Assembly: GCA_016215605.1 (NCBI GenBank) | Contig: JACRJB010000068.1 | Location: 62,001 to 126,000 of the forward strand | Direction of reading: 5' to 3' | DNA: 64,000 nt | Origin: Rhodopseudomonas palustris | GTDB taxonomy: Bacteria; Pseudomonadota; Alphaproteobacteria; Rhizobiales; Xanthobacteraceae | In this document: positions 1-64,000 of the stretch, one piece after another | Numbering within the stretch: position 1 is the first letter of the stretch | How the letters are laid out: each line of letters begins with the position of its first letter | Translations under genes and position numbers: made by a program | Notes under the pieces: generated by a model | The model's input: the letters and a program-made list of their open reading frames with translations, nothing else | Databases searched by the model: none | Told to the model about the DNA's origin: nothing

Positions 1-584
1 CGGCCACCAAGCCTGGCTCCTGGATCGACAGCATCGTGATGGCGATCGCATCGCTCGGCGTCGCGGTGCCGAATTTCTGGCTCGGCATGTTGCTGGTGGC
101 GTTCTTCTCGCTGCAGCTCAACTGGCTGCCGGCGACCGGCGCGGTGGCGTTCACCAAAGACCCGTGGGCGTCGCTGAGCCACGCAATCCTGCCGGCGCTG
201 GCGCTCGCCTCCGGCGGGGTCGCCGAAGTCGCGCGGCAGCTACGCTCGTCGCTGGTCGAAATCCTGTCGTCGCAGCAGGTCCGCACGCTGCACGCCAAGG
301 GCCTGCCGCCGTCGTCGATCCTGTGGCGTCACGGCTTGAAGAACGTCAGCGTCAATCTGCTCACCGTGATCAGCCTGCTGGCGAACCGGATGCTGGCGGC
401 GACGGTGGTGGTCGAGGCGGTGTTCGCGATTCCCGGCATGGGCGGGCTGATCGTCAACGCCGCGATGCATCGCGACTTCCCCGTCGTGCAGGGCGTGGTG
501 TTCACGATGGTGCTGATCGTGGTGTCGCTCAATCTGCTGACCGACATTCTGTACAGCGTGCTCGATCCGAGGATCGCGACATGA
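1..584 (+). CDS. Peptide/nickel-type ABC transporter permease (DppB-like), 5' end outside window
   Basis: This is the C-terminal part of an inner-membrane permease of the DppB/OppB family. The reading frame is open from the window edge and ends in TGA at 582-584. Visible features are hydrophobic helices (for example PNFWLGMLLVAFFSLQLNWL), an EAA-type cytoplasmic loop region (HAKGLPPSSILWRHGLKN) that docks on the ATPase, and the family ending DILYSVLDPRI. It overlaps the next permease gene by the ATGA arrangement, so the two are translationally coupled. The binding protein and ATPases of this system are presumably upstream of the window. The substrate cannot be told from the sequence; the downstream acyl-CoA genes hint at an organic acid or amide-containing compound, which is inference. 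Confidence 0.9.
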   Translation, partial: ATKPGSWIDSIVMAIASLGVAVPNFWLGMLLVAFFSLQLNWLPATGAVAFTKDPWASLSHAILPALALASGGVAEVARQLRSSLVEILSSQQVRTLHAKGLPPSSILWRHGLKNVSVNLLTVISLLANRMLAATVVVEAVFAIPGMGGLIVNAAMHRDFPVVQGVVFTMVLIVVSLNLLTDILYSVLDPRIAT

Positions 585-1459
585 CCGATGTCACGACGAC
601 GACGGTGGCGTATCGGCCGCGGCGGATGCGGCGCTTCGTGCGGTGGTTCGTCTCGGACATCCGCGGCGCGATCAGCCTGACGTTTCTGCTATTGCTGGCG
701 GTGATTTCGATCCTCGCGCCGTGGATCTCGCCCTACGATCCGGTGGCGCAGGACGTCAATGCGGCGCTGGCGCCGATGTCGGCCGAACATTGGCTCGGCG
801 CCGACGATCTCGGCCGCGACACGCTGAGCCGGCTGATCTACGGCGGCGTCGCGTCGCTGTATGCGAGCTTCCTGGCGGTGGCGATTGCGGTGCTGATCGG
901 CGTGCCGGTCGGCATTCTGGCCGGCTATCTCGGCGGCTGGGTCGACACCATGATCAGCCGGGTGATCGACAGCTTCCTGTCGTTCCCCGCCATCGTACTG
1001 GCGATCGCGGTCACCGGCGCGCTCGGAATTGGACTCACCAACGGCATGATCTCGGTCGGCATCGTGTTCGCGCCGCAGCTCGCGCGGCTGGTGCGCGCGC
1101 GAACGCTGGTGGTCCGCCACGAACTCTATGTCGACGCGGCGCGCTGCTTCGGCGGCTCGACCGGGCGCATCCTGTGGCGCCACGTGCTGCCGAACGCGAT
1201 CCAGCCGGTGATCGTTCAGGTCACGCTGCTGCTGGCGGCGGCGCTGCTCGCCGAAGCCAGCCTCAGCTTCCTCGGGCTCGGCATCCAGCCGCCGGATCCG
1301 AGCTGGGGCGCGATGCTGGCGCGCGCCTACCAGAACATGGAAATCGCGCCCGAGCAGATGTATCCGCCCGGCCTCGCGATCCTGTTCACGGCGCTCGCCT
1401 ACAACACGCTGGGTGAATCGCTGCGCGCCGCGCTCGATCCGACCATGAAGCGCAACTGA
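581..1459 (+). CDS. Peptide/nickel-type ABC transporter permease (DppC-like)
   Basis: Second inner-membrane permease of the Dpp/Opp family, 292 residues. The ATG at 581 overlaps the stop of the preceding permease (ATGA). It shows the DppC N-terminal hydrophobic segment (ISLTFLLLLAVISILAPWISPYDP), the conserved HWLGADDLGRDTLSRLIYG signature, an EAA loop (DAARCFGGSTGRILWRHVLPN) and a C-terminal SFLGLGIQPPDPSWGAML segment. Length and order match DppB-DppC pairs. It is followed after 29 bases by an acyl-CoA ligase gene on the same strand, which suggests a transport-and-catabolism operon. Confidence 0.92.
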   Translation: MTDVTTTTVAYRPRRMRRFVRWFVSDIRGAISLTFLLLLAVISILAPWISPYDPVAQDVNAALAPMSAEHWLGADDLGRDTLSRLIYGGVASLYASFLAVAIAVLIGVPVGILAGYLGGWVDTMISRVIDSFLSFPAIVLAIAVTGALGIGLTNGMISVGIVFAPQLARLVRARTLVVRHELYVDAARCFGGSTGRILWRHVLPNAIQPVIVQVTLLLAAALLAEASLSFLGLGIQPPDPSWGAMLARAYQNMEIAPEQMYPPGLAILFTALAYNTLGESLRAALDPTMKRN

Positions 1460-1488
1460 CAAGACCAAGAACAACAAGGACACCAACA

Positions 1489-3204
1489 ATGAGCGCAGAC
1501 GCCAAGGAAGCCGACTATCTCGCGACGTTGCATGGGCTGTGGGCGAAGGCCTGGCCCAAGGGCATTCCCAACACGCCTCAATTTCCGCACGGCGAAGTGG
1601 CGCTGACCGAGTATCTGCGCGCCTGGGCGAAGCGCGCGCCGCAGCGTCCGGCGGTGATTTTCTACGGCCACGTCACGACCTATGCGGAGCTGGATCAGCT
1701 CAGCGATCGGTTCGCCGCGCTGCTGATGCAGAAGGGCGTCCGCAAGGGCGATCGCGTCGCGGTGTTTCTGCCGAACTGCCCGCAATTCCACATCGTGTTC
1801 TTCGGCATTCTCAAGCTCGGCGCCGTTCACGTGCCGGTCAGCCCGCTGTCGCGGGCGTTCGAATTGTCCTACGAACTCAACGACACCGACGCCGAAGTGA
1901 TCGTTGCACTCGATCAGCTCGTCCCCGTCGTGGAGCAGGTCCGCGGCGAAACCAAGCTGCGCGAGGTGATCGTCACCAGCTTCGCCGACGTGATTCCGGC
2001 CGAGCCGACCATCCCGGTTCCGGATTCCGTGAGCGGCCCGCGCGTCGCGATCGCCGGCGCGACCGATCTGCTGCCGGCGCTCGCAGCGTTGCCGACGCCG
2101 GAGCCGCTGCCGCCCGCGGCGCTCGACGACGTCGCGGCGCTGAACTACACCGGCGGCACCACCGGCATGCCGAAGGGCTGCGTTCACACCCAGCGCGACA
2201 TGGTCTACACCGCCGCCGCCAATCACGGCATCTCGGTCGCGGCCGACGAGAACAGCGTGTTTCTGTCGTTCTTTCCGGAGTTCTGGATCGCGGGCGAGAA
2301 TTTCGGACTGATCTTCCCGCTGTTCGCCGGCGCCACATTGGTGCTGCTGGCCCGCTGGGACGCGGTCGGCGTGCTGTCGGCGATCGATCGCTACAAGGTC
2401 AACGTCACCGCGATGCCGGTCGACGGCGCCGTCGAGCTGATGGACCATCCGCGCTTCAAGCAGTTCGACCTGTCGTCGCTCAGCCAGGTCCGCGTCGTCT
2501 CGTTCGTCAAGAAGCTCAACCCGGCCTACCGCAAGCGCTGGAAGGATCTCACCGGCACGATCCTCACCGAGGCCGCCTGGGGCATGACCGAGACCCACAC
2601 CTCGAACACCTTCACCGCCGGCTTCCAGGGCGACGATTTCGATCTGGTGTCGCAGCCGATCTTCGTCGGCCTGCCGGTGCCGGGTGCGGAGTTCAAGATC
2701 ACCGATTTCGAGACCGGCGAACTCGTGCCGCTCGGCGGTGAAGGCGAGATCCGGGTGCGGACGCCGTCGCTGCTCAAGAGCTACTGGAACAAGCCGCAGG
2801 CGACCGCGGAGTCGCTGGTCGACGGCTGGCTGCGCACCGGCGACATCGGCACCATCGATCCGCAGGGCTTCCTGCATTTCCTTGGACGTCGCAAGGAGAT
2901 GTTAAAGGTCAAGGGCATGAGCGTGTTTCCGCCGGAGATCGAGGCGCTGCTCGGGCAGCATCCCAAGGTGCTGGGTTCGGGCGTGGTCGGCCGCGACGAT
3001 CCGGGCAAGGGGCAGGTGCCGATCGCCTTCATCCAGCTCAAACCGGAAGCGGAAGGCAGCATCACGCCGGCCGAACTGCAGGCGTGGTGCGCGGAGCGGA
3101 TGGCGGTCTACAAGGTGCCGGAAATCCGCATCATCGACGCGTTGCCGATGACCGCCACCGGCAAGGTGAAGAAGCAGGAGCTCGACGCCAACGCGCCGCG
3201 CTAG
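1489..3204 (+). CDS. AMP-forming acyl-CoA synthetase/ligase (ANL superfamily)
   Basis: 571-residue adenylate-forming enzyme that would activate a carboxylic acid to its CoA thioester with ATP, in the cytoplasm. The P-loop YTGGTTGMPKG lies at about residues 220-230, the A5-like motif is AAWGMTETH, the A7/A8 region is GWLRTGDIG followed by FLGRRKEMLKVKG, and the C-terminal catalytic lysine motif is TATGKVKKQEL. Length is typical of the family. The start at 1489 is the first ATG, shortly after an AAGGA sequence. It lies between two transporter permeases and a biotin-dependent carboxylase, so a pathway that imports, activates and carboxylates an acid is plausible. The acyl substrate is unknown. 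Confidence 0.9.
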   Translation: MSADAKEADYLATLHGLWAKAWPKGIPNTPQFPHGEVALTEYLRAWAKRAPQRPAVIFYGHVTTYAELDQLSDRFAALLMQKGVRKGDRVAVFLPNCPQFHIVFFGILKLGAVHVPVSPLSRAFELSYELNDTDAEVIVALDQLVPVVEQVRGETKLREVIVTSFADVIPAEPTIPVPDSVSGPRVAIAGATDLLPALAALPTPEPLPPAALDDVAALNYTGGTTGMPKGCVHTQRDMVYTAAANHGISVAADENSVFLSFFPEFWIAGENFGLIFPLFAGATLVLLARWDAVGVLSAIDRYKVNVTAMPVDGAVELMDHPRFKQFDLSSLSQVRVVSFVKKLNPAYRKRWKDLTGTILTEAAWGMTETHTSNTFTAGFQGDDFDLVSQPIFVGLPVPGAEFKITDFETGELVPLGGEGEIRVRTPSLLKSYWNKPQATAESLVDGWLRTGDIGTIDPQGFLHFLGRRKEMLKVKGMSVFPPEIEALLGQHPKVLGSGVVGRDDPGKGQVPIAFIQLKPEAEGSITPAELQAWCAERMAVYKVPEIRIIDALPMTATGKVKKQELDANAPR

Positions 3205-3273
3205 ATCGGCATCGTGGTGACGACGGCGCCGGCGCACCGGCGCCGATGTGGTTGTTTTGATGAGGACATTCGA

Positions 3274-6200
3274 ATGCCGTTTCGCAAATTGCTGATCGCC
3301 AATCGGGGCGAGATCGCGATCCGTATCGCGCGGGCCGCGGCCGATGCCGGGCTCGCCACCGTCGCGATCCATCCGGCCGACGACGCGGCATCGCTGCATG
3401 TCCGCATCGCCGACGATGCGCGGGAGATTCCGGGCCGCGGCGCGCGGGCCTATCTCGATATCGAGGCGGTGATAGCGGCCGCCAAAGCCGGCCATTGCGA
3501 CGCGCTGCATCCCGGCTACGGCTTCCTCAGCGAGAACGCGGATCTCGCCCGGCGCTGCGCGGAGGAAGGTATCCGGTTCATTGGTCCGTCGCCTGAAGCC
3601 TTGAGGCTATTCGGTGACAAAGTTGCGGCACGCGAATTGGCGAAAAAGTGCGGCGTTGCGATCATCGCCGGCACCCAGGGGCCCTCGACGATCGACGACG
3701 TCAAGGCGTTCTTCGCCTCGCTCGGCGACAACGCTGCGGTGATGATCAAGGCGATGGCCGGCGGCGGCGGACGCGGCATGCGGGTGGTCGAGCGCGCTGA
3801 GGATTTGGCCGAAGCGTTTGCGCGCTGTCAGTCCGAAGCCAAGGCGGCGTTCGGTAGCGACGGCGTCTATGCCGAGCGGCTGATCCGCAATGCGCGGCAC
3901 ATCGAGGTGCAGATCATCGGCGATCAGCACGGCGGCATCAGTCATCTGTGGGAGCGCGAGTGCACCATTCAGCGCCGCAACCAGAAGCTGGTCGAGATCG
4001 CACCGAGCCCGTCGCTGAGTGACAGTCTGCGCGCGCGCATTCTGGCGGACGCCAAGACCCTGGCGGCGGCGGCGAACTACGACAGTCTCGGCACCTTCGA
4101 GTTTCTGGTCGACGGCGAAGCCGGCGAGGGCGACGGCGCGTTCGCCTTCATCGAGGCCAATCCGCGGCTGCAGGTCGAGCACACCGTCACCGAGGAAGTG
4201 CTGTCGATCGATCTGGTGCGCGCGCAGATCGCGGTGGCCGGCGGTGCGACGCTGGCGTCGATAGGCCTCGATCAGGCGAACGTGCCGCGGCCGCGCGGCT
4301 TCGCGATGCAGCTTCGCATCAACATGGAGACGATGGACGCCAGCGGCGCCACCAAGCCGACCGGCGGCACGCTGGCGATCTTCGAGCCGCCGTCGGGCCC
4401 GGGCGTGCGCGTCGATACGTTCGGCTATGCCGGCTACAAGACCAGCGCCGCGTTCGACTCGCTGCTCGCCAAGGTGATCGTGCACACGCCGTCGCAATGG
4501 CCGGACGTCGTCGCCAAGGCGGCGCGCAGCCTGCGTGAGTTCCGCATCGACGGCGTCGCAACCAACATCCCGTTCATCCAGGCGATCCTGGCGCATGCGG
4601 ATTTCAAGGCCAACAAGGTCAGCACCAGCTTCATCGACCGCAACGTCGCGGAACTGGTCGGCGCCGCCGACAAGCTCGCCGCGCCGCTGATTGCGTTGCC
4701 AGGTGGCGATGCGCAGCACGGTGGCGCGAAGGCCGCCGTCGAGGCCGTGCCCGAGGGCACGGTCGCGATCGTCGCGCCGCTGCAGGGCACCGTGGTGGCG
4801 ATCACGGTGGCGGAAGACGACGTCGTCCGGCCGGGGCAGCAGCTCGCGGTGATCGAATCGATGAAGATGGAGCATCTCGTCACCGCCGAGCAGGGCGGCC
4901 GCATCCGCCGCATCGCCACTGCCGATGGCGTGACGCTGATGCAGGGCGAGGCGATCCTGTATCTCGAGCCGCAGGACATCGAGGGCGATCAGGCCGCCGA
5001 GGAGGCGGAAGTCGATCTCGATCACATCCGCCCAGACCTCGCCGAGATGCTGGCGCGGCAGGGCAATACGCTCGACCAGAATCGCCCCGACTCGGTCGCA
5101 CGCCGGCGCAAGACCAATCAGCGCACCACGCGCGAGAACATCGCGCAGCTCGTCGACGACGGCTCGTTCATGGAGTACGGCAGCCTGGCGATCGCCGGCC
5201 AGCGCCGCCGCCGCGCGCTCGACGACCTGATCAAGAACACCCCGGCCGATGGCCTCGTCACCGGCGTCGCCACCGTCAACGCCGCGCAGTTCGGCGAGCA
5301 CGACGCGCGCTGCATGGTGATCGCCTACGACTACACCGTGCTGGCCGGCACCCAGGGCCACATGAACCACAAGAAGATCGACCGCATGTTGACGCTGGTC
5401 GAGCAATGGAAGATGCCGCTGGTGTTCTACGCCGAAGGCGGCGGAGGCCGTCCCGGCGACACCGACCGGCTCGGCCTCACCGGGCTCGACGGGCCGTCCT
5501 TCGTGCAGTTCGCCCGGCTGTCCGGGTTGGTGCCGGTGGTCGGCGTCGTCTCCGGCTATTGCTTCGCCGGCAACGCGGCGATGCTCGGCTGCTGCGACGT
5601 GATCATCGCGACGCAGAACGCCTCGATCGGCATGGGCGGCCCGGCGATGATCGAGGGCGGCGGGCTCGGCGTGTATCACCCCGCCGAAGTCGGCCCCGTC
5701 TCGTTCCAGTCGCCGAACGGCGTGGTCGATATTCTGGTCGAGGACGAAGAGGAGGCGACGCGGGTCGCGCAGAAATATCTGTCGTATTTCCAGGGCGCGG
5801 TGAAGGAATGGCGCGCGCCGGATCAGCGGCTGCTGCGGCGCGCGATCCCGGAAAACCGGCTGCGCGTCTACGACATCCGCCACGTCATCGACCTGATCGC
5901 GGACGAAGACTCGGTGCTGGAAATCCGTCGCGACTTCGGCGTCGGCATGGTCACCGCCTTCATCCGGATCGAAGGCAAGCCGTTCGGCCTGATCGCCAAC
6001 AATCCGAAGCATCTCGGCGGCGCGATCGACGCGGCGGCGGGCGACAAGGCGGCGCGCTTCCTGCAGCTGTGCGACGCCTTCGACATTCCGATCGTGTCGC
6101 TGTGCGACACGCCGGGCTTCATGGTCGGCCCCGAAGCGGAGAAGACCGCGATCGTGCGCCACGTCGCGCGGATGTTCGTCACCGGCGCCAGCCTGACGGT

Positions 6201-6582
6201 GCCGCTGTTCGGCATCGTGCTGCGCAAGGGCTACGGCCTGGGCGCGCAGTCGATGATCGGCGGCGGCTTCCACGCCTCGTTCTTCACCGCGGCGTGGCCG
6301 ACCGGCGAGTTCGGCGGCATGGGGCTGGAGGGCTATGTCCGCCTCGGTTTCCGCAAGGAGATGGAAGCGATCGCCGACCCGGTCGAGCGCGAGACCTACT
6401 ACAAGAACAAGGTCGCCGAGATGTACGCCAACGGCAAGGCGGTCTCGATCGCGTCGGTGTGCGAGATCGACAACGTCATCGATCCGGCCGAGACCCGGCG
6501 CTGGATCATGGCCGGGCTGCGCTCGGTGCCGACGCCGCCGCAGCGCGAGGGCCGCAAGCGGCCGTGCATCGACGCGTGGTAG
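3274..6582 (+). CDS. Fused biotin-dependent acyl-CoA carboxylase (biotin carboxylase + BCCP + carboxyltransferase)
   Basis: Single 1102-residue polypeptide with all three functions of an acyl-CoA carboxylase. Residues 1 to about 450 form the biotin carboxylase (FRKLLIANRGEIAIRIARAA start, ATP-grasp glycine-rich loop MAGGGGRGMRVV). A biotinyl domain carries IESMKMEHL, with the target lysine near residue 531. From about residue 600 comes a carboxyltransferase resembling PccB/AccD5 (GGGGRPGDTD, CDTPGFMVGPEAEKTAIVRH). The frame is open further upstream to 3214, but the ATG at 3274 is preceded by GAGGA and begins the conserved N-terminus. The full fusion is less common than two-subunit enzymes. 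Substrate unknown; the acyl-CoA ligase just upstream may supply it. Confidence 0.9.
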   Translation: MPFRKLLIANRGEIAIRIARAAADAGLATVAIHPADDAASLHVRIADDAREIPGRGARAYLDIEAVIAAAKAGHCDALHPGYGFLSENADLARRCAEEGIRFIGPSPEALRLFGDKVAARELAKKCGVAIIAGTQGPSTIDDVKAFFASLGDNAAVMIKAMAGGGGRGMRVVERAEDLAEAFARCQSEAKAAFGSDGVYAERLIRNARHIEVQIIGDQHGGISHLWERECTIQRRNQKLVEIAPSPSLSDSLRARILADAKTLAAAANYDSLGTFEFLVDGEAGEGDGAFAFIEANPRLQVEHTVTEEVLSIDLVRAQIAVAGGATLASIGLDQANVPRPRGFAMQLRINMETMDASGATKPTGGTLAIFEPPSGPGVRVDTFGYAGYKTSAAFDSLLAKVIVHTPSQWPDVVAKAARSLREFRIDGVATNIPFIQAILAHADFKANKVSTSFIDRNVAELVGAADKLAAPLIALPGGDAQHGGAKAAVEAVPEGTVAIVAPLQGTVVAITVAEDDVVRPGQQLAVIESMKMEHLVTAEQGGRIRRIATADGVTLMQGEAILYLEPQDIEGDQAAEEAEVDLDHIRPDLAEMLARQGNTLDQNRPDSVARRRKTNQRTTRENIAQLVDDGSFMEYGSLAIAGQRRRRALDDLIKNTPADGLVTGVATVNAAQFGEHDARCMVIAYDYTVLAGTQGHMNHKKIDRMLTLVEQWKMPLVFYAEGGGGRPGDTDRLGLTGLDGPSFVQFARLSGLVPVVGVVSGYCFAGNAAMLGCCDVIIATQNASIGMGGPAMIEGGGLGVYHPAEVGPVSFQSPNGVVDILVEDEEEATRVAQKYLSYFQGAVKEWRAPDQRLLRRAIPENRLRVYDIRHVIDLIADEDSVLEIRRDFGVGMVTAFIRIEGKPFGLIANNPKHLGGAIDAAAGDKAARFLQLCDAFDIPIVSLCDTPGFMVGPEAEKTAIVRHVARMFVTGASLTVPLFGIVLRKGYGLGAQSMIGGGFHASFFTAAWPTGEFGGMGLEGYVRLGFRKEMEAIADPVERETYYKNKVAEMYANGKAVSIASVCEIDNVIDPAETRRWIMAGLRSVPTPPQREGRKRPCIDAW

Positions 6583-6613
6583 TTCGAGGCTTTCTGTCCA
6601 GACGGAGTGACCG

Positions 6614-7561
6614 ATGACCGCAACCGCTTTCGAGACGCCGATCGACGATCTTGGCGATGCGCTGGCCGGGCCGTGGCGGCAGCCGCGACAGATGCTGCAC
6701 GCGCAGGTCTACGACTCCCACGCCTCGATCCACGACGACGCCACCGCGCAGAAGCTCGGCTTCAAGGGCGGCACGATCGAAGGGCCGACCCATTTCAGCC
6801 AGTTCGCGCCGTTGGGCGAGCGGCTGTGGGGACGGGAGTGGTTCGAGACCGGTTGCATCTCGGCGCATTATCGCAACGCCGCGTATGAAGGCGAAGAGGT
6901 TCAGGCGATCGTCGACAAGCCGGCCAGCGGCGCGCGGCACAGCACGATTCGGATGGTGAAGCGCGACGGCACCGAAGTGCTGCGCGGCAGCGTCTCGGTC
7001 GGCCGCGACGCGCCGCCCTCGGCGCTGGACCAGCGCCTGACCGAGCTGAAGCCGCTGACCGACGCCGTGATCCTGCGCGACATCAAGGTCGGCATGACGA
7101 CGGCGCCGCAGACGGTGAAGATGGATCCCGACCAGAACATGGGCGAGCTCTATCCGTTCTCGCTGGCCGACAAGTTGAAAGTGATCACCGAGCCGTCGCC
7201 GTATTATCGCGACGCATCGCCGTGGGGCCGGGCGATCATTCCGGTCGAGATGCTGAGCGTGCTGTTCCAGTATCTCAGCAAGAAGGACGGCTTGCCGGTG
7301 CGCGGCCCCGCGGTCGGCCTGTTCGCCGATCAGGAAATCCGCCTGGTCGGCGGCCCGCTGTTCGTCGGCGAGAGCTACCGCGTTCAGCGCAAGGTCGTCG
7401 CGCTGTCCGGCAGCAAGCGGACCGAGAGCCTGTGGGCGCGCACCGAGGCATTCGACAGTGCGGGCCGGCTGGTCGCCACCATGCTGCTCAACTCGGCGAG
7501 CCTGAAGGACTCCTACGCGGCTTACGCGCAGGAGTATGCGGCGCTGAAGCAAGGCGCGTAG
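6614..7561 (+). CDS. Hot-dog fold protein, possible MaoC-type acyl-CoA hydratase
   Basis: 315-residue soluble protein. The segments KLGFKGGTIEGPTHFSQFAPL and a second half with VGLFADQEIRLVGGPLFVGESYRVQRKVVALSGS resemble the two hot-dog units of MaoC-like or FAS1-type dehydratases. The typical catalytic Asp/His pair of R-hydratases is not obvious to me, so activity is uncertain. It follows the carboxylase gene by about 30 bases on the same strand and is probably the last gene of that operon. A palindromic repeat follows its stop codon. Confidence 0.6.
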   Translation: MTATAFETPIDDLGDALAGPWRQPRQMLHAQVYDSHASIHDDATAQKLGFKGGTIEGPTHFSQFAPLGERLWGREWFETGCISAHYRNAAYEGEEVQAIVDKPASGARHSTIRMVKRDGTEVLRGSVSVGRDAPPSALDQRLTELKPLTDAVILRDIKVGMTTAPQTVKMDPDQNMGELYPFSLADKLKVITEPSPYYRDASPWGRAIIPVEMLSVLFQYLSKKDGLPVRGPAVGLFADQEIRLVGGPLFVGESYRVQRKVVALSGSKRTESLWARTEAFDSAGRLVATMLLNSASLKDSYAAYAQEYAALKQGA

Positions 7562-7604
7562 CACGGCGACGAGGTCACAAACCGCGCCGCAAAAGTAATC
7601 AACG

Positions 7605-7694
7605 CGTCATGGCCGGGCTCGTCCCGGCCATCTACGTTTTGCCACGCGGCCACGCCCAAGTTCGTGGATGGCCGGGACAAGCCCGGCCATGACG
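7605..7694. repeat. Paired REP-like intergenic palindrome
   Basis: Two inverted arms, CGTCATGGCCGGG...CCCGGCCAT and ATGGCCGGGACAAGCCCGG...CCATGACG, flank a short spacer. The same motif recurs at 18321, 41938, 60833 and 62788. This is the kind of extragenic palindrome common in Rhodopseudomonas/Bradyrhizobium genomes. Here it lies between two convergent operons and may help end transcription. Confidence 0.8.
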
Positions 7695-7778
7695 GATCTC
7701 ACGGACGACGCGAGCTGAAAAGTCGCTGGCACTCCCGCTCGCATTTCGGGTCGGACTGGCGGGACCACCGTGGCGCCG

Positions 7779-8822
7779 TCAGCCGAGTTCGGCGCGCACG
7801 ATGCGCGCGGCGTCGCACATCGCCTTCAGCTTGCCGAAAGCGGTGGCGCGCGGCATGTACTTCATGCCGCAATCCGGCGCCGGCACCAGCCGCTTCGCAT
7901 CGACGAACTTCAGCGCGTCGCGGATGCGGCCGGCGACGGTGTCGACGGTTTCGACCACCGGATCGGCGAGGTCGAGCACGCCGAGCATGATGGTCTTGGA
8001 CGACAGTTCCTTCAGCACGCCGAGATCGAGTCTGGGCTGCGCCGCCTCGATCGAGATCTGATTCGCGATGGTGTCGTCGAGCTCGGCGAGAAACGCGTAA
8101 CCGGCCGGCTTGTTCGAGCCCGGCACCACCGCCGCGTAGCCGAAGCACAGATGCACCACCGTCGGCACGGTGATGCCCTGCAGCGCGCGGTTGATCGCCT
8201 TGACGGCGTAGCGCTTGGCGATCTCCGGATTGTTGCGCACCCACGGCTCGTCGAGCTGGATCACGTCGGCGCCGGCGGCCTGAAGCTCCAGCGCCTCGGC
8301 GTTGACCGCCTCGGCGAACGCCATCGCCAGTTCCTCGTCGTCCTTGTAGTACTCGTTCTTGGCCTGCTGGCTCATCGTGAACGGGCCGGGCAACGTGATC
8401 TTGGCGGCGCGGTCGGTGTTGGCGCGCAGGAACTGCATGTCGTGCAGCTCGATCGGCCGGGTCCGCTTGACCGGACCGACGACGCGGGGCACCGGCGTCT
8501 TGGTGTTGCCGGTGCGGGCGACGATGATCGCCGGGTTGTCGGCGTCGATGCCGTCCAGCGCCGTCGCGAAACGGTTGGAGTAGCTTTCGCGGCGGATTTC
8601 GCCGTCGGTGACGATGTCGATGCCGGCGCGCTCCATGTCGCGGATCGCCACGATGCTGGCGTCGTCCTGCGCCTCTTCGAGATGCTCGGCCGGCAGCCGC
8701 CACATCTCGTGCAGGCGCGTGCGCGGCACCGTCTTCGACAGCATCGCACGGTCGACCAGCCAGTCCGGCTGCGGATAGGAGCCGACCACGGTGGTCGGCA
8801 GCAGGTGAGTCGGCATCGGCAC
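7779..8822 (-). CDS. MetE-like cobalamin-independent methionine synthase family protein
   Basis: 347-residue protein equivalent to the C-terminal catalytic half of MetE. Candidate zinc ligands are seen as His-x-Cys in VVHLCFGYA and the later Cys in APDCGMKYM, with an acidic QLDEPW motif between. The N-terminus TTVVGSYPQPDWL is typical of short MetE homologues. These are often methyltransferases for unusual methyl donors rather than true methionine synthases. It is the last gene of a minus-strand operon (GntR regulator, ABC importer, deacetylase-like, FAH-family), so it probably acts on a compound taken up by that importer. That role is inference. Confidence 0.8.
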   Translation of the reverse strand: MPMPTHLLPTTVVGSYPQPDWLVDRAMLSKTVPRTRLHEMWRLPAEHLEEAQDDASIVAIRDMERAGIDIVTDGEIRRESYSNRFATALDGIDADNPAIIVARTGNTKTPVPRVVGPVKRTRPIELHDMQFLRANTDRAAKITLPGPFTMSQQAKNEYYKDDEELAMAFAEAVNAEALELQAAGADVIQLDEPWVRNNPEIAKRYAVKAINRALQGITVPTVVHLCFGYAAVVPGSNKPAGYAFLAELDDTIANQISIEAAQPRLDLGVLKELSSKTIMLGVLDLADPVVETVDTVAGRIRDALKFVDAKRLVPAPDCGMKYMPRATAFGKLKAMCDAARIVRAELG

Positions 8823-8864
8823 GCAGGTGATCCTTCTTGTTGTTTGTCGTTGGGCTGGTGCGGA

Positions 8865-9734
8865 TCAGGCGGCGCGGCTCGCCGCCGCCGCCGTTTCGTC
8901 GATCACCGGATTGCGCAAAATGCCGATGCCGGAAATCTCCACCTCGACGACGTCGCCGCCCTTCATCCACAGCGGCGGGGTGCGGTAGGCGCCGACGCCG
9001 CCGGTGGTGCCGGTAACGATGACGTCGCCGGGGGCCAGCGCGGTGAAGGTCGAGCAATAGGCGATCAGCGCCGGCACGTCGAACACCAGGTCGGAGATCG
9101 GCGCGCGTTGCACCTCGACGCCGTTGAGCCGGGTGATCAGCGTCTGCTTGCTGATGTCGTCGATCTCGTCGGCCGTCACCATCCACGGGCCGAAGCCGCC
9201 GGTGCCGACGAAGTTCTTGCCCGGCGCGAATTGCGAGGTGTGGCGCTGCCAGTCGCGGATGCTGCCGTCGTTGTAGCAGGCGTAGCCGGCGACGTGAGCG
9301 AGCGCCGCCTCGGGCGCGATCCGCCGTCCGGCCTTGCCGATCACGATCGCCATCTCGCCTTCATAGTCGAAGCGCTCGGATTCCAGCGGGCGGATCATCG
9401 GCTGGCCGCCGCCGACCTGGCTGTTGGCGAAGCGGGTGAAGATCATCGGATGCGGCGGCGTCGGATGGCCGCTTTCGGCGAGGTGGGTGGCGTAGTTGAC
9501 GCCGATGCAGAAGATCTTGTCGGGGTCGGGAATCGTCGGCAGCAGCTCGACGTCGTTCAGCGCGCAGTCCGGCCGCTCCGTGGCGAGCTTGCGCAGTTCG
9601 GTGAGCGCGCCGCCGGCGAGCAGCGCCCGCAGCGTCGGGAAGGCAGTCAGCCGCTTGCCGGCGTCGATCAGTCCGGCGTCGGTGACGATGCCGTAGGAGG
9701 CGCGGCCTGCGGCCTTGAAACTCGCGATCTTCAT
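8865..9734 (-). CDS. Fumarylacetoacetate hydrolase (FAH) family protein
   Basis: 289-residue protein. Its C-terminal two thirds match the FAH fold: KIFCIGVNYATHLAESG, FDYEGEMAIVIGK (metal-binding Glu residues in the ExE context), GYACYNDGSIRDWQ, and GDVIVTGTTGGVGAYR near the end. The family hydrolyses or decarboxylates diketo acids with a divalent metal. The ATG at 9734 overlaps the stop of the upstream deacetylase-like gene (ATGA), so the two are coupled. The open frame continues upstream but conserved similarity starts here. Substrate not identifiable. Confidence 0.88.
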   Translation of the reverse strand: MKIASFKAAGRASYGIVTDAGLIDAGKRLTAFPTLRALLAGGALTELRKLATERPDCALNDVELLPTIPDPDKIFCIGVNYATHLAESGHPTPPHPMIFTRFANSQVGGGQPMIRPLESERFDYEGEMAIVIGKAGRRIAPEAALAHVAGYACYNDGSIRDWQRHTSQFAPGKNFVGTGGFGPWMVTADEIDDISKQTLITRLNGVEVQRAPISDLVFDVPALIAYCSTFTALAPGDVIVTGTTGGVGAYRTPPLWMKGGDVVEVEISGIGILRNPVIDETAAAASRAA

Positions 9735-10396
9735 GTCGGGGCACTTTCTTCGATCGAGGAGACGTAGTCGTGAAGCGGCAAGGCGATGGCGCCGCTGCGG
9801 ATCGGAACGCAGTCCGGCGGAAAATCCTGGCGGAAGCGGGCGCCGTCGGCCGCCGCGCGGTCGAGGAAGCGCTCCAGATGCCGCATCGCGCCGGTCGGCA
9901 GATCGTGCAGCACCATCAGCGTCCACGGCCGGGCGCGGCACTGCGTCAGCGCGCGCTCGACCCAGCCGTCGGGATCGTCCCAATCGCGCGGGATCGCGTT
10001 CCACAGCACGCAACTGTGGCGGTTTCGCTCGAGGTGGCGAACCACGGAGGGCTTCAGCAGCCGGTCGTCGAGATTGCCGCCGCCGCCGAACGGCCGGAAC
10101 CAGAGCTGCGGGTGCGCCAGTTCGCCGATCGCCGCCTGGGTGCGACCGATCTCGGCCTCGGCGGTGCCCGTGCCGGGCTGCTCGCCGAGCGGAATGCTGT
10201 GCGTGTAGGTGTGGTTGCCGATCCAATGGCCGGCGTCGTGGGCCCGAACGGCGAGATCACGGCGCGCCGGATCGGCCAGCTTCTCGCCGATCACAAAGAA
10301 GGTCGTGGCGAGGTCGCGCTCGGCCAGGATGTCGAGCACGCGCTCGGTCACGCCGGGCTCGGGGCCGTTGTCGAAGCTCAGCGTCAGATCGAACAT
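9731..10396 (-). CDS. Polysaccharide deacetylase (CE4)-like protein
   Basis: 221 residues with the NodB-homology pattern: motif 1 as LSFDNGP (usually TFDDGP, so the second Asp is Asn), and motif 2 as HWIGNHTYTH with both His residues. The remaining core includes LWFRPFGGGG. CE4 enzymes remove acetyl or related groups from amide nitrogen; several cytoplasmic members act on small amides, and no signal peptide is visible here. The ATG at 10396 is the start because similarity begins there, although the frame is open upstream. It sits between an SsuABC-type importer and an FAH-family gene. Confidence 0.8.
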   Translation of the reverse strand: MFDLTLSFDNGPEPGVTERVLDILAERDLATTFFVIGEKLADPARRDLAVRAHDAGHWIGNHTYTHSIPLGEQPGTGTAEAEIGRTQAAIGELAHPQLWFRPFGGGGNLDDRLLKPSVVRHLERNRHSCVLWNAIPRDWDDPDGWVERALTQCRARPWTLMVLHDLPTGAMRHLERFLDRAAADGARFRQDFPPDCVPIRSGAIALPLHDYVSSIEESAPT

Positions 10397-10407
10397 GCGG
10401 TCGTCCT

Positions 10408-11208
10408 TCACGTTGCCGGCTGCAGTCTGCCGCGCGCGATCTGCTCGTCGGCGTCCTGCCCGGCGCGGGTGCCGGTCTGCCAGACCGCGACCTTGCGTTC
10501 GATCAGGCGCACGCCGGCGCTGAACATCACCGTCATCAACAGCACCAGCAGCACCCCGGCGAAGACGCTGGCGCTGTCCAGAACGGTGCGATAGCGCGAG
10601 ATCAGAAAGCCGATGCCGGCGGACGAGATCAGCATCTCGGACACCACCACGCCGACGATCACCAGCGCGCCGCCGATCCGCAGGCCGGACAGCACGGTCG
10701 GGATCGCGGCCGGAATGATCACGCGTAGCAGCCGCTGGCTCGGCGTCGCGCCCATGCTGCGCGCCGCGATCAGGAGCTGCGGGTCGATGGTCTGGATGCC
10801 GGCTGCGGTCGCCAGCATGGTCGGAAGAAATCCGTAGATCGACGCGAAGGCGATCTTGGATTCGGAGCCGATACCGAGCCACACGGTGAACACCGGATAC
10901 AGGATCACCAGCGGCACGGCGTAGAGGCTGGAGACCATCGGCATGATCAGGATGCGTGGCCCGCGCAGGCTGCCGACGATCGCGCCGAGCAGGATGCCGC
11001 CGCCGCAGGCGATCGCCATCGAAATCACCACCTCGTACAGCGTCACCGCCAGTGCGTGGCCGAACTCGCCGGCCTCGTTCCAGCCCGCCAGCAGCGTCTT
11101 CGACAGCGGCGGCAGAAACAGCTCGGCGATCAGGCCGGCGCGCGGCAGCGCTTCCCACAGCACGATCAGCACCAGCACGATCAGGCGTCGCAGCGTCGTT
11201 GCGCTCAT
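10408..11208 (-). CDS. ABC transporter permease (SsuC/TauC/NrtB type)
   Basis: 266-residue inner-membrane permease with about six hydrophobic segments (for example LIVLVLIVLWEALPRAGL and AGVLLVLLMTVMFSAGVRLI) and an EAA loop (AARSMGATPSQRLLRVIIPA). It matches permeases of the sulfonate/nitrate/taurine importer family. It is one of two permeases flanking one ATPase gene, so the importer may use a heterodimeric membrane core. Translation starts at the ATG at 11208, 8 bases after the ATPase gene ends. Confidence 0.9.
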   Translation of the reverse strand: MSATTLRRLIVLVLIVLWEALPRAGLIAELFLPPLSKTLLAGWNEAGEFGHALAVTLYEVVISMAIACGGGILLGAIVGSLRGPRILIMPMVSSLYAVPLVILYPVFTVWLGIGSESKIAFASIYGFLPTMLATAAGIQTIDPQLLIAARSMGATPSQRLLRVIIPAAIPTVLSGLRIGGALVIVGVVVSEMLISSAGIGFLISRYRTVLDSASVFAGVLLVLLMTVMFSAGVRLIERKVAVWQTGTRAGQDADEQIARGRLQPAT

Positions 11209-11215
11209 CGCCGCC

Positions 11216-12022
11216 TCACGCCGACTTGCGGATGTGGCGCCAGATCCGGTCGCGCAACGCGCCGAAAGCGTCGCCGCTCAGCATTTCGTAGGTGCGCGGC
11301 CGCGGCAGCTGGACCTGCAGATGATCGACGATGCGACCGGGGCGCGGCGACATCACGATCACTTCGTCGGCGAGGTACACGGCCTCGGTCAGGCTGTGGG
11401 TGACGAACACGACGGTCTTGCCGGTGGCGGCCCAGATCCGCAGCAGCTCGTCGCCCATCGTCATCCGGGTCTGTTCGTCGAGCGCGGCGAACGGCTCGTC
11501 CATCAGCAGCACCGGCGGATCCTGCACCAGCCCGCGCGCGATCGAGACGCGCTGCTTCATGCCGCCGGACAATTCGTGCGGGTGGCGCTTGCCGAAATTG
11601 TCGAGGCCGACCAGCTTCAGCGCGTCCTGCGCCTTGGCGCGGCGCTCGGCCTTGGCGACGCGGCGCAGCGCCAGCGGGAATTCGACGTTCTCCTCCGCGG
11701 TCAGCCAGGGAAACAGGCTCGGCTCCTGAAACACCACGCCGACCCGGTTCGGATCGGGATCGGCGATCGGGGCGCCGTTGACCGCGATGGTGCCGGCGGT
11801 CTGCCGGCGCAGGCCGGCCATCATCATCAACAAGGTCGATTTTCCGCAGCCGCTCGGCCCGACCAGCACGACGAAGCGCCCCGGCTTGACGTCGAGCGAG
11901 ACGTCGTCCAGCGCGACGACGTCCTGCGAGCGCGTCCTGAACACCTGTCCGACGTTCCGCACCTCGATCGCGCCGGCGCGCAAGGAGGGGCGCAACGGAG
12001 TCACGTTCGCCAGTGGCTGCAT
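11216..12022 (-). CDS. ABC transporter ATP-binding protein (SsuB/TauB type)
   Basis: 268-residue ATPase with Walker A GPSGCGKST, Q-loop VVFQEPSLFPW, signature LSGGMKQRVSIARGL, Walker B VLLMDEPFAALD and switch VFVTHSLTEA, all intact. It would drive import by the neighbouring permeases. The ATG at 12022 has GGTGG upstream, while an upstream ATG (12037) lacks a ribosome site. It overlaps the end of the upstream permease gene by about 20 bases. Confidence 0.92.
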   Translation of the reverse strand: MQPLANVTPLRPSLRAGAIEVRNVGQVFRTRSQDVVALDDVSLDVKPGRFVVLVGPSGCGKSTLLMMMAGLRRQTAGTIAVNGAPIADPDPNRVGVVFQEPSLFPWLTAEENVEFPLALRRVAKAERRAKAQDALKLVGLDNFGKRHPHELSGGMKQRVSIARGLVQDPPVLLMDEPFAALDEQTRMTMGDELLRIWAATGKTVVFVTHSLTEAVYLADEVIVMSPRPGRIVDHLQVQLPRPRTYEMLSGDAFGALRDRIWRHIRKSA

Positions 12023-12756
12023 CGCGTTTCCACCCATCTGATCAGTTCGTTGAAGGTCATGGCGATCACCGCCACCATCACCACGCCGGCGAGCAGCTGC
12101 TTCATCTGGAAGTTCTCGCCCCAGATCGCGATCTGGTGGCCGATGCCGTCCGGCGAGGCGTACATCTCGGCGAGGATCACGCCGGTGAGGTTGAAGATCA
12201 TCGCGATCCGCAGCGCTTCGAGCAGCACCGGCAGCATGCTGGGCAGGTACACGCGCCATGCGGTCTGCAATTTGGTCGCGCCGTAGGAGCGCGCCACGGT
12301 GAGGTGTTCGACCTTCACCGACTCCACCGCGGCAGTCGTCGACATGATGACGATGAAGATCGTCGAGAAGAAGCCGAAGCCGACCTTCTGGGCGAAGCCG
12401 ACGCCGAACACCAGGATGAACATCGGCAGGAAGATCGACTTCGGGATGCTGAACGCGAAGAACAGCAGCGGCCGGACGACGTCGCCGAAATAGCGGTTCT
12501 CCGCGACCAACACGCCGATCAGCGCGCCGACCGGGACGGCGAGCACGAAGGCGGTGAGCACTTCGGTGGCGGTGACGCCGAGATCCTTGCGCACGGCGGC
12601 GCGCTGCAGCAGGTCGATCAGCGTCGCCAAGGTGTCGGACGCGGACGGCAGCAGCCGCGGGTTGACGATGCCGGTGCGCGACAGCGTCTCCCACAGCGCC
12701 AGGATCGCGAGCACGATCGCGAACCTGGCCAGCTTCATGGCGAACGATCCGGCCAT
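12001..12756 (-). CDS. ABC transporter permease (SsuC/TauC/NrtB type)
   Basis: 251-residue membrane permease, a paralogue of the one at 10408. The N-terminal helix is FAIVLAILALWETLSRTGI and the EAA loop is VARSYGATKLQTAWRVYLPS. It lies directly downstream of the solute-binding protein gene (one-base gap) and overlaps the ATPase gene. An alternative ATG lies six codons in (12738). Confidence 0.9.
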   Translation of the reverse strand: MAGSFAMKLARFAIVLAILALWETLSRTGIVNPRLLPSASDTLATLIDLLQRAAVRKDLGVTATEVLTAFVLAVPVGALIGVLVAENRYFGDVVRPLLFFAFSIPKSIFLPMFILVFGVGFAQKVGFGFFSTIFIVIMSTTAAVESVKVEHLTVARSYGATKLQTAWRVYLPSMLPVLLEALRIAMIFNLTGVILAEMYASPDGIGHQIAIWGENFQMKQLLAGVVMVAVIAMTFNELIRWVETRCSHWRT

Positions 12757-12757
12757 G

Positions 12758-13723
12758 CTACGGCTTGGTCGGGACCGGCTTGAACTTGGTCGAGATCACG
12801 TCCTCGACCGGCACCACGTCCTTCAACCCGCCGAGCTTGGCGAGGTCGAGAGAGAGCTGCACCGCCGCCGGCACGTTGGCGGCGCTCATGCTGCCGTCGG
12901 TCTCGAGCTGCATGATGGTGTTGTCGTATTCGAGCGCCGCGATCTCCGGCGGCATTTCGTAGAGCTCGGCGATCAGCTTGATGGTGACGTCGCGATTGGC
13001 GCGCATGTAGTGCACCGCGCCGTACAGCGCATTCACGGCCTTCTGAACCACCTGCGGCTTGGACTCGGCGAGACGGTCGAGCACGATCCAGCCGGCGGTC
13101 AGGTTCGGCGCCACCGCCTTGGTGTAGTCGAGGATGCTCTTGGCCTCGCCCGACTTGGTGATCTGGAAGCTCAGCGGCGAATACACCACGGCGGCGTCGA
13201 TGTTGCCGGCGAGCAGATTCGGCACCAGGCCGCCGCCGCCGACCGGGACGCGGGTGAAGTCGATCTTCTTGTCCTGGATGGTCCACAGCGCCAGCAGGTC
13301 GGAGCCCGAGCCCGCCGCGGTGATGCCGACCTTCTTGCCGGCGAGATCCTTGACGTCGAGATTCGATTTCGCCGGCACCATCAACTGCCAGCCGAAATTG
13401 CCCATCGCGGCGTTGGCGACGATCCGCGACATCACGCCCTTCTTTCGGCCGGCCGAGACCAGCGACGGCGGATCCAGAATGATGTCGGCGGCGCCCGCCG
13501 CCATGCCTTCGAACGTCTCGGCGCCGCTGCGATAGATCGTCAGCTCGGCCTTGAGACCTTCCTTCTCGAACAGCTTCTGCCGCACCGCGGTTTCGGCGAT
13601 CGTGGTCGGCCAGTAGGTCTTGGTGGGAAGGCCGACGCGGATGGTTTCCGCGGCCGCGGCGGGGCCGGCGAACAGAACGGCGGCGGCCAGCGACGACAGC
13701 GCCAGGCGACGAGACATTTTCAT
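12758..13723 (-). CDS. ABC transporter periplasmic solute-binding protein (SsuA/NMT1 type)
   Basis: 321 residues with a signal peptide ending in AGPAAAAETIRVG (hydrophobic core LALSSLAAAVLFAG). The mature part has the two-lobe pattern of the NMT1/SsuA-like family (IRVGLPTKTYWPTTIAETAVR, GLKAELTIYRSG, DLAGKKVGITAAGSGS). It would capture a small organic ligand, possibly sulfonate- or pyrimidine-like, in the periplasm. It is the first structural gene after the GntR regulator, about 50 bases downstream. Confidence 0.9.
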   Translation of the reverse strand: MKMSRRLALSSLAAAVLFAGPAAAAETIRVGLPTKTYWPTTIAETAVRQKLFEKEGLKAELTIYRSGAETFEGMAAGAADIILDPPSLVSAGRKKGVMSRIVANAAMGNFGWQLMVPAKSNLDVKDLAGKKVGITAAGSGSDLLALWTIQDKKIDFTRVPVGGGGLVPNLLAGNIDAAVVYSPLSFQITKSGEAKSILDYTKAVAPNLTAGWIVLDRLAESKPQVVQKAVNALYGAVHYMRANRDVTIKLIAELYEMPPEIAALEYDNTIMQLETDGSMSAANVPAAVQLSLDLAKLGGLKDVVPVEDVISTKFKPVPTKP

Positions 13724-13752
13724 TCCGGATTTCCTCCCATGTGGTGTTGCTC

Positions 13753-13771
13753 GCCGGGGTTCGTCCCCGGT
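13753..13771 (-). terminator. Hairpin between GntR regulator and transporter operon
   Basis: CCGGGG-TTCGT-CCCCGG forms a strong stem-loop just after the regulator stop codon. No U-run follows, so it may be a weak terminator or attenuator rather than a full stop. Confidence 0.35.
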
Positions 13772-13774
13772 CGA

Positions 13775-14500
13775 TCAGCGTACGGCGTTGACCTCCGCGA
13801 TGCGGGGGGCCGCGAGTTCGACGAATTCCCGGGTGATGTCGAAATGCCGCGCCAGCGCCGCGACAGCGGCGTCGGCGTCGCGTGCGAGCACGGCGGTGAC
13901 GATGGCTTCGTGTTCGGCTTCGACGTCGCGCGGCTTGCCGGCCTCGCGGCGAATCGACAGCCGTCGGTAGCGCTCGCTCTGCTCGTGCAGCACGTCGCGG
14001 AATCCGAGCAGCCAGCGCGAGCCGCAGGCATTCACCAGCGCGCGATGAAAGATGCGGTGCCGCACCACCCATTCCTCGTAGTGCACGGAGGAATCGTCGG
14101 GATAGCGATAGGGGACGGCTTTCAGGTCGGCCCAGGCCTGGCGCACCGACGCCATCCAGTCCGCGTCGCCGCGTTCGATCGATCGTCGCAGCGCTAGGCC
14201 TTCGATGTCGATCCGGCTGCGCGTGACGTCGGCGAGATCGTCGAGCGAGACCGGCGTGACGCGAAAGCCGCGCTGATCGGAGGCTTGAACGAGCCCGTCG
14301 GCGGTGAGCCGCGACAGCGCCTCGCGGACGGCGGCGAGGCTGACCGCGAAGGTCTTGGCGAGGCCGGCGATGTGCAGCTTCTGGCCGGGAAGCAGCCGCG
14401 TCGCCAGAATATCGGCGCGCAAACGCTCGTGCAGCGCGGACGTCAGGCTGCGAGGCCCGCCGCTGATCGTGTCAGAGAAACTCAGCCCGACCCCGTTCAT
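13775..14500 (-). CDS. GntR-family transcriptional regulator (FadR/FCD type)
   Basis: 241 residues. The N-terminal winged helix (TSALHERLRADILATRLLPGQKL, then VSLAAVREALSRLTADGLV) is followed by an all-helical FCD ligand-binding domain (DVTRSRIDIEGLALRRSIERGD ... EHEAIVTAVLARDADAAVAAL ARHF). FCD domains usually bind a carboxylate effector with a metal held by Asp/His residues. The start at 14500 begins the conserved region; the frame is open upstream. It is encoded just ahead of the SsuABC-type operon on the same strand and most likely controls it. Confidence 0.88.
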   Translation of the reverse strand: MNGVGLSFSDTISGGPRSLTSALHERLRADILATRLLPGQKLHIAGLAKTFAVSLAAVREALSRLTADGLVQASDQRGFRVTPVSLDDLADVTRSRIDIEGLALRRSIERGDADWMASVRQAWADLKAVPYRYPDDSSVHYEEWVVRHRIFHRALVNACGSRWLLGFRDVLHEQSERYRRLSIRREAGKPRDVEAEHEAIVTAVLARDADAAVAALARHFDITREFVELAAPRIAEVNAVR

Positions 14501-14665
14501 GGCAACGATGATGAACAGGATACCGAGAAGCGTCAACGCAAATCGAAAATCGATTTTTTCGTGACGTGGTCTTATTGCATTGCGAGCGGAGGTTGCTGTG
14601 CAGCAAGGGCGATGCACAACGGTCGGTTCGCAGCAGGCGCGACGACGGCCGCAGCGAAAACGACA

Positions 14666-14697
14666 ACGGGGACTACGCGTCGCCGCGGAGTCCCCGT
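14666..14697 (-). terminator. Rho-independent-like terminator after the peptide-binding protein gene
   Basis: Perfect 9-bp stem ACGGGGACT / AGTCCCCGT with a 14-base loop. Read on the minus strand it is followed by TTGTCGTTTT. It sits about 26 bases past the stop of the minus-strand gene ending at 14724. Confidence 0.6.
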
Positions 14698-14723
14698 CAA
14701 GCTCGTGATCGACGTCGTGACGT

Positions 14724-16319
14724 TTACTGCAGGCCGATCGTGGTCAGATCCTGGAACCAGTGCTGGGCCTGCACGAAGCTCTTCACCTTCGGCGACAGCG
14801 CGTGCGGGTTGGTGTCGTGCACCACCCAGACCAGCGCGGCGTCGTCGACGATCTGGGCATGTGCCTGCGCCAGCAGATCGTCCTGCTTGGCGGGTTCGAA
14901 GGTCTGCTTGGCTTCGTCGATCAGCGCGTCGACCTTCGGATTCTTGTAGCCGCCCCAGTTGACGCCGACCGGCGCGACCTGGCCGGAGTGGAAGAATCGC
15001 ACGATCGCGTAGAGCGGATCGGAGGTGACGTAGGCGATGTTGTTGGCGGTGATGCCCGCCATGCTTTCGTCGGCCGCGCCCTTGCGCCACGCGGTGTACA
15101 GCACCTCGAGTTCGACCACCTTGAACTCGACGTCGATGCCGATCTCCTTGAAGCTCTGCTGCAGGAACTCGTTCATCGGCAGCGACAGCATCTGGCCGGT
15201 GCCGCCGGTGGCGATGATGAACTTCGCCTTCAGCGGTTTCTCCGGCGAGTAGCCGGCTTCCTTCACCAGCCGCTTGGCTTCGGCGAGATCGTATTTCAGC
15301 TTGAAGGTCGGCTTGCCGAACCACGGGCTCGACGGGTCGACCTGGCCGATCGCCGGCTTGGCGAGACCGTTCATCAGTCCAACCACGGCGTCGCGGTCGA
15401 TCGCGAGATTCAGCGCCTTGCGCAGACGGATGTCGGTCCACGGCGAGCCGGGCAGCACGCTGAGATGGTAGTTCCAGACATGCGGCGTGACGTTGTCGAC
15501 GATCTTCATGCCCGCCGATTTGAGCTGCGGCACCGCGTCGGGCGCCGGCGTCTCGATCAGGTCGACCTGTCCGGCGAGCAGCGCGTTGGTGCGCGTCAGC
15601 GCCTCGGGCATCGGCACCAGCACGAGCTTGTCGGTCTTCGGCAGACGGGCCTTGTCCCAGTAGTCTTCATTCTTGGTCAGCTCGGCGAGTTCGCGCGGCA
15701 CCAGCTTGGTGAGCTTGAAGGGGCCGGTGCCGGACGGCTGCGCCGCGAACTTGTCCCAGTCCTTGCCGACCTTCTCGTACTGCGCCGGGCTCGACACCAG
15801 GAACCAGAGCATCTGATACGGGAAGAACGAGTCCACCGTCTTGGTGTCGATCTCGACGGTGTAATCATCAATCTTTGAATAGCTCTTCACCGACGGCAGT
15901 CGCGTTTTGACCTGTGCGCTCTGCCGCTTGTCGAACTGCGGTGCCTTGTCGTTGAGCACCTTGTCTAGATTCCAGACGACGGCGTCGGCGTTGAAGTCGC
16001 TGCCGTCGTGAAACTTCACGCCTTTGCGCAGCGTGAAGCGCCATTTGGTCTTGTCGGACTCGTCGACTTTCCATTCGGTCGCCAGACCTGGCACCAGCTT
16101 GCCGGGCCGGTCCGCCACGTTCATCTCCCACGCCACCAGCGGATCGTAGATGGTGTAGCCGGTGAATTGATAGGCACCTGCACCGCGATCGGGCTGACCC
16201 GTCGTGAGCGGAATGTCCGCCATCGAGATTCCGTAACGCACCACCGATTCGGCCCTCGCGGACGCAGAACCAATGGCCACGGCGATTGCCGCGAGTACGA
16301 TCGACTTCCGAAAACCCAT
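14724..16319 (-). CDS. Peptide/opine-type ABC transporter substrate-binding protein (DppA-like)
   Basis: 531 residues with a signal peptide (SIVLAAIAVAIGSASARAES). The mature protein is a family 5 extracellular binding protein: YTIYDPLVAWEMN, KWRFTLRKGVKFHDGSDFNADAVVWNLDKV and a LRKALNLAIDRDAVV segment. The ATG at 16319 is chosen because it begins the signal peptide and has GGAG upstream; the frame is open further. It is divergent from, and clearly related to, the binding protein gene at 16500, so the downstream transporter may use two alternative binding proteins. Confidence 0.9.
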   Translation of the reverse strand: MGFRKSIVLAAIAVAIGSASARAESVVRYGISMADIPLTTGQPDRGAGAYQFTGYTIYDPLVAWEMNVADRPGKLVPGLATEWKVDESDKTKWRFTLRKGVKFHDGSDFNADAVVWNLDKVLNDKAPQFDKRQSAQVKTRLPSVKSYSKIDDYTVEIDTKTVDSFFPYQMLWFLVSSPAQYEKVGKDWDKFAAQPSGTGPFKLTKLVPRELAELTKNEDYWDKARLPKTDKLVLVPMPEALTRTNALLAGQVDLIETPAPDAVPQLKSAGMKIVDNVTPHVWNYHLSVLPGSPWTDIRLRKALNLAIDRDAVVGLMNGLAKPAIGQVDPSSPWFGKPTFKLKYDLAEAKRLVKEAGYSPEKPLKAKFIIATGGTGQMLSLPMNEFLQQSFKEIGIDVEFKVVELEVLYTAWRKGAADESMAGITANNIAYVTSDPLYAIVRFFHSGQVAPVGVNWGGYKNPKVDALIDEAKQTFEPAKQDDLLAQAHAQIVDDAALVWVVHDTNPHALSPKVKSFVQAQHWFQDLTTIGLQ

Positions 16320-16499
16320 GAACACAGCTCCAAGGTGCGGGGTAAGCCCGACAGGGAGCAAGCTTGATGCCAGTTCGATGCCTTCGCATGCATGGCGGCA
16401 GATTTGACGCAGATTTGTGCGCAATCGTCCCAACGGGCGGTGCTGGCACGCGCGTTGCATAACTTTTGACCAGTCGCGTTCAAAAGGAAACACACCACG

Positions 16500-18167
16500 A
16501 TGCGAACTTCGCTTCTCACTTCCGGTCGCACCGCAACCGCTCTCACGATGCTCGCAATGGCATCGACCGTGGCCTTGCCGTATCGCGCCAATGCCGAGAC
16601 CGTGCTGCGGATCGGCATGACCGCCGCGGACATTCCGCGCACGCTGGGCCAGCCGGATCAGGGATTCGAAGGCAACCGCTTCACCGGCCTGACGATGTAT
16701 GACGCGCTGACGATGTGGGATCTGTCGTCGGCCACCAAGGCGAGCGTGGTGATTCCCGGGCTCGCGACCGACTGGAAGGTCGACGAGGCCGACAAGACCA
16801 AATGGACCTTCAAGCTGCGGCCCGGCGTCACCTTCCACGACGGCACGCCGTTCAACGCCGACGCAGTGGTCTGGAACGTCGACAAGGTGCTGAACAAGGA
16901 GGCGCCGCAGTTCGATGCCAGCCAGGTCGGCGTCACCGCGTCGCGGATGCCGACGCTGGTGTCGGCCAAGAAGATCGACGACATGACGGTCGAGCTCACC
17001 ACCAAGGAGCCCGACAGCTTCCTGCCGATCAACCTCACCAATCTGTTCATGGTCAGCCCGTCGAAATGGCAGGTGCTGTACGAGCGCGCCGAAGGCGCCG
17101 ACGCCAAGGCGAAGTCGCAGGCGGCGTGGGCTGCTTTCGCCAAGGACGCCGCCGGCACCGGGCCGTGGAAGATGGCGAAGTTCACGCCGCGCGAGCGGCT
17201 CGAACTGGTGAAGAACGACGCCTACTGGGACAAGGCGCGGGTGCCGAAGACCGACCGCATGGTGCTGCTGCCGATGCCGGAGGCCAACGCCCGCACCGCG
17301 GCGCTACTGTCCGGCCAGGTCGACTGGATCGAAGCGCCGGCGCCGGACGCGGTGAAGGAGATCACCGCGCGCGGCTTCAAGATCGAGAAGAACGAGCAGC
17401 CGCACGTCTGGCCGTGGCAGTTCTCGCGCATTGAAGGCTCGCCCTGGAACGACATCCGCGTCCGCAAGGCCGCCAATCTCTGCATCGATCGCGAAGGCCT
17501 GCGTGACGGCCTGCTCGCCGGACTGATGGTGCCGGCGACCGGCACCTTCGAACCCGGCCACCCGTGGCGCGGCCATCCCAACTTCCAGATCAAGTACGAT
17601 CTGCCCGCGGCGCAGAAGCTGATGAAGGAGGCCGGCTTCGGCCCCGACAAGAAGCTCAGCGTCAAGGTGCAGACCTCGGCGTCCGGCTCCGGCCAGATGC
17701 TGCCGCTGCCGATGAACGAGTATCTGCAGCAGGCGCTGGCGGAGTGCTACTTCGACGTCAAGCTCGACGTCATCGAGTGGAACACGCTGTTCACCAACTG
17801 GCGCCGCGGCGTCAAGGATCCCTCCGCCAACGGCTCCAACGCCACCAACGTCACCTACGCGGCGATGGATCCGTTCTTCGCGCTGGTGCGCTTCCTGCAG
17901 TCCTCGATGGCGCCGCCGGTGTCGAACAATTGGGGCTACATCAACAATCCGAAGTTCGACGAGTTGGTGAAGAAGGCGCGCACCACTTTCAACGCCGAAG
18001 AGCGTGACAAGGCGCTGGCCGACCTCAACGCCGCCTCGATCGACGACGCGGCCTTCCTCTACGTCGCCCACGACGTGGGCCCGCGGGCGCTGAGCCCGAA
18101 GGTCAAGGGCTTCGTGCAGCCGAAGAGCTGGTTCGTCGACTTCTCGCCGGTGTCGATCGCGCCGTAA
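16500..18167 (+). CDS. Peptide/opine-type ABC transporter substrate-binding protein (DppA-like)
   Basis: 555 residues with a signal peptide (TALTMLAMASTVALPYRANAE) and the family 5 binding protein fold (MTAADIPRTLGQPDQGFEGN, KWTFKLRPGVTFHDGTPFNA, VRKAANLCIDREGLR). It is a paralogue of the divergent gene ending at 14724. It is followed, after palindromic repeats, by permease, ATPase and amidase genes on the same strand, and is the likely ligand receptor of that system. Confidence 0.92.
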   Translation: MRTSLLTSGRTATALTMLAMASTVALPYRANAETVLRIGMTAADIPRTLGQPDQGFEGNRFTGLTMYDALTMWDLSSATKASVVIPGLATDWKVDEADKTKWTFKLRPGVTFHDGTPFNADAVVWNVDKVLNKEAPQFDASQVGVTASRMPTLVSAKKIDDMTVELTTKEPDSFLPINLTNLFMVSPSKWQVLYERAEGADAKAKSQAAWAAFAKDAAGTGPWKMAKFTPRERLELVKNDAYWDKARVPKTDRMVLLPMPEANARTAALLSGQVDWIEAPAPDAVKEITARGFKIEKNEQPHVWPWQFSRIEGSPWNDIRVRKAANLCIDREGLRDGLLAGLMVPATGTFEPGHPWRGHPNFQIKYDLPAAQKLMKEAGFGPDKKLSVKVQTSASGSGQMLPLPMNEYLQQALAECYFDVKLDVIEWNTLFTNWRRGVKDPSANGSNATNVTYAAMDPFFALVRFLQSSMAPPVSNNWGYINNPKFDELVKKARTTFNAEERDKALADLNAASIDDAAFLYVAHDVGPRALSPKVKGFVQPKSWFVDFSPVSIAP

Positions 18168-18178
18168 CTGAGGCATCT

Positions 18179-18258
18179 CGTCATTGCGAGGAGCGAAGCG
18201 ACGAAGCAATCCAACTCCGTGCACTGCGCTGGATTGCTTCGCTTCGCTCGCAATGACG
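18179..18258. repeat. Dispersed palindromic repeat, copy A
   Basis: Begins CGTCATTGCGAGGAGCGAAG and ends in the complementary GCTTCGCTCGCAATGACG. A near-identical copy lies at 60708-60786. This is a Bradyrhizobium/Rhodopseudomonas-type intergenic repeat. Confidence 0.85.
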
Positions 18259-18320
18259 GGGCTAATGCCTTCCTACGAACGGGTTCGCTTAGCGCGTAGC
18301 CCAATCGCAGTAACTCTCGG

Positions 18321-18351
18321 CGTCATGGCCGGGTCAAGCCCGGGCATGACG
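18321..18351. repeat. REP-like palindrome (CGTCATGGCCGGG type)
   Basis: CGTCATGGCCGGGTC-AAGCCCGGGCATGACG, a near-perfect inverted repeat of the same type as the one at 7605. It lies between a binding-protein gene and its permease gene, where such a hairpin could favour higher expression of the binding protein. Confidence 0.75.
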
Positions 18352-18413
18352 AAGGAGGGATTTCCGATCAGGATATCCCGCCGCCTTCTCAAGTCGTGCC
18401 GTAAGGGACACCC

Positions 18414-19367
18414 GTGCTCGTCTACATCGCCCGCCGTCTCGTCTATGTGATTCCGATCGTGGTCAGCGTGGCGCTGGTCTGCTTCATGCTGGTGCACATC
18501 ACGCCCGGCGATCCGCTGGTCGCGGTGCTGCCGGCGGACGCGTCGCAGGAGCTGGCGGCGCAGCTGCGCGCCGCCTACGGCTTCGACCGGCCGCTGCCGG
18601 TGCAGTTCGGGCTGTGGCTGTGGAAGGCGCTGCACGGCGACCTCGGCAATTCGATCGCAACCGGCCGGCCGGTGCTGAGCGAAGTGCTGCGCGCGGTCGG
18701 CAACACCGTGACGCTGGCGATCGCCGCGGCGATCATCGGGTTCTCGTTCGGGCTGCTGTTCGGTCTGCTCGCCGGTTACTTCCGCGACAGCTGGATCGAC
18801 AAGGTCTCGACCTCGATCGCCATCGCCGGCGTCTCGGTGCCGCATTACTGGCTCGGCATGGTGCTGGTGATCATCTTCTCGGTGCAGCTCAACTGGCTGC
18901 CCGCCGTCGGTGCCGGCCCGGGCGGCTCCGGACAATGGGGCTGGGACTGGGCGCATCTGAAATATCTGGTGCTGCCGGCGATCACCACCTCCGTCATTCC
19001 GATGGGCATCGTCACCCGCACGGTGCGGGCGCTCACAGGCGACATTCTCTCGCAGGACTTCGTCGAGGCACTGCGCGCCAAGGGCTTGCGCGAGACGCAG
19101 GTGTTCCGCCATGTGCTGAAGAACGCCGCGCCGACCGCGCTGGCGGTGATGGGGCTGCAACTCGGTTACATGCTCGGCGGCTCGATCCTGATCGAGACGG
19201 TGTTCTCCTGGCCGGGCTCCGGGCTGCTGCTCAACTCCGCGATCTTCCAGCGCGATCTGCCGCTGCTGCAGGGCACCATTCTGGTGCTGGCGCTGTTCTT
19301 CGTGTTCCTCAATCTGGTGGTGGACATCGCGCAGGCCGCGATCGATCCGCGCATCAAGCGCGCTTGA
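18414..19367 (+). CDS. Peptide-type ABC transporter permease (DppB-like)
   Basis: 317-residue permease starting at GTG 18414 (protein begins LVYIARRLVYVIPIVVSV). It has the DppB hallmarks HITPGDPL near residue 30, LRAAYGFDRPLPVQFGLWL, HYWLGMVLVIIFSVQLNWLP, an EAA loop (RAKGLRETQVFRHVLKN) and the ending AIDPRIK. It forms the membrane channel with the DppC-like protein encoded next. Confidence 0.92.
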   Translation: MLVYIARRLVYVIPIVVSVALVCFMLVHITPGDPLVAVLPADASQELAAQLRAAYGFDRPLPVQFGLWLWKALHGDLGNSIATGRPVLSEVLRAVGNTVTLAIAAAIIGFSFGLLFGLLAGYFRDSWIDKVSTSIAIAGVSVPHYWLGMVLVIIFSVQLNWLPAVGAGPGGSGQWGWDWAHLKYLVLPAITTSVIPMGIVTRTVRALTGDILSQDFVEALRAKGLRETQVFRHVLKNAAPTALAVMGLQLGYMLGGSILIETVFSWPGSGLLLNSAIFQRDLPLLQGTILVLALFFVFLNLVVDIAQAAIDPRIKRA

Positions 19368-19386
19368 GCGGGAAGGATTGCCGCTG

Positions 19387-20274
19387 ATGACCGCGATCAC
19401 CGAAACCGCTCCACAAACCGCGCCCGCAGGCAATGCCCGTGGCTACTGGTCCACCGTCGGCCGCCGCCTGCTGCGCGACAAGGTCAGCATCGCCTGCGCG
19501 CTGATCCTGCTGCTGATTTTGCTGTCGGCGATCTTCGCGCCGTATCTGCATCTCGCCGATCCGTATCAGGGCTCGATGATCCGCCGGCTGAAGCCGATCG
19601 GCACGCCGAACTATCCGCTCGGCAGCGACGAGCTTGGCCGCGACATGCTGGCGCGCTTGATCTATGGCGGCCGGCTGTCGCTCTTGATCGGCATCCTGCC
19701 GGTGGTGCTGGCGTTCGTGTTCGGCACCTCGCTCGGCCTCGTCGCCGGCTATGTCGGCGGCAAGGTCAACACCGCGATCATGCGCACTGTCGACGTGTTC
19801 TACGCGTTCCCCTCGGTGCTGCTGGCGATCGCGATCTCGGGCGCGCTCGGCGCCGGCATCACCAATTCGATCGTGTCGCTGACGGTGGTGTTCCTGCCGC
19901 AGATCACTCGCGTCGCCGAAAGCGTCACCACCGGCGTGCGCAACATGGACTTCGTCGAGGCCGCGCGCGCCTCCGGCGCCGGGCCGATCACCATCATGCG
20001 GGTGCACATGCTCGGCAACGTGCTCGGGCCGATCTTCGTCTATGCGACCGGACTGATCTCGGTGTCGATGATCCTCGCGGCCGGCCTGTCGTTCCTCGGT
20101 CTCGGCACCAAGCCGCCGGAGCCGGAATGGGGCCTGATGCTGAACACGCTGCGCACCGCGATCTACGTCAATCCCTGGGTCGCGGCGCTGCCCGGCGTGA
20201 TGATCTTCGCGGTGTCGATCTGCTTCAATTTGCTCAGCGACGGCATGCGCAGCGCGATGGATATCAGGAACTGA
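19387..20274 (+). CDS. Peptide-type ABC transporter permease (DppC-like)
   Basis: 295-residue permease. The ATG at 19387 has GGAAGG ten bases upstream; an upstream TTG (19378) is too close to it to be favoured. Family features: ACALILLLILLSAIFAPYLH, YPLGSDELGRDMLARLIYGG, an EAA loop (RASGAGPITIMRVHMLGN) and SFLGLGTKPPEPEWGLML. It ends one base before the ATPase start codon. Confidence 0.92.
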   Translation: MTAITETAPQTAPAGNARGYWSTVGRRLLRDKVSIACALILLLILLSAIFAPYLHLADPYQGSMIRRLKPIGTPNYPLGSDELGRDMLARLIYGGRLSLLIGILPVVLAFVFGTSLGLVAGYVGGKVNTAIMRTVDVFYAFPSVLLAIAISGALGAGITNSIVSLTVVFLPQITRVAESVTTGVRNMDFVEAARASGAGPITIMRVHMLGNVLGPIFVYATGLISVSMILAAGLSFLGLGTKPPEPEWGLMLNTLRTAIYVNPWVAALPGVMIFAVSICFNLLSDGMRSAMDIRN

Positions 20275-20275
20275 C

Positions 20276-21340
20276 ATGACGCAGATTGCAGACGTCCCTG
20301 ATCGGCTGGAGCCGATCGAAGATCTCGGCGGCGCCGCGCAGCCGCTGCTGCGGGTCGACGGGCTGACCAAGCATTTTCCGGTGCGCGGCGGGCTGTTCAG
20401 CGCGGCCAAGACGGTGCGGGCGGTCGACGACGTCTCGTTCGCCATCGCCAAGGGCGAGACCGTCGGCATCGTCGGCGAATCCGGCTGCGGCAAGTCGACC
20501 ACCGCGCGCCTGCTGATGCATCTGATGCCGCGCAACGCCGGCGACATCGTCTATGACGGCCGCGCCGTCGGCCGCGAACTGTCCTTGCGCGAGCTGCGCC
20601 GCGGCATGCAGATGGTGTTTCAGGACAGCTACGCGTCGCTGAACCCGCGCCTCACCATCGAGGAGTCGATCGCGTTCGGCCCCAAGGTCCACGGCATGGC
20701 CGACGCCACGGCACGGGCGTTGGCGCGCGAGCTGCTCGGCAAGGTCGGGCTGCGACCCGAGACGTTTGCCAACCGCTATCCGCACGAGGTTTCCGGTGGC
20801 CAGCGCCAGCGCGTCAACATCGCCCGGGCGCTGGCGCTGTCGCCGCGGCTGGTGATCCTGGACGAAGCGGTGTCGGCGCTCGACAAATCGGTCGAGGCGC
20901 AGGTGCTGAATCTGCTGGTCGACCTCAAGCGCGAGTTCGGTCTCACCTATCTGTTCATCAGCCACGACCTCAACGTGGTGCGCTACATCTCTGACCGCGT
21001 GCTGGTGATGTATCTGGGTGAAGTCGTCGAGCTCGGCCCGGTCGATCAGGTGTGGGATCAGCCGGCGCATCCCTATACGCGGGCGCTGCTGGCGGCGATG
21101 CCGTCGTCCGATCCGGACAAACGCACCGAAGTGCCGCCGATCACCGGCGATCCGCCGAACCCGATCGATCCGCCGGCCGGCTGCCGGTTCCACACGCGCT
21201 GCCCGTTCGCCGAGCCGCTGTGCGGCCAGGCGTCACCGAAGCTGACGGAGCTGGACCCGAGCGGCCATCAGGCGGCATGCTTCATGGCCATTCCGGGCTC
21301 CGGCCACAGCCGCGCCCCAAGAGGAGAAACCGCCCGATGA
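20276..21340 (+). CDS. Peptide-type ABC transporter ATP-binding protein (DppF/OppF-like)
   Basis: 354-residue ATPase. Walker A GESGCGKSTT, Q-loop VFQDSYASLNPR, signature SGGQRQRVNIARAL, Walker B LVILDEAVSALD and switch FISHDLNVV are present. The C-terminus has the oligopeptide extension with a cysteine cluster (CRFHTRCPFAEPLC) that binds an iron-sulfur cluster in some members. It is coupled to the next small gene by an ATGA overlap. Confidence 0.93.
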   Translation: MTQIADVPDRLEPIEDLGGAAQPLLRVDGLTKHFPVRGGLFSAAKTVRAVDDVSFAIAKGETVGIVGESGCGKSTTARLLMHLMPRNAGDIVYDGRAVGRELSLRELRRGMQMVFQDSYASLNPRLTIEESIAFGPKVHGMADATARALARELLGKVGLRPETFANRYPHEVSGGQRQRVNIARALALSPRLVILDEAVSALDKSVEAQVLNLLVDLKREFGLTYLFISHDLNVVRYISDRVLVMYLGEVVELGPVDQVWDQPAHPYTRALLAAMPSSDPDKRTEVPPITGDPPNPIDPPAGCRFHTRCPFAEPLCGQASPKLTELDPSGHQAACFMAIPGSGHSRAPRGETAR

Positions 21341-21531
21341 TCAAACCCGCCCCTACCGCGATCAAGCCGATGGCGGAGATCGCCGGCCTGCCGGTGGACG
21401 ACGAGGTCGCGGCGCGGATCGCCAATTCGATCGGGCCGGCGTTCGAAGGTTTTGCGCCGATCGCCGGCACGCTGCCGTTCGATCTGGAACCCGCCAGCTA
21501 CGTCGCCGTGCAGAACGAGTCCGCCCGATGA
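21337..21531 (+). CDS. Small AtzG-like (DUF4089) protein, likely partner of the next amidase
   Basis: 64 residues (IAGLPVDDEVAARIANSIGP ... DLEPASYVAVQNES). It matches the AtzG/DUF4089 pattern: a short GatC-like helical protein that wraps and stabilises an amidase such as the 1-carboxybiuret hydrolase AtzE. It is coupled by ATGA overlaps both to the ATPase gene before it and the amidase gene after it, which fits a 1:1 complex. Confidence 0.75.
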   Translation: MIKPAPTAIKPMAEIAGLPVDDEVAARIANSIGPAFEGFAPIAGTLPFDLEPASYVAVQNESAR

Positions 21532-22943
21532 GCGCGTCCGATCCGGCTCTGCTGACCCTCACTGAAGTCGCCGCCGCGCTCGCGGCCAAGAAACTGTCGT
21601 CGCGTGAGGTGACGCAAGCCTGCCTCGACCGCATCGCCAAGGCGCAGCCTAAGCTCAATGCCTTCATGTCGATCGAACCGGATAGCGCGCTGGCGGCCGC
21701 CGATGCCGCCGACGCCGCTCTGGCGCGTGGGGACGGCAAAGGCGTGCTGCACGGCGTGCCGCTGGCCCATAAGGATATGTACTACGAGGCCGGTCACGTC
21801 GTGACCTGCGGCTCGAAGATCCGCAAGGACTATGTCGCGACCACGACGTCGACCGCGCTGCAGCGGCTGAAGGACCAGGGCACGGTCCGGCTCGGCAGCT
21901 TGCAGATGGCAGAATTCGCCTATGGGCCGACCGGCCACAACGCGCATTACGGCGCGGTCGGAAATCCCTGGGCGCCGGCGCATATCACCGGCGGCTCGTC
22001 GTCGGGCTCCGGCGCCGCGGTGGCGGCGCGGCTCACCTTCGCGGCGCTCGGCTCGGACACCGGCGGCTCGATCCGGATGCCGGCGCATTTCTGCGGCGTC
22101 ACCGGGCTGAAGACGACGGTCGGCCTGATCAGCCGCGCCGGCGCGATGCCGCTGTCGCAATCGCTCGACACCGTCGGCCCGCTGGCGCGCACCGCCGAGG
22201 ATTGCGCGCTGCTCACCGCACTGATGGCCGGCGTCGATCCGGCCGATCCGACCACCTCGACCCGCGCGGTGCCCGACTATCTGACGGCGACGCGCGGCTC
22301 GCTGCAGGGCATGACCATCGGCATTCCGAGCGCGTTCTACGTCGAGGATCTCGACGCCGATGTCGCGCGGGTGCTCGACGACACCAAGGCGACGCTGGTT
22401 CGCGAGGGCGCGAAGGTGGTCGAGGTGATGCTGCCGGAGCAGCGCCAACTCACCGCGGCGAGCCAACTCGTCCTGGCCGTTGAGGCCGCGGGCTTTCATG
22501 CGCAATGGATGCGCGAGCGGCCGCAGGATTACGGCCCGCAGGTGCTGATGCGGCTGCAGAACGCGCTCGGCGTGCCGGCGCTGAGCTATCTCGAAGCACT
22601 ACGCTGGCGCGGCGTGGCGCTGGCCGAATTCGTCGCGGCGATCGCGGGCGTCGACGCCGTGCTGGCGCCGGTGTCGCCGGTGCCCGCGCCGACCATCGCG
22701 GACAGCGATGTCGGCAACAGCCTGAACGCCGAGGCGGTGATCCAGCGGCTGACGCGCTTCACCCGGCCGATCAACTATCTGGGCCTGCCGTCGCTGGCGC
22801 TGCCGTGCGGCTTTGCGGCGAGCGGATTGCCGATCGGGCTGCAACTGTTCGGCCGCGCCTTCGACGAGGCGACGCTGCTGCGCATCGGCGCGGCCTGGCA
22901 GCGCGCCACCGACTTCCACACAAAGGTGCCGGAGCTGGCATGA
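21528..22943 (+). CDS. Amidase-signature hydrolase (AtzE-like)
   Basis: 471 residues of the amidase signature family. The Ser-cisSer-Lys triad is visible as the Lys in HGVPLAHKDMY (about residue 84) and the serine-rich loop ITGGSSSGSGAAVA, followed by ALGSDTGGSIRMPAHFCGVTG. It hydrolyses a C-N amide bond in the cytoplasm. The tight coupling with an AtzG-like gene points to the AtzE branch, but the true substrate is unknown. Being inside a peptide-type transporter operon, it probably processes what the transporter brings in. Confidence 0.88.
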   Translation: MSASDPALLTLTEVAAALAAKKLSSREVTQACLDRIAKAQPKLNAFMSIEPDSALAAADAADAALARGDGKGVLHGVPLAHKDMYYEAGHVVTCGSKIRKDYVATTTSTALQRLKDQGTVRLGSLQMAEFAYGPTGHNAHYGAVGNPWAPAHITGGSSSGSGAAVAARLTFAALGSDTGGSIRMPAHFCGVTGLKTTVGLISRAGAMPLSQSLDTVGPLARTAEDCALLTALMAGVDPADPTTSTRAVPDYLTATRGSLQGMTIGIPSAFYVEDLDADVARVLDDTKATLVREGAKVVEVMLPEQRQLTAASQLVLAVEAAGFHAQWMRERPQDYGPQVLMRLQNALGVPALSYLEALRWRGVALAEFVAAIAGVDAVLAPVSPVPAPTIADSDVGNSLNAEAVIQRLTRFTRPINYLGLPSLALPCGFAASGLPIGLQLFGRAFDEATLLRIGAAWQRATDFHTKVPELA

Positions 22944-23917
22944 GCAATCTGGTCGAGGTTCGCGATCTCAACATCCGCTTCGGCGGCGACCGCACGGTGC
23001 ACGCCGTCAACAATCTCAGCCTGACGCTCGGTGAGGGCGAAGTGCTCGGCCTGCTCGGCGAATCCGGCTCGGGCAAGAGCGTGACGCTGCGCGCCTTGAT
23101 GCGGCTGTTGCCTAAGAAGCGCACCACGATCACCGGCAAGGTCGAGGTGATGGGCCGCGACGTGCTGGCGATGGACGACGACGCGCTGTCGAACTTCCGC
23201 GGCCAGGCGGTGTCGATGATCTTCCAGGAGCCGGCGCTGGCGCTCGATCCGGTCTACACCATCGGCCAGCAGATCGCCGAGACGGTGATGCGGCACGAGG
23301 GAAAGTCTCAGCGCGACGCGATGGCTCGCGCGCTGGAGATGCTCGAAGTGGTGCGCATCCCCTCGGCGAAGCGGCGGCTCGACGCCTATCCGCACGAGAT
23401 GAGTGGCGGCATGCGGCAGCGCGCGATGATCGCGCTGGCGCTGGCCTGCAAGCCGAAGATCCTGCTGGCGGACGAACCGACCACCGCGCTCGACGCCACC
23501 GTGCAGATCCAGATCCTGCTGCTGCTGCGCGAATTGCAGCGCGAATTCGGCATGTCGGTGATCTTCGTGACGCACGACATCGGCGTGGCGATCGAGATCT
23601 GCGACCGCGTCGCCGTGATGTATGCGGGGCAGATCATCGAGCAGGGCACGCTGAGTCAGATCGTGCGCACGCCGCTACATCCTTACGCGCAGGGCCTGCT
23701 CGCCTCCACGGTTCACGGCGCCAAGCGCGGCGCGCGGCTGGAGACGATCCCGGGCGCGCCGCCGTCGCTCGACAAGGCGCCGACCGCCTGCTCGTTCGCC
23801 CCGCGCTGCGCCCACGCCCAGCCGCGTTGCACCGAAGGCCTGCCGCCCGACGTGCAAGTCGGCCCGGGCCGCACCGCGCGGTGCGTCCTGGTCGACCCGG
23901 CGCCGGCGATGGCGTAG
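22940..23917 (+). CDS. Peptide-type ABC transporter ATP-binding protein (DppD/OppD-like)
   Basis: 325-residue ATPase with Walker A GESGSGKSV, Q-loop IFQEPALALDPVY, signature SGGMRQRAMIALAL, Walker B ILLADEPTTALD and switch FVTHDIGVA. The C-terminal cysteine cluster CSFAPRCAHAQPRC is typical of the family. The ATG at 22940 overlaps the amidase stop. It is the second ATPase of the operon that starts at 16500, with the amidase pair placed between the two ATPase genes. Confidence 0.93.
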   Translation: MSNLVEVRDLNIRFGGDRTVHAVNNLSLTLGEGEVLGLLGESGSGKSVTLRALMRLLPKKRTTITGKVEVMGRDVLAMDDDALSNFRGQAVSMIFQEPALALDPVYTIGQQIAETVMRHEGKSQRDAMARALEMLEVVRIPSAKRRLDAYPHEMSGGMRQRAMIALALACKPKILLADEPTTALDATVQIQILLLLRELQREFGMSVIFVTHDIGVAIEICDRVAVMYAGQIIEQGTLSQIVRTPLHPYAQGLLASTVHGAKRGARLETIPGAPPSLDKAPTACSFAPRCAHAQPRCTEGLPPDVQVGPGRTARCVLVDPAPAMA

Positions 23918-23924
23918 CGAGGCG

Positions 23925-24827
23925 TCAGCGACCGATGCCGCGGCTGGCTTCGATCAGTTTCACCGCGACCTGCAGCGCCAGATTGGTCGGCGTCGGGACG
24001 CCGAGCTCGGCACCCTTGCGCGCCACAGTGCCGTTGAGGAAGTCGATCTCGCCGGGCTTGCCGCGGGCGAGGTCCTGCGCGGTCGACGACTTCTGGCTCG
24101 GCATCATGCCCGGCAGCGCCAACACCTTGCCCTGCAGATCGTCCGGGATGGCGACGCCACTGGCGCGCGCCACCGCGATGCACTCGGCGACCACATTGGC
24201 CACCACCTCGCGCGTGCCGCCGATCTGCATCAGCGGGCCGTAGGGCATGTCGGCGATCGCCGACAGCGCGTTGTAGGCGCAGTTCAGGATCAGCTTCGAC
24301 CACAGCGCCTGGTCGATGTCGGGCACGACGGTGGTGGGGATGTTGGCGGCGGTGAGCGCCGCGGCGATCGCGTCGCTCTGCGGCGAGGCGCCGATCAGCA
24401 GGTCGCCGCGGCCGTGATGCAGCACATGGCCGGGCCCGGCCATCTCGGTGCCGACCTAGACCACGGCGCCGATCGCGGGGCGGCCGATCGGGCCCGACAG
24501 CCGCTGCGGATTGTCGACGCCGTTCTGTAGGCTGAGCACGGCGGTGTCCGGCTTCAGCCGCGGCGCCAGCGCGGCGCCGGCCGCCTCGGTGTCGGCGGAT
24601 TTGACGCAGACCAGCACCAGATCCGGCGGCTCGATCGCGCCCGGATCGATCGCGGCCTTCAGCGGGATGAAGCGCCGGCCGGCCTTGGTCTCCAGCAGCA
24701 GGCCGTTGGCCTTGATGGCTTCGACATGGTTCGGCCGGCCGATCAGCGTCACGTCGTGGCCGGCTTCCGCCAGCAGCCCGCCGAAATAGCACCCGACGGC
24801 GCCCGCGCCCATCACCACGACTTTCAT
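23925..24827 (-). pseudogene. Ketopantoate reductase-family gene (PanE/ApbA) interrupted by one amber codon
   Basis: The N-terminal part (from ATG 24827) has the Rossmann start [21 protein letters not shown] and continues to GRPAIGAVV. An in-frame TAG then lies at 24456-24458, and the same frame carries on with VGTEMAGPGHVLHHG and the C-terminal catalytic domain (LWSKLILNCAYNALSA, with the conserved Lys and Asn). In family members a Tyr commonly stands where the stop is (VVYVG), so a single TAC/TAT-to-TAG change explains it. Both halves keep good coding character, so the event is recent or a sequencing error. The intact protein would reduce a 2-oxo acid such as ketopantoate with NADPH. Confidence 0.85.
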
Positions 24828-24982
24828 GCCCTGATCCTCCATTGTTGGTGAAGGGTTCTGAAACGCCCGGCCGCCGGCCGCAACCCGCTGTCCGCGCAGG
24901 CGACCATTTGCGCATTGCAGGGGCGAACCATTGGGCAACCAATGGTTCTTATCATCGGCGTTCACCGACAGAGGATTTCCGC

Positions 24983-26026
24983 GTGCATATCGATCTGAAC
25001 CCGAAACTGGATTTCCGCGACGTGCTGATCCGGCCGAAGCGCTCGGTGCTGTCGTCGCGGTTCGAGGCCAATATCAACCGCAGCTTCAGGTTTCGCCATT
25101 CCGGCCAAGGCTGGACCGGCTTCCCGCTGATCGCCTCCAACATGGACACGATCGGCACGCTCGAGATGGCCGAGGCGTTCCGGCCGTTCGGCGCGCTGGT
25201 CGCGCTGCACAAGTTCTACGATCCGGAGCGGCTGGCCGCCTATCTCGACAAATACGAGGATCCCAACGTCTTCCTCACCGTCGGCACTGGCGCGGCCGAT
25301 TGGGAGCGGCTCGCGGCGGTGAAGCAGAAGACAAAGGTGCCGATGCTCAACATCGACGTCGCCAACGGCTACACCGAAGCGTTCGTCCGTGCGGTGTCGA
25401 AGCTGCGCGAGGAAAATCCCGACGCGATCATCATGGCCGGCACGGTGGTGACGGCGGAAATGACCGAGGCGCTGGTGATTGCCGGCGCCGACATCGTCCG
25501 TGTCGGTATCGGCTCCGGCTCGGTGTGTACCACGCGCGATCTCACCGGCGTCGGCTATCCGCAGCTCTCCGCCGTGATCGAATGCGCCGACGCCGCGCAC
25601 GGCCTCAAGGGCCACGTCTGCTCCGACGGCGGCTGCACCGTGCCGGGCGATCTCGCCAAGGCGTTCGGCGGCGGCGCCGATTTCGTCATGCTCGGCGGCA
25701 TGCTGGCCGGCCACAATGAATGCGGTGGCGAGCTGCGCTACGTGGAGCGGGAGGGCAAGCAGGTGCCGACCGGCATGGTGTTCTACGGCATGTCGTCGGC
25801 GACCGCGATGAACAAGTATCACGGCGGCGTCGCGGATTATCGCGCGGCGGAGGGCAAGACCGTCGAGGTGCCGTATCGCGGCGAGGTCCGCGCGACGGTG
25901 GAGACCGTCGCCGGCGGATTGCGCTCGGCGATGACCTATATGGGCGCCGAGAATCTCAAGGAGATCCCGAAGCGGACCACCTTCATCCTGGTGAATGCCC
26001 AGCGCAACACCGTGTTCGATCGCTGA
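24983..26026 (+). CDS. guaC: GMP reductase
   Basis: 347-residue member of the IMPDH/GMPR family that reduces GMP to IMP with NADPH. The catalytic cysteine loop [18 protein letters not shown] and the flap-side motif [21 protein letters not shown] are present, and there is no CBS insert, which separates GMP reductase from IMP dehydrogenase. Length equals the usual 345-350. The start is GTG at 24983, chosen because the protein then begins [20 protein letters not shown] and GAGGA lies six bases upstream. It stands alone and is divergent from the broken PanE gene. Confidence 0.93.
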
Positions 26027-26170
26027 GCCCGCGCGATTTGCCGCCGCTCGGAATTCGCTCCGCGGCGTTCCGCGCCGCGCTTGCCTGCGCCGCCGCAACT
26101 GGCATTGTGCGACGGCGCGTGACGAGTCGCGTGCGGGAAACGCTCGACACCAATCAACAAGAGCCAGGCC

Positions 26171-27337
26171 ATGGACTTTGCCCTCACCGATCAGCAGCAA
26201 GCTATCCGCGACGCGGTCGCCAATATCTGCGCGGATTTCGACGATGCCTATTGGCTGAGGAAGGATCGCGAAGGCGGCTTCCCGCACGACTTCCACAAGG
26301 CGCTCGCCGACGCCGGCTGGCTCGGCATCTGCGTGCCGGAACAATATGGCGGCTCCGGCCTCGGCATCACCGAGGCGACGATCATGATGCGGACGATCGC
26401 CGAATCCGGCGCCGGCATGTCGGGCGCCTCGGCGGTGCACATCAACGTGTTCGGGCTCAATCCCGTGGTGGTGTTCGGCACCGAGGAGCAGCGCCGGCGG
26501 ATGCTGCCGCCGATGGTCGAGGGCCGCGAGAAGGCCTGCTTCGCGGTGACCGAGCCGAACACCGGCCTCAACACCACGCAGCTCAAGACCCGCGCTGTGC
26601 GAACGGGCGATCGCTACATCATCAACGGCCAGAAGGTGTGGATCTCCACCGCACAGGTCGCGCACAAGATGCTGCTGCTGGCGCGCACCACGCCGTTGGA
26701 AGAGGTCAAGTCGCCGACCCATGGGCTGAGCCTGTTCTACACCGATCTCGATCGCAGCAAGGTCGAGGTGCACGAGATCGAGAAGATGGGCCGCAAGATC
26801 GTCGACTCCAACGAGCTGTTCTTCGCGGATTACGAGATCCCGGTCGAGGACCGGATCGGCGAGGAGGGCAAGGGCTTCCAGTACATTCTCGAAGGCATGA
26901 ACCCGGAGCGTATCCTGATCGCGGCCGAGGCGGTCGGGCTCGGCAAGCTGGCGCTGGCGCGCGCGGCGGACTACGCCAAGTCGCGGATCGTGTTCAACCG
27001 CCCGATCGGCCAGAACCAGGGGATCCAGCATCCGCTGGCGAAGAACTGGGTCGAGCTGGAAGCGGCGTGGCTGATGGTGATGTCGGCTGCCTGGCAATAC
27101 GACAAGGGCATGCCGTGCGGCGCCGCCGCCAATGCGGCGAAGTATCTAGCGGGCGAGGCGGGGTTCTCGGCCTGCGAGCAGGCGGTGATGACCCATGGCG
27201 GCTTCGGCTACGCCAAGGAGTATCATGTCGAACGCTATCTGCGCGAAGTGATGATCCCGCGGATCGCGCCGGTCAGCCCGCAGCTGGCGCTCAGCTTCAT
27301 CGCCGAAAAGGTGCTGGGGCTCGCCAAATCCTATTGA
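26171..27337 (+). CDS. Acyl-CoA dehydrogenase family protein
   Basis: 388 residues with the three-part FAD fold: an N-terminal helical domain (FALTDQQQAIRDAVANICAD), the middle beta domain (CFAVTEPNTGLNTTQLKTRA, then INGQKVWIS), and a C-terminal helical domain (RIVFNRPIGQNQGIQHPLAK, QAVMTHGGFGYAKEYHVERY). The C-terminal GGFGYAKEYHVER block is where FAD and CoA are held. It oxidises an acyl-CoA to the enoyl-CoA and passes electrons to an electron-transfer flavoprotein. Substrate class not determined. Confidence 0.92.
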   Translation: MDFALTDQQQAIRDAVANICADFDDAYWLRKDREGGFPHDFHKALADAGWLGICVPEQYGGSGLGITEATIMMRTIAESGAGMSGASAVHINVFGLNPVVVFGTEEQRRRMLPPMVEGREKACFAVTEPNTGLNTTQLKTRAVRTGDRYIINGQKVWISTAQVAHKMLLLARTTPLEEVKSPTHGLSLFYTDLDRSKVEVHEIEKMGRKIVDSNELFFADYEIPVEDRIGEEGKGFQYILEGMNPERILIAAEAVGLGKLALARAADYAKSRIVFNRPIGQNQGIQHPLAKNWVELEAAWLMVMSAAWQYDKGMPCGAAANAAKYLAGEAGFSACEQAVMTHGGFGYAKEYHVERYLREVMIPRIAPVSPQLALSFIAEKVLGLAKSY

Positions 27338-27574
27338 ACCGCCGGGCGGCCGGTCCCTGCCGACGAGCCTTTGCCGACAAGCCTCTGCCGATCGGCGCCG
27401 CAGCAGGTTCATGGATTGTTCCCAATGGCGCCGTCCGTCGCGTCCGGACTGCGGCGTTTCCGACCGGCGGCGCCCGATCGGCGGCGATATTCCGGCTGCC
27501 GCCTTGTCTGACGGCCGCGCCTCGCCTAGAACACCGGCCGACCAGCCGCGGGCCGAAACGCCCGCTTGCGCCGC

Positions 27575-27664
27575 GGAGAGGTGGCAGAGTGGTCGAATGC
27601 ACCGCACTCGAAATGCGGCATAGGTGCAAGCCTATCGGGGGTTCGAATCCCTCCCTCTCCGCCA
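27575..27664 (+). tRNA. tRNA-Ser (anticodon CGA)
   Basis: Class II tRNA with long variable arm. The acceptor stem GGAGAGG pairs with CCTCTCC, the anticodon stem-loop is CCGCA-CTCGAAA-TGCGG (anticodon CGA), the T-arm is GGGGGTTCGAATCCCTC, and CCA is encoded at 27662-27664. Confidence 0.97.
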
Positions 27665-28318
27665 GTTTCTGTTTCCGATCCGCCAGTTTTTCGGTCCGAA
27701 TTCGTCGATAGATTCAACGCTTCCGGCTGTGCGAGTGTGCCAGTGTCGAAGCGCGTATCCCCCGATGTATCCCGTCAAGTAGTCCGCGGCTCACGCGGTC
27801 GAGCGGCTCAGCCTTCATACCGCCGGCGCGGTCCCACCTACTTGGTCCGCCGGTTTTCCACGTTCTTCTTCCAGATCCGCCCTCCGGCCGACCTGCGCGT
27901 ATTTGTGGCCATTCAGGATGCGGTCGTGATCGAGAAGGAGGTCCGCAAGGGGGATCTCGGCCATCCCGCTGTGGTGTCGAATGCCGAGCTGCTCCACAAG
28001 CAGGTTTGGGATCGGTGGCAGGCAGGCGAAGGTCTCGCACCGTCAGGTCCGCAAATCGCCCAGGTCATGGATCGCTTTGCGGAGATCGCAGAACGACAAC
28101 TGTCGCTGCTGGAGAAGAATTCCGAGAAAGCAATCCACCTCGCTGCAGTAGAGAGGGTGGATTGTCCGCCGGAGCAATCCACCATCAGTCCACCGGACGA
28201 GATCAAGGTGACGACGGCGTGGGTCGGGCGAACTATCCCGAGGGTGTCGGGCGGGAATTATCGAGCAGCCGCTGGCTGGCGGCGGCTGCTCGACCGGCAA
28301 ATCAGGTTGCCGCGTTGA
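27665..28318 (+). pseudogene. Possible integrase remnant next to tRNA-Ser
   Basis: Directly after the tRNA the sequence stays open and encodes a stretch beginning around 27825 that reads TYLVRR-FSTFFFQIRPPADL. This resembles the N-terminal region of some phage/island tyrosine recombinases (the YLxRRGxxYxFRRRxPxDL pattern). The rest of the open frame has no catalytic Arg-His-Arg-Tyr set that I can find and ends opposite the aldehyde dehydrogenase stop. A tRNA followed by an integrase fragment is the usual mark of an old island boundary. The call rests on one motif, so confidence is low. It accounts for an otherwise gene-free 640 bases. Confidence 0.35.
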
Positions 28319-29705
28319 TGATCTGGAGCTGGGTGAACTCCGCGAGGCCTTCCTCGGCAAATTCAACCCCGATGCCGGACTGCTTGGCGCCACCGAACGG
28401 GATGTGCGGCGCCATGTCGAGGTGCTTGTTGATCCACACCGTGCCGGCCTCGAGCCGATTGGCGATCGCATAGGCCCGGTCCGGATCCGACGCCCAGACC
28501 GAGGCGCCGAGGCCGTAATTGGTGCCGTTGGCGCGGCGGATCACGTCCTCGGAATCGGAGTACTTGATCACGGGCAGCACCGGTCCGAACTGCTCCTCGT
28601 CGACCAGCCGCGCGCCTTCGGCGATGTCGCGGACGATGGTCGGCTGTATGAAGTAACCCGGCCGGTCCATCACATCGCCGCCGGCGATGATCGTGCCGTT
28701 CCGCTTGGCGTCGTCGAGGAAGCCTTTCACTTTCTCGTACTGCATCTTGTTCTGGAGCGGGCCGAGATTGGTGCCCTGCTTCAGACCGTCGTCGACCACG
28801 GCGGTGTTGGCGAGGGCGGCGAGTTCGTTACAGATCTCATCATAGACCGACTCGTGGACGTACAGCCGCTTGATCGCCAGACAGACCTGTCCGCTGTTCT
28901 GAAACGCGCCTTCGAAAATGCCGGGCGCGACCTTCTTCGGATCGACATCGTCGAGCACGATCGAGGCGTCGTTGCCGCCGAGCTCCAGCGTGATTCGCTT
29001 CAGCGTCTGTGCGGCGCTCGCCATCACCTTCTGGCCGGTCGCGGTCGAGCCGGTGAAGGAGATCTTGCGGACGTCGGGATGGCGGGTGAGGGCATCGCCG
29101 AGATCATTCGCATCGGCGATGACGTTGAGCACGCCAGGCGGCAAGATGTCCTTGACCAGCTCGGCGAATTTCAGCGTCGACAGCGGCGTGGTCGGCGCCG
29201 GCTTAACAACCAGCGTATTGCCGGCCAGCAGCGCCGGCGGCAGCTTGAAGCCGAGGATCAGCAGCGGATAGTTCCACGGAATGATCGCGCCGACGACGCC
29301 GAGCGGCCGACGGTGCGCTTCGACGCGGCGCCCATTGCCATCCTCGATCACCCGCATCGGCAGCTCCAGAGAGCCGAGATAGCGGAAGAACGCCGCCATG
29401 CCCATCACCTCGCCGGTGGCGTCGCCGAGCGGCTTGCCCTGCTCGCTGGTCAGTAGCCGCGCCAGTTCCCCGGCATTGGCCTCGAGCACGTCGGCCATCT
29501 GCACGATCAGTTGCCGCCGCTGTTCGATCGGGGTCGCCGCCCAGGCCGGGAACGCCGCCTTGGCCGCGGCGACGGCGCGGTCGAGCTGCGCAAGCGAGGC
29601 GCGCGGGCACTGCGCCAGCACCTCTTCGGTCGCCGGATTCAGCACCGGCATCGTGGCGTCTCCCGGAACGAGCCGGCCGTCGATCAACAATTGGAATTCG
29701 CTCAT
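28302..29705 (-). CDS. NAD(P)-dependent aldehyde dehydrogenase
   Basis: 467 residues of the ALDH superfamily. Seen are the coenzyme-binding GVVGAIIPWNYPLLILGFK, the Rossmann loop SFTGSTATGQKV, the general base Glu in TLELGGNDASIVL and the catalytic Cys in FQNSGQVCLAIKRL. Best guess is an aliphatic or semialdehyde dehydrogenase. The ATG is at 29705. Only 36 bases upstream of it lies an excellent ModE-type operator, so expression may respond to molybdate, which is unusual for an ALDH. That link is inferred from position only. Confidence 0.92.
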   Translation of the reverse strand: MSEFQLLIDGRLVPGDATMPVLNPATEEVLAQCPRASLAQLDRAVAAAKAAFPAWAATPIEQRRQLIVQMADVLEANAGELARLLTSEQGKPLGDATGEVMGMAAFFRYLGSLELPMRVIEDGNGRRVEAHRRPLGVVGAIIPWNYPLLILGFKLPPALLAGNTLVVKPAPTTPLSTLKFAELVKDILPPGVLNVIADANDLGDALTRHPDVRKISFTGSTATGQKVMASAAQTLKRITLELGGNDASIVLDDVDPKKVAPGIFEGAFQNSGQVCLAIKRLYVHESVYDEICNELAALANTAVVDDGLKQGTNLGPLQNKMQYEKVKGFLDDAKRNGTIIAGGDVMDRPGYFIQPTIVRDIAEGARLVDEEQFGPVLPVIKYSDSEDVIRRANGTNYGLGASVWASDPDRAYAIANRLEAGTVWINKHLDMAPHIPFGGAKQSGIGVEFAEEGLAEFTQLQIINAAT

Positions 29706-29740
29706 CGGTCGCTTCTCCCTGTTGTGCCCGATGTGGGCAT

Positions 29741-29764
29741 CGTTATATTCATATAAATATCACG
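29741..29764. promoter_or_regulatory. Mo-box: ModE-type operator between aldehyde dehydrogenase and hypothetical gene
   Basis: CGTTATAT-N8-ATATCACG, an inverted repeat with one mismatch from the classical 24-bp ModE operator CGTTATAT-N8-ATATAACG of enterobacterial modA. It sits in a short AT-rich island in GC-rich DNA, 36 bases before the aldehyde dehydrogenase ATG (minus) and 88 bases before the ATG at 29852 (plus). Confidence 0.7.
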
Positions 29765-29851
29765 GTACGGACGTGCGATCCAGAGGCGGTTGCGCGTGTC
29801 GGCAGACATCGCGTCGCAGCGGACCGGTGCGGAGGGATTCAGAGAGGATCA

Positions 29852-30250
29852 ATGGCCGAAAAGAGTTACTTGAAGTTCGCAAGCGAACGCTTGACCAATT
29901 GTGCCGTCTCGGCCGATGGGACGACGCTGGTGCTTGGGTTCGAGGATTCGCGCGGACGCAAAGCCAGCCTCGAGTTGCCTATCGAGCAGGCCGGCTCCCT
30001 CGCCATGACACTGCCGTCACTGATCGAGCACGCCGTGCGAAAGCGCTTTCAGGACAGCTCTCTGCGCTATTCCTACCCGCTGAAATCCTGGCAAATCGAG
30101 CGGTCGAGCGATCCGTCGACCGGCATGGTGACGCTGCGGACCACCGACGGATTCAGCGTCTGCTTCTCGATGCCGATCGCGCTGCAGAGCGATCTCGGCA
30201 ATGCGCTGGTGGCTCCGCCGGAGGTGAAGGTCGAACTGCTGATGAACTGA
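29852..30250 (+). CDS. Hypothetical protein in the ModE/Mo-box neighbourhood
   Basis: 132 residues, no signal peptide or membrane segment. I do not recognise the family. It looks like a compact, mostly beta protein (NCAVSADGTTLVLGFEDSRG, SFQIERSSDP-like strands such as SYPLKSWQIERSSDP and MVTLRTTDGFSVCFSMPIAL). The ATG at 29852 is preceded by GAGAGGA. It is convergent with the ModE gene and has a Mo-box about 90 bases upstream, so it may be a molybdenum-regulated gene of unknown role. Confidence 0.75.
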   Translation: MAEKSYLKFASERLTNCAVSADGTTLVLGFEDSRGRKASLELPIEQAGSLAMTLPSLIEHAVRKRFQDSSLRYSYPLKSWQIERSSDPSTGMVTLRTTDGFSVCFSMPIALQSDLGNALVAPPEVKVELLMN

Positions 30251-30267
30251 AAACTGGCCGGAGCCGG

Positions 30268-30648
30268 TCAGGCTTTGGCGTTTCGGCGTTTGCCGATATC
30301 CGACCGCAGCGACGCCAGATGCTGCTTCGCTGCAGAGGCGGCCGCGTGTTCGATCATCCGATAGCGCTCGACCAGCGACTTGCCGAACGGCGTCAGCGCG
30401 GCGCTGCCGCCATTCCTGCCGCCGGTCTGGCGCGCGACCGCGGGCTGACCGCAGATCCGGTTGACCTCGTCGACAAGGTCCCACGCGCGCTTGTACGACA
30501 TCGCCATCGTCCGCCCAGCGGCGGCAATCGAGCCGCAAGCCTCGATCTGCTCCAGCAGTTCGATCTTGCCGGGGCCGATCCGGCCCTGCGGGTCGAAGTC
30601 GATCCGGATGCTGAGGGTCGGTAGGGATTTCGGGGTGGCAGACGGCAT
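30268..30648 (-). CDS. ModE-type molybdenum regulator, DNA-binding domain only
   Basis: 126 residues matching the N-terminal winged-helix domain of ModE: SIRIDFDPQGRIGPGKIELLE, GSIAAAGRTMAMSYKRAWDLVDE (helix-turn-helix) and the wing RQTGGRNGGSAALTPFGKSLVERY. The full E. coli protein is about 260 residues; the two molybdate-binding (MOP/TOBE) domains are absent here and the reading frame ends cleanly after the dimerisation helix. Upstream in-frame ATGs exist (30654, 30711) but the ATG at 30648 has AAGAGA close by. It lies 1.6 kb from the anfH promoter, with Mo-boxes on both sides, and probably represses alternative-nitrogenase genes. How it senses molybdate is unclear. Confidence 0.85.
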   Translation of the reverse strand: MPSATPKSLPTLSIRIDFDPQGRIGPGKIELLEQIEACGSIAAAGRTMAMSYKRAWDLVDEVNRICGQPAVARQTGGRNGGSAALTPFGKSLVERYRMIEHAAASAAKQHLASLRSDIGKRRNAKA

Positions 30649-30686
30649 GAACATCTCTTCAAAACAAGGGCCGTCGGGGACGCCTC

Positions 30687-30701
30687 GCCGCGGCAGTGCC
30701 A
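30687..30701 (-). promoter_or_regulatory. Weak sigma-54-like promoter in front of the ModE gene
   Basis: TGGCACTGCCGCGGC: perfect -24 element TGGCAC and the GC of the -12 element at the right distance (GG-N10-GC), but CG replaces the usual TT. Predicted start about 25 bases before the ATG. Chance occurrence in GC-rich DNA is possible. Confidence 0.3.
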
Positions 30702-30758
30702 GCGTCATCAAGCTGATACATCACTCGAGGATAGCATGGACGACGGGAGACTTCGACC

Positions 30759-31538
30759 ATGATCAGACATCCGGACGGCAGCGCGGGCGATGCCGACTAC
30801 GCCGTGATCGGTGAGCGTTATGCCGACTTTCGTCGGCCAGAACCTCGTATCGCGGCGCAGATAGCGGGCGTGCTGGGCGGGGCCGAGACGGTGCTGAACG
30901 TCGGCGCCGGTGCCGGATCGTATGAGCCGACCGATCGCGATGTCACCGCCGTTGAGCCATCGGCCTCGATGCGCGCGCAACGCCCCGCTCATCTGCCGCG
31001 GGCGATCGATGCCTGCGCCGAAGCGTTGCCATTCCCGGACCGTTCGTTCGACGCCGCGATGGCGACCTTCTCGGTGCATCAATGGTCGGACCTGAAACGT
31101 GGCCTCGCGGAAATGCGGCGGGTGACCAGGGGCCCGATTGTGCTGCTCTCCTGTGATCCCGTTCAGGTGCAGACATTCTGGCTGAACGAATACGCACCCG
31201 AGGTGCTCTCGGTCGAAGCACGGCGCTATCCATCGTCCGGTGCGTTGGCAGAGGGCCTCGGTGGACCGGTTCGGCGCGTACCTGTGCCAATTCCACTGCA
31301 GTGCCGCGACGGCTTCAACGAAGCCTATTTCGGACGGCCGGAGATGCTGCTTCGAAGCGATGCGCGCTCGGCGTGCTCGGCCTGGAGCTTCGTCACCGAC
31401 GATGTCGCCGAACGGTCGGTCGCCCGACTGCGTGCCGACCTGGAGTCGGGCGCGTGGGATGCGACGCATGGTTCGCTCCGGAGACAGGCGGCATACATCG
31501 GCTCGCTCTATCTGTTCGTCTCGAATCCAACCGATTAG
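30759..31538 (+). CDS. Class I SAM-dependent methyltransferase
   Basis: 259 residues. The glycine-rich SAM-binding motif ETVLNVGAGAGSYEP lies around residues 44-58, the acidic end of strand 2 is DVTAVEPSASM, and motif IV is FDAAMATFSVHQWSDLKRGL. These resemble UbiE/COQ5-like small-molecule methyltransferases. No partner genes suggest a substrate. It is divergent from the ModE gene, with starts about 110 bases apart. Confidence 0.85.
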   Translation: MIRHPDGSAGDADYAVIGERYADFRRPEPRIAAQIAGVLGGAETVLNVGAGAGSYEPTDRDVTAVEPSASMRAQRPAHLPRAIDACAEALPFPDRSFDAAMATFSVHQWSDLKRGLAEMRRVTRGPIVLLSCDPVQVQTFWLNEYAPEVLSVEARRYPSSGALAEGLGGPVRRVPVPIPLQCRDGFNEAYFGRPEMLLRSDARSACSAWSFVTDDVAERSVARLRADLESGAWDATHGSLRRQAAYIGSLYLFVSNPTD

Positions 31539-32027
31539 TCGGCTTCCCGAGGTGGGGGCGAAAAGTCGTCGAACATCTTCTTCGGCGGCTGCCGCCCGTC
31601 GCAGTTCGAATATTGGAAGCACACGCAGTTGATCATCGACGACCGGGTCGTGGCGCGGGGTTCTCCGCCGAGGCGCCGGAGGGCGTCCGTTTTCTGACTC
31701 GAAGCCGTGTGTTCAGCGACGACGAATTGGCGGGGCTGGACGACGGCGGGACCGAGCCGGAAGTCGCCGGCCGGATAGCACATCGGCGCTGAACGGTCAC
31801 AGCACCCGACGGACTGGTGAAACATCAATTCACCGAATTTGCGTTTGAGCCGCGCCGCCTTCTCCGCCGCCGAATCCTAACCGAACCGGCTACGTCCGCG
31901 GCTCGCGCTGACGTCCGGTTCTTGTCGATGCATCGTGAATTTACACATCGCGCAAAAACCTCGGCCGAGATTCACATTCTTCGTAAGATCGGACGGGTGC
32001 CGTTCGGCGAGCAATTCGCATCACCAT
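31539..32027. other. Intergenic stretch with no supported gene, upstream of anfH control region
   Basis: Short open frames occur on both strands (for example 31535-31828 minus) but none resembles a known protein or has a convincing ribosome site. Codon-like structure around 31640-31790 might be a gene fragment. From about 31800 the DNA becomes AT-richer and leads into the Mo-box and sigma-54 promoter of anfH. Confidence 0.5.
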
Positions 32028-32051
32028 CGCTATAGCAAAAATCATATAGCG
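32028..32051. promoter_or_regulatory. Mo-box: ModE-type operator upstream of anfH
   Basis: CGCTATA-N10-TATAGCG, a perfect 7-bp inverted repeat over 24 bp. It has the spacing and half-site (CGNTATA) of ModE/MopA/MopB operators. It lies 98 bases upstream of the -24 element of the anfH promoter, where a bound repressor could block the activator or the DNA loop. Confidence 0.8.
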
Positions 32052-32072
32052 AGCGGCACCGGTGATGCGTGA

Positions 32073-34690
<2,618 letters not shown>

Positions 34691-34701
34691 AGGAGAGGTC
34701 C

Positions 34702-35127
34702 ATGGCCAAGAACAGCAAGAAGGACGTGGCGCGCGCCAACTATCCCAAGCGCTTCACCCACGATCCGCTCGCCGATTTCGACCCGGAGACCCGGTCGAAG
34801 GTGTCCGAGATGGAGAACTACATCATGAAGAACTGCCTGTGGCAGTTCAATTCCCGCGGCTGGGACCGGCGCAAGCAGAATGAAGGCATCCTCGGCAAGA
34901 CCGCGCAGATCCTGATCGGCGAGGAGGTGGAGAATCCGACCCCGAACGACAAGTGCTACTGGGTCGACGCGGTTCTGCTCGCCCGGAATCTCACCGAGCG
35001 ATGCAGCTGGCTCGCCGACATGGGCAAGGACGACATCAACGCCCTGATCGACAAGCTGCACGCCCGCATCGACTGGCTCACCATCGACGGCTCGCTCAAC
35101 GAAGAGCTCACGGTCCAGAACTACTGA
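34702..35127 (+). CDS. anfG: Fe-only nitrogenase delta subunit
   Basis: 141-residue delta subunit found only in V- and Fe-nitrogenases. Conserved patches: FDPETRSKVSEMENYIMKNCLWQFNSRGW (split here for reading: MENYIMKNCLWQFNSR), KNDKCYWVDA-like NDKCYWVDAVLLARNL, and DDINALIDKLHARIDWLTI. The N-terminal lead is longer than in VnfG (about 113 residues), as usual for AnfG. GGAGAGG lies upstream of the ATG. Order D-G-K with 11- and 10-base gaps is the normal operon. Confidence 0.95.
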   Translation: MAKNSKKDVARANYPKRFTHDPLADFDPETRSKVSEMENYIMKNCLWQFNSRGWDRRKQNEGILGKTAQILIGEEVENPTPNDKCYWVDAVLLARNLTERCSWLADMGKDDINALIDKLHARIDWLTIDGSLNEELTVQNY

Positions 35128-35137
35128 GGAACACTCC

Positions 35138-36526
35138 ATGAATTGCGAAGTCAAAGTCAAGGACCGTGTCGGCACCATCAACCCGATCTTCACCTGCCAG
35201 CCTGCCGGCGCCCAGTTCGCTTCGATCGGCATCAAGGACTGCATCGGCATCGTGCATGGCGGGCAGGGCTGCGTGATGTTCGTCCGCCTGCTGATCTCCC
35301 AGCATCTCAAGGAGAGCTTCGAGATCGCCTCGTCCTCGGTGCACGAGGACGGCGCGGTGTTCGGCGCGCTCGATCGCGTCGAGACCGCGGTCGACGTGTT
35401 GCTGATGCGCTACCCGCACGTCAAGGTGGTGCCGATCATCACCACCTGCTCGACCGAAGTGATCGGTGACGACGTCGACGGCCTGATCACCAAGCTGGAG
35501 GAGGGGCTGCTCGCGGAGAAATACGCCGGCCGCGAAGTACATCTGCTCGCGATCCATTCGCCGAGCTTCGTCGGCTCGATGGTCTCGGGCTACGACGTCG
35601 CGGTGCGCGACTTCGTCAAGAAGTTCGCCAAGAAGGGCGAGCCGTCGGGCAAGATCAACCTGCTGACCGGTTGGGTCAATCCGGGCGACGTCACCGAGCT
35701 CAAGCACCTGGTCTCCGAACTCGGCATCGAAGCCAATGTGCTGTTCGAGGTCGAGAGCTTCGACAGCCCGCTGCTGCCGGACGGCAGCGCGGTGTCGCAT
35801 GGCAACACCACCATTGCCGATCTCGAAGCCACCGGTTCGGCCATCCACACCTTCGCTCTGAACCGCTACGAGGGCGGCAAGGCGGCGCAATATCTCGAAA
35901 AGAAACTCAAGATTCCGTCGACCATCGGTCCGACGCCGATCGGGATCCGCAACACCGACGCGCTGCTGAAGAAACTGTCGCAGGTGACCGGCAAGCCGAT
36001 TCCGGAGAGCCTCGTCAAGGAACGCGGCATTGCGCTGGATGCGATCAGCGACGTGGCGCACATGTTCCTCGCCGACAAGAAGGTGGCGATCTACGGCAAC
36101 GCGGATCTCGTCATCGGACTGGCCGAATTCTGTCTCGATCTCGAGATGAAGCCGCAGCTCCTGCTGCTCGGCGACGACAACGCCGGCTATGTCAACGATC
36201 CCCGCATCAAGGCGCTGCAGGAGAACGTCGACTATCCGATGGAGATCATCACCAATGCCGATTTCTGGGAATTGGAGGACCGGATCAAGAACAAGGGGGT
36301 CGAGCTCGATCTGATCCTCGGCCATTCGAAAGGCCGCTTCATCTCGATCGACTACAACATCCCGATGGTCCGCGTCGGCTTCCCGACCTACGACCGTGCC
36401 GGCCTCTATCGCTATCCGGTTGTCGGATACAAGGGCGCGACCTGGCTTGCCGAACAGATGGCCAATGCGCTGTTCACCGACATGGAGCATAAGAAGAACA
36501 AGGAGTGGCTGCTCAACGTCTGGTGA
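35138..36526 (+). CDS. anfK: Fe-only nitrogenase subunit beta
   Basis: 462 residues, P-cluster side of the dinitrogenase. P-cluster ligands are Cys20 (PIFTCQPAGAQ), Cys45 (HGGQGCVMFVR) and Cys104 (ITTCSTEVIGDDVDG). It lacks the long N-terminal extension of NifK, as expected for AnfK/VnfK. The ATG lies after GAGGAACACTCC. It ends 85 bases before anfO, with two hairpins in the gap. Confidence 0.96.
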   Translation: MNCEVKVKDRVGTINPIFTCQPAGAQFASIGIKDCIGIVHGGQGCVMFVRLLISQHLKESFEIASSSVHEDGAVFGALDRVETAVDVLLMRYPHVKVVPIITTCSTEVIGDDVDGLITKLEEGLLAEKYAGREVHLLAIHSPSFVGSMVSGYDVAVRDFVKKFAKKGEPSGKINLLTGWVNPGDVTELKHLVSELGIEANVLFEVESFDSPLLPDGSAVSHGNTTIADLEATGSAIHTFALNRYEGGKAAQYLEKKLKIPSTIGPTPIGIRNTDALLKKLSQVTGKPIPESLVKERGIALDAISDVAHMFLADKKVAIYGNADLVIGLAEFCLDLEMKPQLLLLGDDNAGYVNDPRIKALQENVDYPMEIITNADFWELEDRIKNKGVELDLILGHSKGRFISIDYNIPMVRVGFPTYDRAGLYRYPVVGYKGATWLAEQMANALFTDMEHKKNKEWLLNVW

Positions 36527-36527
36527 T

Positions 36528-36580
36528 GTCGACCAGTGGTCGACGACGCGCAAGGTGTCGGGCGCGGAACGGCGCCCGAC
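36528..36580 (+). other. Tandem hairpins between anfK and anfO
   Basis: First a palindrome GTCGACCA-G-TGGTCGAC (36528-36544), then GTCGGGCGC-GGAACG-GCGCCCGAC (36557-36580). No U-run follows. They may act as partial terminators or message-end stabilisers, so that accessory genes are made less than structural subunits. Confidence 0.6.
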
Positions 36581-36611
36581 CATCGATACGGACATGCAAC
36601 GGGAGTTCGCC

Positions 36612-37340
36612 ATGAAGATCGCGGTCTATATCGACGGGCAGGGTCGGTTGGTCAGTCTCTACGAGCCGGGGCAATTCTGCATCTACGAGGGCAGCGGCGG
36701 CGACTGGATAGCGAAACGCGAGATTGCTTTCGCGGTCGACAACGGAGGGCTCGCCGCGGTCAAAGCCGCGCTCGCCGCGGCGGTTGCGGATTTCGGCGAT
36801 TGCGAGGTGCTGCTGTCGGGCAGCGTCAAGGGCTTCCTGTATTCGTATCTGCAGGAGGAATTCGGCCTTCGTGTCTGGAAATCCGAGGGCATGCCGGTCG
36901 AACAGCTTGCGGCGGTCGAACAGCACGAAGTCGATCGGGCTGCACAGCAGCAAGACAATGCGGCCTCCTGTGTCGCTGCTGCGGGATGTTCCGGCGGTGC
37001 ATGTGGTGGCGGCCGGGCAAGACGTCCGGCAGTGATACCATCCGCAGCGATGCCCGAAGGCCTGTCGACCGCAGCGGAGGACCTAGGCGGTGGGTACTTC
37101 CGGATCGATCTCGCCGGCGCGCTCGAAGCCGATGCGAGCCTGAATTCGCGGCAGATCCTGCTGCCGATCCTGGAAAGCTCCGCGTTCGACACGCTCGAGA
37201 TCCTTTGCGATCACCTGCCGAGATGGTTCGAGCCGAAGCTTCACGATTTGAACTTGAAGGCCGACTGCACGCGCCTAGACCACGGTCACGGAGTCAAGGT
37301 AATCGTCGCGCACGATCGCGGCTGCGCCGGGAGCCGGTGA
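36612..37340 (+). CDS. anfO: Fe-only nitrogenase accessory protein AnfO
   Basis: 242 residues. The N-terminal block KIAVYIDGQGRLVSLYEPGQ, then DCEVLLSGSVKGFLYSYLQEEFG and the C-terminal block YFRIDLAGALEADASLNSRQ with FDTLEILCDHLPRWFEPKL match AnfO. A Gly/Cys-rich linker (CVAAAGCSGGACGGGR) joins the halves. AnfO is linked genetically to Fe-nitrogenase function, with no defined chemistry. The ATG at 36612 is used although the frame is open upstream, because the conserved region starts there. It overlaps no gene but ends one base before the next ATG. Confidence 0.9.
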   Translation: MKIAVYIDGQGRLVSLYEPGQFCIYEGSGGDWIAKREIAFAVDNGGLAAVKAALAAAVADFGDCEVLLSGSVKGFLYSYLQEEFGLRVWKSEGMPVEQLAAVEQHEVDRAAQQQDNAASCVAAAGCSGGACGGGRARRPAVIPSAAMPEGLSTAAEDLGGGYFRIDLAGALEADASLNSRQILLPILESSAFDTLEILCDHLPRWFEPKLHDLNLKADCTRLDHGHGVKVIVAHDRGCAGSR

Positions 37341-37341
37341 C

Positions 37342-37880
37342 ATGACGCAGCTTCCGCATCGCAAGACCGTTCTGCACTTCGCTTATGGCGCCGACATGAA
37401 CCCCGAGCAGATCGTGGAGCGATGCTCGGGCGCCAAGGTCGTCGCGGTGGCGCGGCTGCCGGATCACGCGCTGTCGTTCCACGGCCATTCGCAGGTCTGG
37501 GATGGCGGCGAGGAGGCGGCGGTGCCGCGGCCGGGGCGGGATCTCTACGGCGTCGTGTATCGGCTGACGCCGAGCGATGCCGATCGGCTCGATGCCGCCC
37601 AAGGCGTGCGCCTCAACGGTACCGGCGGATATTTTCATTTTCCCGCCGAGGTGATCGGCCTCGACGGCAGCCGCTGGAGCGTCGTGCTGCACAAGAAGGA
37701 CGTGCTCCGCGAATTCCGCCGCCCCAGTCGGGAATATCTCGATTTCATCATCAGGGGGGCCGAATTTCACGGATTGCCGGCCGAATATGTCGATGGCCTG
37801 CGCGCCATCGAGGCCGGCCCGGCGAGCTATGCGGTGCCGCGACGGACCGTGGAGCAATTCCGTATCCTGTCGACGTCGTC

Positions 37881-37893
<13 letters not shown>
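37342..37893 (+). CDS. Gamma-glutamylcyclotransferase-like protein in the anf operon
   Basis: 183 residues with the GGCT/AIG2 fold: FAYGADMNPEQIVERC at the N-terminus (family YGSN loop), then RDLYGVVYRLTPSDADRLDAAQGVRL and a C-terminal IIRGAEFHGLPAEYVDGLRAIEAG that closely resembles the metazoan GGCT ending. In active GGCTs the residue before GV is a catalytic Glu (EGV); here it is Gln (AAQGV), so cyclotransferase activity is doubtful. It starts one base after anfO and overlaps the regulator gene by 13 bases, so it is firmly part of the anf operon. A role in cofactor assembly, binding a small ligand, is speculation. Confidence 0.8.
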
Positions 37894-38978
<1,085 letters not shown>

Positions 38979-38989
38979 TCTCACGGTAG

Positions 38990-39006
38990 CGCCGGACTGT
39001 CCGGCG
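38990..39006. terminator. Hairpin between convergent activator genes
   Basis: CGCCGG-ACTGT-CCGGCG, a 6-bp GC stem in the 73-base gap between two convergent genes. No clear U-run on either strand, so only a tentative bidirectional terminator. Confidence 0.4.
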
Positions 39007-39051
39007 TGACCATTCCATCAGGTTGCCGCGGCCCCAGCGAGGCGGGACACG

Positions 39052-40677
39052 TCATTTCCGCGTCCGCGGTCCGGCGTTGCGAAACGTCTTGTAGTGCAGG
39101 CCGTGCCGTTCCATGCGCACGCCCATCATCCGCCGGGTGAGGCCGAGAGCCGCGGCGGCCTCGCCGATCTTGCCGTTCGCGGCCTTCAGCGCCTCGACGA
39201 TCATCTCCTGTTCGACCGCGGCAATCCGCTCTTCGAGTGACAGGCTGGAGCTGGCGCCGGCTTCGACCGGCAATTGCAGTGAAGGCGGCAGGTCGTAGCC
39301 GTGGATCACGCCTTCCTCGGCGAGGATGACGGCGCGTTCGATCACGTTTTCGAGCTCCCGGACGTTGCCGGGCCAGTGATAGCTCATCAGCATGTTGATG
39401 GCCGGCGTCGAGATACGATGGATCGGCTTGCCGGTTTCGGCCGCGAAAGTGGTGACAAAATGATCGGCGAGCGTGATCACGTCGGAGCCGCGCTCGCGCA
39501 GCGGCGGGATGGTGATCGGAAATACGTTCAGCCGATAGAACAGGTCTTCGCGAAAACTGCCGTCGGCCACCATCTCGGCGAGGTCGCGGTTAGTGGCGGC
39601 GACGATGCGGACATCGACCTTCACCGGCCTGCTGCCGCCGACGCGTTCGAACGTGCGCTCCTGCAGCACGCGCAGCAGCTTGGCCTGGTTGGCGAGGCTG
39701 AGTTCGCCGACTTCGTCGAGGAAGATGGTGCCGCCCGAGGCTTGCTCGAAGTAGCCCTTGTGGGTGGCGATGGCGCTGGTGAAGGCGCCTTTCTCGTGGC
39801 CGAACAGCTCGCTTTCCGCCAGCGCCTCGGGCAGCGCGGCGCAATTGGCCTTGATGAACGGGCCATCCGCGGCCGGGCTGTTGTAGTGCAGCGCGCTGGC
39901 GACCAGCTCCTTGCCGACGCCGCTTTCGCCGAGCAGCAGCACCGTCGCCTTGGTGGCGGCCACCTTGTGGATCAGCGAATAGACTTCCTGCATCGGCTTG
40001 GAGTTGCCGATGATATTGGTTGGCCTGAACCGCTGCTTGAGCTCGTTCTTGAGGCGGCGGTTCTCGGCCTCGAGCCGAACCTTGTCGACGCTTTCGATCA
40101 GGTACAGTTCGACTGCCGGGGCGATCAGCGAGGCGACCATCGACAGCAGTTCGGCATCCTGCTTCAGGAGGCGCTGATTCATGTAGACGCGCTCGGCGCA
40201 AATCGTGCCGAGAACCTTTCTGGCCATGATGATCGGCACGCAGAAGAAGGCGAGCTTGTCCTGCTTGCGACCTCTGTGGGCGCGGGTGCGGTCGAGAAAG
40301 TCCGGGTGCTCCAAGAGGCGAGGGATGATGACGGGCTTGCCGCTCTGCACCACCTTGCCGGTGATGCCCTCGCCCGGCGCGTAGATGCCACGTCCTCGCT
40401 CCTCCTCGGTCAGGCCGAAGCTGTCGTGAATGAAGATCGCGTCGGAGTGCCGGTCGTACAGCATCATCGCACCGCGCTGCATCCGCATCTGCTGGCGCAT
40501 GCCGTCGAGCGTGATCGATACGAGCGTGGTTAGGTCGGCGTTGTCGGCGATCACCTGGTTGATCTTGAACAGGATCTGCAACACGTTGACGCGGCATTCG
40601 CCGGTGAAGCAGTGGCTGAACTCGTCGACGAAGACACCTGGCTCTTGCACGTCTTGATTCGGCTCGTGATTGCTCAT
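39052..40677 (-). CDS. anfA: Fe-only nitrogenase transcriptional activator (NifA family)
   Basis: 541 residues: N-terminal sensor with [21 protein letters not shown] (Cys23 and Cys28) and a GAF domain to about residue 200, then AAA+ (Walker [11 protein letters not shown], Walker [13 protein letters not shown]) and a C-terminal HTH ([21 protein letters not shown]). The SHCFTGEC motif is shared by AnfA and VnfA and is thought to hold an iron-sulfur cluster. The sigma-54 contact loop reads GAFTSA instead of GAFTGA. The ATG at 40677 begins the conserved part; the open frame extends upstream. Position beside the anf operon makes it AnfA rather than VnfA. Confidence 0.92.
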
Positions 40678-41210
40678 GACCAGGCGTGTCCTCGGCGCAG
40701 CGGTCTGTGACCGGGCGGGACTCTCGGCGGGGGGACGACTGCAGACATGGTTTTCCAAGACCGTAGGCCGTGCGCGGTCACGCCGCAGATCGACTTCCCG
40801 ACACGATCGTGAAGCGTCGACCGAAGCGTTCACCAAATTTCGAGGATACGGCTTAGGCCGTGTCGGACGACGGTGCTTTGGCGCGTGGCGCCTTGTCCGG
40901 TCGTCGCGGCTTCCCGGTGCCGGGAAACCGATGCTTGCGTCGCACTGTTCAACGCAGCGTTAAGCTCACATTTGAGCAGGGATCGCGCCGCAACGCAAGA
41001 TGCGGCGACATGCAGGTGCGAATGTCTGCAACGCGACGCGTGATCGCATACGATGGGAGCGGCACACTCCGACACGTTCGACGAACGTCGAGCAGAGGGC
41101 CACAACGGAGGGGCATGGTCTTGGGTCAGCGCTCGGATTGGTCCCTCGAATCTTTCACAAAATGGCTCCGAGCCATTGGCAGCCGACTCGATAAAGAAGG
41201 GCGTCGCCTA
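40678..41210. other. Intergenic region between anfA and the Anf3-like gene
   Basis: About 530 bases between divergent genes. I find no confident sigma-54 promoter, Mo-box or GTAC-N6-GAAC site. The frame of the flavoprotein gene is open through much of it, but the predicted peptide has no family resemblance. Controls for anfA are presumably here but cannot be assigned by eye. Confidence 0.5.
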
Positions 41211-41906
41211 ATGGAATGGAGTTCGGCCGAGATGACTACCACTGAAACACCGACGATTGCAGAGCCGCCGACCGAACGCACCCGACTGAAGCGTTATCAT
41301 TGGTTGGGCAAGTACGACCGAGAGACGATCGACGCGATTATCGACGCCAGCATCGTCTGCCAGGTCGGCTATGTGATCAACTCCGAGCCGTACGTGACGC
41401 CGACCAACCATTGGCGGATCGACGACTACGTGTATTGGCACGGCTCGTCGGCCAGCCGGATGCTGAAGGAGCAGCAGCGCGGCATCCCGGTCTGCTTCAC
41501 CGTCACTCACGTCGATGGCATCGTGTTCTCGCGCGCCGCCTTCAATCACAACGTCCAGTTCCGCTCGGTGATGGCGTTCGGCAAGGCCGAGCTGTGTGAT
41601 GAGGAGGTCAAGCGCAAGGCCCTTGAAGTGTTCGTCGACCGCCTCGCCCCCGGGCTGTGGGACTACGCGCGCAAGCCGACTGAGCAGGAATGGAAAGCCA
41701 CCAAGGTGATCCGGATGAAGCTCGACGAAGTGTCGGCCAAGGTCAATGACGGCCTGCCGGATGAAGAGCCGGAAGATCTCGCGACGAATCTCTGGGCCGG
41801 TTCGGTGCCGCTGCGGCTCGCGCAACTGGAGCCGGTGCCCGATCCCAAGCTGCGCCCCGGCATCGAGATGCCGGCCTTCGTGAAGAATTATCTGTACACG
41901 AAGTAA
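41211..41906 (+). CDS. Pyridoxamine-phosphate-oxidase-like flavoprotein, candidate Anf3
   Basis: 231 residues with a split beta-barrel of the PNPOx-like (Pyridox_ox_2) class: IDAIIDASIVCQVGYVINSEPYV is split as SIVCQVGYVINSEPYVTPT, then YVYWHGSSASRML, VCFTVTHVDGIVFSRAAFNH, and FRSVMAFGKAEL. Such proteins bind flavin and sometimes heme. The Fe-nitrogenase-associated Anf3 of Azotobacter and Rhodobacter, an FAD/heme oxidase thought to lower local oxygen, has this fold. The location next to anfA makes Anf3 a good candidate, but the sequence alone does not prove it. The start could also be ATG 41232; GAAGG favours 41211. Confidence 0.7.
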   Translation: MEWSSAEMTTTETPTIAEPPTERTRLKRYHWLGKYDRETIDAIIDASIVCQVGYVINSEPYVTPTNHWRIDDYVYWHGSSASRMLKEQQRGIPVCFTVTHVDGIVFSRAAFNHNVQFRSVMAFGKAELCDEEVKRKALEVFVDRLAPGLWDYARKPTEQEWKATKVIRMKLDEVSAKVNDGLPDEEPEDLATNLWAGSVPLRLAQLEPVPDPKLRPGIEMPAFVKNYLYTK

Positions 41907-41937
41907 TAACAGCAAGGTCTGACGTCCGGCTATAACG

Positions 41938-41969
41938 CGTCATGGCCGGCTCGTCCCGGGCCATTCACG
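41938..41969. repeat. REP-like palindrome (CGTCATGGCCGGG type), diverged
   Basis: CGTCATGGCCGGCTCG-TCCCGGGCCATTCACG: same family as at 7605 and 62788. It lies between the convergent flavoprotein and MocR genes. Confidence 0.65.
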
Positions 41970-42069
41970 TCGTCGGCCTGTGACGGCGTGGTTGCCCGCG
42001 ACACGCGCCAGGCTGAAGGCTGTGAAAGCGAGCCGCCGAGCAAAGGCCGCCTCGTCGAGCGCGATCGAA

Positions 42070-43569
42070 CTATCCGTGGCGCACGAGATCGCACATACCT
42101 TCGAGATATTTCCCGGCCGCCAGGATGTCTTCCGGGCGGAACGCGGCGAAGCCCAGCAGCAACCCCGGCCGGGTGTTTCGCCCGCCGTAATACATCGACA
42201 GCGGCCGGCTGACGATCCGGTGTTCCCAGAGTTGGCGAGCCACGGCGGTGTCGTCGACGCCTTCCCTGAAGGGAAGCACGAAGTGCATGCCGCTGACGCG
42301 CTCGAAGTCTGGCGGCGCGTAGGACAGCCAATCGGCCAGCATCGTCAGCATCGCCTCCTGGCGTTCCAAGTACAGGCTGCGCATTCGGCGGATATGCGCC
42401 GAATACAGGCCGCGGTGCATGAACTCGGCCAGCACCATTTGCTCCATGATCGGGGCGTGACGATCAATCACCGCACGCGCCTTGGCGAAGTCGTCGGCGA
42501 GGTCGGTCGGCACCACGACGAAGCCGAGCCGGAACGACGGCAGCAAAGTCTTGGAGAACGTCCCGATCGACACCACGCGGCCGTCGCGATCAGCGCTCTG
42601 CAGCGACGCCGGCGACGGACCGCGATAGCGGAATTCGCAGTCGTAATCGTCCTCCAGAATCCACGCGCCGGTCGCCCGCGAGAAGTCGAGGAGTTGCTGG
42701 CGGCGTTCCGCCGACAGCGTCGCGCCGAGCGGATAGTGACGCGACGGCGACACCAGGATCATCCGCGGCGTCGGATAGCGGGCCCGGCCGAGTTCGACAT
42801 TCATGCCGGCTTCGTCGGTCGGGATTGGAAGCACCGAGCAGCCATTGGCCGTCAGGGCCGCACGCGCGCCGACATAGCCGGGCTCTTCCATCCACACCGG
42901 ATCGCCGCGGTCGACCAGCAGACGCGCCAACAGATCGAGGCTCTGCTGCGAGCCCGTGGTGATAATGACCTGCCGGCTGTCGACGATCATGCCGCGCGCG
43001 GCGCGCAGATGATGTGCGATCGCTTCACGGAGCGGCTCGTAGCCGGCGTTGGAGACATTGACGAGGATGTCTCCCTTCAGCCGGCCCGACACTTCGTTCA
43101 TCAGGCGCAGCCAGGAGCGGATCGGGAACGCCTGAAGGTCGGGGACGTCCGGCATGAACAGGGTCGGCCGCTCGGTGAGACCGCCGAGCCTGTGTTCGAT
43201 CAGCGCCTTGCCGCGCTGCGAGAGGCCGCGAAACGGATACGGCGTCCCCTTCGCTTCAGGCGTGTGCTCGTCCTTCGCGGCAACCTCGATGCCGGTCGAC
43301 GCATGACGCTTGACATAGGTGCCGTCGCCGACGCGAGCCTCGAGGAAGCCCTCGCTGATCAGAGTCTCGAACACCTGAAGCACGGTGTTGCGCGAGACCT
43401 GCCAGTCGCTGGCGAGCGAGCGGGTCGACGGCAGCCGCGCGCCGCCCTGAAGCTGACCGTTGGTCACCGCTTTGCGCAGCGCCTCGCTGATCTGAAAATG
43501 AAGCGGAGCGCCGCTGCCTCGATCGATGTCGAGTGTCATCAGCGGGCCGGCGGCTCCTGACTTTCCCAT
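42070..43569 (-). CDS. MocR/GabR-type regulator (GntR helix-turn-helix fused to an aminotransferase domain)
   Basis: 499 residues. The N-terminal winged helix (HFQISEALRKAVTNGQL, RLPSTRSLASDWQVSRNTVL) is followed by a fold-type I aminotransferase domain with the PLP lysine in SIGTFSKTLLPSFRLGF and a DDYDCEFRY segment. These regulators sense amines or amino acids through PLP and usually control a divergent operon. Here the divergent operon (43799 onward) encodes a transporter, glutamine amidotransferases, a glutamine synthetase-like ligase and an amidase, fitting use of an amine or amide. Start choice: ATG 43569 or 43539; no strong ribosome site decides. Confidence 0.9.
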   Translation of the reverse strand: MGKSGAAGPLMTLDIDRGSGAPLHFQISEALRKAVTNGQLQGGARLPSTRSLASDWQVSRNTVLQVFETLISEGFLEARVGDGTYVKRHASTGIEVAAKDEHTPEAKGTPYPFRGLSQRGKALIEHRLGGLTERPTLFMPDVPDLQAFPIRSWLRLMNEVSGRLKGDILVNVSNAGYEPLREAIAHHLRAARGMIVDSRQVIITTGSQQSLDLLARLLVDRGDPVWMEEPGYVGARAALTANGCSVLPIPTDEAGMNVELGRARYPTPRMILVSPSRHYPLGATLSAERRQQLLDFSRATGAWILEDDYDCEFRYRGPSPASLQSADRDGRVVSIGTFSKTLLPSFRLGFVVVPTDLADDFAKARAVIDRHAPIMEQMVLAEFMHRGLYSAHIRRMRSLYLERQEAMLTMLADWLSYAPPDFERVSGMHFVLPFREGVDDTAVARQLWEHRIVSRPLSMYYGGRNTRPGLLLGFAAFRPEDILAAGKYLEGMCDLVRHG

Positions 43570-43798
43570 CGAAGTAACAACATCCGCTGTGAGTGGCTCC
43601 AACCAATATCTCAAAACGGCTCTTAAGCTCAAGAAAGCAGCGTGCTGATCTTATCGGCAGATGGCGCGTGCAGTTTGAGCGAGCGCCAGCACGAGGTGAA
43701 CGACGATTGCTTCGCGTGGCGAAGCGATCGATCGCCGTCGCTCACGCGTGTGCGGCAGAGATTACCGTTCGACTCTCAGGGACGAGAAGGGCACAGGG

Positions 43799-45367
43799 AT
43801 GATCAAAGACAAACAACGGGTGAAGGCGACTCTCGAGAATTTCGAAGCGGGCGTGATGAGCCGGCGTGAGGTGATGCGCCGGCTCGGTTATCTCGGCGTA
43901 TCGACCGCGGTGGCCAACTTCGTCCTGCAGTCGCCGCTCGGCGCCACGCGCGCCTTCGCGGCGATCGGCGGTCCGGAAGAGCGGGCCTGGGCGCTGGCCA
44001 AGGAGGAGGCCGCCAAGGCCACCAAGAAGACGCTGACGCTGCTGATCCCGACCGGCTCGATCGGCAACATGACGCCTTATGTGGAGAAGTGGAAGAACGA
44101 ACTCGGCATCACGTTGGAGTTCATCGAGGAGCCCGACGAGGTCATCCACACCAAGGGCATGCAGGAAGCGGTCGCCAAGACCGGCCGCTACGACGTGATG
44201 ATGCCGACCGCGATGTCGTATCCGGACTGGATCGATTCCGGCGTGATCTACGACCTGACCGATTGGACCAAAAAGTACGATCCGGAACTATTCGACAAGA
44301 ACTGGGGCGTGGTGTTCCCGGCGAGCCACCACGCGCAGCTCTACAACGGCCGGGTCGCCGGGCTGCTTTGCGACGGCGACCAGATCACGCTGCTGTGCCG
44401 CGACGATTATCTGAAGAATCCCGACAAGGCCAAGGCGTTCGCCGACAAGTTCGGCTACCCGCTGGCGGTGCCGAAGACCTGGACCGAGTATCACAACCTC
44501 GCCAAGTTCATGCACGATCCTGTCAACAAATTCTACGGCAGCCTGGAATATCGCTCGCGCTATTACGTCAAGTGGATGTTCATGCAGCGGCTGATGTCGA
44601 AGGGCAAACTGTACTTCGACGGCGAGCTGAACCCGACCTTCAACGGCGATGAAGGCGTGCAGGCGCTGGAAGACATGCTGGCGATGAACCCGTATCTGCA
44701 CCCGGACGCCTTCAGCTTCACCTGGTCGTCGAACTACAATGCGTTCGGTCGCGGCGAAGGCTTCATGAACATCGTCTGGCCGTCGGGCTACAAATATTCC
44801 AAGGCGCCGTCGACCGGCCCCGCCACCACCGGCAAGATCGCCGCCACGGTGATGCCCGCCGACAAACTCAAGGACGGCTCGCTGCTCTATGCCGGCCTGT
44901 TCTGTTGGGGCTACGGCTACGCGGTGTCGAAATATTCGGCGAACCCGCTTTTGTCCTACGCCTACGCGCAATGGATGACGTCGCCGACGATCTCGGCCGA
45001 CGCGATTCCGTATCTCGGTGGCTACTCCGATCCCTACCGCGTCAACCATATGAAATCGCCGACGCCGCGGCTGATCGAGGCCTACTCGGCGGACTATCTC
45101 GAGACGCTGTACGACAATATGGTCAACACCGTGCCGGATTTCTGCCTGCCGGGCGGCTTCGAATATCAGGACACGCTCGACAAGGAAGTCCACGCCTGCA
45201 TGACCGGCGCCAAAAAGCCGAAGCAGGCGCTCGACGACGCGGCGCGCGGCATCGAGCGGATCACCCGCCGGATCGGTCGCGACAAGGTGAAGACGTCCTG
45301 GCTCGCTCTGGCCAAGAACCTCGCCGACCCGATCAAGAAGGCGAGCGGCGCCGACAAGTGGGCGTGA
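43799..45367 (+). CDS. ABC transporter solute-binding protein (family 1), Tat-type signal
   Basis: 522 residues. The N-terminus has a twin-arginine motif (MSRREVMRRLGYLG) and a short hydrophobic stretch to ATRAFA, so export folded by the Tat pathway is likely. The mature part resembles family 1 (sugar/polyamine-like) binding proteins: TLTLLIPTGSIGNMTPYVEKW, EEPDEVIHTKGMQEAVAKTG, and GYAVSKYSANPLLSYAYAQW. The ATG at 43799 follows GAGAAGG and a GGCACAGGG stretch. It heads a CUT1-type operon with two permeases and two ATPases; the ligand is unknown. Confidence 0.88.
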   Translation: MIKDKQRVKATLENFEAGVMSRREVMRRLGYLGVSTAVANFVLQSPLGATRAFAAIGGPEERAWALAKEEAAKATKKTLTLLIPTGSIGNMTPYVEKWKNELGITLEFIEEPDEVIHTKGMQEAVAKTGRYDVMMPTAMSYPDWIDSGVIYDLTDWTKKYDPELFDKNWGVVFPASHHAQLYNGRVAGLLCDGDQITLLCRDDYLKNPDKAKAFADKFGYPLAVPKTWTEYHNLAKFMHDPVNKFYGSLEYRSRYYVKWMFMQRLMSKGKLYFDGELNPTFNGDEGVQALEDMLAMNPYLHPDAFSFTWSSNYNAFGRGEGFMNIVWPSGYKYSKAPSTGPATTGKIAATVMPADKLKDGSLLYAGLFCWGYGYAVSKYSANPLLSYAYAQWMTSPTISADAIPYLGGYSDPYRVNHMKSPTPRLIEAYSADYLETLYDNMVNTVPDFCLPGGFEYQDTLDKEVHACMTGAKKPKQALDDAARGIERITRRIGRDKVKTSWLALAKNLADPIKKASGADKWA

Positions 45368-45379
45368 TCGCATGACGGC

Positions 45380-45435
45380 TTCGGCCCGCGGCGGCCGAAC
45401 CGACCCGGATGCGCGCGCGTTCGCGGGCGCGCATC
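45380..45435 (+). other. Two hairpins between binding-protein and permease genes
   Basis: TTCGGCC-CGCGGC-GGCCGAA (45380-45399) and GATGCGCGC-N10-GCGCGCATC (45408-45435). Hairpins here commonly protect the upstream message, giving more binding protein than membrane components. Confidence 0.6.
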
Positions 45436-45463
45436 GATCGTCAGAAGTCGTCCGCGAGGCGGA

Positions 45464-46462
45464 GTGAATCCATTGCGTGCCGCGAAGGTGCCGATCTTGG
45501 ACGCATCGACTTACAGCAATCATGGCCAGCCGGCGCTCCAACGTGAACCGTCGGCGCCGTCGGACCGTGGCGGTGCCAAGCGGCGCTGGTTCGTCCGCGG
45601 CCTGATGCTGCCCGGACAGATCCTGTCGCTGATCGTGCTGATCACGCCGCTCGCCGTGGCGTTCTACATGAGCTTCACCGACTGGGCGCCGACCCGCGGC
45701 TCGCTGGCGGCGGCGTCGTTCGTCGGCATCGAGAACTACCAGGAGCTGCTGATTTACGATACGCGGTTCGTCGAGGCGGTGGTGCGCACGCTGCTGCTCG
45801 CGATCGTCTGCCTCAGCATCGAATTCACCCTCGGGCTGGGGCTCGCGGTGCTGTTCCTTAGGAAGTTTCGCGGTAAGTCGTTGGCATTCTCGGTGATCCT
45901 GACGCCGATGATGGTGCTGCCGGTCGTGGTTGGCTACACGTTCTGGATGCTGTTCCAGTCGAACGGCCCGGTGAACCAGATTATCGAACTGATCGCCGGG
46001 CCCGGGAGTGCGCCCGAATGGTTTCGCAGCACGCCGTTCGCGCTCGCCATCGTGGTCATCACCGAAGTCTGGCACTGGACGCCGCTGTTCTTCCTGATCC
46101 TGCTGTCCGGCCTCAACGCCGTGCCTGAAAATCCGGTGCGCGCGGCGGTGATCCTCGGCGCCAGCCCGCGCCAGGTGTTCTGGCGTGTGGTGCTGCCGAT
46201 GCTCAAGCCGGTGATCGTCGTCGCCTTCGTGATCCGCTCGATGGAGATCATCAAGCTGTTCGACGAGGTGTTCATGCTGACCCGCGGCGGCCCCGGCACG
46301 TCGACCGAAACCATCAGCCTGTATATCTACAAGCTGGCGTTCAACGACTTCCAGCTCGCCTACGGCGCCGCCGCCGCCTTCCTGGTGCTGCTCGGCACGC
46401 TGACGCTGGTGCACATCCTGCTCGCGCCGGTGCGCGATCAGCTTTTGGAGGCGCGGCGCTGA
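45464..46462 (+). CDS. ABC transporter permease (CUT1/MalF type)
   Basis: 332-residue inner-membrane permease starting at GTG 45464, with GAGGCG just upstream. Hydrophobic segments include ILSLIVLITPLAVAFYMSF and FSVILTPMMVLPVVVGYTF; the EAA loop is AAVILGASPRQVFWRVVLPML. The C-terminus (LVLLGTLTLVHILLAPVRD) overlaps the next permease start by TGATG. It pairs with the MalG-like permease that follows. Confidence 0.9.
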   Translation: MNPLRAAKVPILDASTYSNHGQPALQREPSAPSDRGGAKRRWFVRGLMLPGQILSLIVLITPLAVAFYMSFTDWAPTRGSLAAASFVGIENYQELLIYDTRFVEAVVRTLLLAIVCLSIEFTLGLGLAVLFLRKFRGKSLAFSVILTPMMVLPVVVGYTFWMLFQSNGPVNQIIELIAGPGSAPEWFRSTPFALAIVVITEVWHWTPLFFLILLSGLNAVPENPVRAAVILGASPRQVFWRVVLPMLKPVIVVAFVIRSMEIIKLFDEVFMLTRGGPGTSTETISLYIYKLAFNDFQLAYGAAAAFLVLLGTLTLVHILLAPVRDQLLEARR

Positions 46463-47322
46463 TGCCTGTCCGTCCGCTGTCCTGGTTTCTGTTGCTCGTG
46501 CTGCTCGGCGCGATCGTGATCACGCTGTTTCCGACCTTCTGGATCGTGATGACGGCGATCAAGCCGCCGACCGATTGGAACGCGGCGCCGGCGATCTGGA
46601 TTCCGTCCAAGCCGACACTTGTCAATTTCCGCACGTTGTTCGATCCGGAGGCAATCCGCGAATACGGCGTCGGCGGCGTCAGCCAGGCGGCGACGATGTC
46701 GGTGCTCGGCTCGATCTTCGCCTCGACCACGGCGACGGCGCTGTCGGTGATCATCGGCCTTCTGTCGGCGATCGGCATCTCGCGCTATTCGTCGGGCGGC
46801 CGCGCGACGCCGCTGTTGATCCTGTCGGGGCGGATGTTCCCGCCGGCGGCGATCGCCGTTCCTTTCGTCATCATCTTCTCCAACATCGCGCTGATCGACA
46901 CCTACAGCGGGCTGATCGCGATCTATGTCGCGGCCACGTTGCCGTTCTCGACCTGGATGCTGAAGAGCTTCGTCGACGAGATCCCGCGCGAGATCGAGGA
47001 AGCCGCCATGGTCGACGGCAAGTCGCGGCTGATGGCGCATCTCACGGTGACGCTGCCGCTGATCCGCGGCGGGCTGTTCGCCACCACGCTGTTCATCTTC
47101 ATCCTCAACTGGTCGGAATTCCTGTTCGCGCTGGTGTTGTCCTACACCAACATCGAAACCATTCCGGTGCGCCTCGCCAAATACGTCACCGCCACCGCCG
47201 GCACGCTGTACGGCGTGCAGGCCGCGCTCGCGGTGCTGGCGATGGTGCCGCTGGTGATCGCCGGCTTCCTGATCCAGAACCATCTGGCGCGCGGCATGAC
47301 ATTCGGGGCGGTCAAGCGATGA
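46462..47322 (+). CDS. ABC transporter permease (CUT1/MalG type)
   Basis: 286 residues with six predicted membrane segments (for example WFLLLVLLGAIVITLFPTFW) and an EAA loop (EEAAMVDGKSRLMAHLTVTLPL). The N-terminal FPTFWIVMTAIKPPTDW and the C-terminal WSEFLFALVLSYTNIETIPV are typical of MalG-like permeases. It is coupled to both neighbours by overlapping start and stop codons. Confidence 0.92.
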   Translation: MPVRPLSWFLLLVLLGAIVITLFPTFWIVMTAIKPPTDWNAAPAIWIPSKPTLVNFRTLFDPEAIREYGVGGVSQAATMSVLGSIFASTTATALSVIIGLLSAIGISRYSSGGRATPLLILSGRMFPPAAIAVPFVIIFSNIALIDTYSGLIAIYVAATLPFSTWMLKSFVDEIPREIEEAAMVDGKSRLMAHLTVTLPLIRGGLFATTLFIFILNWSEFLFALVLSYTNIETIPVRLAKYVTATAGTLYGVQAALAVLAMVPLVIAGFLIQNHLARGMTFGAVKR

Positions 47323-48422
47323 CGGCGCCGAAGCTCGAACTCGTCGATCTGTACAAGGAATACGGCGACGGCTCCGTTGCCGCCGTCGACGGCGTCGACC
47401 TCGTGGTCGAAGCCGGCGAGACGGTGGCGCTGCTCGGGCCGTCGGGCTGCGGCAAATCGTCGACGCTGAACATGATCGTCGGCCTGGAGCAGCCGACCTC
47501 GGGAGACATCCGGATCGACGGCAAATCGGTGGTCGGCGTCCCACCGGGGCGCCGCAACGTGGGGCTGGTGTTTCAGGACTACGCAGTGTTCACCCACATG
47601 AGCGTGCGCGCCAATCTCGGCTTCGGCCTTTCGGTGCGCGGCGGCGACCGCCAGGCGGCGGCGCGGCGCGTGGAGGAGGTTGCCGAATTACTCGGCCTCA
47701 CCTCGATCCTCGACGAGAAGGCGACGCGGCTCGGCGGTTCGCAGTTGCAGCGCGTCGCCATCGGCCGCACGCTTGTGGTCCGCCCCGCCGTGCTGCTGCT
47801 CGACGAGCCGCTGTCGAACCTCGAGGCGGAATCGCGCCAGGCGATGCGCCGCGAGTTGCGTCGGCTGCAGGCGGAGATCGGGCTGACGATCATCTACGTC
47901 ACCCACGATCAGATCGAGGCGCTGTCGCTGGCGAGCAAGATCGCGGTGATGAGCAGCGGCAAGATCGTCCAGTTCGATTCCACCGAGCGGGTCTACGACC
48001 GCCCGAACCATGTCTTCGTCGCTGGCTTCATGGGTTCGCCGCCGATGAACCTGGTGCGGGGCGAGCTCGCCGAAGCACGGTTCGCGCGCAAGGGCTTCAG
48101 TCTGACCCTGCCTGCAGCGCTCGCGGCTTCGGCGCAAGGCGAGGGGCGCGAGGTCACGCTCGGGATCCGTCCCGAGCAGCTTCGGCTGGTGCAGGACGGC
48201 GCCGGAACACTGAGCGGGCGGGTGGCGCTGGTGCAGCCGCGCGGCGCCGAGGCTGTCGTCAGCATCGAGACCGGCGGCGTGACGCTGCAGGCGCTGGTCG
48301 CCGCGGCGAACCGCCCCGACGAAGGCGCGTCGGTGGGGCTGGCTTTCGACGCGGCGGCGCTGACTTTGTTCTCGGGCGAGACCGGCCGCAGCCTGCACGG
48401 CAAAAACGGATTGGCGGCATGA
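47319..48422 (+). CDS. ABC transporter ATPase (MalK/UgpC type) with altered signature motif
   Basis: 367 residues: nucleotide-binding domain plus a C-terminal TOBE/MOP-like regulatory part (VTLGIRPEQLRLVQDG). Walker A GPSGCGKSS, Q-loop LVFQDYAVFTH, Walker B VLLLDEPLSNLEA and switch His in YVTHDQIEA are normal. The signature is LGGSQLQR rather than LSGGQ. It pairs with a second ATPase encoded next, which has the opposite set of defects, so the two probably form a heterodimer. Confidence 0.92.
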   Translation: MTAPKLELVDLYKEYGDGSVAAVDGVDLVVEAGETVALLGPSGCGKSSTLNMIVGLEQPTSGDIRIDGKSVVGVPPGRRNVGLVFQDYAVFTHMSVRANLGFGLSVRGGDRQAAARRVEEVAELLGLTSILDEKATRLGGSQLQRVAIGRTLVVRPAVLLLDEPLSNLEAESRQAMRRELRRLQAEIGLTIIYVTHDQIEALSLASKIAVMSSGKIVQFDSTERVYDRPNHVFVAGFMGSPPMNLVRGELAEARFARKGFSLTLPAALAASAQGEGREVTLGIRPEQLRLVQDGAGTLSGRVALVQPRGAEAVVSIETGGVTLQALVAAANRPDEGASVGLAFDAAALTLFSGETGRSLHGKNGLAA

Positions 48423-49504
48423 CCGGCGTAGCGCTTCAGGTCGATCGCATCGCCAAGCGGTTCGGCCGCCTCGATGCGCTGTCCGACGTCAGCTTCGACG
48501 TCGCGGACGGCGAACTCACCGTGCTGCTCGGCGCTGCCGGTGCCGGCAAGACGACCACACTGCGGACCATCGCCGGTCTCGAAGTGCCGGACCGCGGCCG
48601 CGTCTTCGTCAAGGGCAGGGACGTCACGCATCTTGAGCCGAAGGATCGCAATCTGGCGATGATCTTCGACAATCTCGCGCTGTATCCGAACAAGACCGGC
48701 TTCGCCAACATCGCCCATCCGCTGCAGGTGCAGAAACTCGCCGCCACGACGATCGAGCAGCGCGTCACCGCGGTGGCGGCGACGCTGCGCATCAGTCACG
48801 TGCTGAACCGGCTGCCGGCGACGATGAGCGGCGGCGAGCGCCAGCGCGTCGCGCTCGGCCGCGCGCTGGTGCGCGATCCGGATCTGTTTCTGCTCGATGA
48901 GCCGCTGTCCAGCCTGGATGCGATGCTGCGGATCGAGCTGCGCTCCGAATTGAAACGGATGCAGCGCGACCACGGCTATGCGTTCCTGCTGGCGACGCCG
49001 GACTATGTCGAGGCGCTGGCGATCGCCGATCGCGTGGTGATGCTGGTCGGCGGCCAGGTCCGTCAGATCGCGCCGCCGCAGGTGCTGTACGACGACCCGG
49101 TCGACCGCGAAGTCGCGCGCTTCGTCGGCGCGCCGGAGATCAATCTGATTGCCGCCGATTACGATCCATCGGACGGCGGGCGCATCCGCATCGCCGACGC
49201 GGTGATGCCGCTGCCGGTGGCGCAGCGCGAACGCCTCGGCGGTGCGTCGCGATCCTTCCAGGCCGGGCTTCGGCCCGAGCACGTTCGCCTGAGTGACGGC
49301 GGCGGCGCGGCCGCGCGCGTCTCCGACATCGAGGCGCTGGGGCTGCAATCGATCGTCACCTTCGACGCCTCAGGCGCCGTGCTCCGCGCGGTCGTGCCGT
49401 CCGCCGAAGGACGCCGGCTGCAGATCGGCGATCGCGTCGGCCTGACGTTCAGTCTCGAGCGGATGATCGGGTTCGAAGAGCGCACCGGCTCGCGGGTCGC
49501 TTGA
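48419..49504 (+). CDS. ABC transporter ATPase (MalK type) with degenerate Q- and H-loops
   Basis: 361 residues. Walker A GAAGAGKTT, signature MSGGERQRVALGRAL and Walker B FLLDEPLSSLD are intact, but the Q-loop reads MIFDNLALYPN (Gln replaced by Asp) and the switch region reads LLATPDYVEAL where VTHDQVEA is usual, so the switch His is Pro. A C-terminal TOBE-like domain follows (GLRPEHVRLSDGG). Its own ATP site is probably weak. The ATGA overlap with the first ATPase gene supports equal production of both. Confidence 0.92.
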   Translation: MTGVALQVDRIAKRFGRLDALSDVSFDVADGELTVLLGAAGAGKTTTLRTIAGLEVPDRGRVFVKGRDVTHLEPKDRNLAMIFDNLALYPNKTGFANIAHPLQVQKLAATTIEQRVTAVAATLRISHVLNRLPATMSGGERQRVALGRALVRDPDLFLLDEPLSSLDAMLRIELRSELKRMQRDHGYAFLLATPDYVEALAIADRVVMLVGGQVRQIAPPQVLYDDPVDREVARFVGAPEINLIAADYDPSDGGRIRIADAVMPLPVAQRERLGGASRSFQAGLRPEHVRLSDGGGAAARVSDIEALGLQSIVTFDASGAVLRAVVPSAEGRRLQIGDRVGLTFSLERMIGFEERTGSRVA

Positions 49505-49522
49505 GCAATGAGGATGAACAGC

Positions 49523-50299
49523 ATGCACGACAAGCCACGCAGCGAAGCCAGCGGATTGCGGCTGCTGGTGTTTCAGCACGTCGATGTCGAACATCCCGGC
49601 ATCTTCCGCGAGTTCTGGCGCGACGCCGGCATCGCATGGGACGCCGTGGAGCTGGACGCCGGCGAACCGATCCCCGACCTCGAAGCGTACGACGCCTTGA
49701 TCGTGATGGGTGGGCCGATGGACGTCTGGCAGGAGGATGAGCATCCCTGGCTGGTGGCCGAGAAAGCCGCGATCCGCCGCTTCGTCACCGACCTGCAGCG
49801 GCCGTATCTCGGCATCTGCTTCGGGCATCAACTACTTGCTGCCGCGCTGGGCGGCGTGGTGCAGCTCGGCAAGGTGCCGGAGGTCGGCCCAGGCACCGTC
49901 GAGCTGACGCAAGCGGGCGCCGCCGACCCGCTGTTTGCCGGCCTTTCCACACCCGTGCGGACGTTTCAATGGCACGGCGCCGAGGTCGCGAGCCTGCCGG
50001 CGGGGTGCGAGGTGCTGGCGCGCAACGACGCCTGCGCGGTCCAGGCCTTCCGCTTCGGCGCCATGGCCTATGGCATCCAGTATCACGTCGAACTCACCGA
50101 CGTGACGGTGCCGGAATGGCAGCAGATTCCCGCCTATGCGGCGTCGCTCGAAACCGCGCTCGGGCCGGAGCGCGCCGCGCGTCTCGCCGACGACACCCGA
50201 AAGCTGTTGCCGGATTTCGCCGCAGCCGCGCGGCAGCTCAACGACAATTTCCTGAAGGTGGTCACGGCCTCGGCCACGTCGACCGCCAAAGTCATGTGA
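49523..50299 (+). CDS. Class I glutamine amidotransferase-like protein (PuuD/GuaA-type fold), first copy
   Basis: 258 residues. The nucleophile elbow is YLGICFGHQLLAAALGG and the His-Glu pair is in GIQYHVELTD. The oxyanion segment VMGGPMDVWQEDEHPWL is of the kind seen in GMP synthase-like amidotransferases that act alone. It may split a gamma-glutamyl amide or donate ammonia. ATG 49523 has GAGGA at the right distance; ATGs at 49508 and 49514 are alternatives. It sits between the transporter and a glutamine synthetase-like gene. Confidence 0.85.
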   Translation: MHDKPRSEASGLRLLVFQHVDVEHPGIFREFWRDAGIAWDAVELDAGEPIPDLEAYDALIVMGGPMDVWQEDEHPWLVAEKAAIRRFVTDLQRPYLGICFGHQLLAAALGGVVQLGKVPEVGPGTVELTQAGAADPLFAGLSTPVRTFQWHGAEVASLPAGCEVLARNDACAVQAFRFGAMAYGIQYHVELTDVTVPEWQQIPAYAASLETALGPERAARLADDTRKLLPDFAAAARQLNDNFLKVVTASATSTAKVM

Positions 50300-50310
50300 G
50301 GACGATAACT

Positions 50311-51696
50311 ATGCTGCAGACGATCGATACGCCGCAGGTGCCCGACGCCACGCCGAAGCTCAAATTGCACAGCCGCGAGGAGGCGGACGCGTTTGTCGCC
50401 AAGGTCAAGGCGGCCGGATTCGACTATGTCCGCTTCGAATTCCCCGACATGGCCGGGTTGTCCCGCGGCAAGACCATCCCGATCGGACACGTCGCGAGCT
50501 ACATGCGGTCCGGGCTCAATATGTACGGTGGGACGGTGGCGCTCGACAGCTACTCGATCCCGGTGCGCGATAGCGGCTACAACGAGGAGATGAACTACAC
50601 CGACTGCGTGATGGTGGTGGATACCGACACGCTGACGCCGGTGCCGTGGCTGGAGAAGACCGGCCGGGTGATCTGCGACACGATGTGGTACGACGGCAAG
50701 CCGCAGATGGCGACGCCGCGCTTGTTGCTCAAGAAGATGCTGAATCTCGCGGCCTCGATGGGCTACACGGTGAAGTCGGGCCACGAATACGAGTTCTACG
50801 TGGTCGATCGCGCGACCCGCGCGCCGTTGTTCGGCGGTCAGCCGATCTTCGTCACCTCGCGCACCCATCAGCACCCTGCAATCGACGATCTGATCCGCGT
50901 GCTGGAAGCGCAGGGCATCGACATCATCACCTGGAACGTCGAGCACGGCCCGGGCCAGATCGAGATCAACTACTCGGCGCTCGACGACGTCGCCGCCGCC
51001 GATCGTGCCTTCGTGTTCAAGGGCACCGTCAAGGAATATCTCGCCAAGCACGACCTGCTGGCGACCTTCATGACCAAGCCGTACAAGGGTCTGTCGGGGA
51101 GTTGCTCGCACTTCCACATCTCGCTGCTCGACAGCAAGACCGGCGACAACGCTTTTCTCGACAAGGATGCCGAGCACGGCCTGTCGCGGGTGATGCGCAG
51201 CTTCATCCAGGGCATCCTCGATCACACCCGCGCCTCGATGGCGCTGTGGAGCCCGACGCCGAACTGCTATCGCCGCATCCGGCCGCGCACCTATGCGCCG
51301 TCCAACATCTCCTGGGGCGTGCAGGATCGCTCCGCCAGCATCCGCGTCAAGGCGAGCTACGACCAAGCGACGCATCTCGAAGTCCGTGTGCCGTCGGCGC
51401 TGTCGAACCCGTATCTCGTCTCGGCCTCGGTGATCGCCTCCGGCCTGCTCGGCGTCATGCAGAACCGCGAGCTGTCGCCGGCCGCCGCCGGGCCGAAGGA
51501 GGACGACGCTCGGTTCGAAAAACTGCCGACCGCGATCGAGGACGCGCTCGAAGCGTTCGAGGCCGACGTCGCGCTGCGCGAAATGCTCGGCGACGAATTC
51601 GCCAAGGTCTATCTTGCCATGAAGTGGCAGGAGGCTGCACGGCTGCGCGACGAGATCCCCGCCGCCGAGACCAACGAGTATTTCGAGCTGTATTGA
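50311..51696 (+). CDS. Glutamine synthetase-like ligase (GlnT/PuuA branch)
   Basis: 461 residues with the GS fold: N-terminal beta-grasp (VRFEFPDMAGLSRGKTIPI), metal-binding Glu in KSGHEYEFYVV, VEHGPGQIEINY, ATP/metal loop GLSGSCSHFHISL, and RIRPRTYAPSNISWG with the C-terminal HLEVRVPSA. The LSRGKTIP segment and length match gamma-glutamyl-amine ligases more than assimilatory GlnA. It would join glutamate to an amine with ATP. Together with the two amidotransferases and the MocR regulator this suggests a gamma-glutamylated route for amine use. Confidence 0.88.
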   Translation: MLQTIDTPQVPDATPKLKLHSREEADAFVAKVKAAGFDYVRFEFPDMAGLSRGKTIPIGHVASYMRSGLNMYGGTVALDSYSIPVRDSGYNEEMNYTDCVMVVDTDTLTPVPWLEKTGRVICDTMWYDGKPQMATPRLLLKKMLNLAASMGYTVKSGHEYEFYVVDRATRAPLFGGQPIFVTSRTHQHPAIDDLIRVLEAQGIDIITWNVEHGPGQIEINYSALDDVAAADRAFVFKGTVKEYLAKHDLLATFMTKPYKGLSGSCSHFHISLLDSKTGDNAFLDKDAEHGLSRVMRSFIQGILDHTRASMALWSPTPNCYRRIRPRTYAPSNISWGVQDRSASIRVKASYDQATHLEVRVPSALSNPYLVSASVIASGLLGVMQNRELSPAAAGPKEDDARFEKLPTAIEDALEAFEADVALREMLGDEFAKVYLAMKWQEAARLRDEIPAAETNEYFELY

Positions 51697-51704
51697 GGGC
51701 GAAG

Positions 51705-53162
51705 GTGGACGCCGCGTCTCTCGTCGCCCCGGTGGCGATCGAACGCCTGAGCGTCGCGCAGCTCCACGCTGCGTTTCGCTCCGGCCGATTGTCGCCGGTG
51801 GAGGTGGCCTCCAGCTTGTTGCGGCGGCTCGGCCATGCGCAGGCCGCCGTCAACGCCTTCATGTCGGTCGACGACGGTCAGACCCTGGCGATGGCACGCG
51901 CCTCTGAAGCGCGCTGGCGCGCCGGCACGCCGCGCGGGGCGCTCGACGGCGTGCCGGTGACGATCAAGGATCTCGTCGCGGTTGCCGATTGGCCCCTGCT
52001 ACGCGGCTCGCAGTCACGCGTCGGCGAGCCACCGCCGTCCGCGGATGCTTCGAGCGTGGCCCGGCTGCGTGAGGCCGGCTGCGTCTTTATAGGCAAGACG
52101 ACGACGCCCGACTCCGGCTCCCGCATCACCACCGCAAGCGCGGTCCACGGCGTCACCACCAATCCGTACGATCAGAGCCGCACGCCGGGCGGTTCTTCGG
52201 GTGGAGCAGGTGCGGCGCTCGCGCTTGGCGTCGGTCCGATCGCGCTCGGCACCGACGGCGCCGGATCGATCCGGATTCCGGCCGCCTGGTGCGGCGTGGT
52301 CGGCCTGAAGCCGTCGTTCGGCCGGGTGCCGAGCGCCAGGTTCGATATCGACATGCCGTTCTCGGTGATCGGCCCGATGGCGCGATCGGTCGACGATGCG
52401 GCCTATATGCTCGACGCGCTGGCGCGGCCCGAGAAGCTGGACGCGTTCGCGCTCGCCGCGCCGTTTCGACTTGATGAAGCGATGCGCGGCGATGCCGTCG
52501 GGCTGCGGGTCGGCGTGACGATGGATTTCGGCAATCCGACCTGGCCGGTCGATGTCGAGATCGCCGCCCAGGTGCGGCGCGCCGCCGACGCGTTGTCGGA
52601 CGCCGGCGCCGACGTGCGGCGAATCGAGCTACATTGGCCAGTCGAGCCGCTGAAGTCGTTCGAGGTATTTTGGGAAGCGCTCTATGCCGGCGCGCTGGCC
52701 TTGATGCCGGAGGCGCAGCGGCTGCGGATGGATCCTGTCGTGCAGGACATTGCGGCGCGCGGCGGCCGCTACAGCGCCAGCGATTTCCTCGTCGCGGTCA
52801 ACGACCGGCTGGCGATGACGGCGGCGGCTCATGCGCTGTTCGCAGATGTCGATGTGCTGATCGGGCCGGTGATGCCATGCACGGCCCCGGCGATCGCGCA
52901 CAACGCGCCGCCGGGCGGAATTGAAGGCGACTGGCGCTGGTGTCCGTTCACCTATTTGTGGAACATGACGGGGCAGCCGGCGGCCTCCGTTCCGTTTGGC
53001 GTTGATCGTCACGGCATTCCGATCGGCGTGCAGATCGTCGGTGCGATGGGCGATGACGAAACGGTGTTGCGGGCGTCGCGTGTCCTGGAGTTGAATGCTC
53101 CGCCGCGAGTCGAACCGGAGCTGTTCGATCGGTTGAATGGCGCCGCCGTCGGCGCGAGGTGA
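51705..53162 (+). CDS. Amidase-signature hydrolase
   Basis: 485 residues. The Lys of the Ser-Ser-Lys triad is in DGVPVTIKDLVAVADW and the serine loop is TPGGSSGGAGAALALG, followed by GTDGAGSIRIPAAWCGVVGL. It hydrolyses an amide bond; the related groups include aryl-acylamidases and GatA. The start GTG 51705 has GAGGG upstream; TTG 51693 overlapping the previous stop is an alternative. It lies between the ligase and the second amidotransferase in a tight operon. Confidence 0.88.
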   Translation: MDAASLVAPVAIERLSVAQLHAAFRSGRLSPVEVASSLLRRLGHAQAAVNAFMSVDDGQTLAMARASEARWRAGTPRGALDGVPVTIKDLVAVADWPLLRGSQSRVGEPPPSADASSVARLREAGCVFIGKTTTPDSGSRITTASAVHGVTTNPYDQSRTPGGSSGGAGAALALGVGPIALGTDGAGSIRIPAAWCGVVGLKPSFGRVPSARFDIDMPFSVIGPMARSVDDAAYMLDALARPEKLDAFALAAPFRLDEAMRGDAVGLRVGVTMDFGNPTWPVDVEIAAQVRRAADALSDAGADVRRIELHWPVEPLKSFEVFWEALYAGALALMPEAQRLRMDPVVQDIAARGGRYSASDFLVAVNDRLAMTAAAHALFADVDVLIGPVMPCTAPAIAHNAPPGGIEGDWRWCPFTYLWNMTGQPAASVPFGVDRHGIPIGVQIVGAMGDDETVLRASRVLELNAPPRVEPELFDRLNGAAVGAR

Positions 53163-53165
53163 GAG

Positions 53166-53990
53166 ATGGTCCGGCTGCTGGTTGCGGAAGGCAATTCGAA
53201 CGAAGACCGCCGCCAGATCGTCGCCGCCGCCGGCCGCAGCATGGCCGACGCTTATGCCGATACGCTGCGGTTGATCGATCCCGCGCTGTCGATCGACACC
53301 TTCTCGCCTGCGGACGAAAGCGATGGGTTGCCGGCGCCGCTCGGATCCTATGACGGGGTGGTGATCACCGGCTCGTCGCTGCACGTCTATCGGCTCGCGC
53401 CGGCGGTGACCCGCCAGATCGAATTTCTGCGCGAGGTCTATGCCCTGGGCGTGCCGGTGTTTGGCTCGTGCTGGGGCTTGCAGCTCGGCGTGGCCGCCGC
53501 CGGCGGCCGCGTCGTCGCCAATCCACGCGGTCGCGAAGTTCCGTTCGCGACCGGCATCACATTGACCGAAGCCGGGCAAACGCACCCGATGCACCGGTCG
53601 CGGCCAGCCAGCTACGATGCGCTGGCGATTCACGCCGACATCGTCGCCGAGCTTCCGCCCGGCGCCATGGTGACGGCCTTCAACGGGATGGCTGCGGTTC
53701 AGGCCGCCGAATTTCGCGTCGGCCGGAGCCGGTTCTTCGGCGTACAGTATCACCCCGAGTTCGAGCTGCCCTACATGGCGGCGATCCTACGCCGCAACGC
53801 GCCGAGTTTGATCGCCGAACGCTCCGTCCGAAGCGAAGCGGAACTGATGGCGTTGATCGATCAAATGGAAAGTCACGGCCCTGATCCGGCGCCGACGTCC
53901 GCGGACGCGCGACCAGCGATCAGCGACGACATTCGCGATCGCAAGACGCGGTTGACCGAGATCATCAACTGGATCGGCTCGATCGGTTGA
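53166..53990 (+). CDS. Class I glutamine amidotransferase-like protein, second copy
   Basis: 274 residues. The nucleophile elbow is VPVFGSCWGLQLGVAAAGG and the His-Glu pair is FFGVQYHPEFELPY. The two amidotransferases in this operon are clearly different in sequence (GICFGHQ versus GSCWGLQ), so they are not a recent duplication. The ATG is three bases after the amidase stop. It is the last gene of the operon and is convergent with the vnf-side gene ending at 54012. Confidence 0.88.
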   Translation: MVRLLVAEGNSNEDRRQIVAAAGRSMADAYADTLRLIDPALSIDTFSPADESDGLPAPLGSYDGVVITGSSLHVYRLAPAVTRQIEFLREVYALGVPVFGSCWGLQLGVAAAGGRVVANPRGREVPFATGITLTEAGQTHPMHRSRPASYDALAIHADIVAELPPGAMVTAFNGMAAVQAAEFRVGRSRFFGVQYHPEFELPYMAAILRRNAPSLIAERSVRSEAELMALIDQMESHGPDPAPTSADARPAISDDIRDRKTRLTEIINWIGSIG

Positions 53991-54011
53991 TTGCCGCTTC
54001 CGGCTGGCGCG

Positions 54012-55079
54012 TCAGACCGGCACCACCGTGACCGGCGCGTTCAGCACCGAGGTCAGCCGGCGCCGCACGCCGCCGAGCGTTTGGCCGACCAGCGCGCAGG
54101 CGCGGCACTTGCCGTGCAGCTTGACCTCGATGCGGTTGCCGTTGACCGACACCAGTTCAAGATCACCGCCGTCGGCCTGGATGTTCGGCCGCAGTGCCGC
54201 GATGGTGTCGGAGATGATCTTGATTCTTGTGGCCTCGACCGGGGCGACACCGGATCGCGTGTCGGGGCGTAGATATTTCTGTTCGACGAAGCGGACGCTT
54301 GCCGCCAGCTCGTCGAGGGCGATCGTGTCCGGCACGAAACGCTGCACGATCGACACCCAGCCCTGATAGCCGATAGCGACGAGATGCTGGCGCATGTCGC
54401 CGTGATCGACCTGGCCGGTCGAACCGATCGGCGCCTTGCCGGGCTCGTCGATGTGGAAGATCTTGAGCAGCCGCTGCGCCGCGACGAAATGCGTGTGGCC
54501 GGTCTCGCCGCCCATCGCAAGCGGCGCGGAATCGAGGCTGATGGCGAAGGACGGATGATCGAGCGCCAGCGACAGCGTGTAGCATTCGCGCGCGGTGAGG
54601 CAGAAATCGCCCTCGTTCTCTGGCAGCGGCGCGAAGCACAGCGTGGTGCCGTGATCCCCGATTTGCGGCAGCAGTTCGTCGAAAAAATCGCGGCACGCGA
54701 ACCAGGCGTCCTTTTCGGGCAGCGTCGCCTTCCAGCGGGTGTCCAGCGTCAGCGTCTTGCCGCCAAGATCGCGGCACACCGCCGAAAGATGAACCAGATG
54801 CGCGATGGTGTGATCGCGATGCTCCTTGTTCTCGAACAGCCCGAGTTCGAGCCGCCCGCCCAGCACCGTATGCAACCCGACAATGGCGAGCCCGGCATTG
54901 TCGGCGACGCGGCGATAATTCCACACCGACTGGAAAGGGATTTCGTGGGTGTAGGGCGCGCGCTTCCAGGTGTGATCGGGCGCGATCTCGATGCCCTCGA
55001 CGCCGATCGCGCGCAGCCGCGGCAGCAGATACAGATGGTTGAACGGCGGCAGGCCGAGCGTCGAGGCGGCGAGCTTCAT
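54012..55079 (-). CDS. Fusion of a xylose-isomerase-like TIM barrel with a C-terminal Nfu domain
   Basis: 355 residues. Residues 1 to about 275 form a TIM barrel of the sugar-phosphate isomerase/AP endonuclease 2 class (KLAASTLGLPPFNHLYLLPR, FAISLDSAPLAMG, IFHIDEPG, IGYQGWVSIVQRF). Two positions that are usually metal-binding Glu are Ala150 (FAPLP) and Val245 (VSIVQRF), so the barrel may not be catalytic. Residues 284-355 match the NifU C-terminal (Nfu) domain with Cys325 and Cys328 in GKCRACALVGQTLGG, which binds an iron-sulfur cluster for transfer. It starts four bases after vnfX, so it is the last gene of vnfENX. A scaffold role in V-nitrogenase maturation is inference. Confidence 0.85.
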   Translation of the reverse strand: MKLAASTLGLPPFNHLYLLPRLRAIGVEGIEIAPDHTWKRAPYTHEIPFQSVWNYRRVADNAGLAIVGLHTVLGGRLELGLFENKEHRDHTIAHLVHLSAVCRDLGGKTLTLDTRWKATLPEKDAWFACRDFFDELLPQIGDHGTTLCFAPLPENEGDFCLTARECYTLSLALDHPSFAISLDSAPLAMGGETGHTHFVAAQRLLKIFHIDEPGKAPIGSTGQVDHGDMRQHLVAIGYQGWVSIVQRFVPDTIALDELAASVRFVEQKYLRPDTRSGVAPVEATRIKIISDTIAALRPNIQADGGDLELVSVNGNRIEVKLHGKCRACALVGQTLGGVRRRLTSVLNAPVTVVPV

Positions 55080-55083
55080 GGTG

Positions 55084-55563
55084 TCACTCCAGATCGTCGA
55101 CCGAGGTCATCAGTTGATGGGTTTCGCGTTCGGTCGCGACGGTCTGCGATTTGGCGGCACTGGCTTCAGCTTTCATCTTCGCCTTTTCGACCCAGGACAG
55201 GCCGCCATGCACCAGCGCCAGGCTGACTTCGTTGAGCAGGTCGAGGATGTCGTGGCCGTTGTCGACGATGATCGGCTGCACGCCTTGCGCCATCAGTCGG
55301 CGGATCGACGAGGTTCCGATCGAGGCCGCATAGACGGCAGCGCAGCCTTCGACGAAGCCGAGCTTCGGCAGCACCTTGTCGTGCACCGTACCAGTGAGGC
55401 CGACGCGGCCGGTCTCGCCGATCTGTTCGGCCTTCATGAAGGTGCCGACGCCGACCAGATCGGCCTGGCCGGGCGCAATGTCGTAGATCACCAGGCTTTC
55501 GGCGCCGCCGAAATGGAGATTCACAGTGCGGCGGTCGCTAGATGCGAAGGCAACTCTGATCAT
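55084..55563 (-). CDS. vnfX: VnfX, FeV-cofactor precursor-binding protein (NifX family)
   Basis: 159 residues of the NifX/NafY/VnfX family: IRVAFASSDRRTVNLHFGGAES, VHDKVLPKLGFVEGCAAVYAAS, VQPIIVDNGHDILDLLNE. A charged C-terminal tail follows. The family carries cofactor precursors such as the 8Fe and V-containing clusters between VnfEN and the apo-enzyme. The ATG at 55563 overlaps the vnfN stop (ATGA). Order vnfE-vnfN-vnfX is as in Azotobacter. Confidence 0.88.
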   Translation of the reverse strand: MIRVAFASSDRRTVNLHFGGAESLVIYDIAPGQADLVGVGTFMKAEQIGETGRVGLTGTVHDKVLPKLGFVEGCAAVYAASIGTSSIRRLMAQGVQPIIVDNGHDILDLLNEVSLALVHGGLSWVEKAKMKAEASAAKSQTVATERETHQLMTSVDDLE

Positions 55564-56930
55564 GGCAATGAACTCCGGCGGGCCGCATCCGGCTCTGCGC
55601 GAAAGCGCGAGCGATACGGCCGCAGCTCCTGAAAATTGGCGGCGAGCAGATCGGCGATGCGGAACAGCGTGCGCCGTCCACCGGCATAGCCGACGAAACT
55701 CTCCGCGTGGGCGCCGTAGGAATCGTAGATCGGGAAGCCGGCGCGCAGCAGCGCTGCGCCGGTTCGCTTGGCGATGTCGGCGCCGTGCGAATTGGTGACG
55801 AGCAGATCGGCGCCGCGCTCGCGCGCCAACCATTCGAAATCCTCGAGATCGCCGATCACCACGCTGTCGAGCGGCAGACTCGCAAGTTGCTGCCCCTTGG
55901 CGGAGGCTACCGCGGCGACGACCTCCGCACCCATCTCGACGAAGAAGGCGACAAGCGAGGCGCACAGATCGGCGTCTGCAGCGATTGCGATCCGCGCGCC
56001 GCCGAGCTGGAATTGGGTGTCGACCATCGCGTCGAGAAGCTGTGCACGCTTGCGTGCGACCTTGGCAGGCATGGCGCGATTGGCGATCGCGCCGAGCGCG
56101 TCGGAGAACGCGTCGCTGGCGGCGAGCCCGATCGCGCCGTCGAACCGATAGTCCGGAATGCCGGTGCGCTCGCGCAACAGATCGGCGGCGCCGTCGAGGG
56201 AGCGGCCGATCACCAGCGTCGCGGCCGACCGGCCCATCCGGCCGATCTCGTCGCCTGTGGTGCCGCCGTAGGTCAGGGTCGAGAAGCCGGTGTCGGTCAG
56301 GTGCCCGTCCAGCGAGTCGGCGATGTCTGGCAGCATGATCGGTGTCAGCCCGTAGGCCTCGATCCACACCTTGATGTCCTCGACGTCGCCGGGCGTCAGC
56401 ATCGCCGAAGCCAGTACGTTGACCTGGTGCCGCAGTCGCAGCGCGGCTCCCACCGGCGCCAGCGCTTCGATGATCGCCTCGACCGCCAGCGCGAAGCCAG
56501 ATTCGAGGCAGCCGAGCGTGTCGGTCGCCGGCGCCACGATAACGTCGATGCCGGCGTGTTCTGGATGTTTGGCGCGGAATTCGGCCACGGTGCGCGGGAT
56601 GTCGGAGCCTTGCATCGACGACAGGCCGGTAGAGATCAGGCCGATGACCTTCGGCCTGTCGCGCTCGCAGATCGTCGCCAGCGCCTCGACGATGCTGCCG
56701 TCGGCGCCGAGCACGGTGGTGATCTGGTCCATCGCGGTGGTCTGCAGCGCGATCGGCTCGTTGAAATGCCGCATGAAGAACAGCTTGTTGAACGAGGTGC
56801 AGCCGCGCGCGCCGTGCTCCAGTGGCAGGCAGTCGGCGAGGCCGAGAAACGCCAGCGAGGCGCCGATCGGCTGGCAGGCTTTCAGCGGATTGACCGCCAG
56901 GGGCTTGGTCGGCGTGAGGAGTTCGGCCAT
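55560..56930 (-). CDS. vnfN: V-nitrogenase cofactor scaffold subunit VnfN (NifN family)
   Basis: 456 residues, NifK/NifN-like. The N-terminal NPLKACQPIGASLAFLGLADC has the Cys that holds the precursor cluster, followed by LEHGARGCTSFNKLFFMRHF and LISTGLSSMQGSDIP. Glycine-rich TYGGTTGDEIGRMGRSAATL lies mid-protein. With VnfE it forms the scaffold on which the FeV-cofactor is finished. The ATG at 56930 begins the conserved block, 11 bases after vnfE. The label vnf rather than nif rests on neighbours (vnfX, vnfA, vnfH, vnfD). Confidence 0.88.
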   Translation of the reverse strand: MAELLTPTKPLAVNPLKACQPIGASLAFLGLADCLPLEHGARGCTSFNKLFFMRHFNEPIALQTTAMDQITTVLGADGSIVEALATICERDRPKVIGLISTGLSSMQGSDIPRTVAEFRAKHPEHAGIDVIVAPATDTLGCLESGFALAVEAIIEALAPVGAALRLRHQVNVLASAMLTPGDVEDIKVWIEAYGLTPIMLPDIADSLDGHLTDTGFSTLTYGGTTGDEIGRMGRSAATLVIGRSLDGAADLLRERTGIPDYRFDGAIGLAASDAFSDALGAIANRAMPAKVARKRAQLLDAMVDTQFQLGGARIAIAADADLCASLVAFFVEMGAEVVAAVASAKGQQLASLPLDSVVIGDLEDFEWLARERGADLLVTNSHGADIAKRTGAALLRAGFPIYDSYGAHAESFVGYAGGRRTLFRIADLLAANFQELRPYRSRFRAEPDAARRSSLP

Positions 56931-56941
56931 CGCGCTGCGCC

Positions 56942-58324
56942 TCAGGCTGCCGGCCGCGCCGCGAGGCTGCGGTTCTGCGCCCGCGCCCAAACCGGCGAGT
57001 TGGCCACCGCGTCGAGATTGCGCGCGAGTTCGATGATGCCCGCATAGCCGGCATAGCCGATGCGGCGAACGTGATCGATGTCGAGGAACGGCAGCCGCGA
57101 TTTCATTGCCGGGAAGATGTAGCGATCGCCGGCGACCAGAACGTCGGCGCCGCAATCGTGAAACGCCGCTATCAGAGCGCGCTGGTCGTTGTCCTCGATC
57201 ATCCGCGCCTGCGGCCCCATCAGCTCGCGGATGCGGGCCTTGTCCTCCTCGGTGGACTTTTCGGTGCCGGTCGCCACCACCTCGACACCGAGATCCTGCA
57301 TCGCCGACACCAACGACCAGGACTTGTAGCCGCCGGCGAACACCAGCACGCGTTTGCCCGCGACCCGCGGCCGGATCGAGACGAGTTCGTTTGCGACACA
57401 CGCTTCTTCGCGGGCGATCAGCGCCTCGGTGCGACGGTCGAGCTCCGGATCGTTCAGCAGCCGGGCGAAATTGCGGAAGGCGTCGGAGGTGTCGCGGACG
57501 CCGTAGAACGAACCTTCGAAATACGGCGCGCCGTAGCTCTCTTCGAGCTTGCGGGCGACGTGGATCATCGCCTTGGAGCACACCACCATGTTGGCTTTGG
57601 CGCGGTGCATGGTCTGCACCTCGCGGAAGCGGGAATCGCCGGAGAAGCTGCACAGGATGCGCAAGCCGAGCTCGTCGAACAGCGGCGCGACGTTCCAGAA
57701 CTCGCCGCCGACGTTCCATTCGCCGATCAGGTTGACGTCGTGCACGGTCCCGGGGAAATCGCTGGAGGCGGGCAGGGGATCCGGCTCGCGTGTACCGATA
57801 ACGTGACGCACCACGGCGTCGCCGGCGATCCGGTTGCCGAGATTCTTGTTACCATAGAAGCCGGCGCAGTCGATCGGGATCACCGAAAGGCCGAAGCGCT
57901 CGGATGCGGTCTTGGCGACGACATCGACATCATCGCCCTGCAGCGCCGGGATGCAGGTGACATAGACGAACACCGCCGCCGGGTTGTAGCGCTCGGCGAC
58001 ATAGCGGATCGCGCCGTACAGCTTCTTCTCGCCGCGGCCCATGATCACGTCCATGTCGCTGAGATCGGTGGTCATGCCGACGCGATACAGATCGGAGCCG
58101 GAGGAGCGCGAGCCGCGATTGTCCCAGGACGACCCCGCGCAGCCGATCGGGCCATGGACAATGTGGGCGGCGTCGGCGATCGGCAGCAGCGCATTGCGGG
58201 CGCCGTCGTAGCAGCAGCCGCCTTGGGTCGCGCCGGGCTTCGGCGCAGCGCAGCCGGACTTCGACTTGTTGTTCTGAGCGCACGCCGGCTCGTCCTTCAG
58301 CGCCAGCACGTCCTCGGGCTTCAT
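56942..58324 (-). CDS. vnfE: V-nitrogenase cofactor scaffold subunit VnfE (NifE family)
   Basis: 460 residues, NifD/NifE-like. Ligand-type cysteines are in [20 protein letters not shown] and [17 protein letters not shown], with [13 protein letters not shown] further on. The N-terminus [18 protein letters not shown] has extra cysteines, as in NifE. The ATG at 58324 (GGAGAAC upstream) is preferred over the longer open frame because a sigma-54 promoter lies at 58363-58377, inside that longer frame. First gene of vnfENX and the TIM-Nfu gene. Confidence 0.9.
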
Positions 58325-58362
58325 CCCGTTCTCCGTCGCGCGTGGGTTCTGACAGGAGAGGT

Positions 58363-58377
58363 GCAATCGGCGGGCCA
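58363..58377 (-). promoter_or_regulatory. Sigma-54 promoter of vnfENX
   Basis: TGGCCCGCCGATTGC: one mismatch in the -24 element (TGGCAC), perfect -12 TTGC and correct GG-N10-GC spacing. It rules out the longer VnfE start. Leader of about 27 bases. Confidence 0.75.
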
Positions 58378-58492
58378 AGCGCGCCAGCCTGTCAATCCAG
58401 TCAGAATATAGCGGTGAAGCATACTTTAATCGGAGAGACTCGCATCTTTGGGCCCGCGTCACGTACGTTTTCGATAGAAGGCCTCAGATTTA

Positions 58493-58506
58493 GTACATTT
58501 CGGAAC
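58493..58506. promoter_or_regulatory. Putative VnfA activator site between vnfE and vnfA
   Basis: GTACATTTCGGAAC = GTAC-N6-GAAC. This matches the VnfA binding motif described for the Azotobacter vnf promoters (GTACC-type dyads with GAAC or GTAC half-sites). It is 116 bases upstream of the vnfE promoter and about 99 bases upstream of the vnfA promoter candidate, both suitable distances for a sigma-54 activator. Confidence 0.6.
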
Positions 58507-58604
58507 GCAGCGGCGTTCGTGTGCGAAAGCGGACAACACAGGCACGTTCGTAATCTAACAATATCGCTATTCATAAAAATCAATGATTTACGATTTTTAA
58601 GTGC

Positions 58605-58619
58605 TGGCCTCAAATTTGC
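58605..58619 (+). promoter_or_regulatory. Possible sigma-54 promoter of vnfA
   Basis: TGGCCTCAAATTTGC: -24 TGGCCT (two mismatches) and a perfect -12 TTGC with GG-N10-GC. It lies 37 bases before the vnfA ATG, within an unusually AT-rich stretch. It would put vnfA under sigma-54, perhaps under its own control. Confidence 0.45.
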
Positions 58620-58656
58620 AACGCCGGTGTTGCTGTGACCAGCCGAGGCGTTCGTG

Positions 58657-60288
58657 ATGAACCTGTCCGAGACCGTTCAAGTCGAGGTCGATGACCTTTC
58701 CGAAGAATTCAGCCACTGTTTCACCGGCGAATGCCGGGTCAACGTGCTGCCGCTGCTGTACCAGATCAGCAAGATTATCACCGACAGCGAGGATCTGGCG
58801 AAGACGCTGACGCTGATCCTGTCGGTGATGCAGCATCAGCTCAAGATCCAGCGCGGCATGGTCACGCTGTACGACCGCGAGTCGCAGACCATCTTCATCC
58901 ACGAGAGCTTCGGCCTGACCGAGGATCAGAAGGCGCGCGGGTTGTATGCGCCGGGCGAGGGCATCACCGGGCAGGTGGTGGAGAGCGGCAAACCGATCAT
59001 CGTCCCGCATCTGCGCGACGACAGCCGTTTTCTCGATCGCACCAAGTCGCACGCCGACGGCAACGGCAACGCGTCGTTCTTTTGCGTGCCGATCATCCAT
59101 GGTCGCAAGGTGCTCGGCACCATCAGCGCCGAGCGCGGCTATCGCAATCGAAGGCTGCTGAAGCAGGACGTCGAAGTGCTGTCGACCATTGCGTCGATGA
59201 TCGCGCCGGCGGTCGAGCTGTATCTGCTCGAGAATGTCGACAAGGTTCGGTTGGAGAACGAGAATCGGCGGCTGCAGAGCGAACTCAAGGAGCGCTTCAA
59301 GCCGTCCAACATCATCGGCAGCTCCAAGCCGATGCAGGCGGTGTACGACCTGATCCAGAAGGTCGCGGCGACCAAGACCACGGTGCTGATCCTCGGCGAA
59401 AGCGGCGTCGGCAAGGAACTGGTCGCCAACGCCATGCACTACAACAGCGCCAATGCCGACGGCCCGTTCGTCAAGTTCAACTGCGCGGCGCTGCCGGAGA
59501 ACATCGTCGAGAGCGAATTGTTCGGCCACGAGAAGGGTTCGTTCACCGGCGCGGTCGGGATGCGCAAGGGCCGGTTCGAACTCGCCGACGGCGGCACGAT
59601 CTTTCTCGACGAGATCGGCGAACTCAGCCTGCCGATGCAAGCCAAACTGCTGCGCGTGCTGCAGGAGCGCACGTTCGAGCGGGTTGGTGGCTCGAAGCCG
59701 GTCAAGGTTGACCTGCGCATCATCGCCGCCACCAATCGTAACCTGCTCGACATGGTGGCGAAGGGCACGTTCCGCGAGGATCTGTACTACCGGCTCAACG
59801 TGTTCCCGATCACCATCCCGCCGCTGCGCGATCGTGGCAGCGACGTGGTGCTACTCGCCGATCATTTCGTCGCCCGAAACGCGGCGGCGTCCGGCAAGGA
59901 GGTCAAGCGGATTTCGACGCCGGCGCTGAACATGCTGATGGCGTATCATTGGCCCGGCAATGTCCGCGAACTCGAAAACGTCATCGAGCGCTCCGTCATC
60001 CTGTCCGACGACGGCGTGATCCACGGCTACAATCTGCCGCCGTCGCTGCAGACCTCGGAGGAGACCGGCACCAATTTCGGCTGCAGCATGGAGGCCAAGG
60101 TCGAGGCGGTCGAATACGAGATGATCATCGAGGCGCTGAAGACCCACAACGGCAACACCACCGAAGCCGCCAAGGAACTCGGCCTGACCCGCCGCGTGCT
60201 CGGCCTCCGCATCGAAAAATACGGTATCGACTATCGGATCTATCGCCGCTCCTACATCGCCAAACAGTCAGCCAAGCAGAAAGAGTGA
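58657..60288 (+). CDS. vnfA: V-nitrogenase transcriptional activator VnfA (NifA family)
   Basis: 543 residues. N-terminal [21 protein letters not shown] (Cys21, Cys26) is followed by a GAF domain, the AAA+ domain (Walker [11 protein letters not shown]; Walker [13 protein letters not shown]) and the HTH (NGNTTEAAKELGLTRRVLGLRIEKYG). It is a close paralogue of AnfA at 39052 and shares the N-terminal cysteine motif. The sigma-54 contact loop reads GSFTGA. ATG 58657 has GAGG 8 bases upstream; a GTG at 58654 is an alternative. Position between vnfE and vnfH identifies it as VnfA. Confidence 0.92.
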   Translation: MNLSETVQVEVDDLSEEFSHCFTGECRVNVLPLLYQISKIITDSEDLAKTLTLILSVMQHQLKIQRGMVTLYDRESQTIFIHESFGLTEDQKARGLYAPGEGITGQVVESGKPIIVPHLRDDSRFLDRTKSHADGNGNASFFCVPIIHGRKVLGTISAERGYRNRRLLKQDVEVLSTIASMIAPAVELYLLENVDKVRLENENRRLQSELKERFKPSNIIGSSKPMQAVYDLIQKVAATKTTVLILGESGVGKELVANAMHYNSANADGPFVKFNCAALPENIVESELFGHEKGSFTGAVGMRKGRFELADGGTIFLDEIGELSLPMQAKLLRVLQERTFERVGGSKPVKVDLRIIAATNRNLLDMVAKGTFREDLYYRLNVFPITIPPLRDRGSDVVLLADHFVARNAAASGKEVKRISTPALNMLMAYHWPGNVRELENVIERSVILSDDGVIHGYNLPPSLQTSEETGTNFGCSMEAKVEAVEYEMIIEALKTHNGNTTEAAKELGLTRRVLGLRIEKYGIDYRIYRRSYIAKQSAKQKE

Positions 60289-60293
60289 TCACC

Positions 60294-60692
60294 ATGTGCG
60301 ACAGTTGCGGACCGGAATCGCCCGAGGACCAAGCGTCCGAACAGGCAGCGCGCGCATCGCTGCGGGTCCGACACTTCCATCTGATCCTGGCGGATATCGC
60401 GGTCGCCGCTGCGGCGCAAAGTCTCGGGCATTCCGCCCAGCTCGCCGCTGCTGGCGACTACGTGCCCGGCGCAATCCGCGACCTTTGGCAAGAGAACGCC
60501 CCGGACGATGCGGCGCTGCGCCGGGTCAACGCGCTGGCGAACGCCGGAACGGCGTCGCTGCAGCAGCAGGACGCCGGCAAACTGGCATTGGCGGCGCAAC
60601 GCTACGGCATCCCACTCGACGCAACCCTCGCGGAGGAAATCGCCGGCCATTTCGCCGAGCGGCGCGATGCGGTGATGACCTACAATCGGTGA
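60294..60692 (+). CDS. Small cysteine-containing protein downstream of vnfA
   Basis: 132 residues starting CDSCGPESPEDQ after the Met, with cysteines only at residues 2 and 5. The rest is alanine-rich and helical (RHFHLILADIAVAAAAQSL, LREL-type helices, and a C-terminal EEIAGHFAERRDAVMTYNR). I do not recognise the family. It starts five bases after the vnfA stop, so it belongs to the vnfA transcript. A metal- or cluster-linked regulatory partner of VnfA is a guess based only on the Cys pair and position. Confidence 0.75.
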   Translation: MCDSCGPESPEDQASEQAARASLRVRHFHLILADIAVAAAAQSLGHSAQLAAAGDYVPGAIRDLWQENAPDDAALRRVNALANAGTASLQQQDAGKLALAAQRYGIPLDATLAEEIAGHFAERRDAVMTYNR

Positions 60693-60707
60693 ACGGCTAT
60701 CTCAGCT

Positions 60708-60786
60708 CGTCATTGCGAGGAGCGTAGCGAGAAGCAATCCAGCCCCATGGACTGCGCTGGATTGCTTCGCTTCGCTCGCGATGACG
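60708..60786. repeat. Dispersed palindromic repeat, copy B
   Basis: Starts CGTCATTGCGAGGAGCGTAG and ends in GCTTCGCTCGCGATGACG. Nearly identical to the copy at 18179. It lies between the convergent vnfA-side and vnfH genes. Confidence 0.85.
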
Positions 60787-60832
60787 TGGAGGGTATGTTC
60801 TCCCTCCCAATTCTGGTATGGCCAGAACGCAA

Positions 60833-60859
60833 ATGGCCGGGACGAACCCGGCCATCGCG
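60833..60859. repeat. REP-like palindrome fragment before the vnfH stop
   Basis: ATGGCCGGGACGAACCCGGCCAT, one arm of the CGTCATGGCCGGG repeat family. It could serve as the vnfH terminator on the minus strand. Confidence 0.55.
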
Positions 60860-60881
60860 TCGGACGTTCAGGTTCGCCTAT

Positions 60882-61832
<951 letters not shown>

Positions 61833-62636
61833 TCACGGCGCGCTCGGCGCCTGCACCAGCTCGATGCGGTGACCGTCCGGATCCTCAATGAAAGCAACGA
61901 TGGACTCGCCGTGGCGCTGCGCCCGCGGCGGCCGCGGCATGGTCACCCCCTGCGCCGCCAGCCGGTCGCACAGCGCGGTAATTCCCGACACGCCGATGGC
62001 GATGTGCCCGTACGAAGTACCGTGCGTGTACGGCTGATCCTCGGTCCAGTTGAACACCAGCTCGATCGTCATCCCCGACGAGCCGGCGCCGTAGCCCAGA
62101 TAGGCCTGCGTGAACTGGTTCTTTTTGTGATCGCGCCGCTCCAGCACCGTCATGCCGAGTAGGCGCGTATAGAAGTCGATGGCGCGGTCGATGTCGGTGA
62201 CGCGCAGCATGGCGTGCAGGAGCTGGAATTGCGAGGTGTCCAGTGGCGCTTCGCTGCGGGCGGCGGATTTCGAAGCGAACACTTCTAAGAGTGCCGCCTC
62301 GACGCCCTTCCCGGCGAAGCGGTCGATCGCCTCGATGCCGACGCCTGCGAGCTTCTCCTGCGGCGTTACGCCGATCTTGGCGACCAGCAACACTTGGCAA
62401 TCCTTCAGCATCCGGCAGATCGTGTCGCGGCGATCCTCTTCGCCCTCGGCGTATTGGCCGACGTCGCGGTCCTCGACAGGGACGATGCCGGAGGCCGAGA
62501 CGTCGTAAACCCGGAAGAGGTCGGCCTGGCCGAAATGCTGGTCGATCCGAATGCCCTCGCTGCTGGCGACGGCGATCCGGAGGGTCGATGAGCGAGAGGT
62601 CGGCTCCGCGCGCGGAGCGTCGAGTTCAGCCAGCAT
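61833..62636 (-). CDS. NifX/NifB-C-like domain fused to glyoxalase I
   Basis: 267 residues. Residues 17 to about 122 match the NifX/NifB C-terminal cofactor-binding fold (LRIAVASSEGIRIDQHFGQA, CQVLLVAKIGVTPQEKLAGVG). Residues 138-262 match short glyoxalase I with all four metal ligands: His141 (LLHAMLRVTDIDRAIDFYTR), Glu192 (TIELVFNW), His211 (SYGHIAIGV) and Glu259 (HRIELVQ). The longer open frame to 62687 is excluded, because a sigma-54 promoter lies at 62672-62686; ATG 62636 has AGGAGAA upstream. It lies upstream of vnfH on the same strand. A link between cofactor handling and the glyoxalase domain is unexplained. Confidence 0.88.
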   Translation of the reverse strand: MLAELDAPRAEPTSRSSTLRIAVASSEGIRIDQHFGQADLFRVYDVSASGIVPVEDRDVGQYAEGEEDRRDTICRMLKDCQVLLVAKIGVTPQEKLAGVGIEAIDRFAGKGVEAALLEVFASKSAARSEAPLDTSQFQLLHAMLRVTDIDRAIDFYTRLLGMTVLERRDHKKNQFTQAYLGYGAGSSGMTIELVFNWTEDQPYTHGTSYGHIAIGVSGITALCDRLAAQGVTMPRPPRAQRHGESIVAFIEDPDGHRIELVQAPSAP

Positions 62637-62671
62637 GGCGGTTCTCCTGATGATGAGCTGAGATGCGTTAC

Positions 62672-62686
62672 GCAACGCGCGTGCCA
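62672..62686 (-). promoter_or_regulatory. Sigma-54 promoter of the NifX-glyoxalase gene
   Basis: TGGCACGCGCGTTGC, a perfect -24/-12 match. It overlaps the apparent upstream ATG of the open frame, so translation must start further in, at 62636. Confidence 0.88.
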
Positions 62687-62758
62687 CACCAGGCGGCGTA
62701 AAAACGCACGCTCAGGTCCGCCGCCCGCACGACCGCGTGCGACTCTCGGAAGATTTTG

Positions 62759-62772
62759 TACCGCGATGAACG
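62759..62772. promoter_or_regulatory. Putative VnfA activator site upstream of the NifX-glyoxalase promoter
   Basis: GTACCGCGATGAAC = GTAC-N6-GAAC, the same pattern as at 58493 and as the GTACC-N5-GAAC site of Azotobacter vnfH. It is 73 bases upstream of the minus-strand promoter and about 160 bases upstream of the vnfD promoter, so it might serve both. Confidence 0.6.
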
Positions 62773-62787
62773 AAACGACTCTCCGCC

Positions 62788-62877
62788 GTCATGCCCGGCC
62801 TTGTGCCGGGCATCCACGGAATCGCGCGCTGATGCGCCCAAGGACGTGGATGGCCGGGACGAGCCCGGCCATGACGG
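62788..62877. repeat. Paired REP-like palindrome in the vnf divergent control region
   Basis: CGTCATGCCCGGCCTTGTGCCGGGCATCCACG and the second arm ATGGCCGGGACGAGCCCGGCCATGACG, as at 7605. It lies between the VnfA site and the vnfD promoter. Confidence 0.8.
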
Positions 62878-62934
62878 CGACAATCACGAACAGGACCGCT
62901 TAGTGACGTTCGAAGTAAGCACCCGTCCCGTACT

Positions 62935-62949
62935 TGGCACGATAGCTGC
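62935..62949 (+). promoter_or_regulatory. Sigma-54 promoter of vnfD
   Basis: TGGCACGATAGCTGC: perfect -24, and -12 CTGC with one mismatch; GG-N10-GC spacing holds. Predicted leader about 95 bases. Confidence 0.8.
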
Positions 62950-62960
62950 AATCCCCCTGA

Positions 62961-64000
<1,040 letters not shown>

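Follow-up and report, generated by a model that had tools for sequence, protein, structure and literature searches.

The window analysed here, a stretch of 64,000 nucleotides from Rhodopseudomonas palustris, carries on its minus strand the genes vnfE, vnfN and vnfX, followed by a gene that joins two domains in one frame. As the initial annotation had it, four nucleotides separate the end of vnfX (55084) from the ATG of this gene (55079); a GGAG stands 7 nt before that ATG. The next gene past the fusion, at 53166-53990 on the plus strand, is convergent with it, so that the fusion gene closes the vnfENX operon. The features of the locus are as follows:

54012..55079, minus strand: barrel-Nfu fusion gene, last in the vnfENX operon, a single 355-aa frame
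54255..55079, minus strand: xylose-isomerase-like TIM barrel, residues 1-275, with Ala150 and Val245 at two Glu ligand positions and D183 and H209 present
54012..54254, minus strand: Nfu (NifU C-terminal) domain, residues 276-355 and stop, CxxC at C325/C328
55084..55563, minus strand: vnfX (PF02579; NifX-like), by family scan
55560..56930, minus strand: vnfN, overlapping the start of vnfX, by family scans on 55560-56927
56942..58324, minus strand: vnfE, likely start ATG 58324 and not GTG 58462, by family scans on 56942-58462
58362..58377, minus strand: sigma-54-like promoter TGGCCCGCCGATTGCA, TGGCCC-N5-TTGCA, one mismatch to consensus, 37 nt before the likely vnfE ATG
58654..60288, plus strand: vnfA-type sigma-54 activator, divergent from vnfE, by family scans

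The protein passes the Pfam cut-offs for both of the domains first read from the DNA: PF01261 (AP_endonuc_2) covers residues 21-250 with 65.9 bits against a cut-off of 31.1, and PF01106 (NifU) covers residues 289-352 with 53 bits against 27, the CxxC at Cys325/Cys328 being intact. Neither an IscU-like nor a BFD domain was found in the Pfam scan, and the score against NifU proper (TIGR02000) is 60.2 bits, below the cut-off of 273.3. The genome itself holds no second copy of the barrel at E 1; outside this locus it encodes two more PF01106 proteins, one NifU-like and one NfuA-like. A chance ORF can be discounted: in six other genomes a homologue comes after vnfX, and the barrel dN/dS is below 1.

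The start at 58324 is the most likely one for vnfE since the longer ORF from 58462 crosses the sigma-54-like site (58377-58362). A site of this kind had been expected at the head of the operon, and one is there, with one mismatch. A pattern scan with the generally known sigma-54 consensus gave 21 matches with up to two mismatches in the window against a shuffle mean of 24.3, no commoner than chance, and seven with none or one; among these are:

16357 (one mismatch) and 16444 (perfect): by transport genes, far from the nitrogenase genes
32149-32164, plus strand: perfect match before the likely anfH start
61811: 0-1 mismatch, before vnfH
62671: 0-1 mismatch, inside the long frame of the NifX-glyoxalase gene
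62935: 0-1 mismatch, before vnfD

Because the pattern is not enriched and matches also occur near 16.4 kb, it is position that carries the vnfE promoter claim. No sigma-70-like site was found in 53900-58700. The one terminator-like match on the fusion strand lies inside the fusion gene, and such matches are at chance level (2 found against a mean of 2.6).

Some neighbouring frames deserve a remark. The perfect consensus at 32149-32164 (+) lies within the long anfH frame beginning at 32115; the anfH start is therefore probably further downstream. Between vnfA and vnfH, a 143-aa frame (60296-60727, plus strand) has no Pfam match at E 0.01. At 61833-62687 (minus strand), a NifX-like domain (PF02579) is fused to a glyoxalase-I-like domain; NifX-glyoxalase-like frames also occur in the vnf clusters of genomes G191 and G1344, and in that of G1351 as two overlapping frames.

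The fusion itself is rare. Among 149 genomes of the same family, a full-length match to the fusion protein occurs in its own genome only; 55 of the 149 match at E 0.001, and apart from the own genome all of these matches are Nfu-only or partial barrel. With the fusion protein as query, 385 genomes of the class (best five or fewer first-look candidates scored per genome) gave one more at E < 1e-20: G191, with a 264-aa barrel straight after vnfX, without Nfu. By similarity to the fusion protein, no second fusion was found in the 149 family genomes or the 385 class genomes (E 1e-20), nor is there one among the eight vnf-type and nine O-type barrels described below. Two narrow peptide patterns, scanned against contigs, hit three loci: L044 (a contig of G191), the 3-kb L045 and an Nfu-only match. 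The scan of viral sequences gave no match. Eight plasmid protein records were returned, none covering 80%, and the best barrel match among them sits in a glycosyltransferase region; three Nostoc plasmids carry a close VnfD, with no match to the fusion protein on those plasmids.

V-nitrogenase is itself uncommon in these samples. VnfD (TIGR01860) scores over the cut-off in 1 of 16 genus genomes; in seven others a lower match of 703-710 bits was taken for AnfD. It does so in 2 of 398 phylum genomes (the own genome, G000, and G191; best four or fewer first-look candidates scored per genome), in none of 369 genomes in the class of G844, which we take to be Gammaproteobacteria, and in 3 of 90 genomes in the order of G191. 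In the same 398 phylum genomes (the identity of the two samples being inferred from equal counts and labels; best five or fewer candidates scored per genome), the strongest matches to the barrel profile are the two VnfD-positive genomes (E 8.7e-226 and 4.5e-148), from which that profile was itself built; six weaker matches lie between 1e-15 and 1e-20. The fusion protein alone found the same two genomes in the 385 class genomes, a sample searched for the barrel and not for VnfD.

The expected co-occurrence with vnf holds in part. The vnf-type barrels sit beside vnf genes, but the barrel is absent from two of the four VnfD-positive genomes: it is present in G000 and G191, and the barrel profile search found none in G1285 and G1322. 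There vnfENX stands without the barrel, and the next frames are convergent and phosphonate-type ABC transporter-like by a look at the sequence. The vnf-type barrel occurs with vnf, but vnf does not need the barrel. The candidate role of a marker of all vnf clusters, or of a general V-nitrogenase factor, was rejected on the two VnfD-positive genomes without it.

More relatives come from f45, the family of G191, another family of the same class as the window genome. A profile of three barrels matches 18 of 55 f45 genomes at E <=1e-15, 17 of them at E < 1e-60; the barrel clades do not include G1354 (E 2e-17). Eight of the barrels are vnf-type (G191, G1339, G1351, G1353, G1346, G1344, G1326 and G1373). 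Wherever upstream sequence exists, vnfN-vnfX lies directly upstream (6/6 f45 vnf-type loci), and the order vnfN-X-barrel is found in seven of seven loci: the window, G191, G1351, G1353, G1346, G1344 and G1326. In G1339 and G1373 the contig starts within the barrel gene, and both were assigned to the vnf type by sequence. VnfD lies beside the barrel locus in G191, G1351 and G1344, and VnfH in G1326; in G1353 and G1346 the stretch read holds only vnfA, E, N and X. This fixed place after vnfX bears out the tie between the fusion gene and V-nitrogenase assembly that the initial annotation had drawn.

The other nine, O-type barrels (L091-L099) have no frame like the Vnf or Anf proteins of the window within about 7-8 kb. 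No VnfD over the cut-off was found in G1281 and G1295, the two of the nine O-type genomes covered. The three O-type loci inspected (L093, L094 and L096) have sugar- or surface-polymer-like neighbours, two of those at L096 having been run through Pfam. In the barrel tree, a branch supported at 98/96 sets off the vnf rows, and O rows are grouped at 93/91; the tree is midpoint-rooted, with distant outgroups (C rows L038-L042) whose long branches meet.

The Nfu part is a less constant companion. Four loci (G1351, G1353, G1346 and G1373) have a stand-alone nfu gene of 78-83 aa after the barrel, and the other four (G1344, G1326, G191 and G1339) have none. In a tree of 37 rows and 79 columns (L066 left out), the fused Nfu and the four stand-alone ones form one group (100/99), apart from 14 NifU C-termini, 15 short Nfu and three NfuA; the fused Nfu and that of G1373 have long end branches. 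Identity of the fused Nfu is 62% to G1353, 60% to G1346, 57% to G1351 and 55% to G1373; the best other (L005) reaches 53%. Grouping of the fused Nfu with the separate neighbours implies that the fusion joined two adjacent genes, a Rosetta-stone pair, and pairwise dN/dS of the Nfu is 0.06 (NG86). A lost stop without functional meaning was rejected as an explanation, as the split pair lies side by side in four loci; a fusion conserved as a unit was rejected too, with Nfu separate (4/8) or absent beside the barrel (4/8) in the vnf-type relatives. All eight relatives are unfused, so the claim for the fusion as such does not carry over to them, whereas its link to vnf does. Hence the core is the barrel, and Nfu is a partner that is optional. 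Among individual loci, the stand-alone Nfu of G1351 (L086:9115-9351, plus strand) has the first Cys of its CxxC replaced; G1344, of the same genus as G1351, has only a very short frame after the barrel and no nfu gene. The one PF01106 protein of G191 lies away from the barrel and is NfuA-like.

The next gene, after the barrel or nfu, is in all eight f45 vnf-type loci (L037, L086-L090, L100 and L101; Pfam run on two of the eight) a DUF2478-DUF4213-DUF364 gene, of the ‘putative heavy-metal chelation’ kind. A second copy lies nearby in L086, L088 and L089. A homologue (51% over 390 aa) is also encoded by the window genome, past the downstream end of its vnf structural genes:

about G000:C52:132852-134153 (L063:2853-4154), minus strand: own-genome DUF homologue, then a transporter-like ATPase frame by a look at the sequence

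A structural study of DUF364 (PMC2954201) connects the domain, through its genome context, with the vanadium genes RPA1384/RPA1385 of R. palustris.

What sets the vnf-type barrels apart is the metal site. In an alignment of 23 rows (nine vnf-type, nine O-type and five distant relatives; L017 left out), the Glu-Asp-His-Glu ligand set is intact in 9/9 O-type barrels and 5/5 distant relatives. The nine vnf-type barrels have Ala (8) or Ser (1) at position 150, Ser (7), Ala (1) or Asp (1, the window protein) at 183, His (9) at 209, and Val (7), Ile (1) or Lys (1) at 245. Ala150 and Val245 do stand at Glu metal-ligand positions, as alignment to the canonical relatives makes plain; with both Glu replaced, the window protein does not have the ligand set of a metal-dependent sugar isomerase or epimerase. 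Both Glu are the catalytic bases in the sugar epimerase family. Their loss in all nine vnf-type barrels, and retention in all nine of the sister clade, favours the earlier suggestion that the barrel binds rather than catalyses. Partial metal binding by Asp183 and His209, still found in the window protein, is possible.

The vnf-type barrels have also gained residues. Invariant in 9/9 rows and unlike the O majority are W116, W126, D174, H195, D211, E212, D228, R230, H232, L258 and L270, as are M1, L8 and C160 in the seven rows having those positions. E212 and D174 are common in distant relatives too and may be old residues; H232 occurs in one O row. Residues invariant in the vnf type and shared with the O majority include E31, H70, C102, R103, D104, R115, C148, C166, H209, D225, H226 and Q246. 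From the strand ends of a structure model, E31, H70, R115, C148/A150, D183, H209/D211 and V245/Q246 would lie close to the barrel's C-terminal mouth. The idea that four Cys of the barrel form a cluster site was dropped: the ligand-intact sister clade has C102, C148 and C166 as well, and C129 is variable. Barrel dN/dS (NG86) is 0.27 for G1353-G1346, 0.25 for G1351-G1344 and 0.40 for BP5-LL4; a ligand-intact O-type pair gives 0.22.

That model (AF2) has a mean pLDDT of 68 from an alignment of three sequences, and the TIM-barrel fold is accordingly held with moderate confidence. Foldseek matched it to 3vni, 6wn6 and 3cqi with E from 7e-12 to 8e-11 and TM of 0.56-0.59 on the query (best chain each). 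The best PDB matches are sugar epimerases, with identities of 13-18% among the 50 matches listed; by sequence alone no solved structure matched the barrel at E 0.01.

The best way to understand these observations (gene order, domain make-up, shared ancestry, ligand loss, new invariant residues and dN/dS below 1) is to see in the fusion gene an accessory V-nitrogenase maturation factor acting at the VnfEN/VnfX step, in which a recruited pseudo-isomerase serves for binding and docking. We put the probability of this at about one half. That is, the barrel would share a recent origin with a ligand-intact clade resembling metal-dependent sugar isomerases or epimerases, to judge from fold matches and neighbours; on recruitment into the vnfENX operon it would have lost the catalytic metal site, kept the pocket residues Glu31, His70, Arg115, His209, His226 and Gln246, and gained Trp116, His195, Asp211, Arg230 and His232; the pocket would now bind a ligand and not convert it, and the barrel would dock on VnfEN/VnfX. 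The Nfu, a neighbouring gene joined to the barrel in the window lineage, most likely would carry a labile Fe-S cluster to the same partner. Placement at VnfEN/VnfX follows from gene order and the vnf association; the name binding module reflects the loss of both catalytic Glu alongside a conserved pocket. Speaking against this reading are the two VnfD-positive genomes that have vnfENX but no barrel, the lack of an adjacent Nfu in half of the eight relatives, the Asp183 and His209 kept in the window protein, the higher dN/dS of the BP5-LL4 pair, the small basis of the structure model, the nine O-type members of the family away from vnf, and the view of VnfX, the neighbour, as non-essential in A. 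vinelandii (PMC8406325).

A second perspective casts the barrel as the vanadium donor or insertase of VnfEN, the V counterpart of NifQ, which serves Mo, with the new His and Asp residues holding V. All three nitrogenases use homocitrate, and by this reasoning a factor confined to vnf would more naturally serve V. The invariant newcomers His195, Asp211 and His232 may lie beside the retained His70, His209 and His226; the barrel gene neighbours vnfX, at the point of V entry, to go by the role given to VnfEN in the accessible part of PMC13128457; and the DUF364 gene comes next in 8/8 f45 vnf-type loci, with its context link to vanadium (PMC2954201, in extract). The putative metal site is, however, predicted from sequence conservation, and the vnf clusters of G1285 and G1322 lack the barrel. 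We regard this perspective as unlikely. Its bolder version, distinctly improbable, makes the dead sugar isomerase the missing V-insertion factor: a pocket with His195, Asp211 and His232 would hold V or V-homocitrate for cluster exchange on VnfX/VnfEN, assisted by Nfu and the DUF364 protein. To our knowledge, how V reaches VnfEN is not settled; the literature listings and partial texts consulted name no V donor.

The fusion might instead be mainly an Fe-S carrier for VnfEN, VnfH or VnfA, like Azotobacter VnfU, the barrel being a mere docking platform. Its Nfu domain has the CxxC, and extracts of PMC4465626 and PMC9542535 place vnfU next to vnfA and give it a likely part in cluster maturation. 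But four of eight relatives keep the barrel without an adjacent Nfu, and the CxxC is broken in G1351; Fe-S carriage therefore cannot be the core function, and the proposal is a doubtful one. It is very unlikely that the barrel is still an enzyme, acting on an organic ligand (a step in homocitrate handling, for example) by a metal-independent or altered mechanism: Glu31, His70, Arg115, His209, His226 and Gln246 are indeed common to both clades, and the window protein keeps Asp183 and His209, but both Glu are gone from 9/9 vnf-type barrels. Equally hard to credit is a passenger, a sugar-metabolism gene hitchhiking in a single vnf lineage and contributing nothing to nitrogen fixation. The lineage-restricted distribution, and the sugar/surface-polymer neighbourhoods of the inspected sister barrels (3/9 loci), agree with that; the fixed position after vnfX in 7/7 loci, the invariant residues peculiar to the vnf-specific clade and a dN/dS well below 1 do not.

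The maturation-factor reading has two implications. First, with a family located beside vnfX, at the V hand-over step, the V-delivery question becomes testable in a laboratory species. Second, the barrel clearly exemplifies an enzyme fold losing its catalytic metal site when recruited to an operon for metallocluster assembly, and the intact sister clade allows comparison.

A barrel-Nfu helper for V-nitrogenase assembly looks undescribed: among the matches listed (titles and abstract openings, subscription papers lying mostly outside), none describes the vnf barrel or the fusion. In the part of PMC9431616 available, the V-nitrogenase genes of R. palustris CGA009 are rpa1370-rpa1380; RPA1377 is a glyoxalase by listing, with a substitution in an evolved nitrogen-fixing strain (PMC9973337, in extract). 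From the fusion to vnfK there are eleven genes in the window genome, counting the 143-aa frame at 60296-60727 and vnfG (by eye), and the glyoxalase is the eighth; by this count the fusion gene should be RPA1370.

The barrel resembles the D-psicose/D-tagatose 3-epimerases, YcjR and UlaE (PF01261) in its Pfam match and in the fold matches of its model. It differs from the PF01261 sugar enzymes in that both Glu ligands are replaced, and in its setting, vnfENX instead of sugar genes. With Nfu/NifU-C proteins, the fusion shares a PF01106 match over the cut-off and the CxxC; against the sampled NifU C-termini, short Nfu and NfuA, the vnf Nfu is a separate group. As for its proposed partner, the excerpt of PMC8406325 has VnfX thought to carry a precursor to VnfEN and considered non-essential in A. 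vinelandii; a 1999 title in the reference list of PMC13128457 speaks of a V-Fe cluster on VnfX. Azotobacter VnfU is another near protein by description: the accessible text of PMC9542535 gives it homology to the C-terminal domain of NifU and a likely role in cluster maturation, and that of PMC4465626 gives the Azotobacter cluster as vnfUAENX. Both are NifU-C-type proteins of a vnf cluster; Azotobacter vnfU lies before vnfA, whereas the fusion gene of the window lies after vnfX.
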